Shown piece by piece: positions 1 to 64,000 of a stretch of DNA of 64,000 bases. The DNA comes from Candidatus Metalachnospira gallinarum (lineage in GTDB: Bacteria; Bacillota; Clostridia; Lachnospirales; Anaerotignaceae), in the NCBI GenBank assembly GCA_904378045.1, contig CAJFHC010000003.1, positions 1-64,000 on the forward strand. The letters run 5' to 3'. Under the pieces are notes generated by a model, which had not been told where the DNA came from, searched no databases, and saw only the letters and a program-made list of their open reading frames with translations. Position 1 is the stretch's first letter, and each line of letters begins with the position of its first letter. A program made the translations under genes and the position numbers.

Positions 1-240
1 GGAAGGTCTTGCCCAAAGTCTTGTTACATCGGGTACAACGATACATACGGACTGTCCGGGTTTAACTATTTCCTCAAGTTTGGGGCTTCCGATGGGATTT
101 TCGATAGCCTCTCTTATTATCTGTTCCTCTGTCTGTGTTGATTTTTCAAGCTCCGCAGGCTCAATGACTCTGAGAACGTCCTCCTCAGGATAGTCAAAAT
201 CTACCGTGCCTGTGCCGTACTTAAAAGTGTACTTTGCCAT
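1..240 (-). CDS. LarA-like lactate racemase paralog (3' part outside window)
   Basis: Partial gene: only the first 80 codons are inside the window, and the rest runs off the left edge. The visible N-terminus (MAKYTFKYGTGTVDF) aligns residue for residue with the complete LarA-like protein encoded just upstream at 513-1814, with more than half of the residues identical, including the blocks EAIENPIG, PKLEE and VPD.TR. It is therefore a second member of the nickel-pincer-nucleotide lactate racemase family. The start ATG at 240 follows a good ribosome binding site (GGAGGATC about 8 bases upstream). It lies 272 bases downstream of its paralog on the same strand, so the pair looks like a tandem duplication. 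The catalytic part is not visible, so activity and substrate cannot be judged. Confidence 0.85.
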   Translation of the reverse strand, partial: MAKYTFKYGTGTVDFDYPEEDVLRVIEPAELEKSTQTEEQIIREAIENPIGSPKLEEIVKPGQSVCIVVPDVTRLWARPS

Positions 241-512
241 TAAATATGATCCTCCTTTATATTTTATATTGATAATTTACATAATAATATATAAATAATA
301 TTAACGCCTGTCATTCTATAATACAGTCTGCCATTTGGTTTGTCAACAAACTATATTTTCTTCATCCCTCTCAACGCCTTGTTTTATAGCTTATTTACAT
401 ATCACAGGCTTTTATGCTCCTTATTTTTATATAAACAGGCTATATTTATATGGCCGGCGCACGAACCGCTTGAAAAACAGACACTCCTATCCCATCGGAG
501 TTTTCCGCGTCG

Positions 513-1814
513 TCAATGCTTGACTGAAGCGCAGGTGTTTGCGGCATAAGGCATGATATATGTCTTGGGATGCTCATTGCCTGAAAGCTTCTTGGCAAGG
601 GCAATGGCCTCATCCACATCCTTTGCCGTATGTATCTTGGTCTTCTTGAAAAGCGAAGCATCAAGGGATGAAACAAGTATAACATGGAAATCCTCGGCAT
701 ACTGCGTGAGGAAGTAAGCCACGTTAAGTCCTATCGTGTAATTTGCTCTTGTGTATACCTCGCGGTCATAGGCGTTGTCAAAGTCGTGGAGCATTCTGTC
801 CGTATCGGAACTTCCTACTCCCTCACGGCACTCCGAAACAACGATCATTACCGCGTTGGGATCCTTTTTAAGGACTCCCACGGAGTTGTTCATAGGTTTT
901 GCGGCCGTCTGGTAAAGGTTGATATCCTTGGGATATCCCATACCGCAGGCGATTACCATATCTGCGGGCTCGTCAACAATGGCTCCGTCAAAGAGACGGC
1001 ATTTTTCAACGGCTGCCGCATGGCTTAAGTGCATATCTCCGGCATAGCAGAAGTTGATCTTCTTATCCGGTCCTATAACTCCTGTGATGTTGAAATCGAT
1101 TCCGACAAATCCCGCTGCCTGGAACATTTCTATACTTACGGGGTTATCCTCATATCTTCCGGGAGCGACAAGGGGATTCTGTCCGCTTCCTACTCCACCC
1201 TCGGCAAAATACTGGGAGTGGTTGTTCATTATGGTAGCCCTTCCGGCGATTCCGGGAAGAACGTATTTCCTTGAGCCTCCGAAGCCGGCGAGGAAGTGGA
1301 ATACCGTTGAGCCGACGATGATCTTTTTGTCATAGCCCATAACGGTCTTGTTTACCCATATTTCGTTTCCTCTGAATGATGTTCCGACATACATAAGGTT
1401 TTCGTCGCAGTTATGGTCAACTACCTTTACCCTGTCGTAAATGTCCTTTCCGACAATGAGCGCATGCTCCTCGGGAGTCTGGAACTTATGAGTTCCAACG
1501 GCTGAAACGATAAGCATATTCTCGTCCTTTACTCCGATCGCCTCAAGTTTGGGAACAAGCACGGAAAGTATCTCCGCGGGTCTGCCCCACTGTCTTGTCA
1601 TATCGGGAACAAGAATGCACACCGTATCCTCGGGTTTGATCATTTCCTCAAGTTTAGGCGTTCCGATGGGATTTTCAATAGCCTCTGTTATCTTTTCGAT
1701 CTCCGCGCCCTCGGGAACCTCGATATGAGCGGGCTCGATGACCTTAAGGATATCCTCATCGGGGAAGGAAAAATCCATGTGCCCATCACCGTATTTAAAA
1801 CTGAAATTTGCCAT
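513..1814 (-). CDS. larA: Nickel-dependent lactate racemase family protein (LarA-like)
   Basis: A 433-aa protein of the LarA/DUF2088 family. LarA interconverts D- and L-lactate (relatives act on other 2-hydroxy acids) with a covalently bound nickel-pincer nucleotide. The key residues are all present close to their positions in characterised LarA: H109 (VGTHKF), H173 (VFHF), K183 (SRKYVLPG, the lysine that carries the cofactor) and H199 (NNH). The start is supported by GAGGAGG upstream of the ATG. The cofactor-making genes larB, larC and larE are not in the window. A paralog follows downstream at the window edge. The protein is assigned to the family with confidence; lactate as the actual substrate is an inference, because many LarA homologs use other hydroxy acids. 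Confidence 0.9.
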   Translation of the reverse strand: MANFSFKYGDGHMDFSFPDEDILKVIEPAHIEVPEGAEIEKITEAIENPIGTPKLEEMIKPEDTVCILVPDMTRQWGRPAEILSVLVPKLEAIGVKDENMLIVSAVGTHKFQTPEEHALIVGKDIYDRVKVVDHNCDENLMYVGTSFRGNEIWVNKTVMGYDKKIIVGSTVFHFLAGFGGSRKYVLPGIAGRATIMNNHSQYFAEGGVGSGQNPLVAPGRYEDNPVSIEMFQAAGFVGIDFNITGVIGPDKKINFCYAGDMHLSHAAAVEKCRLFDGAIVDEPADMVIACGMGYPKDINLYQTAAKPMNNSVGVLKKDPNAVMIVVSECREGVGSSDTDRMLHDFDNAYDREVYTRANYTIGLNVAYFLTQYAEDFHVILVSSLDASLFKKTKIHTAKDVDEAIALAKKLSGNEHPKTYIMPYAANTCASVKH

Positions 1815-1999
1815 AAAAAAACTAACCTCCTCGTTTAAAGTCGTATTTTACAATTAATCCCCATAGATTTTCATCTAATAACCCAATGTCATAATAGCAT
1901 TTTTATATAAAAAATGCAATATATCAGGATTAATATTATACAACTTTTTTCAAAACGCGAAGATTAGCGCTGTTTATAGCTTATGTTGTCCGACAACAA

Positions 2000-2521
2000 T
2001 TATCTTTCCTCACTTTTTCTGTGCACAAATCCGGCAGAGATCATTCCAAGGGCAGCCCCGGCAATCACGTCAAACGGATAATGGACAAGAAGGTATACTC
2101 TGGAGAAGCCCATAACCGCCGCGCAAAGAAGCAGTCCGCGGCCTTTTTTCTTGTCTGACAAATAGAGGCTGTAGGCCGCCGCGAAAGCCGCCGCCGTATG
2201 CCCCGACGGGAAAGAATAATCCTTCGGTTTGTCTATGGAAATGACCATTCCGTGGGCGTCGTTGGGCCTTACCCTTTTGACGGAAGGCTTGATTATGAGG
2301 TTGCATACCGAAGCCTCAACTCCGAGGGAAAAAATCATCAAAAGTCCGGCTCTCCTTTTTTCTCCGCCCATGGCTATGAGAGCGAAGGCGACTGCGAACC
2401 ATATTATGCCGTAGTTTCCCGCGGACGATATTTTCCTCATCACCCTGTCCAGAAACTCGCTGCGCATATTGTCGTTGATGAATCTAATAGTTTTGTCGTC
2501 AATATTGAATATAAATTCCAT
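2000..2521 (-). CDS. PAP2 family membrane phosphatase
   Basis: A 173-aa integral membrane protein with the three-part acid phosphatase signature of the PAP2 superfamily: KPSVKRVRP (K-x6-RP), PSGHTAAAF (SGH) and SRVYLLVHYPFDV (SR-x5-H-x3-D). These hold the histidine nucleophile and phosphate-binding residues. Several hydrophobic segments lie between them. Family members dephosphorylate lipid phosphates such as undecaprenyl pyrophosphate or phosphatidylglycerol phosphate. The single-domain, short form fits an undecaprenyl-diphosphatase-like role, but the substrate cannot be told from sequence. The start ATG follows GGAGGGAGGAG. It ends 478 bases before the LarA-like gene start and lies 61 bases downstream of the DUF3842 gene. 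Confidence 0.88.
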   Translation of the reverse strand: MEFIFNIDDKTIRFINDNMRSEFLDRVMRKISSAGNYGIIWFAVAFALIAMGGEKRRAGLLMIFSLGVEASVCNLIIKPSVKRVRPNDAHGMVISIDKPKDYSFPSGHTAAAFAAAYSLYLSDKKKGRGLLLCAAVMGFSRVYLLVHYPFDVIAGAALGMISAGFVHRKSEER

Positions 2522-2582
2522 AACCTTCTCCTCCCTCCATGTAACCTCCGTATAAAGGCGGCTTTAAGCCGTTATATTTTTC

Positions 2583-3029
2583 TTAACGGCACACTTCGTC
2601 GCTTCCCGCTCCCGTGCTGCTGTCGATTATTTTAGCCACCTGCCTTACGGCGTCGTCTATTATTGCCGGAAGGGAATCCGCAGACACGCCTGCGACTCTC
2701 AGTCCGCATTTGTTCAGCGGTATGAGCACCTTTATCGCCGGGCTTTCGCTTATGGCGTTGGCCATTGCCGGAGTAAGCTCCCCAAACATGGAATTGGCCG
2801 CTACTATTCCGATGCTTCCTACTATTATATCCGCCCTTTTAGAGTTGAAAATGACGGCGTTCTCTCCCGTGGCGATATTTTTCGCTCCGGCCTTCATCAT
2901 TCCCATCGTCGCCATGGCGTTTATGCCGACGGCCATTATCTCGTGTCCTTCGTCTATGCCGGCCCTAAGCTTCTCTATTATGACTCTTCCTATTCCGCCG
3001 CCCTGGCCGTCCACTACCATAATTACCAT
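2583..3029 (-). CDS. DUF3842 family protein
   Basis: A small protein of about 148 aa that begins MVIMVVDGQGGGIGRVIIEKL, the glycine-rich N-terminal hallmark of DUF3842, a family of unknown function common in Clostridia. The pattern resembles a nucleotide-binding Rossmann turn (DGQGGGIG), but no enzymatic role is established. The open frame extends further upstream through a terminator hairpin, so I placed the start at the ATG at 3029, which has GGAGG ten bases before it; ATG 3020 is a near alternative. It lies directly downstream of the tRNA operon terminator. Later stretches are rich in small hydrophobic residues but do not look like membrane helices. Confidence 0.8.
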   Translation of the reverse strand: MVIMVVDGQGGGIGRVIIEKLRAGIDEGHEIMAVGINAMATMGMMKAGAKNIATGENAVIFNSKRADIIVGSIGIVAANSMFGELTPAMANAISESPAIKVLIPLNKCGLRVAGVSADSLPAIIDDAVRQVAKIIDSSTGAGSDEVCR

Positions 3030-3052
3030 ATAAAACAGTCCTCCAATCCAAA

Positions 3053-3087
3053 AAATAAAAAAAACGGAAGCCGAATTACAGCTTCCG
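3053..3087 (-). terminator. Intrinsic terminator of the tRNA Met-Glu-Val operon
   Basis: On the minus strand the perfect stem CGGAAGC/GCTTCCG (3065-3071 with 3081-3087, 9-base loop) is followed by a long run of T residues. It sits right after tRNA-Val and before the DUF3842 gene. Confidence 0.85.
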
Positions 3088-3129
3088 ATGTTTTCAAACA
3101 AACTCCGAGAGTTTCGCGCAAAACAAAAA

Positions 3130-3202
3130 TGGGAGTTATAGGGCTCGAACCTATGACCCTCTGCTTGTAAGGCAGATGCTCTCCCAGCTGAGCTAAACTC
3201 CC
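3130..3202 (-). tRNA. tRNA-Val (anticodon TAC)
   Basis: A 73-base cloverleaf on the minus strand. Acceptor GGGAGTT pairs with AACTCCC, the discriminator is A, the D arm reads AGCTCAGCTGGGAGAGC, the anticodon loop CTTACAA gives TAC, and the T arm is GGTTCGAGCC. CCA is not encoded. It is the last gene of a three-tRNA operon. Confidence 0.97.
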
Positions 3203-3230
3203 ACTTTTATAAAAAGAATATTAAGAAAAA

Positions 3231-3302
3231 TGACCGGTAAGGGAATCGAACCCTTGTTTCAGCCGTGAGAGGGCCGCGTCTTGACCGCTTGACCAACCGG
3301 CC
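3231..3302 (-). tRNA. tRNA-Glu (anticodon CTC)
   Basis: A 72-base cloverleaf on the minus strand. The acceptor GGCCGGT pairs with ACCGGTC (one G-U pair), the anticodon loop CTCTCAC gives CTC, and the T loop is GGTTCGATTCC. CCA is not encoded. It is the middle gene of the operon. Confidence 0.96.
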
Positions 3303-3310
3303 AGGATCGA

Positions 3311-3384
3311 TAGCGGAGGGGGGATTTGAACCCTCGACACCACGGGTATGAACCGTGTGCTCTAGCCAACTGAGCTACTCCGCC
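3311..3384 (-). tRNA. tRNA-Met (anticodon CAT)
   Basis: A 74-base cloverleaf on the minus strand with anticodon loop TTCATAC (CAT). It is the first gene of the operon, directly behind a consensus promoter. It lacks the GGG/CCC anticodon-stem pairs of initiator tRNA, so it is most likely the elongator tRNA-Met; tRNA-Ile2 is an alternative because a CAT anticodon can be lysidinylated. As written, the first acceptor pair is G-U and the T stem has one A-C mismatch. Confidence 0.9.
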
Positions 3385-3403
3385 GAATCACTGAACAAGC
3401 ATT

Positions 3404-3432
3404 ATTATACATGCTCCATCGCCATTTGTCAA
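3404..3432 (-). promoter_or_regulatory. Consensus sigma-A promoter of the tRNA operon
   Basis: On the minus strand TTGACA (3427-3432), a 17-base spacer and TATAAT (3404-3409), a perfect match to consensus, lie about 20 bases before tRNA-Met. Confidence 0.9.
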
Positions 3433-3467
3433 CAACTTTTTTAACTTTATTTTTACTTTTTTTAAAA

Positions 3468-3779
3468 TTAATTATTGTCGACTTTAAAAACGATCTCATC
3501 CGGCATTACGAGCCCCAGCTGCTCCCTCGCTATTTTCTCTATATATTCATCCGTACTGTAGTACTCCATCTGGTTGCTGTATTCTTCTTTTTTCTGTTTT
3601 TCTTCTTCTATCTGCTTTTCGAGATCCTCCACCTGTCCTCTCAGAAGGACGTATGTATTGAGCTGTATGGCCACGTTTACAACGACGCAGACGCTGAGCG
3701 CCAGAAGTATGACGGCCACGAATCTGGAGGTACCCGATCTTTTTGTCTTTTCCTTTTTGACCTTTTTCCGATCCGGCAT
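3468..3779 (-). CDS. divIC: Septum formation initiator DivIC/FtsB-like
   Basis: A 103-aa bitopic protein. A basic cytoplasmic N-terminus (residues 1-18) is followed by one membrane helix (about 20-42) and an extracytoplasmic coiled coil rich in Glu and Lys (about 45-75), then the conserved tail around EYIEKIAREQLGLVMPDE, which is diagnostic for the DivIC/FtsB family. The protein joins the divisome with FtsL and DivIB/FtsQ at the division septum. It lies 10 bases downstream of yabQ, as in Bacillus subtilis, where yabO-yabP-yabQ-divIC form one block, and this synteny supports the call. Confidence 0.92.
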   Translation of the reverse strand: MPDRKKVKKEKTKRSGTSRFVAVILLALSVCVVVNVAIQLNTYVLLRGQVEDLEKQIEEEKQKKEEYSNQMEYYSTDEYIEKIAREQLGLVMPDEIVFKVDNN

Positions 3780-3789
3780 TTTTAAAACC

Positions 3790-4305
3790 TCATTTTTTCC
3801 TCCGCTCTTTTAAGCGGAGCTGATCCTTTAGTCCTGTTACTTTAATTTTTGCATAAACGCCGCTCAAATGCAACACTTTTTTTGAACAAACCTTCGCCGA
3901 GCCTATTATTTTTATGATCGGAGGCGACAGGAGAAGCCATAAAAGCCTTAACGGCGTCAGCATTATTTCCGTCAGGAGAAAAACCGCCGCCTTAATGAGC
4001 CCCAGCGCAGTCCGCAGGGCTTTTTTGACAAATCCGCCCAGAGTAAGGCCGTAGAGGAACATACCGAAGAAAAAGGCAAATATGTCAAAAAGCCTTATCT
4101 CCGCCCTGTTCCTTTCCAAAAGAAAAAGGAAAAAAAGTATGACGACCGCCGCCCAGTAAATTATATCTCCGGCGCAGACGGCCGCTCTCGAATGAGGGAA
4201 GCACTCCCTCACCGCCTCTATTATATCATAGAGCACGCCTGCGGCGCATCCCGCTAAAAAAACCGATAAAAACAGCTCCGCCTGCTCGCCGATGGAAAGT
4301 ATCAA
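3790..4305 (-). CDS. yabQ: Spore cortex biosynthesis protein YabQ
   Basis: A 171-aa membrane protein with the YabQ pattern: an N-terminal segment ELFLSVFLAGCAAGVLYDI with the conserved Y-D pair, four to five hydrophobic helices in the first 130 residues, and a basic C-terminal tail. YabQ is needed for spore cortex formation in B. subtilis and sits in the forespore or mother-cell membranes. It lies 17 bases after yabP and 10 bases before divIC, the standard order. Its presence is one of several signs that this organism forms endospores. Confidence 0.9.
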   Translation of the reverse strand: MILSIGEQAELFLSVFLAGCAAGVLYDIIEAVRECFPHSRAAVCAGDIIYWAAVVILFFLFLLERNRAEIRLFDIFAFFFGMFLYGLTLGGFVKKALRTALGLIKAAVFLLTEIMLTPLRLLWLLLSPPIIKIIGSAKVCSKKVLHLSGVYAKIKVTGLKDQLRLKERRKK

Positions 4306-4322
4306 AGTGTCACGCCTCCCGC

Positions 4323-4610
4323 CTATTTGAATATCCTGCCGAACAGGAATCCTCCTCCCGGCTGTCTCTCCCCGCCGCCGTAATCCGCCGCGTCTATGGA
4401 GCCTTCTATCCTGAGCAGCCCCTCGTCAAGATCCAGCCTGCTTATGTGCAGTCCTTCTCCCCTGACGGTGAGCGTTCCCAGATCGGTCTCCGCGGTGACG
4501 CTTTCCTCGTCAAAGGACAAAACATCCGTCACTCCGGTGATGGTGAGCCTGCTCCTTTCCTCAAGTAAGATCCTGTGTCCCGGCACGGGGCCGGAAGTGC
4601 CGTTGGCCAT
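4323..4610 (-). CDS. yabP: Sporulation protein YabP
   Basis: A 95-aa soluble protein of the YabP/YqfC family. The diagnostic stretch is HRILLEERSRLTITGVTDVLSFDEESV, with the GV.DV.SFD motif, followed by a beta-rich region (TDLGTLTVRGEGLHISRLDLD). Family members are made in the mother cell during sporulation and are linked to coat or cortex assembly. The ATG at 4610 is preceded by GGAGGG. It lies between rqcP and yabQ on the same strand, with a 124-base gap after rqcP, which may hold its own sporulation promoter. Confidence 0.92.
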   Translation of the reverse strand: MANGTSGPVPGHRILLEERSRLTITGVTDVLSFDEESVTAETDLGTLTVRGEGLHISRLDLDEGLLRIEGSIDAADYGGGERQPGGGFLFGRIFK

Positions 4611-4734
4611 AAATCGTCCCTCCGTCCTTAAGACTGTTCAAAGTCCAGAAATGTTTTAATAAATAAAATAAAAAAGAGCCTATAATAATATATAGACTCA
4701 AAGCAATTTGTATTACCGTTTATGTCCGTCCGTA

Positions 4735-4977
4735 TTACTGGACGCTTCTGTACATGGCGGCGGCCGCTTCCTTCTTCTGTGTCTCGCTTATGTCGAGCAC
4801 CTCGACTTTGGTGGAGCCGGAGCCGAATTTTATTTCTATTATGTCCCCGACCTTTACCTCCGAGCCGGCCTTAGCCACTTTTCCGTTTATGGTGACCCTT
4901 CCGGCATCGCAGGCTTCGTTGGCCACCGTTCTTCTTTTTATTATCCTTGAAACCTTGAGATATTTGTCAAGTCTCAT
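4735..4977 (-). CDS. rqcP: RqcP (YabO), S4-domain ribosome quality control factor
   Basis: An 80-aa protein made of one S4 RNA-binding domain ([19 protein letters not shown]...[11 protein letters not shown]). RqcP, formerly YabO, works with RqcH in C-terminal alanine tailing of stalled nascent chains on the 50S subunit. I chose ATG 4977 over the upstream GTG at 4986: the family begins MRLDK, and AGAGGTG is well spaced for the ATG but touches the GTG. It lies downstream of hup, separated by an intrinsic terminator, and upstream of yabP. Confidence 0.92.
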
Positions 4978-4989
4978 TTCCTTCACCTC

Positions 4990-5023
4990 TAAAAAAAGCC
5001 GCCCTGTTTGATAAAAGGACGGC
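4990..5023 (-). terminator. Intrinsic terminator after hup
   Basis: On the minus strand GCCGTCC pairs with GGGCGGC (5017-5023 with 4998-5004, one G-U pair) and is followed by seven T residues. It lies between hup and rqcP and allows strong hup expression without full read-through. Confidence 0.88.
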
Positions 5024-5055
5024 CTTGGTCTGATGCTAAATCAAAATTCAAAAAA

Positions 5056-5331
5056 TCAAGCGTTGATAGCGTCTTTTAATGCTTTTCCGGCTTTGAATCT
5101 GGGAGCCTTTGAAGCTGCGATGGGCATGGGAGCGCCTGTCTGGGGGTTACGTCCCTCACGAGCAGCTCTTTCAGCGACATCGAATGTTCCGAAGCCGACA
5201 AGCTGAACCTTACCGTTCTTTGTAAGTTCCTCTGTAACAACATCCTCAAACGCTTTTAAAGCCTTTTCTGCGTCCTTTTTGCTTAATTCAGCCTTCTCAG
5301 CCATTGCCGCAACTAACTCAGTCTTGTTCAT
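5056..5331 (-). CDS. hup: HU family DNA-binding protein
   Basis: A 91-aa histone-like protein. It has the HU fold signature: N-terminal helices (MNKTELVAAMAEKAELSKKDAEKAL), the central GFGTFDVAERAAREGRNPQTG motif with the DNA-bending proline (RNPQTG), and the basic C-terminal helix. HU dimers bind and bend DNA non-specifically and organise the nucleoid. It has its own terminator just downstream. Its place between mazG and rqcP is typical of Clostridia. Confidence 0.97.
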   Translation of the reverse strand: MNKTELVAAMAEKAELSKKDAEKALKAFEDVVTEELTKNGKVQLVGFGTFDVAERAAREGRNPQTGAPMPIAASKAPRFKAGKALKDAINA

Positions 5332-5442
5332 TTTTCGTCCTCCTCAATGTAACTAAAATTTATTTCATCTGCAGCCGATCGTACATCCGGTTTTAAAAGC
5401 CACACTACGGCCTTTCCCGACATAACCTTCAGTTGTATATTC

Positions 5443-6168
5443 TCATTCTTCAGCTGATGACTCAATATATTCAAATCTATTTATAAACTGTTCTGTGGCT
5501 TTTGTCAAGGAAAACTCGGCATTTAATTGCATTTTCCTTGAAATGTTCACCATTTTGAGCATCACCTCTCCAAATTTTTCCTCAAGTTCCTCCGCCGGCG
5601 CCCCCGGAAGGGCTTTTATCTCCTCCGCTAAAGCCTCCGCGTCCTCGTAGGCGGCGTCTTCTTTCGCCATATCCATACCGGCGTTTTCGGCCTTGAACAG
5701 CACTTTCTCGGCTCTCATAAGGGCGGGCAGCGTCTTTGGTATGGCCCTGAGGACTTCGGTCTGGGTGGAATAGCCTTTTTCAGCCTTTTTCCTGTCCTCC
5801 CATTTTCCAAGGAACGTCTCGCCGTTAAAGGCTCCATCCTGTTTGAAATCGTCGGCTCCCTCACCGCCGAATATATGCGGGTGCCTGCTTACCATTTTGC
5901 CGCTTATGCCGTTTATTACGTCATCTATATCAAAGTCACCGGCTTCTTTTGCCATTCTCGCCTGGAAAACGACCTGAAAAAGCAGATCCCCCAGCTCCTC
6001 GCAGAGTTCGGTCTTGTCCCCGTCGTTGATGGCCTGCACCACCTCGCAGGCTTCCTCTATGATGTAGCGTCTCATGCTTTCTGGAGTCTGTCGTCTGTCC
6101 CAGGGGCATCCTCCTCCCCCTCTCAGCGTGTCCGTTATTTTCAAAAGTCTCTCAAAGCTGTCGCTCAT
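5443..6168 (-). CDS. mazG: Nucleoside triphosphate pyrophosphohydrolase MazG
   Basis: A protein of about 241 aa with the tandem MazG layout. The N-terminal domain has CPWDRRQTPESMRRYIIEEACEVVQAI (EExxE metal ligands) and ELGDLLFQVVF (ExxD); a second, weaker MazG-like half follows after residue 120. It hydrolyses non-canonical or excess NTPs to NMP and pyrophosphate. I prefer ATG 6168 (AGAGGTGA just upstream) over the TTG at 6189. Unlike B. subtilis YabN, no tetrapyrrole methylase domain is fused. It heads the mazG-hup-rqcP-yabPQ-divIC block. Confidence 0.93.
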   Translation of the reverse strand: MSDSFERLLKITDTLRGGGGCPWDRRQTPESMRRYIIEEACEVVQAINDGDKTELCEELGDLLFQVVFQARMAKEAGDFDIDDVINGISGKMVSRHPHIFGGEGADDFKQDGAFNGETFLGKWEDRKKAEKGYSTQTEVLRAIPKTLPALMRAEKVLFKAENAGMDMAKEDAAYEDAEALAEEIKALPGAPAEELEEKFGEVMLKMVNISRKMQLNAEFSLTKATEQFINRFEYIESSAEE

Positions 6169-6338
6169 ACTATCACCTCTTTCTTTCAATATAATAGCAT
6201 ATAAAGCTCGGACAAAAAAGCCCCGTCAGCCTTTTCACCTCCATATTCCCAAAAGCATGCCCCCTGCCAAAATCATCCGAAGTTTGTCTCAAACGCTTAT
6301 TTTTCCTCAATTTAAGGCCTGTCTGATATAATTTTTAA

Positions 6339-6367
6339 TTGCCATACAAAATCTATTATAGTATAAT
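6339..6367 (+). promoter_or_regulatory. Predicted promoter of nfnAB
   Basis: TTGCCA (6339-6344), a 17-base spacer and TATAAT (6362-6367), about 65 bases before nfnA. A second weaker candidate (TTGACT near 6376) lies closer to the gene. Confidence 0.65.
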
Positions 6368-6432
6368 TACTTAAGTTGACTTGTTTATTAATAATTTCGA
6401 CTTTTATAAATTTGTGATAGGAAGGTTATGCC

Positions 6433-7287
6433 ATGTTTAAAATTTTAAGAAAAAAAGAACTTAATCCTTCAGTTACGTTGATGGATATTGAGGCTCCCCT
6501 TATCGCCAGAAAGGCCAAAGCGGGACAGTTTATTATCTTCCGTGTGGACGAGGAGGGCGAGCGTATCCCCCTGACCATCGCCGACACGAACAAGGATACC
6601 GGAGCCGTGACGATCATATTCCAGAAGGTCGGACTCTCCACGGAGCTTCTTGCCAAAAAGAACGAGGGAGATTATATTCTTGACTTTGTCGGCCCCTTGG
6701 GCGCTCCCACTGAGCTTGACGGTCTCAAGAGGGTAGCCGTTGTCGGAGGAGGCGTGGGCTGCGCCATCGCTTTTCCCCAGGCAAAGACGCTTTTCACGAC
6801 CGGCCGCGAGGTAGACGTTATAGCCGGATTCAGAAACAAGGATCTTATCATCCTTGAGGACGAGATGCGTGCCAACAGCACAAATTACTATATTATGACC
6901 GACGACGGCTCATACGGCGAAAAAGGCTTCGTAACGGACAAGCTCAAAGAGCTCATTGAGGCCGGAAACAAGTATGACGCCGTAATCGCTATCGGCCCCA
7001 TCCCCATGATGAAGTTCGTTTCACTTACCACAAAGCCCTACGGCATAAAGACCATCGTAAGCCTTAACCCCATCATGGTTGACGGCACGGGTATGTGCGG
7101 CGGATGCAGGGTCACCGTCGGCGGAAAGATCAAATTCGCCTGCGTTGACGGCCCCGACTTCGACGGACATCAAGTTGACTATGACGAGCTGATGAACAGA
7201 AACGCCGCCTATAAGGCTCAGGAACAGGAAACGGAAAAAACTCATATATGCAGAATGGAAGCTCTCGCGAACGAGCTTATAAAATAA
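6433..7287 (+). CDS. nfnA: NfnA: NAD-binding subunit of electron-bifurcating transhydrogenase
   Basis: A 284-aa ferredoxin-NADP reductase-like flavoprotein of the dihydroorotate dehydrogenase electron-transfer family. The FAD domain occupies roughly residues 1-95, and the NAD-binding part begins at VAVVGGGVGC (101-110). A C-terminal [2Fe-2S] site has D217 and C222, C225 and C237, the one-aspartate three-cysteine pattern of NfnA. With NfnB it couples NADH and reduced ferredoxin to NADP+ reduction in the cytosol. nfnB begins 13 bases after its stop codon, so the pair is one operon. Alternative names in databases (sulfide dehydrogenase subunit SudB, PyrK-like) refer to the same family; the neighbour gene decides in favour of NfnA. 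Confidence 0.9.
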   Translation: MFKILRKKELNPSVTLMDIEAPLIARKAKAGQFIIFRVDEEGERIPLTIADTNKDTGAVTIIFQKVGLSTELLAKKNEGDYILDFVGPLGAPTELDGLKRVAVVGGGVGCAIAFPQAKTLFTTGREVDVIAGFRNKDLIILEDEMRANSTNYYIMTDDGSYGEKGFVTDKLKELIEAGNKYDAVIAIGPIPMMKFVSLTTKPYGIKTIVSLNPIMVDGTGMCGGCRVTVGGKIKFACVDGPDFDGHQVDYDELMNRNAAYKAQEQETEKTHICRMEALANELIK

Positions 7288-7300
7288 GGAGGACTTGACA

Positions 7301-8692
7301 GTGGCAAATATGGCTATGGAAAAAACTCCGATGCCCGAACAGGCGCCGGATATTAGAAATAAAAACTTTAAGGAGGTCACCCTCGGTTATACGGAGGAGA
7401 TGGCCGTCAACGAGGCTAAGCGCTGTCTCAACTGTAAAAATATGCCCTGCGTGGCCGGATGTCCAGTAAACATACATATCCCCGCCTTCATCTCAAAGGT
7501 TGCCGAGGGCGATTTTGAGGGGGCTTACAGGGTCATCGCAGAGACTAACGCCCTTCCCGCCATCAGCGGACGAGTATGTCCCCAGGAGACCCAGTGCGAG
7601 ATGCACTGCGTAAGAGGAATAAAGGGCGAGCCCGTTGCCATCGGACGCCTTGAGCGTTTTGTAGCCGACTGGTATATGGAAAACGTAAAAGTCGAAACGG
7701 TTAAGCCTGAAACAAACGGCATTAAGGTGGCCGTTGTCGGCTCAGGCCCTTCAAGCCTTACATGCGCCAGCGACCTTGCGAACGCCGGATATCAGGTGAC
7801 GGTATACGAGGCGTTCCACACTGCCGGAGGAGTGCTTGTTTACGGCATTCCCGAGTTCAGGCTTCCCAAATCCATCGTTCAGCACGAGGTCGAAGGTCTT
7901 ATCGCCCGTGGAGTTGAGGTCAAGACGGATATGGTAATCGGCAAGGTGCTTACCATTGACGAGCTTTTTGAAATGGGCTATAAAGCCGTATTCATCGGTA
8001 CGGGAGCCGGCCTTCCCTCATTTATGGGCATCGAGGGCGAGGCTCTCGCCGGAGTTTATTCAGCCAACGAGTACCTCACAAGGATTAACCTTATGAAAGC
8101 CTACAGGGAAGACTATGACACGCCCGTCAAAAAGAGCAGGAACGTGGCCGTTGTCGGCGGCGGAAACGTGGCTATGGACGCGGCAAGATGCGCGAAGCGT
8201 CTCGGAGCGGAAAACGTATATGTCGTTTACAGACGTTCCGAAGAAGAAATGCCCGCAAGAAACGAGGAGATCCACCACGCTAAGGAAGAGGGCATTGAGT
8301 TCCACCTTCTCAACAATCCTACAAGGATCATCGGCGACGGACAGGGCGGCGTAAAGGCTATGGAGTGTATAAAAATGGAGCTTGGCGAGCCCGACGATTC
8401 CGGAAGGCGCAGACCAATCGAAGTAAAGGGAAGCGAATTCGAGCTTGAGGTCGACACGGTCATCATGGCTCTCGGAACGTCTCCCAACCCTCTCATCAGA
8501 ACAACAACTCCCGGCATCGAGGTCAACCGTCATGGCTGTCTTGTTGTAAACGAGGACACCATGCAGACAAGCCGCGAGGGAATTTATGCCGGAGGCGACG
8601 CCGTTACCGGAGCCGCTACGGTTATACTCGCTATGGGAGCCGGCAAAAAAGCCGCTGCCGCCATCGACGAGTATCTTAAATCAATGAAATAA
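7301..8692 (+). CDS. nfnB: NfnB / GltD-like FAD-NADPH subunit of the transhydrogenase
   Basis: A 463-aa glutamate-synthase-small-subunit-like protein. Its N-terminal part carries cysteines for two [4Fe-4S] clusters (C42, C45, C50, C54 and C93, C99, C103). An FAD Rossmann motif follows (VAVVGSGPSS), and then an NADP-binding one (VAVVGGGNVAMDAAR). In the NfnAB complex this subunit holds the bifurcating FAD. I chose GTG 7301 as start: AGGAGG lies eight bases upstream and the N-terminus VANMAMEKTPMPEQ matches the family, whereas the TTG at 7295 is too close to that site. The gene pairs with nfnA, and the large glutamate synthase subunit is absent, which argues against a GltD role. Confidence 0.9.
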   Translation: MANMAMEKTPMPEQAPDIRNKNFKEVTLGYTEEMAVNEAKRCLNCKNMPCVAGCPVNIHIPAFISKVAEGDFEGAYRVIAETNALPAISGRVCPQETQCEMHCVRGIKGEPVAIGRLERFVADWYMENVKVETVKPETNGIKVAVVGSGPSSLTCASDLANAGYQVTVYEAFHTAGGVLVYGIPEFRLPKSIVQHEVEGLIARGVEVKTDMVIGKVLTIDELFEMGYKAVFIGTGAGLPSFMGIEGEALAGVYSANEYLTRINLMKAYREDYDTPVKKSRNVAVVGGGNVAMDAARCAKRLGAENVYVVYRRSEEEMPARNEEIHHAKEEGIEFHLLNNPTRIIGDGQGGVKAMECIKMELGEPDDSGRRRPIEVKGSEFELEVDTVIMALGTSPNPLIRTTTPGIEVNRHGCLVVNEDTMQTSREGIYAGGDAVTGAATVILAMGAGKKAAAAIDEYLKSMK

Positions 8693-8761
8693 GTCACGAT
8701 GAACCGCCGGTCTAAACCGCCGGCAATCCATCAGGCAGTCATCTTAATATATGATTTCCAT

Positions 8762-8790
8762 CCCCGGAGCTCAAAACTTCGGGGTTTTGA
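8762..8790 (+). terminator. Intrinsic terminator after nfnAB
   Basis: CCCCGGAG (8762-8769) pairs with CTTCGGGG (8777-8784) around a 7-base loop and is followed by TTTTGATTTG. Confidence 0.85.
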
Positions 8791-8899
8791 TTTGTTTCTC
8801 ATTTTGCTCCTTTATTACATACATTTAACATAATTCCGCAAACTAATTTAACGTTGATAATATATAATCAGACTGTCAAATTTTAAGGAGAGAGGAAAA

Positions 8900-9790
8900 A
8901 TGAAGAAAGCCCTTGTGGATCTTGGTTCAAACACCATCAGACTTTCCGTCTACAAAGTGTATGAGGACGGCAGCTTTTCTCTGCTGTTTTCGGAAAAAGA
9001 GACGGCCGGTCTTGTAAACTATATATCCGATAAACGTATGTCCGTGGAAGGCTTCGATAAGGCCTGCGACGTAATATTTGATTTCAAGCGTCTTACCGCC
9101 CAGTTCGATATCCGCGATCTTAACATTTTTGCTACCGCCTCACTCAGAAATATAGTAAACAGGGACGAGGCCGTAGCATATATTAAGGAAAAAACAGGCG
9201 AGGACGTAAATGTCATTTCCGGCAAGGAGGAAGCCCGTCTCGGTTATTACGGAGCCCTGACCGGAGCCGATCTTGACAGTGGAATAATTTTCGACATCGG
9301 CGGCGGCAGTACGGAAATCGTGAACTTTGAGAACAAGCAAATACTCTTCGCCGACAGCTACGATATAGGTTCGCTTAATCTTTTCACCGGTTTTGTAAAA
9401 AACATATGGCCCACTGAGCAGGAACAGAAAAACATAAAGGCAAGAATAACGGAAGCTCTTTCACCGGCAGTTTTTGATAAACCGGCCGAAACCATATGCG
9501 GCATCGGCGGCACAAACCGCGCTCTGCTTTCCCTTGCCAACGCCTATTTCAAAAAGCCCGCCGGAAACAGGGCGATTACAAGCGCCGAATTTAAACAGCT
9601 CAAAAAAATGATACTCAAAAAAGACGATCTTGCCAAAAAGATGATACTTAAAAACTGCCCCGACCGTATCCATACCATCATTCCCGGTATGCTTGTCACC
9701 AACGAGATTGCCAAAAAATTAGGGGCTAAAAACATTATCATAAGCAGATATGGAGTAAGAGAGGGATATTTGTGCCAAAAAATGATTTGA
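8900..9790 (+). CDS. ppx: Ppx/GppA family phosphatase (exopolyphosphatase-like)
   Basis: A 296-aa protein of the actin-like ATPase fold. The N-terminal phosphate loop is VDLGSNTIRLSVY and the second signature is IFDIGGGSTEIV, both diagnostic of Ppx/GppA. These enzymes remove terminal phosphate from inorganic polyphosphate or from pppGpp. The protein is the short, two-domain form without the C-terminal HD-like extension. The ppk1 gene starts inside its 3' end (19-base overlap), so the two are translationally coupled, which favours polyphosphate as the substrate. GGAGAGAGG lies upstream of the ATG. Confidence 0.88.
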   Translation: MKKALVDLGSNTIRLSVYKVYEDGSFSLLFSEKETAGLVNYISDKRMSVEGFDKACDVIFDFKRLTAQFDIRDLNIFATASLRNIVNRDEAVAYIKEKTGEDVNVISGKEEARLGYYGALTGADLDSGIIFDIGGGSTEIVNFENKQILFADSYDIGSLNLFTGFVKNIWPTEQEQKNIKARITEALSPAVFDKPAETICGIGGTNRALLSLANAYFKKPAGNRAITSAEFKQLKKMILKKDDLAKKMILKNCPDRIHTIIPGMLVTNEIAKKLGAKNIIISRYGVREGYLCQKMI

Positions 9791-11874
9791 AATACGACCT
9801 CAGCTACACCCAGAACCGTGAGCTGAGCTGGCTTAAATTTAATAAACGAGTGCTTGAGGAGGCGACTGACAAAAACACGCCTCTTATGGAAAGGCTGAAA
9901 TTCCTCGCCATATTTTCTAACAATCTCGACGAGTTTTTCATGGTGCGGGTCGGCAGTCTGCACGATCTTTCCCTTATGACTCCGGACGATATAGACAACA
10001 AAAGCGGCGATACGCCGGCCGAGCAGCTTGCCGCCATATTCGACGAGGTAAAGCCGCTCATAAAATACAGGGACGAAATATACAGCGGACTCTGCCACGA
10101 GCTTGAACATTACGGCATCGCTGATCTGAAGTATTCCGAGCTTTCAAAAAGCGAAAAGAAATTTGTCGAAAACTATTACCGGCTTTACATCGCTCCCGTG
10201 CTCTCGCCCCAGATCATCGACAAGAGCCACCCCTTCCCCCATCTGAAAAATAAGGCTCTGTACGCCGCGGCCGTGCTTAAGAGCGGAAACAGGGAGCTTC
10301 TTGGCATTATCGGCGTGCCCGATACGGTGGAGCCCATTCTGAGGATAGAAAACGGCGGAAGATATATAAGGGCGGAGGAGATCATTTCCGCCCATATAAA
10401 CGACTATTTCGGCACATTCAAGCCGGAGCACCACGCCGTCATATCCGTCACCAGAAACGCCGATCTGACCATTGACGAGGAAAATTTTGACGAGGAGAAC
10501 TACGACTATCGTTCATATATGTCGGCTTTACTAAAAAAGAGGGATCGCCTTGCCCCCGTCAGGCTGGAAATACAGGGCAAGAAGAGCGAGCTTGCCCATA
10601 TGCTGGCCGAAAGGCTCGGCCTCGGCGAGAATCAGGTGTTTTACTGCTCCTGTCCTCTCAAGACAAACTATATTTTCGGTCTTAAGGACTTTGACAGTTC
10701 TCTTTATTACGATGAGTTCACGCCGGCACGCCCGTCCTATATAGAGAGCGGACGATCGCTTATCAGGCAGATAATGGACAAAGATCTGTTCCTGTTTTAT
10801 CCTTATCACTCAATGCAGACGTTCATCGACCTGCTTAAGGAGGCTTCCGTCAGCCCCGACGTCATATCCATAAAAATAACGATCTACCGGCTCGCCTCTA
10901 ACTCCGCCGTGGCTAAAAGCCTGTGCAAAGCGGCCGAAAACGGCAAGGAAGTCACGGTGCTCGTGGAACTGAGGGCAAGGTTTGACGAGAAAAACAACAT
11001 CGAATGGGCAAAACAGCTTGAGGAGTCGGGATGCAACGTCATCTACGGAATAGAAAACTTCAAGTGCCATTCCAAAATCTGTCTTATAACATTAAAGAAC
11101 AAAAACTCTTTCTCATATATAACTCAGATAGGAACGGGAAACTACAACGAAAAAACCGCCGGAACATATACGGATTTTTCCCTTATGACCGCCAATGCCG
11201 AAATAGCCGCCGACGCTTCAAACTTCTTTAAAAATATGCTCATCGGCGAGCTTTACGGGAGCTATTCCGAGCTGCTTGTCGCTCCTTCGACAATGAGAAG
11301 CTCCATCATAAGACTTATTGAAGCCGAGGCTTCCAGGGGCGAAAACGGAAGAATAATAATCAAGGCCAATTCCATAACCGAAAGAAAGCTCATCGACAAA
11401 CTGGCCGAAGCGTCCCAGAAGGGCGTAAAGATACATCTAATAATAAGGGGCATATGCTGTCTTGTGCCGGGCGTTCCCGGAAAGACGGAAAATATAACAG
11501 TGACCAGCATCGTCGGCAGATTCCTTGAACATTCAAGAATATATATGTTCGGCAGCGGCGAAAACTCAAGAATATATATATCCTCGGCGGACATAATGAC
11601 GAGGAACCAGTCCCGCAGGGTCGAGATCGCCTGTCCCGTATACGACAGTCATATAAAGGATTTTATCACCCAATATGTACACCTGCTCATAAACGATAAC
11701 GTGAAATCAAGGACTCTCCTTCCCGACGGAAACTATGTAAGGCCGATCGTCGGCGAGGGTTCCAAGCGAGTTGACGCCCAGCGGTACTATATAGACAATC
11801 CTCCGTTCATAGGAAGCGACGAGCCGGAGAAAAAAACTTTCTTCGATAAAATAAAATTTTTATTCGGAAAATGA
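9772..11874 (+). CDS. ppk1: Polyphosphate kinase 1
   Basis: A 700-aa Ppk1. It has the N-terminal helical domain (RELSWLKFNKRVLEEA, FSNNLDEFFMVRVG) and the two phospholipase D-like catalytic domains. H433 in FKCHSKICLI matches the histidine that becomes phosphorylated, and H587 in FLEHSRIYMF matches the second conserved catalytic histidine. The enzyme reversibly polymerises the gamma-phosphate of ATP into polyphosphate. The start is a GTG with GAGGG upstream, overlapping the ppx end by 19 bases. A strong bidirectional terminator follows. Together with ppx and the CYTH protein at 61 kb it points to active polyphosphate turnover. Confidence 0.95.
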   Translation: MPKNDLKYDLSYTQNRELSWLKFNKRVLEEATDKNTPLMERLKFLAIFSNNLDEFFMVRVGSLHDLSLMTPDDIDNKSGDTPAEQLAAIFDEVKPLIKYRDEIYSGLCHELEHYGIADLKYSELSKSEKKFVENYYRLYIAPVLSPQIIDKSHPFPHLKNKALYAAAVLKSGNRELLGIIGVPDTVEPILRIENGGRYIRAEEIISAHINDYFGTFKPEHHAVISVTRNADLTIDEENFDEENYDYRSYMSALLKKRDRLAPVRLEIQGKKSELAHMLAERLGLGENQVFYCSCPLKTNYIFGLKDFDSSLYYDEFTPARPSYIESGRSLIRQIMDKDLFLFYPYHSMQTFIDLLKEASVSPDVISIKITIYRLASNSAVAKSLCKAAENGKEVTVLVELRARFDEKNNIEWAKQLEESGCNVIYGIENFKCHSKICLITLKNKNSFSYITQIGTGNYNEKTAGTYTDFSLMTANAEIAADASNFFKNMLIGELYGSYSELLVAPSTMRSSIIRLIEAEASRGENGRIIIKANSITERKLIDKLAEASQKGVKIHLIIRGICCLVPGVPGKTENITVTSIVGRFLEHSRIYMFGSGENSRIYISSADIMTRNQSRRVEIACPVYDSHIKDFITQYVHLLINDNVKSRTLLPDGNYVRPIVGEGSKRVDAQRYYIDNPPFIGSDEPEKKTFFDKIKFLFGK

Positions 11875-11876
11875 CA

Positions 11877-11930
11877 AATAAAAAACACAGCCGTAACGGA
11901 TAAAATTCCGTAACGGATGTGTTTTTTTAG
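11877..11930. terminator. Bidirectional terminator between ppk1 and the GntR gene
   Basis: A 16-base-pair stem with two mismatches (11885-11900 with 11907-11922) has runs of A before and T after it, so it can stop transcription from both converging genes. Confidence 0.85.
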
Positions 11931-11951
11931 CTATTACTGTGGGATATGTAT

Positions 11952-12656
11952 TTATTTTCCCTTGCCCACGTTGGATTTAATGCTCTCGGCAAGGCCGTAG
12001 GCGTGCAGTATGTGCATCCTCATGGCGGCCTCCGCTCCGGCGGAATCGCCCTTCTTTATGAACTCAAGTATCATCTTATGGTCGTTGACCGTGTAATCCA
12101 CCACTTCTTCGCTGACACGCCTGAAAATGCTTGACATATCCATTCCGGCGAATATGACCGGAAGTATCTTTATGATAAACTCATTTTTTGTCGCCCTGGA
12201 AATGGCATAGTGGAATTCGATATCGTATTGAGTGCGCTTTTCCACGTCATAGAGATTCTGATTTATAAGCTCGTCGATGCGGCAAAGCTCCTCTATATCC
12301 TCCTTTGTCGCCCTCAAAGCCGCGTAGCTGGTCATAGTCGGCTCAAGCATTATCCTTGTCTCAAAGAAGTCCATTCCGTTTATGGCCAGATTGTCAAGGT
12401 CGCTCAGACCATAGTCCTCGTTCAGCTCGCTGTTGTCGGCCACAAAGGTGCCCTTGCCCCTTTTTATTTCCAGCACGTTATGTGCTATGAGAAACTTGAC
12501 AGCCTCCCTCAGCGTCGTGCGGCTTACGCCAAGCTCGCTGGAAAGTTCATTCTCGTTCGGCAGTTTGTCTCCTATGTTGAATTTCTTATCAACGGTTATC
12601 ATTTTTAATATCTGGTCAGCTACCTTCTCGGACAGCATTTGATTCATCTTTACCAT
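11952..12656 (-). CDS. GntR/FadR-type transcriptional regulator
   Basis: A 234-aa regulator with an N-terminal winged helix (residues about 8-75: GDKLPNENELSSELGVSRTTLREAVKFL, then the wing EIKRGKGTFV) and a C-terminal FCD ligand-binding domain (about 90-225) of all-helical type with acidic and histidine residues that often bind a metal. FadR-subfamily regulators usually respond to sugar acids, hydroxy acids or similar carboxylates. It is the last gene of an apparent four-gene operon with UDG, an unknown protein and a rhomboid protease. None of these suggests its ligand. Lactate (LldR/LutR-like) is possible given the LarA genes, but they are 10 kb away. Confidence 0.88.
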   Translation of the reverse strand: MVKMNQMLSEKVADQILKMITVDKKFNIGDKLPNENELSSELGVSRTTLREAVKFLIAHNVLEIKRGKGTFVADNSELNEDYGLSDLDNLAINGMDFFETRIMLEPTMTSYAALRATKEDIEELCRIDELINQNLYDVEKRTQYDIEFHYAISRATKNEFIIKILPVIFAGMDMSSIFRRVSEEVVDYTVNDHKMILEFIKKGDSAGAEAAMRMHILHAYGLAESIKSNVGKGK

Positions 12657-12681
12657 TTACTTATTTACCCCTCCCGAAAAT

Positions 12682-13242
12682 TTACAAAACTTTCCTAAGT
12701 TTCCGCAGATCCTCAATATAGATTTCCTCAAGGCTTCTGTTATATATCACAGCCGCCGGATGATACAGCGGAAACAGTCTCCTGTCACCGACGGAAATAA
12801 GTTTTCCGTGAACGCCTCCTATGGAAGCTCCCGAGTTACCGGTCACCGCCCTCAGTGGAGTATTCCCCAAAGTAACGATGAGCCGGGGAGATACAGTCCC
12901 GATCTCTTCCATAAGAAACGGTATAAAAAATTCCAGTTCGCAGACGTTCGGCGGCCTGTTAACAGGCTTGCCGGTTTTCCCGCTCTGCCTTGCCGGTCTT
13001 ATTTTGACCGTGTTTGTAATATACAGCTCTTTTCTGTCAAGACCCGTCATTTCCAGAAAAGAATCAAGATTTTTTCCGGCCTTCCCGACAAACGGGCGTC
13101 CGAGTCTTTCCTCCTCGCTTCCCGGAGCCTCGCCGATAAGCATAAGCCGGGCGTTTGGGCTTCCCTCGCCAAGGACCGGCTTTTTATCCGGAAAAGCCCT
13201 TTCGCAGGCCGATATTATTCTTTCACTCAATGATTCTGTCAT
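12682..13242 (-). CDS. Family 4-like uracil-DNA glycosylase lacking part of the Fe-S site
   Basis: A protein of about 186 aa with the family 4 UDG motifs: GEAPGSEEERLGRPFVGKAG (uracil-binding and water-activating region), ITNTVKIRP, and the late HPAAV motif. Family 4 enzymes remove uracil from DNA and normally hold a [4Fe-4S] cluster on four cysteines. Here only C13 and C101 remain at ligand positions; the expected cysteines are alanine (A16) and isoleucine (I81). The start at ATG 13242 overlaps the end of the upstream gene by 20 bases; further upstream starts would lengthen the overlap. The catalytic motifs are intact, so it may be an active cluster-free form. Confidence 0.85.
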   Translation of the reverse strand: MTESLSERIISACERAFPDKKPVLGEGSPNARLMLIGEAPGSEEERLGRPFVGKAGKNLDSFLEMTGLDRKELYITNTVKIRPARQSGKTGKPVNRPPNVCELEFFIPFLMEEIGTVSPRLIVTLGNTPLRAVTGNSGASIGGVHGKLISVGDRRLFPLYHPAAVIYNRSLEEIYIEDLRKLRKVL

Positions 13243-13918
13243 ACTTCTCCGGGGCATAACAGGCTTTGATTTCCTCAAGCCTCCATCGCCCGCCTTCCCT
13301 CCTGCCAATGTCGATGTCCAGCAGATCGCCCTTTCTTATAAGCCCCATCACCGAGGCGTCAAAGAAAAGCCTTATAAAATATCCGCCGTCCAGTCTGTCA
13401 AGCACGGCCGAGTTTTCCGAAAACAGTTCCGCGACCCTGAACAGTCCGCTGTCCTTCTCGGCGGGAGAACTGTTCCTTTTTTCCCTGTACCTGTCAAAAT
13501 CTATTATACAGGGTATTTTTGAAATAATAAAGCTATTGTTCAATGTCATAATGTTCTTTTTAAGGTGCATAAGCCTGGCGCTTTCGTACTTTACCCTTCT
13601 GTCTATCATTTTGAAAGCGTCGTACTCGGAACTTCCCGTAAGTGTGTCCGAAAGCCTCACGAACTCATCCGCCGACGGATAGAAAGCGTCTATGACGCTG
13701 TTTTCCTCCATGCATACCTTGTCGGGCAGCCATCTCATAAAATATCCTGTAAAAAACTTCGTCGCGCCAAAGTTTACGAGGGCGGCCTTCCTTTTTCGGT
13801 ACTCGCTAAAATATTTCGCGCACCTCAGCTTTACGGCGGCCTCTTCCGGCGGGTAGCATCCCGAGATTATCTCCCCATATGTCTCAAAAATGTCCTTTTC
13901 CTCAACTATCATCGTCAT
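13223..13918 (-). CDS. Conserved-looking protein of unknown function
   Basis: A 231-aa soluble protein that I do not recognise. It has no signal peptide or membrane helix. It is rich in Arg, Lys, Asp and Tyr, with a segment TKFFTGYFMRWLPDKVCMEE and a C-terminal beta-like stretch RKGDLLDIDIGRREGGRWRLEEIKACY. The reading frame has the same codon style as its neighbours, sits 23 bases after the rhomboid gene and overlaps the UDG gene by 20 bases, so it is very likely expressed as part of that operon. No function is suggested by motifs; association with a DNA repair enzyme is only positional. Confidence 0.7.
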   Translation of the reverse strand: MTMIVEEKDIFETYGEIISGCYPPEEAAVKLRCAKYFSEYRKRKAALVNFGATKFFTGYFMRWLPDKVCMEENSVIDAFYPSADEFVRLSDTLTGSSEYDAFKMIDRRVKYESARLMHLKKNIMTLNNSFIISKIPCIIDFDRYREKRNSSPAEKDSGLFRVAELFSENSAVLDRLDGGYFIRLFFDASVMGLIRKGDLLDIDIGRREGGRWRLEEIKACYAPEKYDRIIE

Positions 13919-13941
13919 CAGCTCCGTATAATCAAATATAC

Positions 13942-15021
13942 TTAATTATTCCCGAAGCCGTCTTTTTTATGACTCAAAATCCCGCAAACGATAAATCCGC
14001 AAACCAAACCGGCCAAAAGTCCGCCGGCATGTCCGAAGTTATCCACTCCCGGAGTAAGAACACCCATACCTATCTCAAAAACAACTATGACAAGCATTGT
14101 CATATAGTCTATGCCGCCAAGTCTCTGCCCCGATTTTTTAAGTATCACAAGCAGGGCTCCAAGCACTCCGAATATGGCCGCCGATGCTCCGACGCCAAAG
14201 CTGCCACCATTGAGCGCCGCCGACATCAGCCCTCCGCAAAGGCCGGAAACAAAATAGACCGGCAAAAAATACTTTCCAAAATATTTTTCAAATCTTGAAC
14301 CGTATATAAAAAGGAAAAACATATTCGCCAGAATATGCTCCCATCCGGAATGGATAAACATATAGGTGAATAATCTGTAATACTGTCCCCTGGAAAAAAT
14401 GAGCTCCGCGTTTACGCCAAACCGGCTGATAAACTCATTTTCCAGTCCCAAAAAATACTGGATCAGAAATATGACCGTGTTGACCGCTATCAAAACGGAC
14501 GCGAATACCGGAAACCTGTCCGACGGCCTTATGGCGGCCTGCTCGAATTTTTCCCGGCTTATTTCACCGACGGATCTTTCCCTGTCCTCCGCTTCGCTTT
14601 CAAGGGCGTCCCTAACGCTTTTTTCTATGCCGAATACCCGGTCTGGCTGTCCTTTGCCGAATGTCAGAGTCTTTCCGTCGGTCATCCACCAGATATTATG
14701 TACCCCATTCTGTCTCAGGCTGTCCCTGCCGTCGATAAATTCTTGCGCGGCTCCATCCGGCGAATAGAGTACATTCACGCAGACCGCGTTATTGAGTATG
14801 TCCCTGTTCTTTTTCAGCACGCTTTCGGCCACGGCGGTCATGAATTTTTCATAGCTTTCCGGCTCAACCGAGGAAAAATCCGCCAAAGAAACGATATATA
14901 CAACCGGACACTCGTCCTTTATGAAAACAGCCGCGGCGCCGTTTCCTCCGCCAATAAGCTCAAAATGCCGTCCGGACAGAACGGCCGCCGTTTTCTTCAA
15001 AAATTCGTCAAACAAAGGCAT
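13942..15021 (-). CDS. Rhomboid family intramembrane serine protease
   Basis: A protein of about 359 aa in two parts. The first 165 residues form a soluble domain I do not recognise, with no clear motif. The C-terminal half is a six-helix rhomboid domain: HSGWEHILANMFFLFIYG (the conserved H and N of helix 2), GVGASAAIFGVLGA with the nucleophile serine at about S280, and FGHAGGLLAG with the catalytic histidine at about H331. The active-site loop is GASA rather than the usual GASG. Rhomboids cut single-span membrane proteins inside the membrane; the substrate here is unknown. The ATG at 15021 was preferred over the adjacent TTG. It is the first gene of the rhomboid-unknown-UDG-GntR group. Confidence 0.9.
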   Translation of the reverse strand: MPLFDEFLKKTAAVLSGRHFELIGGGNGAAAVFIKDECPVVYIVSLADFSSVEPESYEKFMTAVAESVLKKNRDILNNAVCVNVLYSPDGAAQEFIDGRDSLRQNGVHNIWWMTDGKTLTFGKGQPDRVFGIEKSVRDALESEAEDRERSVGEISREKFEQAAIRPSDRFPVFASVLIAVNTVIFLIQYFLGLENEFISRFGVNAELIFSRGQYYRLFTYMFIHSGWEHILANMFFLFIYGSRFEKYFGKYFLPVYFVSGLCGGLMSAALNGGSFGVGASAAIFGVLGALLVILKKSGQRLGGIDYMTMLVIVVFEIGMGVLTPGVDNFGHAGGLLAGLVCGFIVCGILSHKKDGFGNN

Positions 15022-15235
15022 CAACTCCGTCCCTGCCGAATCAAGCGCGACTCGGCAAAAGTTTTGACTGTTTAAAATGCATAATTCTTATCGAGGATTT
15101 TTCTGGCAATAACTACGTTTTATTGCTAAAATATTAAGTTTACTCATAATTTACAATAAAATATAACAAATTTCAGCAAATTATTCTAAATTTAATTATA
15201 TTAACTAACTATCTTTTTGTCAAGATATCTTGTTC

Positions 15236-15490
15236 TCATAACAAAAGACCGGCAACAATGAGCGCCGCTACGCCGGGCAAACCGAGAAATCCGGTCACCG
15301 CCGCCGTCACCGGATTAATGCCCACATTGACTGCCGGAAAAAACACATTTAAAGCGTATACCGCCGCCATCCCCAGAACAGCTCCCGCCAGAAACCGCAG
15401 AAGCCATCTTATCGGACGCGCCAAAAGCATAAGCGCCGCGGCGGCCACGCATATAATTATCATTGCCGTTATAAAAACCGTTCCGTCCAT
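15236..15490 (-). CDS. bofA: BofA-like regulator of pro-sigma-K processing
   Basis: An 84-aa membrane protein with two to three hydrophobic segments and the C-terminal BofA pattern NVGINPVTAAVTGFLGLPGVAAL. In B. subtilis, BofA together with SpoIVFA holds the SpoIVFB protease inactive until the forespore signal arrives, so that sigma-K is released in the mother cell at the right time. The upstream neighbour yaaL, 12 bases away, is the same partner as in Bacillus and supports the call. The recR gene often found in this group is not present here. Confidence 0.88.
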   Translation of the reverse strand: MDGTVFITAMIIICVAAAALMLLARPIRWLLRFLAGAVLGMAAVYALNVFFPAVNVGINPVTAAVTGFLGLPGVAALIVAGLLL

Positions 15491-15502
15491 ACCGCTCCCT
15501 CC

Positions 15503-15742
15503 TTAAGCCGTTACGCCGTCAAAGCCTTCCGCCGTCAGGCCGCACCCCTTGGCCTTTTGCAGAAAATAATTATACTTGCTGTTGAGAGCCGATATTTCAT
15601 ATATATAACTGTCGATCAGGGCGGCGTCGGTTGCCATCTCAAAATTGCTTCTGGCAGCCTCAAGCTCGCCCTTTATCCTTTCTATGGCCGCTATTATTGC
15701 CTTTCCTTCCCTTATCATTTCCGTTTCGGCGCTTCGTTTCAC
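15503..15742 (-). CDS. yaaL: YaaL family protein (DUF2508)
   Basis: A 79-aa helical protein with the DUF2508 pattern: a long helix with charged residues, then ARSNFEMATDAALIDSYIYEISALNSKY and a final YFLQKAKGCGL. Its function is unknown. I placed the start at GTG 15742 because GGGAGG lies eight bases upstream and the length then matches YaaL of Bacillus (74 aa). The longer open frame from 15823 would add a hydrophobic stretch not seen in the family and overlap the next gene. It is coupled to bofA. Confidence 0.85.
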   Translation of the reverse strand: MKRSAETEMIREGKAIIAAIERIKGELEAARSNFEMATDAALIDSYIYEISALNSKYNYFLQKAKGCGLTAEGFDGVTA

Positions 15743-15819
15743 AACCCGTTCCTCCCTTTGTGCATAATTTTGTCTATCCACAAACAATATATGCAAAAGC
15801 AGGGAAATTATACAGGCTG

Positions 15820-16317
15820 TCAATATTTAAAGCCAGACTTTTCGATATGGGTAAGACAATATCTTGCAGCGATTCCGGTTATCACGCCCATTACGACTCC
15901 GGAAATAATCAGCACCGGCAAATAATAAAACAACCCCGGCGTATTGAGCACCGCCGCGGCCACTCCGATCTGCGCTATGTTATGGGCTACTCCTCCCAAA
16001 ACGCTGACGCCGATAATGCCCGACGATTTTATTTTCTTCGCCAGAACCATAATGATGAAGCTCACTCCGGCTCCGGCTATGCTGTATAAAAATCCTGAAA
16101 ACCCGCTGAAAAGCAAGGCCGATATTACTACCCTTATGACGTTTATTCCAAGCGCCGCCTTCGCTCCCATAAAATACAGGGCGATAAGCACAATGACGTT
16201 GGCGAGTCCAAGCTTTACTCCCTGAACCGGCACCGGCGGCGGAAACAGCGATTCCACATATCCCATCAATATCGCCAAAGCGGCGAAAACTCCGTAAAAA
16301 GCGACTTTTTTACTCAT
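15820..16317 (-). CDS. Gx transporter family membrane protein (heptaprenyl diphosphate synthase component I-like)
   Basis: A 165-aa protein with about five membrane helices and the family signature ESLFPPPVPVQGVKLGLANVIVLIAL followed by GLxxxxxRVVISALLFSG-type repeats. The family (PF07456) was named after heptaprenyl diphosphate synthase component I, but it looks like an ECF-type small-molecule transporter subunit, and real synthase activity is not established. It is often found with NusG domain II proteins and FMN transferases, and both lie next to it here. It is therefore probably part of a flavin- or quinone-linked membrane redox module. GGAGG precedes the ATG. Confidence 0.85.
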   Translation of the reverse strand: MSKKVAFYGVFAALAILMGYVESLFPPPVPVQGVKLGLANVIVLIALYFMGAKAALGINVIRVVISALLFSGFSGFLYSIAGAGVSFIIMVLAKKIKSSGIIGVSVLGGVAHNIAQIGVAAAVLNTPGLFYYLPVLIISGVVMGVITGIAARYCLTHIEKSGFKY

Positions 16318-16372
16318 ATATCCTCCAATTGCCGCTGCTGACCGCGGCCTTTTTATTTAATACGTCATATTT

Positions 16373-16702
16373 TCAGACTATTTTTATGATAACCTTATGA
16401 GGCAGGCATACGATAGTCTCGCCCTTCATATTTACGGGCTTATGATCCACGCATACTCCGTCCCGGCAGTCCGCGTCCACGCAGTCGGCGTATCCGTCCT
16501 CTATTACGATATCGTTATATCCGTATTCCGTTTCTACCCGAATTTGCGTGTCTTCATCAAGCGGCAGGCGGGCGTATTCCGTGTCGTCGGTTATAACGAC
16601 GGCATATTTCCCCTCATCGTCCGGCGTAAATACACCGCTAAAATAGAGCCCAAGTCCAACGGCAAGTATCGCTATAATAATTATAATGTCAAATTTCTTC
16701 AT
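16373..16702 (-). CDS. NusG domain II-containing extracytoplasmic protein
   Basis: A protein of about 110 aa with a single N-terminal membrane anchor (residues 3-25) and a beta-rich domain like NusG domain II. The conserved pattern is VETEYGYNDIVIEDGYADCVDADCRDGVCVDHKPVNMKGETIVCLPHKVIIKI, with cysteines in a C-x4-C-x3-C spacing and a late CLPH. Such proteins accompany RnfG-like or FMN-transferase systems, and their exact role is unknown. The start at ATG 16702 has GGAGAGAG upstream; the longer frame from 16750 would run into the divergent promoter region. It is transcribed divergently from apbE with 80 bases between the starts. Confidence 0.85.
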   Translation of the reverse strand: MKKFDIIIIIAILAVGLGLYFSGVFTPDDEGKYAVVITDDTEYARLPLDEDTQIRVETEYGYNDIVIEDGYADCVDADCRDGVCVDHKPVNMKGETIVCLPHKVIIKIV

Positions 16703-16782
16703 AAATTTCTCTCTCCGATTGCTATTGAAAAAATAACCAAAGTAGTACATAATATATTATACACTTTTTAAGGAGAAAGAAA

Positions 16783-17784
16783 ATGAAAAAATTATTTTTA
16801 TCCGGATTGATATTTCTTTGCTGTATGTTCACCACATCCTGCTCGCAGGAACCCGTGGACGGCACAAGGTTTCTTTTTAATACCATCTGCACCCTGACCG
16901 TATATTCCGAGGAAAATCCCGACGAAAGCGCCGAGGAAATAATTGAGGGCGCCTTTGACCTATGCGAGGAATATGAAAATATGTTCAGCCGCACCATAGA
17001 AGGCAGCGACATCGACCGCATAAACAACTCAAACGGCCAGCCTGTGGAGGTCTCTCCCGACACGGCGGATATCATTGGCGAGGCAGTGCGTTACGGCGAA
17101 ATTTCCGGCGGAGCCTTTGACATAACGACCGCCCCTCTGTCAATACTTTGGGATTTTGAGGGCGACGCTCCTTCGGTGCCCCCGGCCGGCGAGATAGAAG
17201 AGCTGCTGAAAACGGTTGATTACACAAAAATCAGGGTCGAAGGCAGCACAGTTACCCTTGAGCCCCCAGCCAAAGCCATTGATCTTGGCGCCATCGCAAA
17301 GGGCTATATAACCGACAGACTGGTGGAGTATCTTACCGATAACGGAGTGACGTCGGCCATCATTTCCCTCGGAGGAAATATATACGCCATCGGCACATCG
17401 GACGGCAGGCCGTTCCGAATCGGCGTTCAGGATCCCGCGGGAGAAGGCGGAGCCATCCTCGGTTATGTTGAGATCTCAAACAAATCCGTTGTGACATCCG
17501 GTGACTATCAGCGCTTTTTTGTTCAGGACGGCAAGGTATATCATCACATACTCGATCCCGAAACAGGCTATCCTACAGATAACGGACTTGCTTCCGTCAC
17601 CATTATTTCCGACAGATCCACCGATGGAGACGCTCTCAGCACCTCCTGCTTTGTTCTTGGTCTGGAAGACGGTATGGAACTGGTAAACGGCATTGACGGT
17701 GTTGAAGCCATATTCGTAGATCACGACGGAAATATGTATTTCTCGGACGGCTTTGGAACCGGTATGGAATTTGTTCAGGCATGA
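16783..17784 (+). CDS. apbE: FAD:protein FMN transferase (ApbE), lipoprotein
   Basis: A 333-aa protein with a lipoprotein signal peptide (hydrophobic residues 3-18, lipobox TTSC with the modified Cys at about 20). The ApbE domain follows: MFSRTIEGSDIDRIN, AKGYITDRLVEYL, the GG-N-I-Y nucleotide motif (SLGGNIYAIG), HHILDPETGYP, and ISDRSTDGDALSTSCFVLG with the Mg-binding Asp and Thr region. The enzyme moves FMN from FAD onto a threonine of exported flavoproteins such as RnfG, RnfD or FMN-binding domain proteins. The substrate protein is not in the window. AAGGAGA precedes the ATG, and a terminator follows directly. Confidence 0.94.
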   Translation: MKKLFLSGLIFLCCMFTTSCSQEPVDGTRFLFNTICTLTVYSEENPDESAEEIIEGAFDLCEEYENMFSRTIEGSDIDRINNSNGQPVEVSPDTADIIGEAVRYGEISGGAFDITTAPLSILWDFEGDAPSVPPAGEIEELLKTVDYTKIRVEGSTVTLEPPAKAIDLGAIAKGYITDRLVEYLTDNGVTSAIISLGGNIYAIGTSDGRPFRIGVQDPAGEGGAILGYVEISNKSVVTSGDYQRFFVQDGKVYHHILDPETGYPTDNGLASVTIISDRSTDGDALSTSCFVLGLEDGMELVNGIDGVEAIFVDHDGNMYFSDGFGTGMEFVQA

Positions 17785-17791
17785 TAATATA

Positions 17792-17822
17792 GGCTTCCCC
17801 AAAAGCGGGAAGCCCGTTTTTT
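17792..17822 (+). terminator. Intrinsic terminator after apbE
   Basis: GGCTTCCC (17792-17799) pairs with GGGAAGCC (17807-17814), followed by CGTTTTTTAT. Confidence 0.88.
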
Positions 17823-17850
17823 ATCTGTGTTTCACGTTTCCATCGGTTTC

Positions 17851-17915
17851 CCGTTGGTATGTAAAACCGTTGATAATGTAAAACCGTTGGTATGTAAAAC
17901 CGTTGGTATGTAAAA
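17851..17915 (+). repeat. Four tandem 16-17 base repeats before tRNA-Phe
   Basis: The unit CCGTTGGTATGTAAAA occurs exactly at 17851-17866, 17884-17899 and 17900-17915. A variant, CCGTTGATAATGTAAAA, lies at 17867-17883. The array ends seven bases before the -35 box of the tRNA-Phe promoter. There are no spacers, so it is not a CRISPR array. Its function is unknown; replication slippage in a non-coding stretch or an upstream activating element are both possible. Confidence 0.9.
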
Positions 17916-17921
17916 AAACTG

Positions 17922-17950
17922 TTGACAAGAACCTTTGTATTATGTATAAT
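17922..17950 (+). promoter_or_regulatory. Consensus promoter of tRNA-Phe
   Basis: TTGACA (17922-17927), a 17-base spacer and TATAAT (17945-17950), 21 bases before the tRNA; a perfect sigma-A consensus. Confidence 0.92.
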
Positions 17951-17971
17951 ATTCGTTGTGTGAAACGATAA

Positions 17972-18044
<73 letters not shown>

Positions 18045-18056
18045 CTCACAAAACGA

Positions 18057-18084
18057 GACGGACAGCAATGTCCGTCTTTTTCTT
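18057..18084 (+). terminator. Intrinsic terminator of tRNA-Phe
   Basis: GACGGACA (18057-18064), loop GCAA, TGTCCGTC (18069-18076), followed by TTTTTCTTTT. Confidence 0.93.
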
Positions 18085-18111
18085 TTGTTATTATTCCGCC
18101 GCAATAACACC

Positions 18112-18744
18112 TTATTTTTTTCTTATGGGATGACGAATGACTGTTTTCCATTTTTCTGGGACGACTTTTCTCGCGTCCGACAAATATATTTCGTGATGCA
18201 GGCGCTTGTCGGATATGTCGTTTTCGTAACCGTTTTCCTCCAAATACTTATCCATCAGTTCCACGCTCTCTGATTCACTGTCAAAGGCACCAATATGCAT
18301 TATCTGCACGCAGAGCCCCTCGTTCACGGTTATAAATTCAGCGGATGAGCAGTCGATCTTTTTCTTTTCGGCGGCTGTTTTTACCGCCCACTCAAAATCA
18401 TCCTTTTTAATGAAGTCAGGCAGGCGAATAACGGAAATCCAGTTGAACCTGTCTTTTTTGTCATAATCTATGCCTTTTACGCCATCCTGCCACCAAAATC
18501 CTTCAAGCGGAGGCACGACATAGTCAAAAAAGCCTTCTATCCTCCGATCGGTCTTATAACTCATTTTTAAAGTATACGCCACGGCGTACAAAACGCCTAT
18601 CGCTTGTTTATACGCTCCGTTTTCTTCATTAGGGTCTCCCTTTCCCCTCACCGCGATATAATTCATCGGCGGAACATCTATGATCTCCGGACGTTTTTTC
18701 GGCATATAAAATTCTTTATACTCCTTTTTAAAATCAAAAGCCAT
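18112..18744 (-). CDS. GyrI-like small-molecule-binding domain protein
   Basis: A protein of about 210 aa with a stand-alone GyrI-like/SOUL-type domain. Typical family segments are PPMNYIAVRGKGDPNEENGAYKQAIGVLYAVAYTLK near the N-terminus, PPLEGFWW in the middle, and the C-terminal YLSDARKVVPEKWKTVIRHPIRK. Family members bind hydrophobic small molecules or electrophiles, and some show hydrolase activity on them. There is no DNA-binding domain, so it is not itself a regulator. The start at ATG 18744 has AGAGGTGA eight bases upstream. It stands alone between tRNA-Phe and the CoA transferase unit. Confidence 0.85.
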   Translation of the reverse strand: MAFDFKKEYKEFYMPKKRPEIIDVPPMNYIAVRGKGDPNEENGAYKQAIGVLYAVAYTLKMSYKTDRRIEGFFDYVVPPLEGFWWQDGVKGIDYDKKDRFNWISVIRLPDFIKKDDFEWAVKTAAEKKKIDCSSAEFITVNEGLCVQIMHIGAFDSESESVELMDKYLEENGYENDISDKRLHHEIYLSDARKVVPEKWKTVIRHPIRKK

Positions 18745-18810
18745 GTCACTCTTCACCTCTTTTTATGTGATTCCGGTGTTTTCATTATATATTGCTTACC
18801 GTTTTTTCGC

Positions 18811-18840
18811 AATAAAAAAGCTCCGGATAAATCCGGAGCT
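18811..18840 (-). terminator. Intrinsic terminator after the CoA transferase gene
   Basis: AGCTCCGGA pairs with TCCGGAGCT (18819-18827 with 18832-18840) around a 4-base loop, followed on the minus strand by TTTTTATTG. Confidence 0.92.
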
Positions 18841-18866
18841 TTCTCTCGCAAAGTTGATAGCTTAAA

Positions 18867-20093
18867 TTACTTCTTCTCAACAACGATACCTTTCTCGATA
18901 TACTCTTTGATTGTAGCGTCGTCGTATCCGATTGATTTAAGAACTTCTGTAGAATCCTCACCAAGTTTGGGTCCTCTTCCACGTCCTTCTTCTTCCTTAA
19001 GCATAGGATCAACTGTGAATTTGATAGGTGTTCTGATGTAGTAGATGTTCTTTCCATCAGGAGTTGCTTTCTTGAAGATAGAGTCGTTAGCCCACATCTG
19101 AGGGTCGTCAGCAAGCTCTGCCATAGTCTGAACTCTCTCGAAAGGAAGGTCGAGTTTTGTAAGGAGTTCATCCCACTCGTCAAGAGTCTTCTGAGCCATG
19201 TAGGGCTCAAGAGTTGCAACGAGCTCAGGAATGTTGTTAAGCATAGCTGCGTATGTAGCGAATCTCTCGTCCTCAAGGATCTCGGGAGCGTTAAGACCTT
19301 CTTTAACGAATTTAGGGAACCAGTTGTCATACTGAATAAGAGCAAGCTGGATCCATCTGTCGTCTTTTGTCTTGTATGTTGTACATACAGCACTGTTTGT
19401 CTTTGTTCTTGAAGCGGGAAGCTCTGAGCCGTAGTCTTTAGCACCAAGCATCCAGTTAAGGCCGTAAGCAGCAGCGTCAAGAAGTGAAACTGTTACTCTC
19501 TCGCCCTTGCCTGTCTTAGCCTGTTTGTAAAGAGCTGCGCAGATACCTGATGAAAGAGCGATACCAGCATAGTCATCGCCGAATCCTGATACGGGAACTG
19601 CGGGTGCTGTACCTTTCTCCATAAGTGAGTTAGCGATACCTCCTCTTGAGAAGTATGCTGTGTAGTCAAAACCGGGTTTGTCTTTAAGAGGGCCATTCTC
19701 GCCGTATCCAAGGATAGAAGCGTGGATAAGTCTGGGGAATTTTGCATGTAATGTATCCCAGTCAAGTCCCATCTTAACAAGAGCCTGTACACGGTTGTTT
19801 GTAAGGAATACATCAGCCGTCTCAAGAAGTTTGTACATAGCCTCGATACCTTCGGGTGTTCTTAAGTTAAGGCAAAGTCCTTTTTTGTTAGCGTTCTGAA
19901 CGTCCATACCCCAGCTATACTCATCTGTCTCTGCGGGATATCCGTAGCTAACCTGAGCTTTACGAAGGTCATCGCCCTTGGGTGACTCTACTTTGATAAC
20001 GTCAGCACCGTATGAAGCAAGAATTCTACCGCATGAAGGTGCAGCGATATATGTAGATAAGTCTACAATTTTAACACCATCTAACTGTCCCAT
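18867..20093 (-). CDS. Family III (CaiB/BaiF) CoA transferase, HadA-like
   Basis: A 408-aa type III CoA transferase. Its N-terminus GVKIVDLSTYIAAPSCGRIL and the block LGYGENGPLKDKPGFDYTAYF closely resemble HadA, the 2-hydroxyisocaproate CoA transferase of amino-acid-fermenting Clostridia. Asp143 in PGFDYTAYF is at the position of the aspartate that forms the acyl anhydride. Such enzymes activate R-2-hydroxyacids before dehydration. The start at ATG 20093 is set by AAGGAGATAGG and by family length; the open frame from 20297 runs through the leader. Codon use is strongly biased to a few codons, unlike its neighbours, which suggests high expression. No dehydratase (HadBC) or activator (HadI) genes are adjacent, so the exact substrate is uncertain. 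Confidence 0.9.
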   Translation of the reverse strand: MGQLDGVKIVDLSTYIAAPSCGRILASYGADVIKVESPKGDDLRKAQVSYGYPAETDEYSWGMDVQNANKKGLCLNLRTPEGIEAMYKLLETADVFLTNNRVQALVKMGLDWDTLHAKFPRLIHASILGYGENGPLKDKPGFDYTAYFSRGGIANSLMEKGTAPAVPVSGFGDDYAGIALSSGICAALYKQAKTGKGERVTVSLLDAAAYGLNWMLGAKDYGSELPASRTKTNSAVCTTYKTKDDRWIQLALIQYDNWFPKFVKEGLNAPEILEDERFATYAAMLNNIPELVATLEPYMAQKTLDEWDELLTKLDLPFERVQTMAELADDPQMWANDSIFKKATPDGKNIYYIRTPIKFTVDPMLKEEEGRGRGPKLGEDSTEVLKSIGYDDATIKEYIEKGIVVEKK

Positions 20094-20262
20094 AATTCCT
20101 ATCTCCTTTTCATTTTTAGATATATTTGCGTCCCACCATCCGGGGCGCTTATCCTTCCGGCCTGCCTGCGAGGCGACAGATCGCAAGGACATAGACTGAA
20201 TTACGCGATAACTGCAGAACCGGCGCCGTTTCACCGGCGGCCTGTCCATAACCTTTATCACA
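20094..20262 (-). promoter_or_regulatory. Long GC-rich structured 5' leader of the CoA transferase gene
   Basis: About 170 bases lie between the predicted start site and the SD sequence. The stretch is much richer in G and C than the flanking intergenic DNA and can fold. Visible pairs on the minus strand are GGACA with TGTCC enclosing a CGCCG-GTGAAA-CGGCG hairpin, TTGCGA with TCGCAG, and a 3' hairpin GCGCCCC...GGGACGC just before the SD region. I recognise no known riboswitch. This is either a structured regulatory leader or a stabilising 5' UTR. Confidence 0.5.
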
Positions 20263-20268
20263 TTAATA

Positions 20269-20297
20269 ATAATATCACTACAGGATAAAATATGCAA
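20269..20297 (-). promoter_or_regulatory. Predicted promoter of the CoA transferase gene
   Basis: On the minus strand TTGCAT (20292-20297), a 17-base spacer and TATTAT (20269-20274). Confidence 0.65.
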
Positions 20298-20639
20298 CTA
20301 TTTTAAATCATTTTTTAACAATAATTAGTTTTTTGACGTTTTTATAGAAGCGTTTAGCATATTTATACCGTTATTTTATACAAATCCTATAAAACAATCA
20401 ATAATCTTCGTCTGGTAAAAATAATTTATATATTTTCCACCAAATTAAGCCGTTTTTATTAGCGCATTTGACCGGTAAAAATTTCCCTTTTAATTGTAAA
20501 TTAACCTGTTTTTTACTTAAATCCGTTTAAAACAACAAAAGTTTAACAATGTGACTTCAGTATGTAACATTGTTTTTGTGCGATATTTTTCCGGCCTTAT
20601 TTTCCATCGAAATTTCAGTCTGACAAGCCGCGTATACAT
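20298..20639. other. AT-rich intergenic region, no gene seen
   Basis: About 340 bases between the CoA transferase promoter and the ecsC terminator. The sequence is AT-rich with many stop codons in all frames and no convincing gene, repeat or RNA structure. It may hold upstream control sites for the CoA transferase. Confidence 0.6.
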
Positions 20640-20666
20640 AAAGAAAACCGGAGCGCAAGCCCCGGT
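20640..20666 (-). terminator. Intrinsic terminator after the EcsC-like gene
   Basis: ACCGGGGC, loop TTGC, GCTCCGGT on the minus strand (20647-20666), followed by TTTTC. Confidence 0.8.
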
Positions 20667-20670
20667 CAGT

Positions 20671-21468
20671 TTAAATTTTATCCTCTGTTTTCCCCATCTT
20701 TTTGACGAGGAATCTTCTTTTGTATTTGAGTATGGCGTAGTTTGTTATCCTGTTCATATAAACCATGTCCCACGCTCCTCCGACAGCTCCGATGATGAAC
20801 ATTCCCTGCAGAAATTTCATATATATCATAGCGTCTGTCATGGACTGCGCCGTTCTCTGCTTCTGCTCTTCAAAGTCTCCCTCAACGGAAAGTCCGCCGT
20901 CGATGATTTCGTTCAGTTCCTTATTGTTTTCGGCAAAATCATATCCCTGCTTCATCGCCACCTCAATAAGGCGAAGTATGAACATCCTTTCCTCCGGCCT
21001 ATTGTAATCGTATCCGAAACTCAGCGCCGTCTCATAGACGCTTTTGAAAATGGCCGCCGTAAATATGGGGATGTCGGGTATGCCTACTCCAGCCACTCCA
21101 AGCCCTATGCCCGAAGCGCAGGAAACAGCCATGTTGACCGCCTTTGCCGTCCTTGCCCTGCCTCCAAACTTTTTAAGCCTTTTTTTATCGCTTTTAAGGC
21201 CGTAGGCATAGTCGTTTACTTTAAAGTCAAGCTCATACTTTTCCTTATTGAACGTCTTTTCTATGAGTGGCGATCCCTTCTCAAATATGATCTCAAAGGC
21301 TTTATTGAACGCCAGATTAAGCGTTTCCCTCAGTTTGGGCGGCAGCTTAGAATCCAGCTTCTCGTTTATTATCGGAGCCTTTGCCCCTGCCCTTGAATGC
21401 AGAAATTTATTTTCTTTTTTAATAAGATCGTTCCATTCTTTTTCTATGGGCGATATTTTTGCTCCCAT
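20671..21468 (-). CDS. EcsC family protein
   Basis: A protein of about 266 aa of the EcsC family. Recognisable parts are the N-terminal charged helices (SPIEKEWNDLIKKENKFL), a glycine-rich amphipathic or membrane-associated segment SCASGIGLGVAGVGIPDIPIFTAAIFKSVYETALSFGYD, and the C-terminal MYMNRITNYAILKYKRRFL. In Bacillus, ecsC follows the EcsAB ABC exporter genes, but here it stands without them, as in many Clostridia, and its role is unknown. I chose ATG 21468 because AAAGGTGATG has better spacing there than at 21477. It lies 32 bases downstream of citrate synthase and probably shares its transcript. Confidence 0.85.
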   Translation of the reverse strand: MGAKISPIEKEWNDLIKKENKFLHSRAGAKAPIINEKLDSKLPPKLRETLNLAFNKAFEIIFEKGSPLIEKTFNKEKYELDFKVNDYAYGLKSDKKRLKKFGGRARTAKAVNMAVSCASGIGLGVAGVGIPDIPIFTAAIFKSVYETALSFGYDYNRPEERMFILRLIEVAMKQGYDFAENNKELNEIIDGGLSVEGDFEEQKQRTAQSMTDAMIYMKFLQGMFIIGAVGGAWDMVYMNRITNYAILKYKRRFLVKKMGKTEDKI

Positions 21469-21500
21469 ATACGTCATCACCTTTATAAGCAATTACATTT

Positions 21501-22856
21501 TTATCTGTCTTCGAGCGGAACATACTGCCTTTCTTCCATAACGCTGTCATAAGCGGGACGGATGATCTTGTCCATATTTATGAGCTCCTCTATACGGTGA
21601 GCGCTCCAGCCGACTATACGGGCTATGGCAAATATGGGCGTGTAGAGCTCCAGAGGAATGTCAAGCATGCTGTAAACAAATCCGCTGTAGAAGTCCACGT
21701 TCATACTTACCCCTTTGTAAATACGGCGTTTCTCGGCGATCACCTGGGGCGCCAGTTTCTCCACCATAGAGTAGAGCCTGAAATCATCCTCCCTGCCCTT
21801 TGCCGTCGCCAGCTTCTCTACGAAGCCCTTGAATACCTCGGCACGGGGGTCGGAAAGGGAATAGATGGCATGTCCCATACCATAGATAAGGCCCTTTTTA
21901 TCAAAAGCTTCCTTATCAACAAGCCTGCCAAGATAATTCTTTATCTCGTCCTCATCGTTAAGATCCTTTACATTTTTCTTTATGTCGTTGAACATCTCAA
22001 CTACCTTTATGTTGGCTCCGCCGTGTTTTGGGCCCTTAAGGGATGAAAGCGCGGCCGCTATTACCGCATATGTATCGCTGCCTGCAGACGTAACGACACG
22101 GGTCGTGAATGTGGAGTTGTTACCGCCGCCGTGCTCCATATGAAGCACAAGGGCAATGTCAAGAACGCTCGCCTCAAGCTGGCTGTATTTCCTGTCGGGC
22201 CTGAGCATAAGCAGGATGTTTTCCGCCGCCGAAAGATTCTCGTCGGGACGGTGGATATACATACTGTCGTCGCAGTCATAGTGGTTGTAAGCCTGATAGC
22301 CGTATATGGCCAGCATAGGGAATGTGCTTATAAGATCAAGCGACTGTCTGAGCACGTTCTCGATGGACTGGTCGCCGATATTTTTGTCATAGGCCGCCAA
22401 CGTGAGGACGCTCTTTGTCATGGAGTTCATAATGTCCTTGCTTGGAGCCTTCATAATAACGTCCCTGACGAAATTCGTGGGCAGCTTTCTGCATGCTCCC
22501 ATAACGCTCTTGAACTCAGCAAGCTGACTCTCCGTAGGCAGTTCCCCAAAAATAAGCAGATATGCTATTTCCTCAAATCCGTATCTTTTCTTATAAAATC
22601 CTTTTACGAGGTCAATAACATCGTAACCCCTGTACCACAGACGTCCATCGCAGGGAATTTTTTTACCGTCAACCTTTTTGAACGCTTCTATCCTTGAGAT
22701 ATTAGTAAGTCCGGTCAGTACGCCGTTTCCGTTCTTGTCCCTGAGACCTCTCTGCACGCCGTACTCGTCAAAAAGACTCTGGTCAATGTAATCCGCCTTT
22801 CTGCACACCTCACCGTATTTTGACGTAAAATCCAGCACATTTTCTTTAACCGCCAT
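21501..22856 (-). CDS. gltA: Citrate synthase
   Basis: A 451-aa citrate synthase of the type common in Firmicutes. Catalytic landmarks are the first histidine region HMEHGGGNNSTF, the substrate-binding GPKHGGAN, the second catalytic histidine in YGMGHAIYSLSDPRA, and the aspartate in NVDFYSGFVYSML. It condenses acetyl-CoA and oxaloacetate to citrate. In an anaerobe this normally feeds 2-oxoglutarate and glutamate synthesis rather than a full cycle; aconitase and isocitrate dehydrogenase are not in the window. It has its own consensus promoter, and ecsC lies downstream. Confidence 0.96.
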   Translation of the reverse strand: MAVKENVLDFTSKYGEVCRKADYIDQSLFDEYGVQRGLRDKNGNGVLTGLTNISRIEAFKKVDGKKIPCDGRLWYRGYDVIDLVKGFYKKRYGFEEIAYLLIFGELPTESQLAEFKSVMGACRKLPTNFVRDVIMKAPSKDIMNSMTKSVLTLAAYDKNIGDQSIENVLRQSLDLISTFPMLAIYGYQAYNHYDCDDSMYIHRPDENLSAAENILLMLRPDRKYSQLEASVLDIALVLHMEHGGGNNSTFTTRVVTSAGSDTYAVIAAALSSLKGPKHGGANIKVVEMFNDIKKNVKDLNDEDEIKNYLGRLVDKEAFDKKGLIYGMGHAIYSLSDPRAEVFKGFVEKLATAKGREDDFRLYSMVEKLAPQVIAEKRRIYKGVSMNVDFYSGFVYSMLDIPLELYTPIFAIARIVGWSAHRIEELINMDKIIRPAYDSVMEERQYVPLEDR

Positions 22857-22926
22857 ATTATCGCCTGCCTTTCTAAACCAATGTATTAAACATACAATTA
22901 TCCGATTATTTCACTATAATATATTA

Positions 22927-22955
22927 ATTATAAAGTTTAAATCAAAACAAGTCAA
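22927..22955 (-). promoter_or_regulatory. Promoter of citrate synthase
   Basis: On the minus strand TTGACT (22950-22955), a 17-base spacer and TATAAT (22927-22932), 70 bases before the ATG. The rest of the 310-base gap 22857-23166 is AT-rich with no gene or structure that I can see. Confidence 0.8.
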
Positions 22956-24412
22956 TGTATAATTTGTTAACGAAGTAATAATTATTCTTGTTTAACTTAT
23001 AATAACGGTATAAATATTCGTTTTACGCAAAATTATGCACTTACTATGACACTTTAGCAGGATAAAATCAGCTATCCACTTAAACGCCTTTTAAACTGCA
23101 CTGAATAAAATACATTTTTAAGGCTTTAAAAAATCATCCTCCTTTTGGCGGATATTTTCCAATATTTTATACCGCCTTGTCGTTCTCATACCTGTCATAT
23201 ACCGCCTTCATATGCTCCAGCCTCTCCTGTATCTTAGGAGAAGCCGAGTCGTTTTCAACATTTATGGCGGAAGTCAGGTCAATAACGGCTGTTACAAGCT
23301 CCTTTGGAATGTATTTTTTCTGGTTCGGCCTGTCCAGTCTGGCGTTAAAGTCTCTCACAAGGGATTTTATCTGACCCCTGAGTATGGACTTGCGCCTTGT
23401 TTCCTTGTATTTCCTGAATCTCTCATCCTTTTTCGCAAGCAGCTCATCCCGTCTTTGGCGGACGGCTTTAAGCTCGGTGTTTTTCCTGCTGATTTTTTCC
23501 TGAAGTTCTGATACATCCTTGTTGTATTTCTCACTCCACACTCTGCCCTCCGCTATCCTCGCCGCAAGAACAGAATCGTTTTTGTTTTGCCTAAGAGCTT
23601 TAAGCTGTTCATCTTTATAGGCTATCCTGTCAGCCATCTTGTCAAGATTTCTCTGATACTGTTTAAGCTGTGTTTTCGCTTTTCGGCTGCTTCTCTTTTC
23701 AAGAGATTCTATCTGCTTTTTAAACTTATTCTTTTCAGCTCTGAGTTCCTTCGCGTCCTTTTTCCCCTGCTCTATCTGGGCGATAAGATACTCCTGTTCC
23801 ATTTCCGACAGCTCGGTCGTCAGCCTCTGTTCTTCCTCGCCAAGCTCCTTTATTTCCTCATCCTCGCTGATGGAGAACTTAAGATCCTGTATTCCGTAGG
23901 TATCCGCCGCTTGTTTCGCGTAATCATATATGTTGACGCCGTTTACTAAGTCTGCTATACTGATATTGGAAGGTAACCCGTTCGAGTAGGAGACGGCATT
24001 TTGCTGAGCTGCTGCTGGGGTTGCCTTCTTTATTTGTAAGGCCTCAACTTTTAATACATAAAGAGTATTTGAGTTTGTCTTTTCCCTCGCAGTTATCAAA
24101 GCCCGATACTCACCGTTATTCATATACAGGGGAGCCACGAAATGATGGTATTCCTGAATCCCTTTCCCAATATTTTTACTTTTTTGAGGCGGCTTGGAGT
24201 CAACGTAAACGGCGTTTTCAAAAAGCTCAGGCAAAACCTGTATAGCGGTCAGATTATTAATATGATACGTGGAAAACTTATTAAATTTTCCGCTTGTCGG
24301 ATAAATTGCTTTACTAATAGTTGCGCTGTTTATATCCGCCTTATATCCTGTGGCCTTGTTGGTATACGTTCCTCTTTTTATTCCTTTAACGGTGGTCTCC
24401 AGCTTGCTTAAT

Positions 24413-24445
24413 GAAGCGTTGTCGCCTTTCGAGACGCTTATATAA
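24413..24445. repeat. 33-bp direct repeat, copy A (inside the coding region)
   Basis: Differs at one base from copy B at 25007-25039. On the minus strand it encodes YISVSKGDNAS within the LPD3-like domain. Confidence 0.95.
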
Positions 24446-25006
24446 CCCTTTAAATATGTGAACGGTATCCTGCTGTTGACGTCCAAATTTTTATTTTTCA
24501 AGCTAAACTGGATATCAGCGTCGCTTTTCGCTGTCCTGTTGTCCACCTCAGTCTCCCTCAGCGCTTTGGCGTACAGTCTTTTGGCCCTGTTGAGAAAAGC
24601 CCTTTCCCCGGCGTCCCTATTTCCCAACTTTGCCAATACGCTGTCTATCCAGTCGGATATCCTCTGGGCGAGGCTTCTTTTTCGCGTAACAAGCTCCCTT
24701 ATGCTCTTTTCGTCGGTAAGCAGGTTCTTTTCCACATACTCGGCAACGATTTCCTGGTCAATGGCTGTCTCGTCGGCAAGGGTCACGCCGTTTCTTTCGT
24801 ACAGCTCCCTTTTTGCCGTTCTCAGGGCGTCTATGTCCTCGCCCGTGGCCTTGAGCCTGTCAAAAACAAGGCCGGACAACTTCCCGTAGGATGAGCTTGT
24901 TTCTATGCTGTGGGTCAGCTCGTGGCTTATTATCTGAGCCACGGCGTTTTTACTGCCGGAATTTATGTATATCTTTCCGTCGTTGGGGTTGAAATAGCCG
25001 TTTTCC

Positions 25007-25039
25007 GAAGCGTTCTCGCCTTTCGAGACGCTTATATAA
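25007..25039. repeat. 33-bp direct repeat, copy B (at the truncated 5' end)
   Basis: 32 of 33 bases match copy A. It encodes YISVSKGENAS in the same reading frame, fused directly to the residues before the HELTH domain. It marks the breakpoint where the normal N-terminus was lost. Confidence 0.95.
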
Positions 25040-25082
25040 AAACAGCGTTATTTTGCGTCAAATAACGGTCAACCCGTCATTT

Positions 25083-25137
25083 GATAAAAAATAACAACCC
25101 GCCTCAAGCCCAGTAAAATCAAGGCTTTCAGCGGGTT
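25083..25137 (-). terminator. Terminator downstream of tRNA-Arg
   Basis: On the minus strand AACCCGC (25131-25137) pairs with GCGGGTT (25096-25102). An inner AAGCC/GGCTT stem lies between them, and GTTATTTTTT follows. Confidence 0.8.
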
Positions 25138-25145
25138 TTACATCC

Positions 25146-25218
25146 TGCGCCCTGCGGGGATCGAACCCGCAGCCTTCCGGTCCGGAGCCGAACGCTATAT
25201 CCATTTAGCTAAGGGCGC
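25146..25218 (-). tRNA. tRNA-Arg (anticodon CCG)
   Basis: A 73-base cloverleaf on the minus strand. The acceptor GCGCCCT pairs with AGGGCGC, the anticodon loop CTCCGGA gives CCG, and the T loop is GGTTCGATCCC. CCA is not encoded. The gene lies one base downstream of the stop codon of the unknown protein at 25219-25638. Its 3' end faces the mobile-element remnant. Confidence 0.96.
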
Positions 25219-25638
25219 TCATACGCAGTTTATTCTGTTCAGAAACTCCACGGCGGTCATTTCCGAGCATATTTTTTCAAGCAGGAACCGTCTGGAGCCA
25301 AAGGCTCTCATCAGATCCCGATATTCCTCAAATTGTCCGTAAAAGCCCAGCGCCGCGTCACAGGCGTCGGAGGCGGCGGCATCGATAAGCCTTTTGTCCG
25401 AAGCGTTTTCTATATCCAAAAGCCCGGCGGCCTCTATGCCGTTTACGGCGGCGCTCACAAAGGGCATGAGACGGAGACTTACCGTCTCAAAAACCCTTCT
25501 CTGCGTCTCAAGGCCGTCGCCGGACAGAGCCTCAAAAGCCCCGTCCGTCAAGCCTTCATCTCTTTTTCCATCGATATATTCCCTGAATATACCGGTTACA
25601 TCCATTCTATCGTCAAAATCTCTGCCATAGCTATACAT
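25219..25638 (-). CDS. Small acidic protein of unknown function upstream of tRNA-Arg
   Basis: A 139-aa soluble protein that I do not recognise. It is rich in Asp, Glu, Arg and Ala, is predicted largely helical, and lacks signal or membrane segments. The ATG at 25638 has GGGAG seven bases upstream, and codon use fits the genome, so it is likely real. Its stop codon (25219-25221) directly touches the first base of tRNA-Arg, which suggests one transcript for both, with the mRNA 3' end made by tRNA 5' processing. Confidence 0.65.
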   Translation of the reverse strand: MYSYGRDFDDRMDVTGIFREYIDGKRDEGLTDGAFEALSGDGLETQRRVFETVSLRLMPFVSAAVNGIEAAGLLDIENASDKRLIDAAASDACDAALGFYGQFEEYRDLMRAFGSRRFLLEKICSEMTAVEFLNRINCV

Positions 25639-25695
25639 ATACCGGCTCCCAAAGCGTTATATGTTAATTATATGCGCTCAGGCGTGTCAAAGTGC

Positions 25696-28143
25696 TTATA
25701 ATTCTATGCGCATAGGCTTTAAGTTCCAAATTTCCTTCGCGTATTCCCTTATGGTTCTGTCGCTGGAGAACTTGCCGCTCTTTGCCGTGTTAATAACGGC
25801 CATCCTTGACCATTCGTCCTTGTTTTTGTATATGCGCTCAAGTCTTTCCTGCGCTTCCGCATATGAAGCGAAATCCTTGAGAACAAAATACTCGTCGCTT
25901 CTGTCGCTTCCAAGCAGGGAATTGAACACTCCCCTGAAAAGCTCCGGATTGTCGGGAGCAAATGTTCCGTCCACAAGAGAATCCATTACTCTTCTAATCC
26001 TCTCGTCGCTGTGGTACATATCCCACGGATTATAGCTGTGCTCACGGCTCATCCTTGCCGTCTCCTCGGAGGAAAGGCCGAATATGATTATGTTTTCCTC
26101 TCCTACCTCGTCGTGTATCTCCACATTGGCGCCGTCCATCGTGCCGATGGTAACGGCTCCGTTAAGCATAAACTTCATATTTCCCGTTCCGGAAGCCTCT
26201 TTTCCCGCGGTCGATATTTGTTCGCTGACATCGGCGGCAGGTATAAGCCTTTCGGCAAGAGACACACAGTAATTCGCCATAAATACGACTTTTATCTTTC
26301 CGTTTACGTCCGGATCATTGTTGACGACCTCGGCCACGGAATTGATGAGCTTTATTATGTCCTTTGCCATCCTGTAACCCGCGGCGGCTTTCGCGCCGAA
26401 TATAAATGTTCTCGGCGTTATGTCCATTTCGGGCTCGGCCTTGAGCCTGAAATAAAGATGTATTATATGCAGGACGTTAAGGAGCTGCCTTTTGTACTCA
26501 TGGAGTCTTTTTACCTGTATATCGTATATGGATTCGGGATCGATGTCAACACCGTTCGTCATTTTGATATACTCCGCCAGAGCTCTCTTATTGGCTCTCT
26601 TTATGTCCATAAATTTCTCGCGGAACTCCCCGTTGTCGGCCATAGGCAGCAGCTTGTTAAGCTCGTCAAGATCTCTTATCCATCCGTCGCCGATGGTGTC
26701 GGTAATAAGTCCGGCCAGAGGGCGGTTGGCATGGAGAAGCCATCTTCTCTGGGTTATTCCGTTGGTCTTGTTATTGAATTTATCCGGATAGAACTCATAG
26801 AAGTCCTTTAACTCCTGCTTCTTGAGTATCTCCGTATGGAGTTTCGCCACGCCGTTGACCGAATGGCTTCCGACGATGGCAAGATACGCCATTTTTATCT
26901 GTCCGTCGGCAATGATGGACATATCGTGTATTTTTCCGGGATTATTGCCGTACTTCTGCACAAGCTCGATACAGAACCTGCGGTTTATCTCCTCGATTAT
27001 CATATATATCCTGGGCAGAAGTCTGCTGAACAGCTCCACGGGCCATTTTTCAAGAGCCTCTGACATTATCGTATGATTCGTGTAGGCGCAGACCTTTGTG
27101 GTAATTTCCCATGCCTTGTCCCAAGGCACATCGTTTTCGTCAACCAGCACCCTCATAAGCTCGGCCACCGCTATGCTGGGGTGGGTATCATTAAGCTGGA
27201 ACGCAACTTTATCAGGCAGAAGGCTGAAATCGTCATGGTCTTTTTTGAATCTGGCGATCACTCTCTGAACCGTAGCGGATATGAAGAAATACTGCTGTCT
27301 GAGGCGCAGCTCCTTGCCCTGTATGTGCTCGTCGGCGGGGTAAAGCACCTCGGTGATCGTATTGGCTATATTCTGTTCCTCAAGGGCTTTGGCGTAATTT
27401 CCGGCATTAAACGACTGGAGGTCAAAGAAGTTTTTCGGTCTCGCCTCCCAGAGCCTGAGGGTGTTTACCGTATTGTTGCCGTAACCGATAACAGGGTAGT
27501 CATAGGGCACGGCTATGACGGAAGAATAATTTTCCTGTATAAACTTCAGTTCTCCGTTGTCCTTTATTTCCGTGCGCACGTCTCCGCCGAATTTTACCTC
27601 AGCCTCGTACTCAGTCCTTTTTATGGACCAGAAATCACCGTTGGCAAGCCAGTTATCAGGCTTTTCCACCTGGTATCCGTTTTCTATCTTCTGCTCAAAA
27701 ATGCCGTAGTGATATCTTATTCCACAGCCATAGGCAGGGTATTCCATGGTTGAAAGGGAATCAAGGAAGCAGGCCGCGAGTCTGCCCAGGCCTCCGTTTC
27801 CAAGTCCGGGATCGGGCTCCGTATTTTCGATGGAATTATAATCAAATCCAAGCTCCTCAAGGGCTTCCCTTACCGTATCATACATCATAAGGTTCATGAC
27901 GCTGTTGCCGAAAAATCTTCCCATAAGAAACTCCATAGAAAGATAGTACACGACCTTGACGTCCTTTTCCCTGTACTCGTCGTGGGTCTTTATCCATTTT
28001 TCCGTAAACACCGTTCTAAGGGCGTAAACGGCGGCCTCGTATATCTCCACGTCAGTGGCCGTATCGACGGTTTTTCTGAAAAGGTTTCTAAGGCTGTCGA
28101 CAACGGCGTTTTTTATGGTCTCTTTTGAAACAAAATCATTCAT
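25696..28143 (-). CDS. glgP: Glycogen/starch/alpha-glucan phosphorylase
   Basis: An 815-aa GT35 phosphorylase. It uses pyridoxal phosphate to release glucose 1-phosphate from alpha-1,4-glucans. Landmarks are GNGGLGRLAACFLDSL, the RYHYGIFEQ region, NDTHPSIAVAELMR, and the cofactor site EASGTGNMKFMLNGAVTIGTMDGAN with its lysine. I placed the start at ATG 28143, which has GGAGG seven bases upstream, rather than at the earlier in-frame codon at 28161. The glycogen synthesis genes are not in the window. It is downstream of a small membrane protein gene with a 75-base gap. Confidence 0.96.
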   Translation of the reverse strand: MNDFVSKETIKNAVVDSLRNLFRKTVDTATDVEIYEAAVYALRTVFTEKWIKTHDEYREKDVKVVYYLSMEFLMGRFFGNSVMNLMMYDTVREALEELGFDYNSIENTEPDPGLGNGGLGRLAACFLDSLSTMEYPAYGCGIRYHYGIFEQKIENGYQVEKPDNWLANGDFWSIKRTEYEAEVKFGGDVRTEIKDNGELKFIQENYSSVIAVPYDYPVIGYGNNTVNTLRLWEARPKNFFDLQSFNAGNYAKALEEQNIANTITEVLYPADEHIQGKELRLRQQYFFISATVQRVIARFKKDHDDFSLLPDKVAFQLNDTHPSIAVAELMRVLVDENDVPWDKAWEITTKVCAYTNHTIMSEALEKWPVELFSRLLPRIYMIIEEINRRFCIELVQKYGNNPGKIHDMSIIADGQIKMAYLAIVGSHSVNGVAKLHTEILKKQELKDFYEFYPDKFNNKTNGITQRRWLLHANRPLAGLITDTIGDGWIRDLDELNKLLPMADNGEFREKFMDIKRANKRALAEYIKMTNGVDIDPESIYDIQVKRLHEYKRQLLNVLHIIHLYFRLKAEPEMDITPRTFIFGAKAAAGYRMAKDIIKLINSVAEVVNNDPDVNGKIKVVFMANYCVSLAERLIPAADVSEQISTAGKEASGTGNMKFMLNGAVTIGTMDGANVEIHDEVGEENIIIFGLSSEETARMSREHSYNPWDMYHSDERIRRVMDSLVDGTFAPDNPELFRGVFNSLLGSDRSDEYFVLKDFASYAEAQERLERIYKNKDEWSRMAVINTAKSGKFSSDRTIREYAKEIWNLKPMRIEL

Positions 28144-28218
28144 CAGCGATCCTCCGATCATACTCGAATTGCAAACAAAACCTGTTATTTTCAGTTAATC
28201 ATAATCAGTTATTCATAA

Positions 28219-28596
28219 TCAAACATAAAGCATAAGCGCCGACGCGGCAAGAAATCCTGCGGCGGCGGAAAGCGCCGTCAATGCGTCGTCAGCGGCGTTT
28301 CTCTCAGGAAGGGCAAGGGCGCAGCCACAGTAGATCACCGCTCCCATGGCGGCGTATCTCATAAGCCGTATATCCGTCAGCGCTCCGCAGGCCGTCATCA
28401 CGGCGGCAATAACGCAAAGCGCGGCCGTTCCCGTTAAAACATATTCGGCGGCTATGCAGACAGCCGCTCCAAAAGCCACAAAAAGGATGGCTGGAAAAAC
28501 CCCGTTTTCCATATATTCTATGGCGAAAAAAGCTCCGGCGGAAATAAGCGCGCCGCCGCAGGCTCCCCTGACCATATCTCGAATCTTTTTATTCAT
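28219..28596 (-). CDS. Small hydrophobic membrane protein of unknown function
   Basis: A 125-aa protein rich in Ala, Gly and Cys, with about four predicted membrane helices (roughly residues 13-30, 33-55, 57-75 and 100-124). It has a basic N-terminus (MNKKIRDMVRGACG) and one charged loop ERNAADDAL. I do not recognise the family. GGGAGATAATAA precedes the ATG. It sits between prfA and glgP on the same strand, with a hairpin-rich 267-base stretch upstream. Confidence 0.65.
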   Translation of the reverse strand: MNKKIRDMVRGACGGALISAGAFFAIEYMENGVFPAILFVAFGAAVCIAAEYVLTGTAALCVIAAVMTACGALTDIRLMRYAAMGAVIYCGCALALPERNAADDALTALSAAAGFLAASALMLYV

Positions 28597-28863
28597 TTAT
28601 TATCTCCCAAAACGGCATATATATCCATTATATGCCATCAGGAGATGTCCCTATAAGCACGGGTGAGATCGCGCGCAGGCAGAATCAAAAGAAGCGGCTT
28701 TATCTTTAGGTTTATACAAGCCTAAAGTCTGATCAGCCGTCTAATTATTCCTGCCGAACATCATCATTTTTCCGGAAACCGGTTTCACAGCTTTCCTCTT
28801 CCGCAGGAATTTACTTCCGCCTGTTTCCGGCTAAAGGCGCTTCGCGCCTCGTTCAAGCGGAAA
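28597..28863 (-). other. Hairpin-rich non-coding stretch after prfA
   Basis: No convincing ORF. Three strong inverted repeats stand out. AGGCGC-TTC-GCGCCT lies at 28835-28849 and may serve as the prfA operon terminator, although its T run is short. CCGGAAAC (28772-28779) pairs with GTTTCCGG (28823-28830) around an inner GGAA/TTCC hairpin. A two-part stem at 28693-28742 has an inner CTTTAGG/CCTAAAG stem (7 of 7 pairs) and an outer AGCGGCT/AGCCGTCT stem with one bulge. The set could be a leader RNA for the membrane protein gene or a small RNA; no known family is recognised. Confidence 0.5.
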
Positions 28864-29931
28864 TCAAGGCTTTTCGCTCAGGCGTTCCGCCCTTTCGGCG
28901 GCTGTCAGCGCGTCTATTATCTCGTCCAGTTCCCCTTCCATTATATTATCTATTTTATAAAGCGTCAAATTCACCCTATGGTCAGTGACGCGTCCCTGGG
29001 GAAAATTATATGTCCTTATTCTCTCGTTTCTGTTGCCTGTGCCTACCTGCGCTTTTCTCTCTCCGGCGATCTCTTCGTTATGTTTTTTCAGCTCCATATC
29101 ATAGAGACGGGCATAAAGCACTTTTAAAGCCTTATTTTTATTCTTGAGCTGGCTTTTCTCATCCTGGCATGAAACGACAATGCCCGTTGGTATGTGCGTC
29201 ACCCTTACGGCAGAATCCGTCGTATTTACGCACTGTCCTCCGTTGCCCGACGCCCTAAAAACGTCTATCCTGACGTCGTTCATATCGATCTGCACATCCA
29301 CCTCGTCAGCCTCCGGAAGTACGGCCACGGTTACCGTGGACGTGTGTATCCTGCCGCCGGATTCGGTCTCCGGCACTCTCTGCACTCGATGGACGCCGCT
29401 TTCGTATTTCAGGCGGCTGTAGGCTCCTCGGCCCGTTATCATAAAACAGACTTCCTTAAACCCGCCCAGATCGCTCTCGCTGGCGCTCATCAGCTCAACC
29501 TTCCAGCCGTTTCTCTCGGCATATTTATTATACATCCTGAAAAGGCTTCCGGCGAAAAGAGCCGCTTCGTCCCCTCCGGCTCCGCCTCTTATTTCCATAA
29601 TTACGTTCTTATCGTCGTTGGGGTCCTTCGGTATGAGAAGCATCTTAAGCTCCTCCTCTATCTCCGCCAGCCTTTCCCTGTTTTCGGTAAGCTCGTCCTT
29701 AAGCAGGCTCTTAAGTTCCTCATCGGGCTTTTCCTCCAGCATCTCGATGGCTTCTTCTATATTCTTCTTTGTATTTTTATATTCCGTATATTTTTCGGCA
29801 ATGGGCGTTATGTCGCTGTACTCCTTCATGAGGGCGCGCCATTTCCCCTGATCCGCGATTATGTCCGGATCGTTTATAAGCAGGGAAAGCTCCTCATGCC
29901 TGTTAACAAATTCGGAAAGTCTCTCAAACAT
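28864..29931 (-). CDS. prfA: Peptide chain release factor 1
   Basis: A protein of about 355 aa with the class I release factor layout: an N-terminal helical domain, the stop-codon region with [18 protein letters not shown] (PET tripeptide at the RF1 specificity site), and the GGQ motif ([10 protein letters not shown]), where the glutamine is methylated and promotes peptide release. It reads UAA and UAG. ATG 29931 has slightly better spacing to GGAGGG than the adjacent ATG at 29934. It overlaps the end of prmC, whose product methylates it, so the two are translationally coupled. Confidence 0.97.
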
Positions 29932-30778
29932 CATTATCCCTCCGGCGCGCGCTGACGACTCTGTAAAGGCCGCTCAGGTCTTTGACTGTCTCTATGCCGC
30001 TGAATCCGTTTGCGGCCAGTATATCTCTGACCTCCGCGGCCTCGTCATATCCGATCTCAAAAAATATCATTCCGCCATCCCGCAGGTATTTTCTGCCCTC
30101 GGCGGCTATCCTTCTGTAAAAATCCAGCCCGTCCTCTCCTCCGCAAAGGGCTTCGGCGGGTTCATAGTCCCTGACATCCGTCATAAGGGCTGCCATGTCG
30201 GCCTTCCTTATGTACGGCGGATTGGAAACTATGAGGTCGTATTTTTTCTCGGGCACTCCATCAAAAAGGCTGCCGAGTATGAATGTCGTTCTGTCCCCGA
30301 CGCCGTTTTTTTCCGCGTTCCTTTTGGACACGTCCACGGCCGTCGGGTTTATGTCCGTCGCCGTGCAGTCTATGCCGGCGTATTTGGCTATGCTGACGGA
30401 AATGCATCCGCTGCCCGCGCCTATCTCCACGGCGGTCCTAAAGTTTTCCGTCTTTGCTTTGGAGATAATCTCCTCCACAACCGTCTCCGTATCCGGACGG
30501 GGAATAAGCACGCCCTTCGGCGTCTCAAAATCAAGCCCCATAAATTCCCTGTGGCCGACGATATAGGCGGCGGGCTCCTTTTTTGCCCTTCTGTCTATCA
30601 TATCGAAAAATCTTTTTTCGGTCTCTGCCCCGGCTTCTGTCTCTCCCTCGGTAAGTATTTTTATCCTTTCCCAGCCAAGGACGGCGGAAAGCATGTACTC
30701 GGCCTCAAATCTGCAATCGTCTATGCCGGCTGTCTTAAGCTCTTCAGCGCCTGCCTTTACCATTTCCCGTATCTTCAT
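29924..30778 (-). CDS. prmC: Release factor glutamine methyltransferase PrmC
   Basis: A protein of about 284 aa with an N-terminal helical domain that binds the release factor and a SAM-dependent methyltransferase domain: [17 protein letters not shown] (SAM loop) and the catalytic [10 protein letters not shown] (NPPY). It methylates the glutamine of the GGQ motif in RF1 and RF2. The start at ATG 30778 follows GGAGG by six bases and just misses the stop of the upstream yqhQ-like gene (30780). It forms the common rho-rpmE-yqhQ-prmC-prfA cluster. Confidence 0.95.
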
Positions 30779-30779
30779 A

Positions 30780-31757
30780 TCAGGCCTCCGGCGCAAGATA
30801 GCGCCATTCTCCCGAATGTACGGGCACAGCCTCGGGCTCCTCCTCCTGAAGCACGCTTACAAGGGCGGCTATGGCGCACTCGATCTGGTCGTCGTCGGGC
30901 TCGGCGGTTGTAAGTTTTTGCAGGCACATTCCCGGAGCGCTCACGATCTTTACAAATACCGAATCGCTCTTTCCGGCCCACTTTATTATTTCATAGCTTA
31001 TTCCGGAAATAAAAGGCACAAGGACTATCCTGCTTATCATCCTCATAACTATGTCGTCGGTACGGATAAAAACGAAAACGACCATGCTCACGACCATAAC
31101 GATGAGAAGAAAGCTCGTTCCACAGCGCTTATGCATCCTTGTGTGTTTTCTTACATTTTCGGGCGTAAGCGCCTCTCCGGCCTCGAAGCAGTTTATGGTC
31201 TTATGCTCCGCCCCGTGGTACTGGAACACCCTCTGGATGTCTTTCATTCTGGAAATAAGATATATATATATAAGAAAAATCGCTATCCTTATGAGTCCCT
31301 CAACAACGCCGAGCATATATGTTCCGGTCATAAACCTGGCAAAAAAGCTGCCAAGCCATACGGGAAGCATAAAAAAGAGCAGCAGAGCGATGACGATTGA
31401 AACAGCCACGCTGAAATACATAAGGTAATCATCCAGCTTGTCCCCGAATTTTTTTTGAAGTTTCTTTTCAAACTCCGAGGGTTCCTCCTCCGTATCCTCT
31501 CCGGCGATCACAGCCGACTGCATAAGTATTTTCGTTCCGATTATGAGTGAGTCCAAAAAAGCCGACATTCCCCTGAATATCGGACGCGTAAAGAGCTTAT
31601 ATTTGCCGAGGATAGATGAGTTTCCTCTCTTGTCAACGGCTATATCGCCCTCCGGAGTGCGCACCGCCGTGGCGTAGACGTTTCTGCCCTTCATCATAAC
31701 GCCCTCTATGACAGCCTGTCCTCCGTAATAGGTCTTTGCTTTATAATTTTTGCTCAT
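30780..31757 (-). CDS. yqhQ: DUF1385 (YqhQ-like) membrane protein
   Basis: A 325-aa protein of the DUF1385 family. The signature N-terminus YYGGQAVIEGVMMKGRN is followed by several membrane helices (around residues 95-120 and 125-155, then later ones) and the conserved YHGAEHKTINCFEAG motif, whose histidine, glutamate and cysteine suggest metal binding, followed by HKRCGTSFLL. Its function is unknown; it is a predicted metal-dependent membrane enzyme. It lies between rpmE and prmC in an arrangement widely conserved in Clostridia. Confidence 0.92.
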   Translation of the reverse strand: MSKNYKAKTYYGGQAVIEGVMMKGRNVYATAVRTPEGDIAVDKRGNSSILGKYKLFTRPIFRGMSAFLDSLIIGTKILMQSAVIAGEDTEEEPSEFEKKLQKKFGDKLDDYLMYFSVAVSIVIALLLFFMLPVWLGSFFARFMTGTYMLGVVEGLIRIAIFLIYIYLISRMKDIQRVFQYHGAEHKTINCFEAGEALTPENVRKHTRMHKRCGTSFLLIVMVVSMVVFVFIRTDDIVMRMISRIVLVPFISGISYEIIKWAGKSDSVFVKIVSAPGMCLQKLTTAEPDDDQIECAIAALVSVLQEEEPEAVPVHSGEWRYLAPEA

Positions 31758-31799
31758 CCAAACACTTCCTTATATGATCAATGGGAGATCAACAAACAA

Positions 31800-31838
31800 G
31801 ATTGAAAAAGGGGCGGCATTAAAATTACGCCTCCCCTT
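31800..31838 (-). terminator. Terminator after rpmE
   Basis: AAGGGGAGGC pairs with GCCGCCCCTT (31829-31838 with 31808-31817, one mismatch) on the minus strand, and T residues follow. Confidence 0.85.
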
Positions 31839-31848
31839 GATTTTAATA

Positions 31849-32052
31849 TTACTTTCTGCCGTATTTCTTGTTGAATTTCTCAACACGTCCGCCGCTTTCA
31901 AGCAAAAGCTTCTGGCTTCCTGTATAGAACGGATGGCATTTTGAGCAAACCTCGACGGTGATCTCGTCTTTTGTTGAGCCTGTTACGAACTCGTTGCCGC
32001 AATGACATCTAACCGTTACCTGTTTGTAATCGGGATGGATACCTTTCTTCAT
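31849..32052 (-). CDS. rpmE: 50S ribosomal protein L31 (zinc-binding form)
   Basis: A 67-aa protein, [16 protein letters not shown]... Four cysteines (C16, C18, C36, C39) make it the C+ zinc-ribbon type. ATG 32052 was chosen over the GTG at 32061: GAGGTGA has correct spacing, and the family starts MKKGIHP. It lies downstream of rho and ahead of a terminator. Confidence 0.96.
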
Positions 32053-32156
32053 TTTTTTCACCTCATTTTATATATTGTTGATCAATAGTACTCGTTTCAG
32101 GTCTATTTATAGACAACAAACAGATTATATCATATAGTCCTATATCTTGCAAGATA

Positions 32157-33479
32157 CTATTTGATAATATTTTTCTCCATTTGCAAAATTCTTTCCACAA
32201 AATCCTCATTGGTTTTTGTCTTTCTCATAAGGTCTATGACAAAGGGCGTGGATTCCGAGGCGTTGGCGTTTCCCGCCATTTTCCTCATGGCGTACATAGC
32301 TTCAAGCTCGCTTTTTGAAAGGAGAAGCTCCTCCCTTCTCGTTCCACTCTTATTTACGTCAATAGCTGGGAATATCCTTCTTTCCGACAGCTTCCTGTCA
32401 AGAACAAGCTCCATATTGCCTGTACCCTTGAATTCCTCGAATATTACCTCGTCCATCTTGCTTCCCGTTTCTATGAGCGCCGTGGCAAGCACCGTCAGGC
32501 TTCCGCCGTTTTCAATGTTTCTTGCCGCGCCGAAAAACTTTTTGGGGAAATAAAGCGCCGACGGATCAAGGCCGCCGGAGAGCGTCCTGCCGCTGGGCGG
32601 TACTATAAGATTATAGGCTCTTGAAAGCCTTGTTATGCTGTCAAGCAGTATGACAAGATCTTTGCCCTGCTCTACCATCCTCTTGGCTCTCTCAAGAACC
32701 ATCTCCGCCACCAGCTTATGATGCTCCGGCTTCTCGTCAAACGTGGAATAAACTATGTCCACATTTTCGCCTTCTATCGAGCGCTGTATATCCGTTACTT
32801 CCTCCGGCCTCTCGTCGATGAGGAGCATAATAAGGCTGACTTCGCTGTGGTTTTTTGTAATGGCGTTGGCCATCTGGGTAAGGAGTATGGTTTTTCCGAC
32901 CTTCGGCGGAGCGACGATCATTCCTCTCTGACCCTTTCCTATGGGAGCCACCAGGTCGATTATTCTTCCGCTTATCTCGTCCGGAGTCGTCTCAAGCACC
33001 AGCTTTTCAGACGGATAGATGGGCGTAAGATTCTCAAACAGAGGTCTGCCCACGGCCATCTGGGGGTTGTCGCCGTTTACGCTTTTAACATATACGAGCG
33101 CTCCGTATCTCTCGCCCTCTCTGGCCTGTCTTGTAACTCCCTTGACGTTGTCTCCCGTTCGCAGGTTAAAACGCCTTATCTGGGACTGGGATATGTATAT
33201 ATCGTTGTCGCCCTGTTCAAAGTTCTGAGTACGCAGGAAACCATAGCCGTCGGCCATTATTTCCAGAATACCCTCGCTTTCCTCGCCCTCGGGAGCGGGC
33301 GGTTCGGGCTCTCTGTTCTGAGCCTTTTCCGCCGCCTCCGAAAGATTGATTTCGTGAATAGCTATTTTAATGCTTTTTAAAAGCTCGTCTTTTTTTATAC
33401 CGCTGACCCTTTTTATTCCAAGTTTTTTCGCTTCCGCACGAAGCTCGGGCAGCGTTTTTCCTTCAAGATCCAGATACAT
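32157..33479 (-). CDS. rho: Transcription termination factor Rho
   Basis: A 440-aa hexameric RNA helicase. It has an N-terminal SAP-like helical domain ([20 protein letters not shown]), an acidic linker, the cold-shock RNA-binding domain ([15 protein letters not shown]...[14 protein letters not shown]) and the ATPase core. The core has Walker A APPKVGKT (190-197), Walker [17 protein letters not shown], and the Q and R loops in [24 protein letters not shown]. It ends factor-dependent transcription. The ATG at 33479 follows GGGAGG by six bases. It lies 14 bases after the LysM protein gene and probably shares its promoter. Confidence 0.97.
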
Positions 33480-33493
33480 TATATTCCTCCCGA

Positions 33494-34702
33494 TCACGCG
33501 GCGGGTATGGTAAGAGTCATACCCTCTCTTATCGTATCGTTCTCGCTGAGACCGTTGGCGTCAAGTATCCTGTCGTAGTAAGAGCCGTTGCCATACATCT
33601 TTGTGGCGATACCCCAGTAAGTATCTCCGGCCTGAACTGTGTAGGTCCTTGTTCCGCTGGATGAGGAAGCAGTTGTGGAACCGCCGGTGGTTGTTGTTTC
33701 GCCTGATGTGGTATCCGTTGATGTCTGGCCGGATGTCTCATCCGTTGTTCCTCCTCCAAGCTGAGCCTGAAGATCCTCTACCTGCTCCGTAAGGCTGAGG
33801 TTGTCGAGCTTGAGCTGTTCATACTCTGTCTCCATCGTCTGGTATGTGGTTATCTGCTCATTGAGCTTTGATACCTGTCCCGAAAGGGAAGCCACCTTAT
33901 AGATGAAGAACGCAAGCACAACTATGCCTACGATTATAATAACTATCCTTGCCACGCTGCTTCCGGAATGTTTCTCGTCATAGTAATCGTCGTCCTCGCG
34001 GAAAAGCTCGTTAAGGCTGGCCTGCTTATCGATATTTGAAAGCTCCAGATCCTTCTCATCAATATTTCTGCGCTGTTTTTTCCTTCTGATGGGTCTGTCG
34101 TCTTTCCTTGTCTTTTTAACAGGTCTTTCCTCCTGCTCAGGCTCCTCATACTGTTCCATCTGGTCCATCTCATCTTCGTCGACCGGCTCCAGGTCAACTC
34201 CTCCGAGCATTCTGGCAACCTTTTCCGCCGTGATGTCGTCCTCGCTCTTTTCTTCCGCCTCCGCGGGAGCGGGTTCTTCCTCCTTAAGAGTCTCCCTGTG
34301 TTTTTTAGCCGATGAGACAAGCCCCTTCGTGAAGTTCGTCAGATCTCCCATAAGGCTGTCAACATCGTCATCCTGTCTTTCCTCGGGCTCCTCGACGGGA
34401 TCCTTTGAAGCGGATACGTTTTCAGCAGCCGTCTCCTCAGCCTCCTCGGCCGGAGCGCTGTTTGTCTCAGCTTCCAAATCTTCGCTGACCGCTCTGCGGT
34501 TCTTTTCCCTTGCCGATTTTATCTTTATGCTGTGCGTGAGCTCCTCGCTTACTTCTTTTTTCATAAGCGGATGAGTGTCTATGAGCATTTCGGCAACGTC
34601 CTCCGGAAAATCGCTGTAGAGTTTTTTGTAATACTCGCTTGAGCCGAAAGAGCTGTCAACATTTTCGTTTTCATTTCCTTTGTTGTTCATGTTTTCGTCC
34701 AT
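33494..34702 (-). CDS. Membrane-anchored LysM-domain protein with long acidic cytoplasmic region
   Basis: A 402-aa protein with a clear order of parts: an N-terminal cytoplasmic region of about 250 residues, very rich in Glu and Asp with a basic patch KKTRKDDRPIRRKKQRR; one membrane helix (VARIVIIIVGIVVLAFFIYKVA); an extracytoplasmic coiled coil; a Ser/Thr/Gly linker; and a C-terminal LysM domain (YTVQAGDTYWGIATKMYGN...ENDTIREGMTLTIP) that would bind peptidoglycan. This layout fits a protein that ties a cytoplasmic partner to the cell wall, for example in division or morphogenesis, but I know no named family. It is the promoter-proximal gene of the rho transcript. Confidence 0.85.
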   Translation of the reverse strand: MDENMNNKGNENENVDSSFGSSEYYKKLYSDFPEDVAEMLIDTHPLMKKEVSEELTHSIKIKSAREKNRRAVSEDLEAETNSAPAEEAEETAAENVSASKDPVEEPEERQDDDVDSLMGDLTNFTKGLVSSAKKHRETLKEEEPAPAEAEEKSEDDITAEKVARMLGGVDLEPVDEDEMDQMEQYEEPEQEERPVKKTRKDDRPIRRKKQRRNIDEKDLELSNIDKQASLNELFREDDDYYDEKHSGSSVARIVIIIVGIVVLAFFIYKVASLSGQVSKLNEQITTYQTMETEYEQLKLDNLSLTEQVEDLQAQLGGGTTDETSGQTSTDTTSGETTTTGGSTTASSSSGTRTYTVQAGDTYWGIATKMYGNGSYYDRILDANGLSENDTIREGMTLTIPAA

Positions 34703-34785
34703 GTTTTTATTATCCCTCCGGTAATATATGGTGTCAACTTATGTTCGTTCGCATAATTCTCCACTGTACTTTATTTTATCATCTT

Positions 34786-34814
34786 ATTTTACATTCCAAT
34801 GGTAATTGTGTCAA
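34786..34814 (-). promoter_or_regulatory. Promoter of the LysM-rho transcript
   Basis: TTGACA (34809-34814), a 17-base spacer and TAAAAT (34786-34791) on the minus strand, about 85 bases before the LysM gene. A second TTGACA lies nearer the gene at about 34733-34738 without a good -10 box. Confidence 0.75.
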
Positions 34815-34919
34815 CCTTACGGGCGTTTTTTAAGATAAAAGTAAAAAATTCCAAATCTCAAAAGCGCCGTTTTGCGGCTTTAGCAGAATCGTCGGATATA
34901 TGCGGCCTTGTTTTTACGC

Positions 34920-36695
34920 TCACTCGCTTGTATCAAACATATCTACGAACGTCTGCGTGAGGTCGTCGATCATTCCCTTATCGGTCAGAGTAAGTCCGGG
35001 CAGCACCGGCAGCGAGAATACGACCAGCATAAGCAGGTAAAAGTCTTTTCCGCACATATCCCTGAATACCTCTTCCATTCTCTCTATGTCGCCGCTTACT
35101 CCCTCGCAGTCCTTAAGGCTCATAAGGCCGGCCGCAGGCAGATCCAGAGAGCCGATTACCTTTCCGTTCTTAGCGGCGCACATGCCGCCTCCGACCTTTT
35201 TCAAATGCTCGGCGCAGGCATAGGCGCTTTTTTCGTCCCTGTAAAACACCGTAAAGTTGTGGCTGTCATGGGAAACCGTTGTTGCCATAGCCCCCTCTTT
35301 CAGGTCGAAGCAGTCCATAACGGCGATATTTTTATCTCCCGTGCCGTATCTGTTTGCCACGCAGACAAACTGCAGTCCCGGCTCGTCCTCAATGGATACT
35401 CTGCCATCCTTGACCGGCAGTTCCACAAATCGGCCTTCCTTTATAGCCGTATTTCCGCCGTTTCTTGTCAGTATCCTTATCCTTTCCCTGTCGCCGCAGC
35501 CCTCCGGAGCACGCAGGACAAAATCATCCGGAGACGTTATCTGAGGCATATTTACGGTGTTTTTAGGCATATCAATCGGAGTTTCGTCATCCTGCGCCAT
35601 GTATTTACCGTTTTCCGCCACAAGCCTTCCTCCTATGAACACCGCCATCGGCTTTTCCCCGTCAAGGGATGAAACTATCTGCATATCGGCGGCATAGCCC
35701 GGAGCAACGGCTCCGAGATCGTCGAACTTATACTCTTTGGCAGCGTTTATTGTTGCCATCTTTATGGCCTCGATGGGGTCAAGGCCGTTTTTGACCAGTT
35801 TTCTTATGACTGAGTTTATGTTTCCCGACGTGAGCAGATCTTTGGCATGGATGTCGTCGGAGCATATAGAGACGTTATCGTGCCACTTTTGTCCTGAAAT
35901 ACCGTCCATCTGTTCCTTCAGGGCGTCAACTATGGAGCTTGAGCGCAGATTGACATGCATTCCGTTTCGCAGCTTTTCCCTTACCTCGGCGGCGTTGGTG
36001 CTTTCGTGGTCGCTCTTCGGCCCGCCGATGATATAGGCCGCCAGTTCCTTTCCTCCGACATGGGGAGCGTGCCCCTGCAAAAACATATCTCTTTTTATTC
36101 CCTCATCGATTATGTCATGTATCCTCTCATCGTCGTTTATTACGCCGACAAAATCCATTATCTCCGCTATTCCCACAACATCGTCCATATCAAGAATTTC
36201 GGCGATGTCTCCGGCCTTAAACACGGCTCCGGAGCTTTCCAGCCCCGGCACGGCCGGAACGCAGGACGGCGCGAGTACCAAATGCCTGAGCGCTGTCTTT
36301 CGTCCGTTTTCCAGCATAAATTTGATTCCGTCCATCCCCATTACGTTGCCTATTTCGTGCGGGTCGGTGCATACCGTCGTCGTTCCCCAGCAAACAACCG
36401 CGCGTCCGAAGTTTTCCGGTATCATCATTGACGATTCTATATGCACATGGGTGTCGATAAATCCGGGAATAAGGAAGTTTCCCCCGCCGTCATAAACGCC
36501 GCCGCTCTCAAGAGGGGCTTTTTCCCCGGCCTGTCTCACTCTGACAATACTTCCGTCAAGTATATCCACCTCCGCGGGATATATCTCCCCGGTAAATACG
36601 TTAACAAGCCTTATGTTTTTGACCGTCAGATCGCAGGGTATGCGTCCCATGGCCGCCGCGATGAGCCTTGATCTGTCGTTTTTCTGTATTTTCAT
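34920..36695 (-). CDS. adeC: Adenine deaminase
   Basis: A 591-aa amidohydrolase of the adenine deaminase family. It turns adenine into hypoxanthine and ammonia with a Mn/Fe dinuclear site. Metal-binding motifs are PGFIDTHVHIESSMM, TDPHEIGNVMG and the downstream VSICSDDIHAKDLL. The C-terminal adenine deaminase domain contains VSHDSHNFTVFY. It serves purine salvage. I looked for a purine riboswitch upstream and found none. The molybdo-hydroxylase genes at 62.8 kb could act further down purine breakdown, but they are far away. Confidence 0.96.
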   Translation of the reverse strand: MKIQKNDRSRLIAAAMGRIPCDLTVKNIRLVNVFTGEIYPAEVDILDGSIVRVRQAGEKAPLESGGVYDGGGNFLIPGFIDTHVHIESSMMIPENFGRAVVCWGTTTVCTDPHEIGNVMGMDGIKFMLENGRKTALRHLVLAPSCVPAVPGLESSGAVFKAGDIAEILDMDDVVGIAEIMDFVGVINDDERIHDIIDEGIKRDMFLQGHAPHVGGKELAAYIIGGPKSDHESTNAAEVREKLRNGMHVNLRSSSIVDALKEQMDGISGQKWHDNVSICSDDIHAKDLLTSGNINSVIRKLVKNGLDPIEAIKMATINAAKEYKFDDLGAVAPGYAADMQIVSSLDGEKPMAVFIGGRLVAENGKYMAQDDETPIDMPKNTVNMPQITSPDDFVLRAPEGCGDRERIRILTRNGGNTAIKEGRFVELPVKDGRVSIEDEPGLQFVCVANRYGTGDKNIAVMDCFDLKEGAMATTVSHDSHNFTVFYRDEKSAYACAEHLKKVGGGMCAAKNGKVIGSLDLPAAGLMSLKDCEGVSGDIERMEEVFRDMCGKDFYLLMLVVFSLPVLPGLTLTDKGMIDDLTQTFVDMFDTSE

Positions 36696-37049
36696 ATTAT
36701 CCCGCCTTTCGTGGTTATATGTTCAGTAATTTTTACTTTGGAAACGGTTTTGGCATAATCAGATAATAGGGTACGATAATAGTCTTTAGCTTACATCGGC
36801 TTTGGAACGGCAATATATTACAATCAGAATAATACGGTAAACGGCTTGAGTTGTTTATAACATTGAGATTTATTATTTGCTATAACCGTCATGGGTCGAA
36901 GCCCTGCAGTTATTTTTTATGAGCGGCAATTAAAAGCCCACGGGCTTTTTCGATAATCAAAGCCTCTGCCAAATTTATTGTATAATCAACGGGCCGGAAA
37001 AGTCAACATTGACATTCCGGCCTTATTGATATATAAGATCTGCTTTTTA
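36696..37049. other. Intergenic region with two strong hairpins
   Basis: 354 bases with no gene. AAAAGCCC-AC-GGGCTTTT at 36932-36949 looks like a bidirectional terminator. A larger perfect structure at 36992-37022, directly after gltX, has arms GGCCGGAA/TTCCGGCC with an inner GTCAA/TTGAC stem; it has no T run on the gltX side. The remainder is AT-rich and probably holds the adeC promoter, which I could not place. Confidence 0.6.
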
Positions 37050-38507
37050 TCAGCCCAATTTCTTCTCAAGCATTTCTATGCCCTTTGCTATCCTCTTTAA
37101 TGTCTCGTCCTTTCCAAGGATAACCGCAAGCTCGGTCGCTCCGCCGGGCGATGAGGGTTTTCCTGAAAGCGCGGTTCTAACGGGCCAGAGTATTTGTCCG
37201 TTTTTCAGTCCTTTCTCCTTAGCAAGCTCCATCAGTCTCTCGTAAAGGCTGTCATTTGTCCACTCATGCTGAGCCTCCAGCACGGGTACAACGGCCTTAA
37301 GGCTGTCAAGGGCGATCTCCTCTGTAGTTTTCATCTTTTTGTGGACATAAAGCTCCGTGGAATATTCGGGAAGCTCGTCGATGAAATCAATGAGAGACGG
37401 TATGTCGTTGAGCGTCTCAAGCCTTGTCTTGAGCAGTTCTCCGACAAATCTCAGGTCTATTCCTTCCGTCTTTACGGCGTCTTTAAGTCTCGGCTCGGCA
37501 AGCTCCCAGTATTTATCAAAATCCATGGCCTTAAGGTACTCGCCGTTCATCCAAGTGAGCTTCTTTATATCGAATATGGACGGTGATTTGCTGATTCCCG
37601 CGATATCGAACTTCTCGATGAGCTCGTCCATAGTAAATATTTCCTGATTGTCCGTGGGGTTCCATCCAAGCAGAGCAATGTAGTTTACTACGGCCTCGGG
37701 AAGGAATCCGTCGTTTATAAGATCCTCAAATGACTTGTCGCCATGTCTTTTTGACAGCTTGTGCTGAGCGTCCCTCATTACGGGAGGCAGGTGTATGTAC
37801 TGGGGAGCGTCCCAGCCAAAGGCGTCGTACAGCAGATTGTATTTGGGCGTGGACGAAAGGTATTCGTTGCCCCTTACAACGTGGGTTATCTTCATTGTAT
37901 GGTCGTCAACGACATTGGCGAAATTGTAAGTCGGAAAGCCATCGGACTTAATAAGTATCTGGTCGTCAAGCTCGCTGTTGTCAACGCTTATGGAGCCGTA
38001 CACCGCGTCCTCAAACGTCGTCGTTCCCTCGGTTGGCATAAGCTGGCGGATAACAAAGGGCTTGCCCTCGGCCAGATTCTTTTCTATCTCCTCTTTGGAG
38101 AGGTGCAGGCAGTGTCTGTCATATCTGGCAAAGGCGTCTCCGTGCTCATTGTTGGCTTTAAGGGAGTCAAGTCTTTCCTTTGTGCAGAAACAATAATACG
38201 CCTTGCCCTTTTCCACAAGCTCCAGCGCATATTTCATATACATGCCCATTCTTTCGCTCTGGACATAGGGGCCGTATTCTCCTCCTACATCGGGACCCTC
38301 ATCATGCTTTATGCCGGTCATTTCCAGCGTTTTGTATATAACGTCAACAGAGCCCTCGACCTTTCTTTCCTGGTCCGTGTCCTCTATTCTGAGGATGAAT
38401 TTTCCGCCCTTTGACTTGGCGATGAGATACTCGTAAAGAGCCGTCCTCAGATTTCCGATATGCATATAGCCCGTGGGACTGGGCGCGAATCTTGTTCTTA
38501 TTTCCAT
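37050..38507 (-). CDS. gltX: Glutamyl-tRNA synthetase
   Basis: A 485-aa class I synthetase. The HIGH-like site is [17 protein letters not shown] near the N-terminus, the KMSKS-like site is [11 protein letters not shown], and the C-terminal helical anticodon-binding domain follows. It charges tRNA-Glu and, in most Clostridia, also mischarges tRNA-Gln for the GatCAB route. The ATG at 38507 follows GGAGGT; the longer frame from 38552 lies in the promoter leader. Two imperfect 21-base direct repeats lie just upstream of its promoter. Confidence 0.96.
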
Positions 38508-38538
38508 AATTCTACCTCCAAAAAAGTTATCTCTACTT

Positions 38539-38567
38539 ATATTAAACTCCACAGGCGAAAATGTAAA
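38539..38567 (-). promoter_or_regulatory. Promoter of gltX
   Basis: TTTACA (38562-38567), a 17-base spacer and TAATAT (38539-38544) on the minus strand, about 30 bases before the ATG. Confidence 0.7.
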
Positions 38568-38570
38568 GCC

Positions 38571-38612
38571 ATACCCCCAATAATCGCCGTAATGCCCCCA
38601 ATTTGCTCCGTA
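38571..38612 (-). repeat. Two adjacent 21-base direct repeats upstream of the gltX promoter
   Basis: On the minus strand the units are TACGGAGCAAATTGGGGGCAT and TACGGCGATTATTGGGGGTAT (16 of 21 identical), ending three bases before the -35 box. The 21-base period, two helical turns, would place both on the same DNA face. Confidence 0.75.
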
Positions 38613-38654
38613 AAAACCTTATTTTTGTATAAATTTCAGCGGCCTATATCTATT

Positions 38655-38686
38655 ATAAAAATTCGGGGCAGTCCGAAAACCGCCCC
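38655..38686 (-). terminator. Likely terminator after the 55-aa gene
   Basis: GGGGC pairs with GCCCC (38682-38686 with 38665-38669) on the minus strand, followed by GAATTTTTAT. Confidence 0.6.
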
Positions 38687-38747
38687 TTCTTTCCGCCGAA
38701 ACTGTCCCAAAAGCGCTCTTAGGCCATTGTCCTGATACCCGTGAGCG

Positions 38748-38915
38748 TTAAAACATCTTCTTTTCGGCCATGTCGATATAATCCTCGGCTTTGTTGAGAA
38801 CGTCCTTTCCGCCCTCCATCAGTTTTCTGCCCTTATCCTTGTTTTTAGCCGCCAGATAAGCTCCCGCGGCCACGGCCGCTCCGCCGATTATCATTCCGTC
38901 AACGAATTTGCTCAC
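38748..38915 (-). CDS. 55-aa YtxH-like small protein
   Basis: A short gene read directly from the sequence. It has a GTG start at 38915 with GGAGG eight bases upstream and a TAA stop at 38748-38750. The product begins MSKFVDGMIIGGAAVAAGAY, a glycine/alanine-rich hydrophobic segment, and continues with a charged helical tail (AAKNKDKGRKLMEGGKDVLNKAEDYIDMAEKKMF). This is the layout of YtxH-like or gas-vesicle-like small membrane-associated stress proteins; the family assignment is tentative. Terminators lie on both sides, so it is probably its own unit or is reached by read-through from the ser operon. Confidence 0.75.
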   Translation of the reverse strand: MSKFVDGMIIGGAAVAAGAYLAAKNKDKGRKLMEGGKDVLNKAEDYIDMAEKKMF

Positions 38916-38930
38916 TCAAAACACCTCCAA

Positions 38931-38964
38931 AATAAAAAGTGACGCGCCGTTTTTGGCGCATCAC
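38931..38964 (-). terminator. Terminator of the ser operon
   Basis: GTGATGCGCC pairs with GGCGCGTCAC (38955-38964 with 38939-38948, one G-U pair), followed by TTTTTATTTT on the minus strand. Confidence 0.92.
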
Positions 38965-39000
38965 TATTATTTGCTTTAAGCACTGTTTTTAATCTAAAGT

Positions 39001-40239
39001 TTATTTTAAAGAATGGATAAACAGTCCGCTTCTCAGCTTAGGCTCGAACCAAGTCGATTTCGGAGGCATGATCTTATTCTCGTCAGCGATTTTCATAAGC
39101 TGCTCTATCGACGTCGGATACATGGCGAAGGCCAGCTTCATTTCTCCACTGTCGACCCTCTTCTCCAGTTCTCCAAGTCCTCTTATGCCGCCGACAAAAT
39201 CTATCCTTTTGTCAGTTCTTATATCGCCTATGCCAAGTATCGGTATAAGAACATTGTCCTGAAGGATGGAAACGTCAAGTCCTCTAACGGCGTCATCGGA
39301 GCGTATCTCGTCCTTCGCCGTAAGCATATACCATTTTCCGTCCATATACATTCCAAAGTCGCATGCTTTTTCAGGCTTAGCCCTGCCCTCTGTCTCTCTG
39401 ACGGTGAATTTTTCGGAGAGCTTATTTAAAAGCTCGTCGCCGCTCATTCCGTTGAGATCCCTTACAACTCTGTTGTAGTCAAGTATTTTAAGCTCGTCGG
39501 AGGGGAATATGACCGAGAGATAGTAGTTGAATTCCTCTTCGCCGGTATATCCCGGATTTTCAGCCCTGCGCTTAAGGCCGACCTTAGCCGCGGAAGCGTT
39601 TCTGTGGTGGCCGTCGGCTATATAAAGGGCGGGAACATTCTTAAAAAGCTCCACAAGCCTGTTTATCATATTCTCATCGTCAATGACCCATGCCCTGTGG
39701 CCTATGCCGTCGTCGGCCGTAAAATCATAGACGGGCGTTTTTTCCTTAACGCTTTCAACCGCCGATGATATTTCATCCACGGTTCTGTAAGCGAGGAATA
39801 TGGGGCCGGTGTTGGCGTCGCATATATCGACGTGACGGATCCTGTCCTGTTCCTTATCCTCACGGGTGAGCTCGTGCTTTTTGATTGTTCCGTTCAGATA
39901 TTCGTCAATGGATGCACAGGCCACAAGTCCGGTCTGGCTCCTGCCGTCCATGGTAAGCTCATAGACATAAAGCAGAGGGCTTTCGTCCTGTATGAACACT
40001 CCGGTATCTATCATTTTATAAAGGTTTTCCTTCGCCTTAGCGTATACCTCCGGGGAATATATATCCGTTCCATCGGGCAGGTCGATTTCCGCCTTATCCA
40101 CATGGAGGAAGGAATAGGGGTTGTCTTTGGCGATCTCGGCGGCTTCCCTGCTGTTTACTACGTCGTACGGCAGGGCAGCGACCTTCTCCGCCTTGTCCGG
40201 AGTCGGCCTGATGGCCCTGAAAGGTCTAATTACAGCCAT
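39001..40239 (-). CDS. DUF1015 family protein in the serine operon
   Basis: A 412-aa protein of DUF1015. The typical start is VIRPFRAIRPTPDKAEKVAALPYDVVNSREA, followed by later YIADGHHRNASA (histidine pair), which resembles a catalytic or metal site, and a C-terminal KSTWFEPKLRSGLFIHSL. No function is established. In many Clostridia it is encoded directly after serC and serA, as here (15-base gap to serA), so a role in serine or 3-phosphohydroxypyruvate metabolism is likely. The operon has no recognisable phosphoserine phosphatase (SerB), so DUF1015 could supply or replace a step; this is inference only. Confidence 0.9.
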   Translation of the reverse strand: MAVIRPFRAIRPTPDKAEKVAALPYDVVNSREAAEIAKDNPYSFLHVDKAEIDLPDGTDIYSPEVYAKAKENLYKMIDTGVFIQDESPLLYVYELTMDGRSQTGLVACASIDEYLNGTIKKHELTREDKEQDRIRHVDICDANTGPIFLAYRTVDEISSAVESVKEKTPVYDFTADDGIGHRAWVIDDENMINRLVELFKNVPALYIADGHHRNASAAKVGLKRRAENPGYTGEEEFNYYLSVIFPSDELKILDYNRVVRDLNGMSGDELLNKLSEKFTVRETEGRAKPEKACDFGMYMDGKWYMLTAKDEIRSDDAVRGLDVSILQDNVLIPILGIGDIRTDKRIDFVGGIRGLGELEKRVDSGEMKLAFAMYPTSIEQLMKIADENKIMPPKSTWFEPKLRSGLFIHSLK

Positions 40240-40254
40240 ATACTCAGCCCCCTC

Positions 40255-41430
40255 TCAGGCTTCCTTGACGATCCTTACCTTAACGATACCGTCTACTTTG
40301 GAAAGTCTGTCGGCGATCTCCTGACCCTTGCCGTTGAATGTATCAACGTCAATGAGTGTATATGCGTATTCGCCCTTATTGTTGTTTACCATGTTGTCGA
40401 TATTGAGTCCCTCGTCGGAAATCGCGTTGGCAACGGCGCCGACCATACCTTTGACATTTCTGTGAAGAATGGCGAGTCTTGCCTTTCCTGTGTAGGGGAT
40501 GCTGCAGCTGGGGAAGTTAACGGAATTTTTGATATTTCCGTACTCAAGATACTGTTTGAGCTCCATAGCCGCCATTTCCGCGCAGTTTTCCTCGCTCTCG
40601 GGTGTTGAGGCTCCAAGATGGGGGATGCAGATAACGTGGTCAAGATTGATGACCTCTGCGTCGGGGAAGTCTGTAATGTACTCCGTGATAGTTCCCTTTT
40701 CAAGCGCTTCTTTAAGAGCCGCTGTGTCAACAAGTCCGCCTCTGGCGAAGTTGAGAAGTCTTGCGCCGGGCTTTGTGATGTCAAAAAGATCCTTGTTATA
40801 CATTCCTCTTGTGCTGTCGTTGAGGGGAACATGGATCGTTATGTAATCGCAGGCTGCAACAAGTTCTTCCCTTGTTCCCGCTCTTTTTACCTTGCTTGAA
40901 AGGCTCCATGCGGAGTCAACCGAAAGGAAAGGATCATATCCGTAAACTTCCATTCCGAGGCTTATAGCCGCGTTGGCAACAAGCACTCCGATAGCTCCAA
41001 GACCGATAACACCGAGCTTTTTGCCCATAATTTCGGGGCCTGTGAACTGTCCCTTGCCTTTTTCAACGAGCTTATCCACGTTGTCCTTGCCTTTGAGCTC
41101 CTTTGCCCATTCGATACCTTCCACGATCTTTCTTGAAGAAAGGAAAATACCTGTAAGAACAAGCTCTTTAACGGCGTTGGCGTTCGCTCCGGGAGTATTG
41201 AATACAACGATTCCCTTTTCAGAGCATTTGTCGATGGGGATGTTGTTTGTTCCTGCTCCGGCTCTCGCAACGGCGGCAAGGCTGTCAGGAAGCTCCATTT
41301 CATGCATGTCGTAGCTTCTTAAGATTATTCCTTCGGGATCTTTAATATCGTCTCCGATAATATATTTTTTAGGATTGAGCTTGCTTAAGCCAACCTCTGA
41401 GATCGAATTGAGTGTCAATACGTTATACAT
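40255..41430 (-). CDS. serA: D-3-phosphoglycerate dehydrogenase
   Basis: A 391-aa NAD-dependent 2-hydroxyacid dehydrogenase. It has the substrate-binding RAGAGTNNIPID, the Rossmann motif LGVIGLGAIGVLVANAA, catalytic arginine in LLNFARGGLVD, glutamate in the DFPDAE region and histidine in VICIPHLGASTPE. A C-terminal ACT domain (about 318-391) probably senses serine. It oxidises 3-phosphoglycerate in the first step of serine synthesis. The ATG at 41430 follows GGAGG by nine bases. It lies 17 bases after serC. Confidence 0.96.
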   Translation of the reverse strand: MYNVLTLNSISEVGLSKLNPKKYIIGDDIKDPEGIILRSYDMHEMELPDSLAAVARAGAGTNNIPIDKCSEKGIVVFNTPGANANAVKELVLTGIFLSSRKIVEGIEWAKELKGKDNVDKLVEKGKGQFTGPEIMGKKLGVIGLGAIGVLVANAAISLGMEVYGYDPFLSVDSAWSLSSKVKRAGTREELVAACDYITIHVPLNDSTRGMYNKDLFDITKPGARLLNFARGGLVDTAALKEALEKGTITEYITDFPDAEVINLDHVICIPHLGASTPESEENCAEMAAMELKQYLEYGNIKNSVNFPSCSIPYTGKARLAILHRNVKGMVGAVANAISDEGLNIDNMVNNNKGEYAYTLIDVDTFNGKGQEIADRLSKVDGIVKVRIVKEA

Positions 41431-41447
41431 TGTGTTTTTCCTCCGAA

Positions 41448-42530
41448 TCATTTATTTTCAACTTCAAATTTCTTCATAAAGTCAACGAGCTTCTGCACGC
41501 CCTCAACAGGCATAGCGTTGTACATACTTGCTCTCATACCGCCTACTGTTCTGTGGCCCTTGAGGTTTACGAAACCTGCCGCCGTAGCCTCCTTGATGAA
41601 CTTGGCGTTGAGCTCCTCCGTAGGAAGGATGAAAGGCGCGTTCATAAGCGAACGGTCCTTGGGTACGACTGTTCCTTTGAAGAAGTCGCTCTCGTCAAGG
41701 AAGTTGTAAAGGATAGACGCTTTCTTTTCGTTTATTTCCTGCATAGCCTTTACGCCGCCTCTTTCTTTGACCCACTCGAACACAAGTCCTGCCACATAGA
41801 TGGAGAACGTGGGAGGCGTGTTGTAGAGGGAATCATTGTCGGCATGGGTCTTGTAGTCAAGCATTGTGGGAGTGATGTCCATAGCGTTTCCAATGAGGTC
41901 GTCACGGACGATTACGACCGTAACGCCGGCGGGTCCCACGTTTTTCTGAGCTCCTGCAAAAAGAAGACCAAACTTGCTTACATCGATGTCCTCTGAAAGA
42001 ATGATCGAGGAAATATCCGTTACAAGAGGTACGTTTCCCGTTTCAGGGAGTTTTGTATATCTTGTTCCGTAAATAGTGTTGTTGTATGTAATATAGAAAT
42101 AATCCGCTTCGGGATCGAATTTGCTCTTGTCAAGCTCGGGGATATAGCTGAAAGTCTTATCCTCCGATGAAGCTACCACGTTTACCTTTCCGTAGCGCTG
42201 AGCCTCTGATTTTGCTTTCTTTGCCCACTGTCCCGTTATAACGATATCGCATTTGTTGTTCTTGTTCATAAGGTTGAGGGGTATCATCGCGAACTGTGTG
42301 GAGCCGCCGCCCTGTAAGAAAAGCACCTTATAGTTGTCGGGAATGTTCATAAGCTCACGGAGAGTAGCCTCTGCGCCCTGGATTATTTTCTCGAAAGGCT
42401 TAGATCGATGGCTCATCTCCATTACCGACATGCCTGAATCGCCGTAACAGACAAGATCCCTCTGTACTTTCTCAAGCACTTCAAGCGGTAACATCGACGG
42501 TCCTGCAGAAAAATTATAAACTCTTTCCAT
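41448..42530 (-). CDS. serC: Phosphoserine aminotransferase
   Basis: A 360-aa class V aminotransferase. VYNFSAGPSMLPLEVLE at the N-terminus and LFLQGGGSTQFAMIP (cofactor phosphate region) are typical, and the PLP lysine is in FAGAQKNVGPAGV. It turns 3-phosphohydroxypyruvate into phosphoserine. It is the first gene of serC-serA-DUF1015. Transcription must pass a predicted intrinsic terminator at 42603-42635 to reach it, so the operon is likely controlled by attenuation. AAGGAGG precedes the ATG. Confidence 0.97.
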   Translation of the reverse strand: MERVYNFSAGPSMLPLEVLEKVQRDLVCYGDSGMSVMEMSHRSKPFEKIIQGAEATLRELMNIPDNYKVLFLQGGGSTQFAMIPLNLMNKNNKCDIVITGQWAKKAKSEAQRYGKVNVVASSEDKTFSYIPELDKSKFDPEADYFYITYNNTIYGTRYTKLPETGNVPLVTDISSIILSEDIDVSKFGLLFAGAQKNVGPAGVTVVIVRDDLIGNAMDITPTMLDYKTHADNDSLYNTPPTFSIYVAGLVFEWVKERGGVKAMQEINEKKASILYNFLDESDFFKGTVVPKDRSLMNAPFILPTEELNAKFIKEATAAGFVNLKGHRTVGGMRASMYNAMPVEGVQKLVDFMKKFEVENK

Positions 42531-42728
42531 TGAAAAAAGCCTCCTTAAAAATATAATAGTAATAATGGTTTTCCGGCGTCATAAAGAAAAGTTTTAAAAA
42601 TCTAAAGAAAAAACATGGCCTGCTCAAAGCCATGTAAAAAATATATTAAAACATCTTCCCTTATATTCGCCGTTCAAAGTCCGAGGCTTAAATTTCGGGC
42701 TCTGAACGCCGTTTATAATTTCAGCTTG
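42531..42728 (-). promoter_or_regulatory. Attenuator-type leader of the serC operon with mutually exclusive hairpins
   Basis: On the minus strand the leader has three linked elements. (1) A 5' hairpin forms by CGTTCAGAG pairing with CTTTGAACG (9 pairs), with an inner CCGA/TCGG stem. (2) An intrinsic terminator is at 42613-42635. (3) GTTCAGAGCC (plus coordinates 42698-42707), part of the 5' arm, can instead pair over ten bases with GGCTTTGAGC (42622-42631), which contains the 5' side and loop of the terminator. Forming that pair would break the terminator. No T-box, known riboswitch or Ser-rich leader peptide is visible. Confidence 0.7.
42603..42635 (-). terminator. Intrinsic terminator inside the serC leader
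   Basis: ACATGGC pairs with GCCATGT (42629-42635 with 42613-42619) on the minus strand, followed by TTTTTCTTT, about 80 bases before the serC ATG. Confidence 0.88.
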
Positions 42729-42734
42729 TTTATG

Positions 42735-42764
42735 ATTATAGCAACGGCCGGTTCGTTTCGTCAA
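42735..42764 (-). promoter_or_regulatory. Promoter of the serC operon
   Basis: TTGACG (42759-42764), an 18-base spacer and TATAAT (42735-42740) on the minus strand. The 220 bases further upstream (42765-42982) are AT-rich without a gene. Confidence 0.75.
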
Positions 42765-42982
42765 GTAAAATTAAGACGTTTCCCCCATTCTGTTGCACTA
42801 ACATTGACAGCCGCTTTTGTCAAAAATCAAACAAACATTATCAAACAATTTTTTTGTTCTTGCAAAAAAAATTATATATCCGCAAAAATATTTAATTTTA
42901 GGCTGACATACTCTAAAAAAATGTATAAAACCAACAAATTTCTTCACAAAAACATACGTCTTTCCCGTGTAGATATTATACA

Positions 42983-43032
42983 CAAAAAAGGAGGCTTCCC
43001 ATACCAAAACGCGCCGTTCTCAAGGAGCCTCC
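42983..43032 (-). terminator. Terminator after the stalk-domain protein gene
   Basis: GGAGGCT pairs with AGCCTCC (43026-43032 with 42990-42996) on the minus strand around a long loop, followed by TTTTTTG. Confidence 0.8.
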
Positions 43033-43051
43033 CTTTGTTTTTTGCCATTTT

Positions 43052-43969
43052 TTATATATTTAGCGGGCTCGTCTCCGTGCTGAAATATTCCGCCCTTGAT
43101 ATTCCGGAGGACATTCCTTCTATTTCCGTGACTACGGAATAGACATATTTGCCGTTCCTGTACTTACGGTTTACCCTTTGTCCCGTTATTATCTCGTTTT
43201 CGCCGATGGTAATATTTTCAGCCGCCATCGCCAAAAGTTCCCCATCGGTATACGATTTTTCCGGAGGCGCGATATTTTCGAGTTCTCCGCAGTCTCCCCT
43301 TGCCTCTATCCTTTTCGCGAGGCCGTTGAGCACAAAAAAATCATATCCGCAGTCGGATTCAAAGCCGTTTATCATATAATTCAGCGAAACAACTCCTACG
43401 ACCGTATGTCTGTCCATCTCGGTCAGTGAGTTTACGGACACTTTAAAACGATCAGGGTCATGATCAGTGTTTCTTCGTATAAATTCCAGTATATATTTCG
43501 GATCACCCTCGTCAAAGGAGTAAAACACAGGATATTTAAGTTCTCCGCCGGATGCTTTCTCATAAGGGAAAATGTCCACGGCCTGACCGTCCCATTCCAC
43601 ATCACAGCCGGATATTTCGGCCGCGGCCCTTACCGGCACATAGGCTCTGTCGTCTATTATTTTCACGGCAGCGCCGCAGTCCACGGAAATATCTTCGGCT
43701 CCATCGTACACAAGCGCGATGTCGCTGCCGACGTTCAGCTCGATCATTCTTTCCCCGTCAGAAGCGGATATTTTTCCGTTATCCCATTCCACATCATAAC
43801 CAAGGCTTTCAAACACGGCTCTGAAAGGCGCCAGAGCCCGCTCCTCCTTTATGACCGCATAGGATACCTCCCTGCCGTTTATCCTGACTGGTATGCCGTT
43901 TCCATAGGCAGTCTGTAAAAACGCCGCCGCGGCGGCCGCGAATAAAACCATCTTTGCTCCTATCTTCAA
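43052..43969 (-). CDS. Secreted copper amine oxidase-like N-terminal (stalk) domain protein
   Basis: A 305-aa exported protein. It has an N-terminal signal peptide (about residues 1-23, hydrophobic MVLFAAAAAAFLQTAYG). Next come two copies of the stalk-domain motif: IPVRINGREVSYAVIKEERALAPFRAVFESLGYDVEWD and AAVKIIDDRAYVPVRAAAEISGCDVEWD. The C-terminal 170 residues form a beta-rich domain I do not recognise. Stalk domains act as wall-associated modules in Clostridia, and no oxidase active site is present. It lies alone between the ribosomal operon and the ser operon. Confidence 0.88.
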   Translation of the reverse strand: MKIGAKMVLFAAAAAAFLQTAYGNGIPVRINGREVSYAVIKEERALAPFRAVFESLGYDVEWDNGKISASDGERMIELNVGSDIALVYDGAEDISVDCGAAVKIIDDRAYVPVRAAAEISGCDVEWDGQAVDIFPYEKASGGELKYPVFYSFDEGDPKYILEFIRRNTDHDPDRFKVSVNSLTEMDRHTVVGVVSLNYMINGFESDCGYDFFVLNGLAKRIEARGDCGELENIAPPEKSYTDGELLAMAAENITIGENEIITGQRVNRKYRNGKYVYSVVTEIEGMSSGISRAEYFSTETSPLNI

Positions 43970-44092
43970 GTTTTCGCCCCCTTTGTCTTAAAGTGTCGTT
44001 TTATAGCACAATAGTAGCACATTCCCAAAAGGATTTCAACCTTTTTGCGGATTATTTAACAATATTTAGGCAAAAGCAAAGATTTTTTAAAT

Positions 44093-44124
44093 AACAAAAA
44101 ACGGAGACCATTTCTGATCTCCGT
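44093..44124 (-). terminator. Terminator after rplL
   Basis: ACGGAGA pairs with TCTCCGT (44118-44124 with 44101-44107), followed by TTTTTTG on the minus strand. Confidence 0.9.
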
Positions 44125-44161
44125 CTGCTCTGACATTATGCCTAAATAGTTTGAATTTTGA

Positions 44162-44536
44162 TTACTTAAGTGTAACCTTAGCGCCAACTTCCTCAAGTTT
44201 TGTCTTGATAGCCTCAGCGTCCTCTTTTGAAGCACCCTCTTTAAGAACCTTGGGAGCGCCGTCAACGAGCTCTTTAGCTTCTTTAAGACCAAGACCTGTT
44301 ACCTCTCTAACAACCTTGATAACTTTGATCTTCTCTGCGCCAACTTCTGTAAGTTCTACGTTGAACTCTGTCTTCTCTTCTGCTGCGCCTGCTGCGGGGC
44401 CTGCTGCTACAACTGCAACGCCTGCTGCTGCGGATACGCCGTATTTCTCTTCTGCTGCCTTAACGAGGTCGTTAAGCTCGATAACTGTAAGTTCGTCAAT
44501 AGCTGCGAGGATTTCCTCGATTGTTAATTTTGCCAT
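44162..44536 (-). CDS. rplL: 50S ribosomal protein L7/L12
   Basis: A 124-aa acidic stalk protein. The N-terminal dimerisation helices ([30 protein letters not shown]) are followed by an Ala/Gly-rich hinge (about 37-53) and the C-terminal globular domain ([39 protein letters not shown]) that recruits translation factors. It is the last gene of the ribosomal cluster, and a terminator follows; rpoB does not follow as in many other Firmicutes. Confidence 0.98.
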
Positions 44537-44610
44537 TTTATAGCACCTCCGAAATTATTTTTAAACGATGTGTAAAATTCTCAATGGATCATATTATCCG
44601 ATATTTTTTA

Positions 44611-45120
44611 TTACTCTGCAGCTGCTTCTGCGCCTTCGCCCTTCTTTTCCGCGATCTGAGAAATAACTCTTGCGAAAGAAGAAATGGGGCTCTGGAAGCT
44701 GCCAAGGAGCTTGGAAATAAGGACTTCTCTTGAAGGGATGTCCGCGATAGCCTTGATGCCTTCAGCGTCGTATACGATGCCCTCAACAACACCGGCTTTA
44801 AATTCAAGGTTCTTTGCTGTCTCTGAAACCTTCTTTACGATGGAAGCTCCCTTTGTAGCCTCATCATAAGCGAAAACAACTGCTGTAGGTCCCTCAAGGA
44901 ACTGTGCTAAGCCCTCGAACTGTGTATCTTTGATAGCGAAGTTGATCATAGTGTTTTTGTAAACTTTGTAATCAACGCCCGCTTCTCTGAGCTGCTTTCT
45001 TAAGTCTGTATCCTCAGCGACCGTAAGTCCTCTGGCGTCAACAAGCACAACGGATACAGCCTTGTCAAGTCTTTCTTTAATTTCGTTAACAACGGCCTGT
45101 TTTGCTTCAATCTTTGCCAT
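44611..45120 (-). CDS. rplJ: 50S ribosomal protein L10
   Basis: A 169-aa stalk-base protein. The N-terminus KQAVVNEIKERLDKAVSVVLVDARGLTV is typical, and the C-terminal helix holds L7/L12 dimers. L10 (with L7/L12) binds the leader directly upstream to repress rplJL. AAGGAGGTG precedes the ATG. An own promoter and an L10 leader separate it from rplA. Confidence 0.97.
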   Translation of the reverse strand: MAKIEAKQAVVNEIKERLDKAVSVVLVDARGLTVAEDTDLRKQLREAGVDYKVYKNTMINFAIKDTQFEGLAQFLEGPTAVVFAYDEATKGASIVKKVSETAKNLEFKAGVVEGIVYDAEGIKAIADIPSREVLISKLLGSFQSPISSFARVISQIAEKKGEGAEAAAE

Positions 45121-45310
45121 TTTAACACCTCCTTAATAGCAAAATTATTTTATTGCCATTTTCCGTTGCTGTTAGCAACGGCGGGTCTCATATAAGAAAA
45201 GCCCCTGTGTCGCGCAGACAAGGGGCTAAAATTCTCCTGATACAAGTCTCCTCGGCGGGCAGGACAAAGTCCTTTACGCTTTCGCGCCTGCTGTCTGCGG
45301 CAATATTCAA
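45121..45310 (-). ncRNA. Ribosomal protein L10 leader with attenuator
   Basis: On the minus strand the leader has the L10 leader core: CGCAGACAGCAGGCGCGAAA near the start, then CCTGCCCGCCGAGGAG. An intrinsic terminator follows (AGCCCCTTGT...ACACAGGGGCT, 45200-45227, then TTTTCTT), ahead of rplJ. In Firmicutes such leaders bind the L10(L12)4 complex and adjust rplJL transcription to free protein. A short inverted repeat CCGTTGCTGTTAGCAACGG lies between the terminator and the SD. Confidence 0.88.
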
Positions 45311-45317
45311 CTGTTTG

Positions 45318-45346
45318 ATTATAAATCAAATCTTATCCTTTGTCAA
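45318..45346 (-). promoter_or_regulatory. Consensus promoter of rplJL
   Basis: TTGACA (45341-45346), a 17-base spacer and TATAAT (45318-45323) on the minus strand, starting four bases after the rplA stop codon. A perfect consensus. Confidence 0.9.
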
Positions 45347-45349
45347 CAA

Positions 45350-46045
45350 TTACTCCGAAATTTTTGCAGGATTGATTTTGATTCCGGGGCCCATCGTTGA
45401 AGAGATAACAACGCTCTTGAGGTACTGGCCCTTTGCTGACGAAGGTTTTGCCTTAATAATAGCGCTCATAAGAGTCTGGAAGTTTTCGAGTAACTTTTCC
45501 GTACCGAATGAAACCTTTCCAACCGGAACGTGGATGATGTTCGTCTTGTCAAGACGATACTCGATCTTACCTGCTTTAATGTCCTTGATGGCCTTTGCAA
45601 CATCCATTGTTACAGTACCGGCCTTGGGGTTGGGCATTAAGCCCTTGGGTCCGAGCACACGTCCGAGACGTCCAACAACACCCATCATATCGGGAGTAGC
45701 TACTGCAACGTCAAATCCGAACCAGTTCTCGCCCTGGATTTTAGGGATAAGATCCTCTGCTCCAACGAAGTCGGCTCCGGCTGCTAAAGCTTCCTCAGCC
45801 TTATCACCTTTAGCAAATACTAAAACACGAACTGTTTTACCTGTACCGTGGGGAAGAACAACTGCTCCACGAACCTGCTGATCAGCATGTCTGCTGTCAA
45901 CGCCCAAACGAATATGCGCTTCAACTGTCTCGTCAAACTTAGCTACGGATGTCTCCTGCACAAGTTTGATTGCATCCTCTGTATCATAAAGCGTGGCTCT
46001 CTCTACGAGTTTAGCTTTTTCTGTATATTTCTTTCCTCTTTTCAT
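45350..46045 (-). CDS. rplA: 50S ribosomal protein L1
   Basis: A 231-aa L1 stalk protein: [26 protein letters not shown] at the start and the central [23 protein letters not shown] signature. It binds 23S rRNA at the E site and usually represses its own operon by binding a similar RNA structure in the mRNA. It lies 13 bases after rplK. Confidence 0.98.
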
Positions 46046-46058
46046 TACCGTACCCTCC

Positions 46059-46484
46059 TTATTCCTCTACAACGATACCCATGCTTCTTGCTGTACCGCA
46101 GATCATTCTGTATGCGGAATCAAGGTTGGCAGCGTTAAGATCAGGCATTTTTGTTTCCGCGATCTTCATAACTTCGTCCTTGGAAATCTTAGCCACTTTT
46201 GTTTTGTTGGGCACGCCCGAACCTGACTCGATCTTGCAGGCCTTCTTAAGAAGAACGGCTGCGGGAGGAGTCTTTGTGATAAATGTAAAGCTTCTGTCCT
46301 GATATACAGTGATAACTACAGGGATAATAAGACCTGCCTGTGAAGCTGTTTTTTCATTGAATTCCTTGCAGAATCCCATAATGTTCACACCGTGCTGACC
46401 AAGTGCGGGACCAACCGGGGGAGCAGGCGTAGCCTTGCCTGCGGGAATCTGTAATTTAATATATCCTGTTACTTTCTTTGCCAT
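46059..46484 (-). CDS. rplK: 50S ribosomal protein L11
   Basis: A 141-aa protein. The N-terminal domain has the proline-rich [26 protein letters not shown] signature. The C-terminal rRNA-binding domain ends in [17 protein letters not shown]. It forms the GTPase-associated centre and is needed for RelA activation. AGGAGGTG precedes the ATG. Confidence 0.98.
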
Positions 46485-46582
46485 TTCGGCACCTCCTATA
46501 AATGTGGTAATTAGCGGGGTTACTGCACCCTCCCACGCGCGTGTGCGTCACTGTTACGCCGCGCGCTTTAAAAAACGAATAT
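46485..46582 (-). promoter_or_regulatory. Structured rplK-rplA leader, possible L1 operator
   Basis: On the minus strand GTGG (46533-46536) pairs with CCAC (46504-46507), enclosing GGGT-loop-ACCC with an asymmetric internal loop. This two-helix shape is known for L1 mRNA operators. A GC-rich run (GCGCGCGGCG...CACGCGCG) precedes it. Confidence 0.4.
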
Positions 46583-47125
46583 TTACATCCTGATGATCTG
46601 GTTAAACTCAAACTCGACCGGAGTCTCACGGCCAAAGATCGAAAGAACGACTGTAGCGGTCTTTTTCTGATCGTTGATATCCCTTACCTTGCCGACAGAA
46701 TCAGCAAAGGCTCCATAGGCCACCTTGACCGTATCCCCGACCTCAAGGTCAAAGTTCTCCACGGCGGTCTCGATACCCATCATTCTTACCTCCTCGGGGG
46801 TAAGGGGAACAGGCTTGCTCTCGGGACCGACGAAGCTCGTAACGCCTCTGGTGTTTCTTACGACATACCAGGTATCCTCGTTCATGAACATTTTGATGAG
46901 AACATAGCCGGGGAAAATTTTTCTCTGGACGGTCTTTTTCTGTCCGTTTTTAACCTCGACCACATCCTGCACCGGAACGGTCACCTCGTGGATCTGATCC
47001 TGCATGCCGCGGTTTTCGACGATCTTTTCTATATTGGCTTTTACTTTGTTTTCATAGCCGGAATAGGTATGAACGACATACCATCTGCTTTCAGATTCCG
47101 CATTTTTGTTCATTTCTTCTGACAT
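46583..47125 (-). CDS. nusG: Transcription termination/antitermination factor NusG
   Basis: A 180-aa protein with the NGN domain (SRWYVVHTYSGYENKVKANIEKIVEN, and FPGYVLIKMFMNEDTWYVVRNTRGVTSFVG) and a C-terminal KOW domain (EVGDTVKVAYGAFADSVGKVRDI). It binds RNA polymerase and links to Rho and the ribosome. The start at ATG 47125 is preferred over the upstream TTG. It lies 20 bases after secE. Confidence 0.97.
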   Translation of the reverse strand: MSEEMNKNAESESRWYVVHTYSGYENKVKANIEKIVENRGMQDQIHEVTVPVQDVVEVKNGQKKTVQRKIFPGYVLIKMFMNEDTWYVVRNTRGVTSFVGPESKPVPLTPEEVRMMGIETAVENFDLEVGDTVKVAYGAFADSVGKVRDINDQKKTATVVLSIFGRETPVEFEFNQIIRM

Positions 47126-47145
47126 AAACAATCATCCTTCTTTAA

Positions 47146-47421
47146 TCAGGCCATAAGGCCGATGACCAGGTTCAAAACTGTGGTATAAACTGTGTCCATA
47201 CCGAAGATAATAGCTCCGATTATCAAAGATGTGCAAATAACCGTGATGGTGTTTTTTCTAACCGTTTCGCGGTTGGGCCAGATAATTTTTTTAGCCTCGG
47301 CCCTGCTTTCGGCTATCTTCGCTCCAAGTCCCTTCTTTTCCTTTGCGGGGCTTGATTTCTTTGAAGATTCTTTTTTAGATTCGTTTTTTTCATTTGGGCT
47401 TGTGTTTTTAAGTTCTTCCAT
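47146..47421 (-). CDS. secE: Preprotein translocase subunit SecE
   Basis: A 91-aa protein. A Lys/Glu/Ser-rich cytoplasmic N-terminus (about 1-45) leads to the SecE signature AESRAEAKKIIWPNRETVRKNT and one membrane helix (about 66-88). It is an essential part of SecYEG. ATG 47421 fits the GGGAG site better than the GTG at 47430. It lies 21 bases after rpmG. Confidence 0.95.
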   Translation of the reverse strand: MEELKNTSPNEKNESKKESSKKSSPAKEKKGLGAKIAESRAEAKKIIWPNRETVRKNTITVICTSLIIGAIIFGMDTVYTTVLNLVIGLMA

Positions 47422-47442
47422 CGGTTTCACTCCCTTCGGATC

Positions 47443-47592
47443 TTATTTTGTTTCTTTATGGAGTGTGTGTGTTTTGCAGAATTTGCAGTACTTTTTCATT
47501 TCGATTCTGTCAGGCTGTACCTTCTTATCCTTTGTAGTACTGTAATTTCTCTGTTTGCATTCTGTACATGCTAAGGTAATTCTTGTTCTCAC
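47443..47592 (-). CDS. rpmG: 50S ribosomal protein L33
   Basis: A 49-aa protein read directly from sequence, starting at GTG 47592 with GGAGG eight bases upstream. It begins [19 protein letters not shown] and has four zinc-ligand cysteines (C9, C12, C36, C39), the C+ form. It is the first gene of rpmG-secE-nusG-rplK-rplA. Confidence 0.95.
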
Positions 47593-47667
47593 AACTTCCA
47601 CCTCCCGTTATTAAATTATAAGGCAAAAGGGCGTACCAAATAAAGCATACCCATGCCAATCATAACG

Positions 47668-47696
47668 ATGTTAGCACAAGGACAGGCCTTTGTCAA
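47668..47696 (-). promoter_or_regulatory. Promoter of the rpmG-secE-nusG operon
   Basis: TTGACA (47691-47696), a 17-base spacer and TAACAT (47668-47673) on the minus strand, about 75 bases before rpmG. Confidence 0.75.
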
Positions 47697-47814
47697 CAAA
47701 AAGTTGCTTCAAAAAAGCTTCGCCGGGATTTTTTTCGGCTTGTCGTACGTATGGCTGTCTGTTTTATACTCCAAGATTTCCGTTTTTTATTTCCCTGCCT
47801 GATTTTTTGCGTTA

Positions 47815-48081
47815 TCAGTTTGTTCCTTTTCTTTCTCCCGAAAGCACCTGCTCCAGCGCTCTTGAAAGCTGATCGGGACAGCTTGTGGATTTAAGTCCGC
47901 AACCTATGCCCTTGAGTTTTTCGATAACGTCTTCCACCTTCATGCCCTCGACGAGTTTGGCTATTCCCTGAAGATTGCCGCTGCATCCGCCTGTGTATCT
48001 TACGTTTTTAAGTATGCCGTCCTCCACTGTAAATTCTATGAGCTTGGAGCACGTTCCGCTTGTTTTATATCTGTAATCCAT
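47815..48081 (-). CDS. TIGR03905 family TSCPD-domain protein
   Basis: An 88-aa protein with the TSCPD domain, which is related to the C-terminal part of coenzyme B12-dependent ribonucleotide reductase. It contains YTGGCSGNLQGIAKLVEGM and the name-giving STSCPDQLSRAL with its cysteine. The stand-alone form has no known function; a role as a redox or metal-binding partner has been supposed for the domain. The start at ATG 48081 has AAGGAAG upstream. It is transcribed away from the znu operon. Confidence 0.88.
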   Translation of the reverse strand: MDYRYKTSGTCSKLIEFTVEDGILKNVRYTGGCSGNLQGIAKLVEGMKVEDVIEKLKGIGCGLKSTSCPDQLSRALEQVLSGERKGTN

Positions 48082-48175
48082 AAAAACACTTCCTTTATAT
48101 TGATTTTTACCGCTTTTTATATTTTCGCCGTATTTTAGAATATACCACATTCCGGCTCCGCGGGCAACAAAAATA

Positions 48176-48205
48176 TTGACACCGCCGCTTTCGATAAACT
48201 ATAAT
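48176..48205 (+). promoter_or_regulatory. Promoter of znuACB
   Basis: TTGACA (48176-48181), an 18-base spacer and TATAAT (48200-48205). Confidence 0.85.
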
Positions 48206-48239
48206 ATGCCTTGATAAACGCAAACCATTCGCGTTTATC
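48193..48239 (+). promoter_or_regulatory. Predicted operator with three GATAAAC half-sites at znuACB
   Basis: GATAAAC lies in the promoter spacer (48193-48199) and again, extended to GATAAACGC, at 48213-48221, exactly 20 bases on. Its inverted copy GCGTTTATC is at 48231-48239. The two latter copies form a perfect 9-base inverted repeat with a 9-base spacer at the expected start site. Repression by a zinc-sensing regulator is the likely use; the motif is not the usual Firmicute Zur box. Confidence 0.65.
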
Positions 48240-48273
48240 GTTATGCAGTCCAGATATTACCGAGGTTTCATAT

Positions 48274-49149
48274 ATGAAGAAAAATTTTTTGGCGGCCGCC
48301 GTCTTATTGCCCCTCGCTCTGTCCTCCTGCTCGGAGGCGGAACATTCCGGCATAAGAGTGACCGCCTCATTTTACCCTGTCTATATCATCGCCGAGAATG
48401 TTGTCGGCGAAGTTCCCGGCATCGATCTGCGGAGTATGGCTCAGCCCCAGACCGGCTGTCTGCACGATTATCAGCTTACGACGGCCGATATGCGTTCCTT
48501 AGAGGATACCGACCTGTTCATTGTAAACGGCGGAGGTATGGAGAGCTTTCTTGACAACGCGCTGGAGCTTTTTCCGGAGCTGGACGTCATTGACACGTCT
48601 GCCGGCGTCACTTCCCTTGATGGACATGATCATGGGCATACGGGTCATGACCACGGGGAAAACTCACATTACTGGATGTATCCCGAAAACGCCGTAGTTC
48701 AGGCCGAAAATATATGCGGCGCCTTAAGTGAAATATGTCCTGAGTACGCCGATGAGTTCCGTCAAAACACCGACGCCTTCAAGGAAAGCGTATCAGGCAT
48801 AGAAACCTTTGACGGAAAAGGTATCAGCGTCTGCGTGTTCAACGAGGCATTTGAGTATCTTCATCTTTCCTACGGCTTTGATGTCGCCGCCGTTGTTGAA
48901 ATGGATGAGAACGAAACGCCTTCGGCAAAGGAGCTGGCGGAAATAATAACGGAAATAAACGAGGGTGGCATCGACCTTCTTATCGCCGCCGATGACGCCT
49001 CCAAAACCGTAGCCGACACCATCGCCCGGGAAACCGGCGCCGGAGTCGTCGTCCTTGATCCCGTGCTTACAGGAGATCCCGTTCCGGAAAGGTATACGGA
49101 GGCTATGAACGAAAACGCCCGTATTTTAAAAGGAAGTGTTTATAAATGA
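48274..49149 (+). CDS. znuA: Zinc ABC transporter substrate-binding lipoprotein (ZnuA-like)
   Basis: A 291-aa cluster A-I solute-binding protein. It has a lipoprotein signal (LALSSC, modified Cys19), then the metal site with H64 (GCLHDYQL), a histidine-rich loop at 118-127 (HDHGHTGHDH) typical of zinc-specific members, H132 (SHYWMYPEN) and an acidic residue near 240. The position that is usually the third histidine reads N190 in FNEAFEYL, with a glutamate next to it. It captures zinc outside the membrane and hands it to ZnuB. The ATG at 48274 overrides the upstream TTG, which lies inside the operator. Its stop overlaps the znuC start (ATGA). Confidence 0.9.
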   Translation: MKKNFLAAAVLLPLALSSCSEAEHSGIRVTASFYPVYIIAENVVGEVPGIDLRSMAQPQTGCLHDYQLTTADMRSLEDTDLFIVNGGGMESFLDNALELFPELDVIDTSAGVTSLDGHDHGHTGHDHGENSHYWMYPENAVVQAENICGALSEICPEYADEFRQNTDAFKESVSGIETFDGKGISVCVFNEAFEYLHLSYGFDVAAVVEMDENETPSAKELAEIITEINEGGIDLLIAADDASKTVADTIARETGAGVVVLDPVLTGDPVPERYTEAMNENARILKGSVYK

Positions 49150-49910
49150 GCGTCCATAACAACTGCGGCCTGTGCCGAGTGAATATAGAAAATCTGTCCG
49201 TATATGACGGAAGCGAGGCCATAATTTCCGGCGTGAATATGGAATTCCACTGCGGAGAGCTGACAGCCCTCATTGGAAAAAACGGTTCGGGAAAGACGAC
49301 TCTCATAAAGGCGATTTTAGGCGAGCGTCCACATACGGGAAAAATAACGTATCTCGACCACGAGGACGGAAAAATCAAAAAACTTACCACGGGATATGTC
49401 CCGCAGCAGCTTTCCTTTGACAAAAGCTCGCCCGTCTCGGTTCTGGATTTTATGGCCGCCGCGGCTTCAAAAAGGCCCGTATGGCTCGGCCATAAAAAGC
49501 GGATGAGACAGGCTGTGCTTGAAAGACTTGAGGATTTCAGCATTGGCCATATAATCGACCGCCCCATCGGGGATCTTTCCGGAGGGGAGCTTCAGAGGGT
49601 GCTTCTGGCTATGGCAATAGACCCTCTGCCCGATCTTCTCATACTTGATGAGCCGGTGTCCGGAGTTGACATCAACGGTCTGGATATGTTTTATAAAAAG
49701 GTATCGGAACTCAGGCACAAATATCATATGGCCATACTTCTTGTTTCCCATGACCTGAGCCTTATAAAAAGCTATGCCGACAGGATAGTGCTTATGGACA
49801 GAACCGTCATAGCCCAGGGATCGCCCGAGGAAGTATATAAAACAAAGGCTTTTCTTGATATTTTTGGATACACGTTGAAGGAGGCGGAAAAAGATGGAAT
49901 TGATATATGA
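49146..49910 (+). CDS. znuC: Zinc ABC transporter ATP-binding protein
   Basis: A 254-aa ABC ATPase: Walker A LIGKNGSGKTTLIKA, signature DLSGGELQRVLLAMA, Walker B LPDLLILDEPVSG and the switch histidine in LLVSHDLSLIK. It drives import through ZnuB. It starts within the znuA stop codon and overlaps znuB by 17 bases, so the three genes are tightly coupled. Confidence 0.95.
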   Translation: MSVHNNCGLCRVNIENLSVYDGSEAIISGVNMEFHCGELTALIGKNGSGKTTLIKAILGERPHTGKITYLDHEDGKIKKLTTGYVPQQLSFDKSSPVSVLDFMAAAASKRPVWLGHKKRMRQAVLERLEDFSIGHIIDRPIGDLSGGELQRVLLAMAIDPLPDLLILDEPVSGVDINGLDMFYKKVSELRHKYHMAILLVSHDLSLIKSYADRIVLMDRTVIAQGSPEEVYKTKAFLDIFGYTLKEAEKDGIDI

Positions 49911-50727
49911 TATTATCGAAACAATCCTGCCGTTTTCCTTCGCCCGCTTCGATTTTATGAAAAACGCCCTGCTGGCCGTGCTTCTTGTGACACCGCTTTT
50001 CGGCCTTCTTGGCACCATGGCTGTCAACAACAAAATGGCGTTTTTCTCCGACGCCCTCGGCCACAGCGCTCTTACCGGCATAGCCATTGGAGTGGCGCTT
50101 GGCATAGGTGATCCGCTTGTGTGCATGCTTACCTTCGGAATCGTTTTCGGCCTTGCCATAAGGAAGGTAAAAAGCGGCACAAAGGCGTCCTCGGACACGG
50201 TAATAAGCGTTTTTTCCTCCGTATCCATGGCGCTGGGCATCGTCATACTGTCCGGAAGCGGCGGTTTCGCCAAATATTCGTCATATCTGATCGGAGACAT
50301 ACTCACGGTGTCGCCGGCATACGTCGGCCTTATGGCTGTCGTTCTTGCCGGAACGTATATCGTCTGGTGTTTTATATACAACGATCTTCTCCTGCTCAGC
50401 GTCAACCCGTCTCTTTCGGCCAGCCGAGGCATAAAAAACGCTTTGACGGAAAACATATTTGTCGTCATACTGGCCGTTGCGGTAATGCTTTCCATCAAGC
50501 AGATCGGAATACTGACCATAAACTCCCTGCTCATACTGCCGGCGGCAGCGGCGAGGAACGTATCTTCCAACTCAAGACAGTATCTCGTGCTGTCCACCGT
50601 AATTTCCCTGTTCTGCGGCATAGCCGGACTGGTTATATCATTTTACGCTGGCACGGCGGCGGGAGCGACAATGGTTCTCATAGCGGCGGCGGTATATTTT
50701 GTGACATATTTTGTGTCCGGAAAATAA
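49894..50727 (+). CDS. znuB: Zinc ABC transporter permease
   Basis: A 277-aa permease of the ABC-3 family with about eight membrane helices. Typical segments are AVNNKMAFFSDALGHSALTGIAIGVALG near the N-terminus and LTINSLLILPAAAARNVSSNSRQYL towards the C-terminus. It forms the membrane channel for zinc (manganese cannot be excluded from the permease alone; the His-rich loop of ZnuA favours zinc). It is the last gene of the operon, before a terminator. Confidence 0.94.
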   Translation: MELIYDIIETILPFSFARFDFMKNALLAVLLVTPLFGLLGTMAVNNKMAFFSDALGHSALTGIAIGVALGIGDPLVCMLTFGIVFGLAIRKVKSGTKASSDTVISVFSSVSMALGIVILSGSGGFAKYSSYLIGDILTVSPAYVGLMAVVLAGTYIVWCFIYNDLLLLSVNPSLSASRGIKNALTENIFVVILAVAVMLSIKQIGILTINSLLILPAAAARNVSSNSRQYLVLSTVISLFCGIAGLVISFYAGTAAGATMVLIAAAVYFVTYFVSGK

Positions 50728-50729
50728 AA

Positions 50730-50785
50730 AATATAAAGATCAAGCCCACGGGCATCAAACTTTGCCTGCGGGCTTAATTTGTATC
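50730..50785. terminator. Bidirectional terminator between znuB and the TIGR00266 gene
   Basis: AAGCCCACGGGC pairs with GCCTGCGGGCTT (50742-50775, one mismatch). A and T runs flank both sides. Confidence 0.8.
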
Positions 50786-50810
50786 TTTTGTATTTTTATA
50801 ATTCAGTCAA

Positions 50811-51488
50811 TCAGTTTCCGCTGGGGAAGTAAGGTCTGAGGGCGTTGGCAACTCCGGATATGGGCATGGTCTGTATCCATACCTTGCCGGGGCCGGTAAG
50901 AAGCGTATTGAAAAATCCTTCTCCGCCCAAAAACTTGTTTTTCAGGCCTGCAACCTGTTTTATATCCATACTTACGCTCGGCTCAAAGCCTGCCACGTTT
51001 CCCGTATCCACAACTATCTGCTCGCCGTTAGCCAGATCGTACTCCACTACCTCGCCGTCGATCTCTATGAAAGCGGTGCCGCTTCCGGACAGCTTCTGCA
51101 TTATAAAGCCCTCGCCGCCGAAAAATCCGCTTCCGAGCTTCTGATTGAAAAATATGTCCAGATTAACGCTCGTCTCAGCCGCAAGGAACGCGCTTTTCTG
51201 CAAAATTATCTCCTTACCGGGGCCAATCGTCAGCGGAACTATCCTTCCTGGGAAGCTGGAACCGAAGGCTATCATTCCTTCTCCTCCCTCCGCCGTGTAT
51301 ATGTTCTGGAACATACTCTCGCCGGAAAACGCTTTGGCGAACATTTTGCCAAGTCCGCCGCCCTTTGTTTCCATTTTCACATTCGGAGACTGCCATACCA
51401 TCGAGCCCTTTTCCGTTATCATCTGTTCGCCGCGCTCAAGTTTGCATACTACCACAGGAAAAACTCCGCCTTTTATCTCATACTTCAT
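50811..51488 (-). CDS. TIGR00266 (AIM24-like) family protein
   Basis: A 225-aa beta-rich protein of the TIGR00266/AIM24 family. Repeated glycine motifs include GGGLGKMFAKAFSGESMFQNIYTAEGGEG, GGEGFIMQKLSGSGTAFIEIDGE and a C-terminal GPGKVWIQTMP. The fold is a double-stranded beta helix that assembles into rings in known structures. Its bacterial function is unknown; the yeast relative is mitochondrial. It lies 21 bases upstream of nothing on this strand except the terminator, and 21 bases after galE, so it may share the galE transcript. Confidence 0.92.
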   Translation of the reverse strand: MKYEIKGGVFPVVVCKLERGEQMITEKGSMVWQSPNVKMETKGGGLGKMFAKAFSGESMFQNIYTAEGGEGMIAFGSSFPGRIVPLTIGPGKEIILQKSAFLAAETSVNLDIFFNQKLGSGFFGGEGFIMQKLSGSGTAFIEIDGEVVEYDLANGEQIVVDTGNVAGFEPSVSMDIKQVAGLKNKFLGGEGFFNTLLTGPGKVWIQTMPISGVANALRPYFPSGN

Positions 51489-51509
51489 TCTATTTTCCCT
51501 CCTTATTAA

Positions 51510-52499
51510 TTATTTTCCGTATCCGTCGGGATGGTTTTTGTGCCAATTCCACGCCGATGATATTATTTCCTCAAGTGAATCGTGGCAGGGGTTCCAGCCG
51601 AGTATTTTTTTCGCCTTCTCGCTGGAGGCGATAAGCCTCGCCGGGTCTCCCGCCCTTCTTTCGCCCTCGACGGCCGGTATGGGATGTCCCGTCACCTTTC
51701 TTGCCGTCTCTATGACCTCCCTGACGGAAAATCCGACTCCGTTTCCGAGATTGAATATGTCGCTTTCCCCGCCGTTTATAAGATATTTGAGCGCCAGTAT
51801 ATGCGCTTCGGCCAGATCCGTCACATGTATATAGTCCCTAACGCAGGTGCCGTCAGGAGTCGGATAATCCGTGCCGAATATGCTCACATGGTCGCGCTTT
51901 CCGTTGGGCACCTGAAGGATGATCGGTATCAGATGGCTCTCCGGGTCGTGCGCCTCTCCTATATTTCCGTCAGTGTCGGCTCCGCAGGCGTTGAAATACC
52001 TGAGAGAAACGTATCTCAGTCCATGAGCCTTGGCCGTCCATTTGAACATTTTTTCCATCGCCAGCTTTGTCTCGCCATAGGGGTTTGTCGGCTCGGTTCT
52101 GTCATCCTCCATTATGGGCACGCGTTCGGGCTCGCCGTAGGTCGCCGCGGTGGATGAAAAGACTATTTTATCAACTCCGTTTTTCACCATGCTCTTAAGC
52201 AGCGTCATGGTGCCGTAAAGATTGTTTTCATAATATTTAAGAGGATTTTCCACGCTCTCGCCGACAAGGGAATAGGCGGCAAAGTGTATCACCGCGCCGA
52301 TGTCCTCGCTTTTAAACAAGCTGTCAAGGAAGTCTCCGTCCTTTATGTCTCCTATATAAAGCCTTGCCCTTTTGTCAACGGCCTCCCTGTATCCGGTCAC
52401 AAGGCTGTCAGCAACGGCCACGTCCATACCTTTGTCACAGAGGGCTTTGACCGTATGGGAACCGATGTACCCGGCTCCGCCAAGAACCAAAACCGTCAT
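51510..52499 (-). CDS. galE: UDP-glucose 4-epimerase
   Basis: A 329-aa short-chain dehydrogenase-type epimerase: the NAD-binding VLVLGGAGYIGSH at the N-terminus, a catalytic serine in VFSSTAATYGEP, the Y-x3-K pair in NPYGETKLAMEK, then SLRYFNACGAD. It interconverts UDP-glucose and UDP-galactose for galactose use and surface polymers. It lies 168 bases downstream of the ferredoxin gene, with a terminator between them. Confidence 0.95.
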   Translation of the reverse strand: MTVLVLGGAGYIGSHTVKALCDKGMDVAVADSLVTGYREAVDKRARLYIGDIKDGDFLDSLFKSEDIGAVIHFAAYSLVGESVENPLKYYENNLYGTMTLLKSMVKNGVDKIVFSSTAATYGEPERVPIMEDDRTEPTNPYGETKLAMEKMFKWTAKAHGLRYVSLRYFNACGADTDGNIGEAHDPESHLIPIILQVPNGKRDHVSIFGTDYPTPDGTCVRDYIHVTDLAEAHILALKYLINGGESDIFNLGNGVGFSVREVIETARKVTGHPIPAVEGERRAGDPARLIASSEKAKKILGWNPCHDSLEEIISSAWNWHKNHPDGYGK

Positions 52500-52602
52500 T
52501 ATTATCACTCTCTTTCCAGCGCATTATATATTTTATTTTATTATAATTTCCTTCCGTTAGCAATAGTAAGTAATTTTTTACAGGCAATTCCAACAGGCTC
52601 CG

Positions 52603-52638
52603 GGATTAAAAAAAGACTGCCGAATCTTCAGCAGTCTT
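52603..52638 (-). terminator. Terminator after the ferredoxin gene
   Basis: AAGACTGC pairs with GCAGTCTT (52631-52638 with 52613-52620) on the minus strand, and TTTTTAATC follows. Confidence 0.92.
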
Positions 52639-52667
52639 TCTTTATGTAGACCTACATATTCATATAA

Positions 52668-52838
52668 TTAAGCAAGTTTGGGAGCACCTACAGGACAGTT
52701 GGATGCGCAAGCTCCGCACTCGATGCACTCTGCCTCATTAATTTTGAATACACCGCCGTCGTCAACGATGCAAGATGTAGGACAATCAGCTGCGCAAGCT
52801 CCGCAACCGATGCATTCATCACCGATATGGTATGCCAT
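52668..52838 (-). CDS. 2[4Fe-4S] ferredoxin
   Basis: A 56-aa clostridial-type ferredoxin read directly from sequence. Cysteines C9, C12, C15, C19 and C38, C41, C44, C48 give two CxxCxxCxxxCP cluster motifs; a ninth cysteine (C23) is extra. GGAGGTG precedes the ATG at 52838. It is a low-potential electron carrier, a likely partner of pyruvate:ferredoxin oxidoreductase, hydrogenase and NfnAB. It has its own terminator, and its biased codon use suggests strong expression. Confidence 0.96.
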   Translation of the reverse strand: MAYHIGDECIGCGACAADCPTSCIVDDGGVFKINEAECIECGACASNCPVGAPKLA

Positions 52839-52964
52839 TGGAATACACCTCCTCTGAAAAAGTTCATTTTATATTCTATATCAAAACATATAAAATATCA
52901 ACAGTAATTTTAATATTTAGAGAATTTTCATCTTTATGCAAAAAACGGAATGCAAGACCTTTTC

Positions 52965-54305
52965 TTAAAATCTATTTTCCATGTTCGCGAATTTTGTATA
53001 CTGGCCGAGCCATGTCAGGTTAACCGTGCCTGTCGGGCCGTTTCTCTGCTTAGCGATGATCAGCTCCGCCTGATTCTTTTTCTCCGTCTTTTCGGGAAAA
53101 TAATACTCGTCTCTGTATAAAAATGCAACAAGATCCGCGTCCTGCTCTATGGCTCCGGACTCACGGAGATCCGAAAGCATGGGGCGGTGGTCGCTTCTTG
53201 CCTCGCAGGCTCTTGAAAGCTGGGAAAGGGCAATTACCGGAGCTTCAATCTCCCTGGCGATGGCCTTAAGCGATCTGGATATTTCAGATATTTCCTGCTG
53301 TCTTGAGTCGCTTCTGCCGCTGCCACTCATAAGCTGAAGATAGTCGATGACGACAAGTCCCAGTCCCTTTTCGATTTTCAGCCTTCTGCACTTCGCTCTT
53401 ATCTCCATGGCCGTTATTCCCGGCGTATCGTCTATGTATATCGGCGCTTCGCTCAAAACGCCCATGCTCTCCACGAGCTTGCTCCAATCGTCCGAGTTGA
53501 GCTCTCCCGTTCTGACCTTCTGGGCGTCCACAAGAGCCTCCGCGCAGAGCATACGGTTTACAAGCTGTTCCTTGCTCATTTCCAGCGAGAATATGGCGAC
53601 CGGCACATGATCCCTGACGGCGGCGTACTGCGCCACGTTAAGCACGAACGCGGTCTTTCCCATTGACGGTCTGGCCGCGATAAGAATGAGGTCTGATTTT
53701 TGCAGGCCGGCGGTCTTGGCGTCAAAATCCGTAAAGCCGGTGGATATGCCCGTTATTTTCTCGTTGGAATTATAGATTTTTTCTATGTTTGAAAATGTGT
53801 TATAGGCCACGTCCATAATCGAGGCAAAACTGTCGGTGTTCCTGTTTTGCATAACGTCGAATATGCCCTTTTCGGCCTTGTCCAATATGACGTTTATATC
53901 GTCCGCGCCCTTGTAGCTTATCTCCGAAAGTTCTCCCGAAAGTTTTATAAGTCTTCTGAGCACGGATTTTTCCTCGACTATCTTTGCGTAGCTTTTTACG
54001 TTTACGGAACTTCCAACGGCCGCGGCTATGTTCGCGAGGGTCTCAACTCCGCCTATCTCGGCGAATACGCCGTTTTCCTCAAGCTGATTTTTGACCGTCA
54101 CCACGTCGATTGGGTCGCCCTTCGTGTAAAGCTGGAGAGCGGCGCGGAACACCTCCCTGTTTTCCGGGGAGTAAAAATCATCCGCTTTAAGCAGCTCGAA
54201 AGCCTCCGCTGCCGCGTCCTTGTCCATAAGTATGGAGCTTAAAACCGCCTGTTCCGCGTCGGCGTCATGAGGCACTTTTTTCTGTATTTGATTGTTCTGC
54301 TCCAT
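52965..54305 (-). CDS. dnaB: Replicative DNA helicase DnaB
   Basis: A 446-aa hexameric helicase (DnaC in Bacillus naming). The N-terminal domain PHDADAEQAVLSSILMD is followed by the RecA-like core: Walker A ARPSMGKTAFVLN, Walker B GLVVIDYLQLM and the RESGAIEQDADLVAFLYRDEYY block. It unwinds DNA at the fork. The ATG at 54305 follows AGGAG by eight bases. It is the last gene of the pheA-gdpP-rplI-dnaB row. Confidence 0.97.
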   Translation of the reverse strand: MEQNNQIQKKVPHDADAEQAVLSSILMDKDAAAEAFELLKADDFYSPENREVFRAALQLYTKGDPIDVVTVKNQLEENGVFAEIGGVETLANIAAAVGSSVNVKSYAKIVEEKSVLRRLIKLSGELSEISYKGADDINVILDKAEKGIFDVMQNRNTDSFASIMDVAYNTFSNIEKIYNSNEKITGISTGFTDFDAKTAGLQKSDLILIAARPSMGKTAFVLNVAQYAAVRDHVPVAIFSLEMSKEQLVNRMLCAEALVDAQKVRTGELNSDDWSKLVESMGVLSEAPIYIDDTPGITAMEIRAKCRRLKIEKGLGLVVIDYLQLMSGSGRSDSRQQEISEISRSLKAIAREIEAPVIALSQLSRACEARSDHRPMLSDLRESGAIEQDADLVAFLYRDEYYFPEKTEKKNQAELIIAKQRNGPTGTVNLTWLGQYTKFANMENRF

Positions 54306-54330
54306 ATAGGACTCTCCTTCCGGTTTGTTA

Positions 54331-54777
54331 TTATTCTCCGGCGATCTCAACGGTAAGCTCGACCGTTACCTGCGGATGGAGCTTTACCTTTACTATCCTT
54401 CTGCCAACCATCTTTATAGGATCGTCAAATGATATTTTCTTTTTGTCTATATCTATGCCGGTCTGTTCAAGAAGCGCGGAGGCGATTTCCTTGTTCGTTA
54501 CGGAACCGAATACCTTTCCGTTTTCTCCGGCCTTTACCTTTACCTTCACTACCTTGTCGTTGAGCTCAGCGCCAAGTTTCTGAGCCTCCTCAAGCTCTTC
54601 TTTTTTTCTTTTCGCTTCCGATTTTTTCTTGAGCTCAAGATCGTTCAAATTGGCGTTTGTCGCCTCTACAGCCAGCTTTTTAGGGATAAGGAAGTTAATG
54701 GCGTATCCGTCGTTTTTGTTTACGATATCTCCCTTTTTTCCTACGCCCTTAACATCCTCAAGCAATATAAGTTTCAT
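54331..54777 (-). CDS. rplI: 50S ribosomal protein L9
   Basis: A 148-aa protein with the typical L9 shape: an N-terminal domain ([36 protein letters not shown]), a long connecting helix rich in Lys and Glu, and the C-terminal rRNA-binding domain ([21 protein letters not shown]). Its start codon touches the stop codon of gdpP, and dnaB follows. The gdpP-rplI-dnaB order is standard in Firmicutes. Confidence 0.97.
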
Positions 54778-56711
54778 CAGTTACTCTCCTCCATATACTG
54801 TTTTACGGCTTCCTTGACAATTTCCTTTACCTCGCCGATGGTCTTTCCCTTAAACTGAGCCCCGCTTATGGTCTGGTGTCCTCCGCCGCCTATCTTTTCC
54901 AAAATGACCTGGACATTTATCTCGCCGAGACTTCTGGCGCTGACAAATATCGTATCTCCGTCCTCGCACAAAACAAAGGACGCCTTTATGCCCTCCACGT
55001 CAAGCAGCTCATCGGCCGCCTGGGCAGCCGTTACCGAGGTGTTTCCGTAATCCGAAGGGCAGACGGACATATACATTCCGTCGTATATTTTTTCCGTGGA
55101 AGCCACAGCCATAGCCTTTGCCTTGAACACCGCCAGATCCTCCTGCAGGAGTTTTCTGACCCTTATGCCGTCAGCTCCGCACCTCTTAAGGAAGGCCGCC
55201 GCCTCAAATGTTATTGTTCCGGTCTTCATGCTGAAATTTTGAGTATCCACGGTTATGCCCGCAAGCAGAGCGTCCGCCTCCGCCGATTTCAGCCTTACCT
55301 TTTCGCCGATGTACTGTATCATTTCCGTCACCAGCTCGCAGGACGATGAAGCGTATGGCTCATGGTATACCATAACGGCCTTGTCTATGAAGTCCGTGCT
55401 CTTTCTGTGGTGGTCGAAAACAACGACCTTTGACGCCTTGTTGAGCACGTCCACCGATTCAACCCTGCTGTTGATATGGGTGTCCACCACAACAAGAAGG
55501 GTGTTTTCGGCGATGTTCTGCCAAGCCTCCTGTGAGTCGGTTATAAGATCCTCATAATCCGGATTGTCCTGGAATCTGGCCGTGATCTTTTTTATTGTGG
55601 ACGGCACTCCGTCAAGGATTATGGAGCACGGTCTTCCGAGGGATTTCGCTATCCTGTATATTCCTATGGCCGCTCCGAAGCAGTCGGCGTCGGCTATCTT
55701 ATGTCCCATGACATAGACTCTCTCGCTCTCCACGATGAGCTCGGAAAGGGCGTCGGCCTTGACCCTCGCTCTTATCCTTGCGTTATGGGAAACTTCGCCG
55801 CTCTTTCCGCCGTAGAATATATATTTGTCTCCGTTTTTGATAAGCGCCTGATCGCCGCCCCTGCCGAGGGCAAGGTCAATGGCCGCTTTCGCGCTTTTCA
55901 TTCCGGCCTCAAGGGTGACTTCGCCTATGCCTATGCCGATACTGAGCGTCACCGGTATATGGTCTCCGACATTGACCGCTCTTATCTCGTTTAGTATCTC
56001 AAACCTGTTCTTCTGAAGCTGAGAAAGCGCCTCCGCCGTCAGGCAGAAGAAATATCTGTCCTTTTCCGTTTTTTTAAGTATTCCCCTTGCCTCATGTATC
56101 ATTGCCGTCAGTTTTCTGTCCACAATGGCCGTAAGCATGGGGATGGCGGAATCGTCTATGCTTTCCATTACCTCGTCGTAGTTGTCTATGTAGATAAGTC
56201 CAACGACGATCTTTTCATTCTCGATATTTTCTTTCAGCTTCTCGATCTCCGTCACATCCATAAAGCACAGTGAGTTTGCTATGCTTCCGTCGGTCAGCTC
56301 GGCATGGCAGGAATAAATCCTGTAGAACCTTTCGCCCAGCCTGACTATCTGGTTATTCAGATGCTCGTTGTAATCAGGCATTTTTTCCTTGATGTTGAGC
56401 TCCGTAAAGGCTTTGAGCCCCATCATCTGCAAAAATTCCTCGTTGCAGCCTATGATGTCAAATTCGCCGTCAAATATGGCGTAGGGCACGGGGATGTCGT
56501 TTTTGACAATTACCTCCGGCTCGTCGTCCTCCTCCGGCGGTTCTGCCGACGCCGGCATCTCTCTCTCAGCGGAGCGCGAAAGGAACATGAGCACGGCGGC
56601 GATGACCGCCACTGCTATAGCTCCAAAGGATTCAAAGATAACAAAGCAGATTACTCCGACGATTATTATTAACGCCGGAAAAATTATTTTATTTTTATTT
56701 TGTCCACCCAT
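54777..56711 (-). CDS. gdpP: Cyclic-di-AMP phosphodiesterase GdpP
   Basis: A protein of about 644 aa with the full GdpP layout: two N-terminal membrane helices (about 5-45), a PAS-like domain ([24 protein letters not shown]), a degenerate GGDEF domain ([36 protein letters not shown]), then the DHH phosphodiesterase domain ([36 protein letters not shown]) and DHHA1 ([15 protein letters not shown]). It degrades cyclic di-AMP to pApA and so affects potassium and cell-wall balance. I chose ATG 56711; a GTG nine bases upstream is possible. It is 15 bases after pheA. Confidence 0.95.
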
Positions 56712-56726
56712 AATATACACCCGTTA

Positions 56727-57554
56727 TCACTCTATTGTAGAATACGAACCCAAAAACTTGAAAAAAGCTACCTTTCTTTTTATCATTTTGACCGCGTCCC
56801 TAAGATCATCACCGTTTTCGGCGATAAGATCTATGTAAAAAACATAGGTCCCCAACTTATGCTTCGCCGGGCGGGACTCGATCTTTATCATGTTTATCTC
56901 GTAAATGTTGAGTATGTCAAGCACCTTGTAAAGCCTTCCAGGGGAGTTGTCGTCATCAAGGGTAAAGGCGATGCTCGTCTTTACGCCGGGAGTAAGCTCC
57001 GTCGCTTCTCTGGAAATGACCACGAATCTTGTGGCGTTCGTGCCGTCGTCCTGAATGTCCCTTCCGAGTATTTCAAGGCCGTAGACCTCAGCCGCGCGTC
57101 CGGGGGCGATGGCCGCTATGGGTTCGGGGCTTTCGGACACTATCCTTGCCGCCTCGGCCGTCGAAGCCGCCTCGGCCGTGTTTTTTACTCCCAGGCTTCT
57201 TATATATTTCCTGCACTGGGCAAGTCCCTGGGGATGGGACACTATCCTGCTTATATCCTCCGGTTTTGTCCCTTTTTTGGCCATAAGGTTCTGGCTTATC
57301 TTAAGAATAAGATCATACCGGATAAAAAGCTCGGCGTCAAATATAAGCGTGTCCACAGTGCTTGTGACCGTTCCCTCTATGGAATTTTCAAGGGGAACGA
57401 CTCCCATATCCACCCTGCCTTCATCCACGGCGGATATGACGTCGGTTATGTTGAAAAACATCTCAAACTCACAGTCCCCTCCGCACTGTTTCGCGCAGAG
57501 CAGAGCCGCCTGCTCCGAAAACGTGCCTTTGGGGCCGAGATAGCCAAGTTTCAT
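56727..57554 (-). CDS. pheA: Prephenate dehydratase
   Basis: A 275-aa enzyme. KLGYLGPKGTFSEQAALL at the start, GVVPLENSIEGTVTSTVD, and the catalytic TNATRFVVISRE (threonine in TRF) are typical. A C-terminal ACT domain with IKIESRPAK gives feedback control by phenylalanine. It converts prephenate to phenylpyruvate. There is no fused chorismate mutase. The ATG at 57554 follows GAGGAGA. The upstream promoter carries an inverted repeat, and the leader carries a hairpin. Confidence 0.95.
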   Translation of the reverse strand: MKLGYLGPKGTFSEQAALLCAKQCGGDCEFEMFFNITDVISAVDEGRVDMGVVPLENSIEGTVTSTVDTLIFDAELFIRYDLILKISQNLMAKKGTKPEDISRIVSHPQGLAQCRKYIRSLGVKNTAEAASTAEAARIVSESPEPIAAIAPGRAAEVYGLEILGRDIQDDGTNATRFVVISREATELTPGVKTSIAFTLDDDNSPGRLYKVLDILNIYEINMIKIESRPAKHKLGTYVFYIDLIAENGDDLRDAVKMIKRKVAFFKFLGSYSTIE

Positions 57555-57577
57555 ATAAATTCTCCTCAAAGTCCGGT

Positions 57578-57608
57578 CCGCCGAAGGTTTTATCAGCCGT
57601 TTCGGCGG
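57578..57608 (-). promoter_or_regulatory. Hairpin in the pheA leader
   Basis: CCGCCGAA and TTCGGCGG pair over eight bases (57601-57608 with 57578-57585), 24 bases before the ATG and just upstream of the SD. No T run follows, so it is not a simple terminator. Confidence 0.6.
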
Positions 57609-57616
57609 TCTTCCTC

Positions 57617-57665
57617 ATACTATATACTAATATAGTATTTTACCACATATTATGGCGGATAACAA
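57617..57665 (-). promoter_or_regulatory. pheA promoter with inverted repeat at the start site
   Basis: TTGTTA (57660-57665), a 17-base spacer and TAAAAT (57637-57642). Directly after the -10 box, a perfect inverted repeat ATACTATA-TACTAA-TATAGTAT (57617-57638) covers the likely start site, as an operator would. Confidence 0.65.
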
Positions 57666-57714
57666 ATAATTTTTAGCGCCGGACGCCTAAGTCCGAAACA
57701 GGCTTCGGCAAAAA

Positions 57715-59202
57715 TCACGCTTCGTATACCTTTGTTCCTCTTTTTATGGTGCTTAATATTTTTATATTCTTCAGCTCGTCATTATCCGTTAAACTCAGCG
57801 GATTTCTGTCCGCTATTATAAAATCCTCAAAGGCTCCGGGGGCTATGATCCCCTTCTTCCCTTCCTCAAAGTATTGGTAAGCCGCGTTGACAGTAACTGC
57901 CTTTATCGCGTCATATACTCCTATCCTCTCCTTCTCTCCGAGCACGGCGCCATTTTTTGTTTTCCTGCGGACGGCGCACCATACGGTCTCGAACATATCC
58001 GGCTCTATGACCGGGGAATCCTGATGGAACGTGAATGTTATTCCTTCTTTAAGCGCCGAGCCGGCCGGAGATATGCCCTTCGCTCTTTCAAGGCCGAGAT
58101 TTTGGATATGAATGTCTCCCCATCGGAACACATGGGCAACAAAAAATGACGGTATCATTTCCAGTCTTTTTACCCGTTCAAGCTGATCCTTTCTCAAAAG
58201 CTGCGCATGGATAATGACCGCCCTGCGGTTCTTATATTTTTCCACGGCATTGATGAACATTTCGCAGGCCATATCCCCGTTGCAGTGGGCGATTACCTGT
58301 ATATCCCTTTCCGCCGCCCATTTAACGGCGGAATCCACGGCTTCCTCGGTCATGGACGGAGCTGCGCATGTGCCGTCGGCGTATTTGCCGCTTATCCACG
58401 CGGTCTTTCCCTGGGGCGATCCGTCAAGCATTATTTTCAGCCCGCCGAGTTTAAAATTATTATGGTATTTTCCCATACTTTCAGGGAAAGCCTCACGCCA
58501 TCCGGCAAAGCTGTCCCTGTCGGGATAGGCAACGATATCCAGCGTCGTCCCTCCCAACGCGGCCAACGCCTTGTATACGTCCAGCAGAGCGCCCATGGCG
58601 TATCCGTCCTGAGCCGTCGTTATGCCGTGGGAAAAATATTTTTTCTCCGCCTTTTCACAGGCGGATAAAATATCGCTTATATTCTCCATGGGCACAAGCC
58701 TCAGCTTTTCAAGGTACTCGTTCTCTTCCAGCAGGCCGTCCTTTGAGGACATAATGCCAAGCAGCCTTTGGGCTTCCGCGTTGAATATACCGGAATGTCC
58801 CGACTTGTTTTCCAAAACAACGGCGTAGTCCCCAAACTCAAGCTCCGCCGAAGTTATATGTCTTTTTTCCTTAAGACCGTTATGGTCGTAGCCCATGGCC
58901 ACGACCCATTGTCCCTGCTTTTTGTTTTCAGTTATAAAATCGTTCAGCCTGTTTCTTATCTCGTCAACGGACGCCGCCCCGTCAAGGTCTGCCCTCAAAA
59001 ACGAATATGCCACGGACATAAAATGGCTGTGGGCGTCTATAAACGAGGGCATGAGCGTCCTTCCGCCAAGATCGGCATATTCGTCCGCCGCCGGCGGCTC
59101 TCCCCTGCCCGTTTCGGTTATGACTCCGTTTTCGCACAGGACATATCCGGCGTCTTCCCCTGTCATGGTTATTATATTTCCGTTAAAATAAGCTCTTTTC
59201 AT
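57715..59202 (-). CDS. Amidohydrolase family 3 protein (YtcJ-like)
   Basis: A 495-aa metal-dependent amidohydrolase. The N-terminal composite domain ends in RTLMPSFIDAHSHFMS with the first metal ligands (HSH). Later come QVIAHCNGDMACEMFINAVE, VIIHAQLLRKDQLERVKR and the late TFHQDSPVIEPDMFETVWCAV, which carries the catalytic aspartate. Relatives act on N-substituted formamides, cyclic amides or similar small compounds, and the substrate here cannot be told. GGGAG precedes the ATG at 59202. It lies 58 bases downstream of the unknown gene 59261-59782. Confidence 0.9.
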   Translation of the reverse strand: MKRAYFNGNIITMTGEDAGYVLCENGVITETGRGEPPAADEYADLGGRTLMPSFIDAHSHFMSVAYSFLRADLDGAASVDEIRNRLNDFITENKKQGQWVVAMGYDHNGLKEKRHITSAELEFGDYAVVLENKSGHSGIFNAEAQRLLGIMSSKDGLLEENEYLEKLRLVPMENISDILSACEKAEKKYFSHGITTAQDGYAMGALLDVYKALAALGGTTLDIVAYPDRDSFAGWREAFPESMGKYHNNFKLGGLKIMLDGSPQGKTAWISGKYADGTCAAPSMTEEAVDSAVKWAAERDIQVIAHCNGDMACEMFINAVEKYKNRRAVIIHAQLLRKDQLERVKRLEMIPSFFVAHVFRWGDIHIQNLGLERAKGISPAGSALKEGITFTFHQDSPVIEPDMFETVWCAVRRKTKNGAVLGEKERIGVYDAIKAVTVNAAYQYFEEGKKGIIAPGAFEDFIIADRNPLSLTDNDELKNIKILSTIKRGTKVYEA

Positions 59203-59260
59203 AATATCACTCCCTATTGGGAATTATGGCTCCGCATAAGGAAATAAATGCGGAAAAGCT

Positions 59261-59782
59261 CTAATATCTTTGGTTTATATATCCGTCTATAAGAGATTTC
59301 CGGCTGCCCTCGCTGAATACTTCTTCCTCTCTCAGCCTTTTGAGTATAAGCTCATTGGTGGAATGGAGTATTATATTGTAATCCTTTAAAACGATCTCGA
59401 AAAGTTTTCCCTTGAGTTCCTTTGACCTGACCTTAATAAAATAGGCCTCTACGCCCTTATACTCCATCAGCTCCAGCACCTTCAGCGTAGCTCTGTCCTT
59501 TTTGCCGTAAAAGTAGTTGCAGCTGTCTAAGTATTCTCTTTTTTCATCGTTATCCAGATCCTTTATGGTGCTGGCCTGTTTTTTCTCCTTCGCCCTCGCG
59601 TTGTAATACTGATAGTTGAAAAGGCCCTTAAGCACCGTATCTATATTTTTAAACGGTTTTATATCGTTATATACTACCGCCTCATAATTTGCCTGAAGAT
59701 ATTCCCTTTTTGTCATATCGCCCTTCACATACTGGTCGATAAGGCTCTGACGATATCTGAAATATTTTTCCAGCGCGTTCAA
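59261..59782 (-). CDS. Conserved clostridial protein of unknown function (DUF6648-like)
   Basis: A 173-aa soluble, Lys- and Tyr-rich protein: MNALEKYFRYRQSLIDQYVKGDMTKREYL, then NVDIKPFKNIDTVLKGLFNYQYYNARAK-like helices and a C-terminal beta-like part (VEAYFIKVRSKELKGKLFEIVLKDYNIILHS). I believe it matches a clostridial family without known function, possibly DUF6648, but the assignment is from memory of the pattern. There are no membrane or DNA-binding motifs. Confidence 0.7.
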   Translation of the reverse strand: MNALEKYFRYRQSLIDQYVKGDMTKREYLQANYEAVVYNDIKPFKNIDTVLKGLFNYQYYNARAKEKKQASTIKDLDNDEKREYLDSCNYFYGKKDRATLKVLELMEYKGVEAYFIKVRSKELKGKLFEIVLKDYNIILHSTNELILKRLREEEVFSEGSRKSLIDGYINQRY

Positions 59783-59890
59783 TTCTCAACACCTGCCGCT
59801 CAAAGACCATATATTACTATGGCGCTCTGATTTATATTTGCTTATAATGAATTATATAATTTTTCACGCTTATTTTCAAGGAGGCCCGCC

Positions 59891-60307
59891 ATGAGCAGCT
59901 CAAAGCGAAGGGAACCGTACCTCGCGCGGTACCGTTCCGCCATACTTTCAAGACTAAGGGAGATAGATATTTTTATAAAGACAAAGCCCGCTCCCTATTC
60001 TAAGGAGGACGTCTTAGCCGTGCTTGACATGGGCGAGGCCGAATTTGACAAAATATCGTCCGCCCTTGGCATAGGCTGTCTTACGCCGTTCACTCTCACT
60101 CTTATAATGAAAAACGGCTCCGGCGAACTTTGCGGAGCCTTCAGGCGCGAGCTGGAATGCGGCCTTACGGACTCTTACTCGCCGGAGCAGATCTCGTACA
60201 TATATAATATTGATCTTGATACGGTCAGGCGCGCCTTTTACGATATGGGCGTAAAAAGGCTGCACAGGGGGCTTTTGGAGACGCTTTTCAGCAACATCTA
60301 TATATGA
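59891..60307 (+). CDS. Small protein of unknown function, possibly helix-turn-helix
   Basis: A 138-aa protein preceded by CAAGGAGG near-perfectly spaced before ATG 59891. It is basic at the N-terminus (MSSSKRREPYLARYRSAILSRLREID) and mainly helical. The segments YSKEDVLAVLDMGEAEFDKI and YSPEQISYIYNIDLDTVRRAFYDMGV both look like short helix-turn-helix units, so DNA or protein binding is possible; this is inference. It is transcribed convergently with the DJ-1 gene and divergently from the unknown gene at 59261. Confidence 0.6.
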   Translation: MSSSKRREPYLARYRSAILSRLREIDIFIKTKPAPYSKEDVLAVLDMGEAEFDKISSALGIGCLTPFTLTLIMKNGSGELCGAFRRELECGLTDSYSPEQISYIYNIDLDTVRRAFYDMGVKRLHRGLLETLFSNIYI

Positions 60308-60327
60308 GCTCCCAAGCGTCCGACATC

Positions 60328-60876
60328 TTAGTCTGCAAGGATGGACTTTCTTACGTCCGCCGACTTTCTTTCGCCCTCAAGGAGTTTTATTATCTCGCAG
60401 GCGAAGTCAATGGCCGTTCCTACTCCCCTTGACGTTACGATGTTTCCGTCCACGACAACCCTGTCTTCCTTATATTCCGCTCCCTTGAGCGCTCCCTCGC
60501 ATCCGGGATAGCAGGTAGCCTTTTTGCCCTCAAGCACGCCCATTTCGCCAAGCATCGTGGGAGCGGCGCAGATCGCGCATATATATTTGCCCTTCTCAAG
60601 GTTTTCCCTTATTATCTCTTTAAGTCTTTCACATTCTTTAAGATTGTCCACTCCGGGCAGTCCTCCGGGAAGAACGATGGCGTCGGCGTCCTCAAAGCCG
60701 CTCTCGTCCAGCTTTATGTCCGCCACTACCGGAATGAAATGAGCTCCCGATACCGCGTTGCTGCTTGAAACGGAAACCGTTATGACCTCTATGTCGGCTC
60801 TTCTTAAAAGATCTGCGGCCGTAAGCGCCTCGACCTCCTCAAAACCGTAAGCAAGAAATAAATAAACTTTTTTCAT
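60328..60876 (-). CDS. DJ-1/PfpI family protein
   Basis: A 182-aa protein of the DJ-1 branch. MKKVYLFLAYGFEEVEALTAADLLRRADIEV at the start has the conserved acidic residue (EEVE), and the nucleophile C103 lies in the elbow YICAICAAPTMLGE. A late segment, VDGNIVTSRGVGTAIDFACEIIKLL, is typical. Members act as glyoxalase III, deglycase-like or protective chaperone proteins, and the activity cannot be fixed here. ATG 60876 has GGGGAG seven bases upstream; the longer frame from 60969 is unsupported. Confidence 0.92.
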   Translation of the reverse strand: MKKVYLFLAYGFEEVEALTAADLLRRADIEVITVSVSSSNAVSGAHFIPVVADIKLDESGFEDADAIVLPGGLPGVDNLKECERLKEIIRENLEKGKYICAICAAPTMLGEMGVLEGKKATCYPGCEGALKGAEYKEDRVVVDGNIVTSRGVGTAIDFACEIIKLLEGERKSADVRKSILAD

Positions 60877-61048
60877 TTGGAATCTCCCCTTGTTTTTATT
60901 ATAATCTGAGTATATAGTATAATTTAAAATTGCACAATAACAAACACAAATAATTGACAAAACAAACAAAAAACTTTAATCTGCCGGATAATTTTGGCAG
61001 TTATTTACTAAATTTTAACAATAAACCGCGTCTATTTGGAGGCATATT

Positions 61049-61510
61049 ATGGAAATAGAAAGAAAATTCCTTGTAAAGCATATCCCCGCCGGCCTCGGCT
61101 CCTTTCCCAAAAGGGAACTTGAACAGACATATATAAGCGTATCGCCGACTATCCGGCTCAGAAAAAGCGATAACGATTATATCCTTACCGTCAAAGGCAG
61201 CGGCTCCATAGCGAGGGAGGAGTTTGAGCTTCCCCTCAGCTTTGAGCAGTATGTCTCCCTTATGAAAAAAGCCGAAACTCCGCCTGTCATAAAGACAAGA
61301 TATTTTATTCCGCTCCCCGGCGGGCTCACGGCAGAGCTTGACGTCTATCACGGCGGCCTTGACGGGCTTCTCACCGTTGAGGTGGAGTTTGACAGCCTTG
61401 ACAGTTCCTCGGCCTTCATTCCTCCGGACTGGTTCGGAGATGACGTTTCCGAGGATAAACGGTATAAAAATACGGCTCTTTCCTTATACGGACTGCCAAA
61501 AAAAGAATAA
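61049..61510 (+). CDS. CYTH domain phosphatase
   Basis: A 153-aa single-domain CYTH protein. It opens with the ExExK motif (MEIERKFLVK) and continues with strands carrying paired basic and acidic residues (TIRLRKSDNDYILTVKGSG, REEFELPL, IKTRYFIPL, AELDVYHG, LTVEVEFDS) that line the triphosphate tunnel. Such enzymes cleave inorganic triphosphate or thiamine triphosphate. With ppx and ppk1 at 9-12 kb it fits an organism that handles inorganic polyphosphates, though they are not linked genetically. GGAGG precedes the ATG. It lies 227 bases upstream of spo0A, in the place where many Clostridia carry spoIVB. Confidence 0.92.
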   Translation: MEIERKFLVKHIPAGLGSFPKRELEQTYISVSPTIRLRKSDNDYILTVKGSGSIAREEFELPLSFEQYVSLMKKAETPPVIKTRYFIPLPGGLTAELDVYHGGLDGLLTVEVEFDSLDSSSAFIPPDWFGDDVSEDKRYKNTALSLYGLPKKE

Positions 61511-61737
61511 TAACCTGAAATCTCAGTATTTTCGGCGCTTGGCGTTGTTCGGCGCCGTTTTTTTCCTGTCTTTCCCGTCGATTTATGCCATCGTCTGTCG
61601 GAAATTTTTGCCATATTTTTCAGTAAAGCATATTGCAAAATCCCCTCGTCTCGACTATAATGTACTTGAATGTAAATTAATTACATATTTACTAATATTT
61701 TACAATATAATAAAGAATATTCACGGGAGGGATCACT

Positions 61738-62541
61738 TTGAATCAAACTAAAATCAGACTGCTGCTTGCCGATGACAACAAGGACTTCTGCGACGTAGTC
61801 AGCGCATATCTCAATAAACAGGAGGATATAGAGGTCGTCGCCACGGCTCACGACGGTATAGACGCGTTCAACAAAATAAGGGAGCTTAAGCCGGATATAG
61901 CTGTCATCGACAGCATAATGCCACGCCTTGACGGGCTTGGGGTTCTTGAGAAACTGCAAAAACACGCCGACAGCCTTAAAAAGCCGATATGCATAATGCT
62001 TTCGGCCATAAATCAGGAAAAGATCACCCAGCGAGCCATTGAGCTTGGCGCGGAATATTACATCGTCAAGCCCTTTGACATGGACGCCCTCGTGGTTCGC
62101 ATTCGACAGCTCAAATATTCCAAAGGCGGCGAAGGCGGAAATATGAAAGCCGTTGTGCAGCCCGGAAGCTCGGATAGATCCGCGGCCTATGACCTTGAGT
62201 CAAAGGTCACGAATATACTGCACGAAATAGGAGTTCCCGCTCACATCAGAGGCTACCACTATATGCGAGAGGCAATAATCATGTCAGTCAATGACATGGA
62301 TGTTTTGAACTACATCACAAAGGAGCTCTACCCCGCCATCGCCAAAAAGTGCAACACTACTCCGTCAAGGGTTGAAAGAGCTATCCGCCACGCCATTGAG
62401 GTCGCCTGGAGCCGGGGCAAAATAGACGCCATAGACTCCCTTTTCGGATACACTGTTAACAATCATAAGGGCAAGCCGACCAACAGCGAGTTCATCGCCC
62501 TTATCGCCGACAGGCTGAGACTTGAGCAAAAGGCTTGCTGA
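61738..62541 (+). CDS. spo0A: Sporulation master regulator Spo0A
   Basis: A 267-aa response regulator. The receiver domain has the acidic pair in LLLADDNKD (residues 12-13), phosphoacceptor D58 (AVIDSIMP) and K111 (YYIVKPFD). The C-terminal Spo0A DNA-binding domain contains [19 protein letters not shown] and the recognition helix region [21 protein letters not shown]. Phosphorylated Spo0A switches on sporulation by binding 0A boxes. The start is TTG 61738, with GGGAGG seven bases upstream. A near-consensus -10 box (TATAAT) lies about 30 bases before it. A terminator follows directly. Confidence 0.97.
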
Positions 62542-62551
62542 AAGCATACCG

Positions 62552-62582
62552 GGCTCCCGAATAAAACCGGGAGCCTTTTTTA
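62552..62582 (+). terminator. Terminator after spo0A
   Basis: GGCTCCCG (62552-62559) pairs with CGGGAGCC (62568-62575), followed by TTTTTTAC. Confidence 0.93.
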
Positions 62583-62813
62583 CATTATCATTTCCCACGG
62601 TCGAAAATGCGCTTATTATGGGCGGATTTTTTCTTTTTGAACGCAATTTTTTATTTTTTCCCATTATTTACTTTATTTCCAGCCAGTCCAAGACATATTC
62701 CGCCTATTTTCTTTAAAATCCTCACTAAAGGCGGTCTTATTCGTTGCCAACCACGTTTTGATATGTTAAACTAAAAAATAGTGAAAAAATCAGATAGTTA
62801 AAGAGGTATCAGA

Positions 62814-63593
62814 ATGTTTACTGCCAGAGAATATGTAAAAGCAAAAAGCCTTGATGAAGCGTGGGAGCTGAACCAAATCCGCTCCAACCGTGTTGTCGGA
62901 GGAATGCTGTGGCTTAAAATGTCAAGGCTTAATATCAATAAACTCATAGACCTGTCGGATCTTGGGCTTGACGGTATCGAGGAAAATGAGGATGAATTTA
63001 TAATCGGATGTATGACTCCTCTCAGAGCGCTTGAGCTTCACCCCGGGCTTGAAAGATACTCCTGCGGCGCCGTGAGGGAGGCTCTTCGCTCCATTGTCGG
63101 CGTGCAGTTCAGGAATCTGGCCACCGTCGGAGGAAGCATATACGGCAGATACGGTTTTTCCGATGTGCTGACGGTATTTGCCGCCATGGACAGCTTTGTG
63201 GAGCTCCATAAAGGAGGTATAATCCCCCTGTCCGAATTTATAGGCATGAAACCTGACAGGGACATACTCGTCAGGCTCATAATCAAAAAGACTGCCCTCG
63301 ACATTAGATATTATTCCGTAAGGAACTCCCGAACGGATTTTGCCGTGCTCAACTGTGCCGCCGTTAAATCAGGAGACAAGCTGAAACTTGTTTTCGGAGC
63401 GAGGCCGGGCAGAGCGATGATTTTTGAAAAAAGTCTTTCGGAGATCTCTTCCGCCGCAAGCCTTGCCGTCGAGGCCGCAGAAGCCATAGAGACAAGGAGC
63501 AACCTCCGTGCCGGAGCCGACTACAGGACCCATCTTGTGCGTGTTTTCGCCAAACGCGCCTATAATGATCTGGGAGGTGGAGAAAAATGCTGA
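62814..63593 (+). CDS. FAD-binding subunit of a molybdo-hydroxylase (xanthine dehydrogenase family)
   Basis: A 259-aa protein of the CoxM/XdhB FAD-binding family. N-terminal FAD contacts lie in NRVVGGMLWLKMSR, and the second FAD motif is NLATVGGSIYGRYGFSD. The C-terminal domain (TDFAVLNCAAVKSGDKLKLVFGARPG) is typical. It passes electrons from the molybdenum and iron-sulfur centres to an acceptor. Its stop overlaps the start of the [2Fe-2S] subunit gene by seven bases. The molybdenum subunit must lie beyond the right edge. Substrate (xanthine, nicotinate or another heterocycle) cannot be decided. Confidence 0.9.
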   Translation: MFTAREYVKAKSLDEAWELNQIRSNRVVGGMLWLKMSRLNINKLIDLSDLGLDGIEENEDEFIIGCMTPLRALELHPGLERYSCGAVREALRSIVGVQFRNLATVGGSIYGRYGFSDVLTVFAAMDSFVELHKGGIIPLSEFIGMKPDRDILVRLIIKKTALDIRYYSVRNSRTDFAVLNCAAVKSGDKLKLVFGARPGRAMIFEKSLSEISSAASLAVEAAEAIETRSNLRAGADYRTHLVRVFAKRAYNDLGGGEKC

Positions 63594-64000
63594 TAACGCT
63601 TATATTAAACGGTAAAAAAATAAGCCGCGACATTGCCTGCGATATGCTTCTTATAGACTTTCTCCGCGAAAACGGATGCCTGAGCGTAAAGCGAGGCTGC
63701 GAAACATCCAACTGCGGCCTTTGCACCGTGCTGATGGACGATAAACCGGTGCTGTCCTGCTCCGTTCTGGCCGTAAGAGCCGACGGCAGGAAGGTGGACA
63801 CTCTGGAGGGGCTTCAGGATGAGGCCCGGGAGTTTACGGAGTTCATAGCCGATCAGGGAGCGGAGCAGTGCGGCTTCTGTAATCCCGGATTTATTATGAA
63901 CACCATCGCCCTTTTGAGAGATAACCCATCGCCGTCGGAAGATGAAATAAAGGAATATCTGGCGGGCAATCTCTGCCGCTGTTCTGGATACGAGGGACAG
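63587..64000 (+). CDS. [2Fe-2S] subunit of a molybdo-hydroxylase (3' end outside window)
   Basis: 138 codons are visible, close to the usual 150-160 of this family. The plant-type cluster uses C38, C43, C46 and C58 (GCETSNCGLCTV), and the second cluster uses C95, C98, C130 and C132 (QCGFCNPGFIMN ... LCRCSGY). It moves electrons between the molybdenum site and the FAD subunit. ATG 63587 follows GGGAGGTGG and overlaps the upstream gene. The gene runs off the right edge. Confidence 0.95.
   Translation, partial: MLITLILNGKKISRDIACDMLLIDFLRENGCLSVKRGCETSNCGLCTVLMDDKPVLSCSVLAVRADGRKVDTLEGLQDEAREFTEFIADQGAEQCGFCNPGFIMNTIALLRDNPSPSEDEIKEYLAGNLCRCSGYEGQ

Follow-up and report, generated by a model that had tools for sequence, protein, structure and literature searches.

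A candidate lineage-specific transcription attenuator in the serC leader of Candidatus Metalachnospira gallinarum

The described systems that most resemble the leader reported here are the T-box leader (RF00230), the serC motif (RF00517) and the pyr leaders that work with PyrR. The pyr leaders are attenuators in which a 5' anti-antiterminator hairpin is combined with an intrinsic terminator, and the serC motif is an alphaproteobacterial element. The ligand of the serC motif is listed as unknown (PMC3766115). A serine T-box on serA has been shown by experiment (PMC8002221), and the same work also cites two further species in which a serine T-box is predicted ahead of serC. Below we describe a serC leader from the family Anaerotignaceae and set it beside these systems, beside its relatives and beside the explanations that might be given for it.

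The serC leader and the described leader classes

The leader precedes the serC-serA-DUF1015 operon on the minus strand of a stretch of 64,000 nucleotides from Candidatus Metalachnospira gallinarum (contig CAJFHC010000003.1, positions 1 to 64,000), which we call the window. The first gene, serC (41448..42530, with its ATG at 42530), encodes a phosphoserine aminotransferase of 360 amino acids (Pfam Aminotran_5, 165.7 bits) and overlaps by 4 bases serA (40255..41451), which encodes a 3-phosphoglycerate dehydrogenase (Pfam 2-Hacid_dh_C and 2-Hacid_dh). The third gene (39001..40239) encodes a DUF1015 protein (Pfam PF06245, 413 bits). These matches agree with the operon named in a preliminary description, which was made from the sequence alone, and the parts that it had placed before serC, a promoter, a 5' hairpin and an intrinsic terminator, were all found by computation on the minus strand in that order. 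The promoter is of the sigma-70 type, TTGACG-18-TATAAT (42735..42764), and agrees with the consensus at 11 of 12 positions; its -35 hexamer TTGACG lies at 42764-42759 and its -10 hexamer TATAAT at 42740-42735, with a spacer of 18. Transcription would start at about 42728, and the 5' stem-loop, P1 (42668..42711), begins about 17 nt past this inferred start. The terminator hairpin (42613..42635; 9 pairs, a loop of 5, -10.8 kcal/mol) is followed by the T tract TTTTTT (42607..42612) and, nearer to the gene, by the serC Shine-Dalgarno sequence AAGGAGG (42540..42546).

Two side observations belong to the same stretch. Between P1 and the terminator, a 2-codon open reading frame, ATG TTT TAA, is found at 42654 on the minus strand after AAGGGAAG; its translation is hypothetical. 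The window also holds a ribosomal protein L10 leader at 45186-45318 on the minus strand (Rfam RF00557, 53.8 bits).

The serC leader is neither a T-box nor a serC motif, and it has no match in Rfam. A search of the leader at the gathering score and at an E-value of 10 returned noise only, with no family matched; RF00230 gave no match in the leader and RF00517 gave none in the window, at either threshold. The T-box core, sought as the pattern TGGNA(A/C)C, is absent from the region upstream of serC in the window and present in the T-box relatives, and the open reading frames of the leader hold at most one serine. In these respects the preliminary description, which had put forward a candidate element outside the known classes with no T-box core and no serine-rich leader peptide, is borne out. 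Like a T-box leader, the leader in the window carries before serC an intrinsic terminator able to cut transcription, but it is without T-box sequence and has about half the length. Its likeness to the serC motif is the place before serC for which that motif is named. The pyr leaders resemble it in having a promoter, a 5' hairpin and a terminator in that order, and in a possible competing helix; here, though, that helix is disfavoured by 10.6 kcal/mol, and a known protein site was not recognised.

Folding of the leader RNA

The region that holds the hairpin and the terminator is clearly beyond chance: positions 42600-42728 fold better than shuffled sequences (z -4.3), and none of the 200 shuffles was as good. 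P1 alone amounts to -20.3 kcal/mol and keeps a pairing probability of at least 0.95 at all transcript lengths tested (six lengths, three temperatures), while the completed terminator has a pairing probability of about 0.95 in the predicted ensemble.

A switch between two mutually exclusive folds, one terminated and one open, had been proposed in the preliminary description, and the pairing from which that proposal started is present. The sequence GTTCAGAGCC (42707-42698), which belongs to the left strand of P1, is complementary without interruption over ten pairs, including two G-U, to GGCTTTGAGC (42631-42622), which comprises the left arm and loop of the terminator. Dinucleotide shuffles of the upstream stretch reach this length in about 4-5% of cases and this duplex energy in 0.2-0.4%, so that we regard the ten-pair complement as unusual but not decisive. 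It also follows in part from the resemblance between the right arm of P1, GGACTTTGAAC, and the left arm of the terminator. The P1 hairpin and the terminator do not exclude each other and can form together. The fold that contains both has a predicted energy of -38.6 kcal/mol, against -28.0 kcal/mol for the fold with the ten-pair helix, and is thus better by 10.6 kcal/mol; over the same six transcript lengths and three temperatures, the predicted occupancy of the alternative helix is at most 0.0002. Because the joint fold is favoured, the alternative has almost no occupancy and P1 is made before its competitor, termination would be the default state, and the alternative would need an outside factor.

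The leader among relatives in the genus and the family

Within the genus, three other species were available for comparison (G001, G002 and G003). The promoter of G003 is nearly unchanged relative to the window while the leader diverges, and both structural elements of the leader are nevertheless kept there: a helix stands at the place of P1 with arms that have changed yet still pair, and the 9-pair terminator stem is retained with two changes that preserve pairing, from A-U to G-U and from G-C to G-U. For P1 we relied on a global alignment together with folds, because the MAFFT alignments A2 and A3 misplace the G003 P1 and pair counts made on them would mislead. The alternative helix is reduced in G003 to AGAGC:GCTTT, or 5 of the 10 pairs, with a predicted occupancy below 1e-6, and in this species the best complement of the terminator arm does not exceed chance (shuffles, p 0.36). 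In G002 a single short hairpin stands ahead of serC, and a T-tailed terminator is absent; the terminator is therefore not essential to the operon in the window's genus. In other words, of the stems whose conservation bears on the proposed switch, the 5' hairpin and the terminator are kept in one sister species and the alternative antiterminator is not. The leader of G001 was unusable, as the contig ends 244 bases before serC, inside a repeat. The sequence before serC in that species (L004, 2581-2824) is a modular repeat; 65 matches to it lie in G001 and none in the other three genomes of the genus.

A covariance model, R1, was built on two leaders, that of the window (G000) and that of G003; because the alignments misplace the G003 P1, it describes the P1 of the window only. 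Run over 58 Anaerotignaceae genomes, R1 recovered the element only before serC in these two species. Those of the next matches (24-38 bits) that were inspected either overlapped coding open reading frames or were terminators following rplL or a pheT-like gene. Recurrence would be expected of the ligand-sensing element that the preliminary description had suggested, yet the matches are the serC leaders of two species of one genus, and that suggestion is not upheld. A conserved aptamer spanning many species or genes was not found with this two-sequence model in the 58 genomes, and the leader as a new riboswitch class is not supported.

A search of the leader's own genome found it in a single copy; it is therefore not a dispersed repeat. 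Of the promoter-like matches elsewhere in the genus, those inspected lay in coding sequence, so that the promoter search yielded no co-regulated gene, and no instance of the promoter pattern was found in viral contigs. A simple scan covering 80 serC loci of other genomes picked up a promoter with a terminator after it only in G003 and in one T-box locus.

Orthologues of serC occur in 55 of the 58 Anaerotignaceae genomes. Rfam T-boxes lie directly before the gene in genera g3, g4, g5, g9, g12, g13 and g15, and the T-box relatives score 79-100 bits to RF00230; many of the T-box loci (L012, L014, L016, L018, L021, L023, L024, L025, L028, L029 and L033) fall just under the Rfam gathering score. 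Nearly all of the non-T-box serC genes of the family are preceded by a TTGAC-TATAAT promoter in the equivalent position, and from the recurrence of this promoter type it follows that the serC transcript most likely includes the terminator of the window. Three genomes of genus g11 (G026, G034 and G077) show a promoter, a T-tailed terminator and serC, without a T-box. Their leader terminators have no sequence similarity to that of the window, and in g11 complementarity to the terminator arm does not exceed chance; leader termination at the serC operon therefore seems to have more than one origin. Two loci of genus g10 (L009 and L136, in G025 and G069) seem to carry a short open reading frame, equipped with a ribosome-binding site of its own, in the interval from the serC promoter to the gene.

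A palindrome, RGACAWWTGTCY, precedes serC with at most two mismatches in 39 of 54 family loci (examples are L006, L017, L022 and L003), where 8.6 would be expected from shuffles, and we consider it the probable operator of a protein regulator. In genera g6, g10 and g11 its position is fixed, about 133 bases ahead of the point where the -10 hexamer ends. A second copy lies 13-28 bases past the -10 in g6, g10, g17 and several T-box genera, and in some genera the paired copies are about 146-162 bases apart. A search of the 420 bases that precede serC in the window gave no copy of the palindrome. In G003 it occurs as an exact copy further upstream, at -368 from the serC start codon, and in G002 as a near copy, also further upstream. 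Exact copies elsewhere precede genes resembling those for serine dehydratase, glutamine synthetase, threonine synthase and citrate synthase, as judged by eye from their translations. Across whole genomes, exact copies are no commoner than those of a reversed control, and the evidence for the operator is therefore its positional conservation at serC only.

A proposed default terminator and its alternatives

The leader has the arrangement of an attenuator, that is, a promoter and then a T-tailed hairpin inside the leader, and as the two-state switch finds no support in relatives, we see in it a probable local attenuator rather than a new class of riboswitch. We hypothesize, with somewhat more confidence than doubt, that it is a young, lineage-specific, promoter-proximal transcription attenuator in which termination is the default and serC is expressed by read-through. 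RNA polymerase would start near 42728 and make the stable 5' stem-loop P1, after which most transcripts would be expected to stop at the intrinsic terminator, which ends about 115-120 nt downstream of the start. The serC-serA-DUF1015 genes would then be made from the fraction that reads through. Because P1 and the terminator form independently of each other, the leader would be off by default, and if it is regulated, an outside factor would act on the terminator or on the 5' hairpin, the ten-pair helix being predicted to make no switch by itself. That the terminator works in the cell we infer, and the same applies to the read-through fraction and to any factor that might change it. Of the “undescribed attenuator or riboswitch” of the preliminary description, what stands is a non-T-box leader outside Rfam with a convincing terminator, kept with its pairing in the same position in a sister species; the specific switch is not supported.

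That switch would operate if a small molecule or a protein freed the left strand of P1, allowing the ten-base pairing with the terminator arm and hence antitermination. Ten uninterrupted pairs are available, and their energy is rare enough among shuffles to leave room for a switch; the left arm of the terminator resembles the right arm of P1, as in known attenuators, and the operon is classically subject to feedback control. Against this, the joint fold of P1 and terminator is much the better one and leaves the alternative almost unoccupied, a P1 that had already formed would need to be broken, half of the pairs are gone in G003, and there is no further occurrence in the 58 family genomes. We consider such a switch unlikely: on the folding models it would be possible only with an outside factor, relatives give it no support, and as a specific proposal it is not supported. 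Regulation through another geometry seems to us rather unlikely; here the competitor of the terminator would be an RNA-binding protein or the very 5' end of the transcript (AAGCU). Both terminator-bearing species share AAGCU close to the start and UGGCUU in the terminator, AAGCU is changed in G002, which is without the terminator, and in G003 AAAGCUA can pair with UGGCUUU, with a predicted probability of 0.91 just before the right arm of the terminator is made. However, this pairing drops to 0.03-0.05 once the terminator is complete, the G003 complementarity is, as given above, no better than that of shuffles (p 0.36), the window offers just six weak pairs, and the three sequences compared are too few.

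The terminator might end transcription arriving from upstream, with the serC promoter lying between the terminator and the start codon and the leader promoter being a chance match. A weak promoter-like site (42582-42553, 9 of 12 consensus positions) is indeed present between the terminator and serC, and the gene upstream at 43052-43969 runs in the same direction as serC; but a TTGAC-TATAAT promoter before serC is kept through the family, and that of G003 is nearly unchanged next to a diverged leader, which makes this arrangement very unlikely. The T-boxes directly before serC in the other genera named above would fit a leader that is the worn remnant of a serine T-box. We find this hardly credible, given that the leader has no T-box core and no T-box match even at an E-value of 10, that its promoter type differs, and that its terminator sequence is unlike T-box terminators. 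It is quite unlikely, too, that the leader is a genus-restricted attenuator sensing serine or one-carbon compounds, with the 5' stem-loop as the sensor, that replaced the T-box and the protein operator of the sister genera.

What the preferred reading of a local attenuator would mean depends on whether the attenuator responds to anything. If it is fixed, the leader would be an ordinary one, and a ten-pair complement in one genome would be weak evidence for a switch. If it is regulated, one operon within one family would have come under three solutions of control, a T-box, a probable DNA-binding protein and a local attenuator, and this, if true, would make the turnover of control elements testable.
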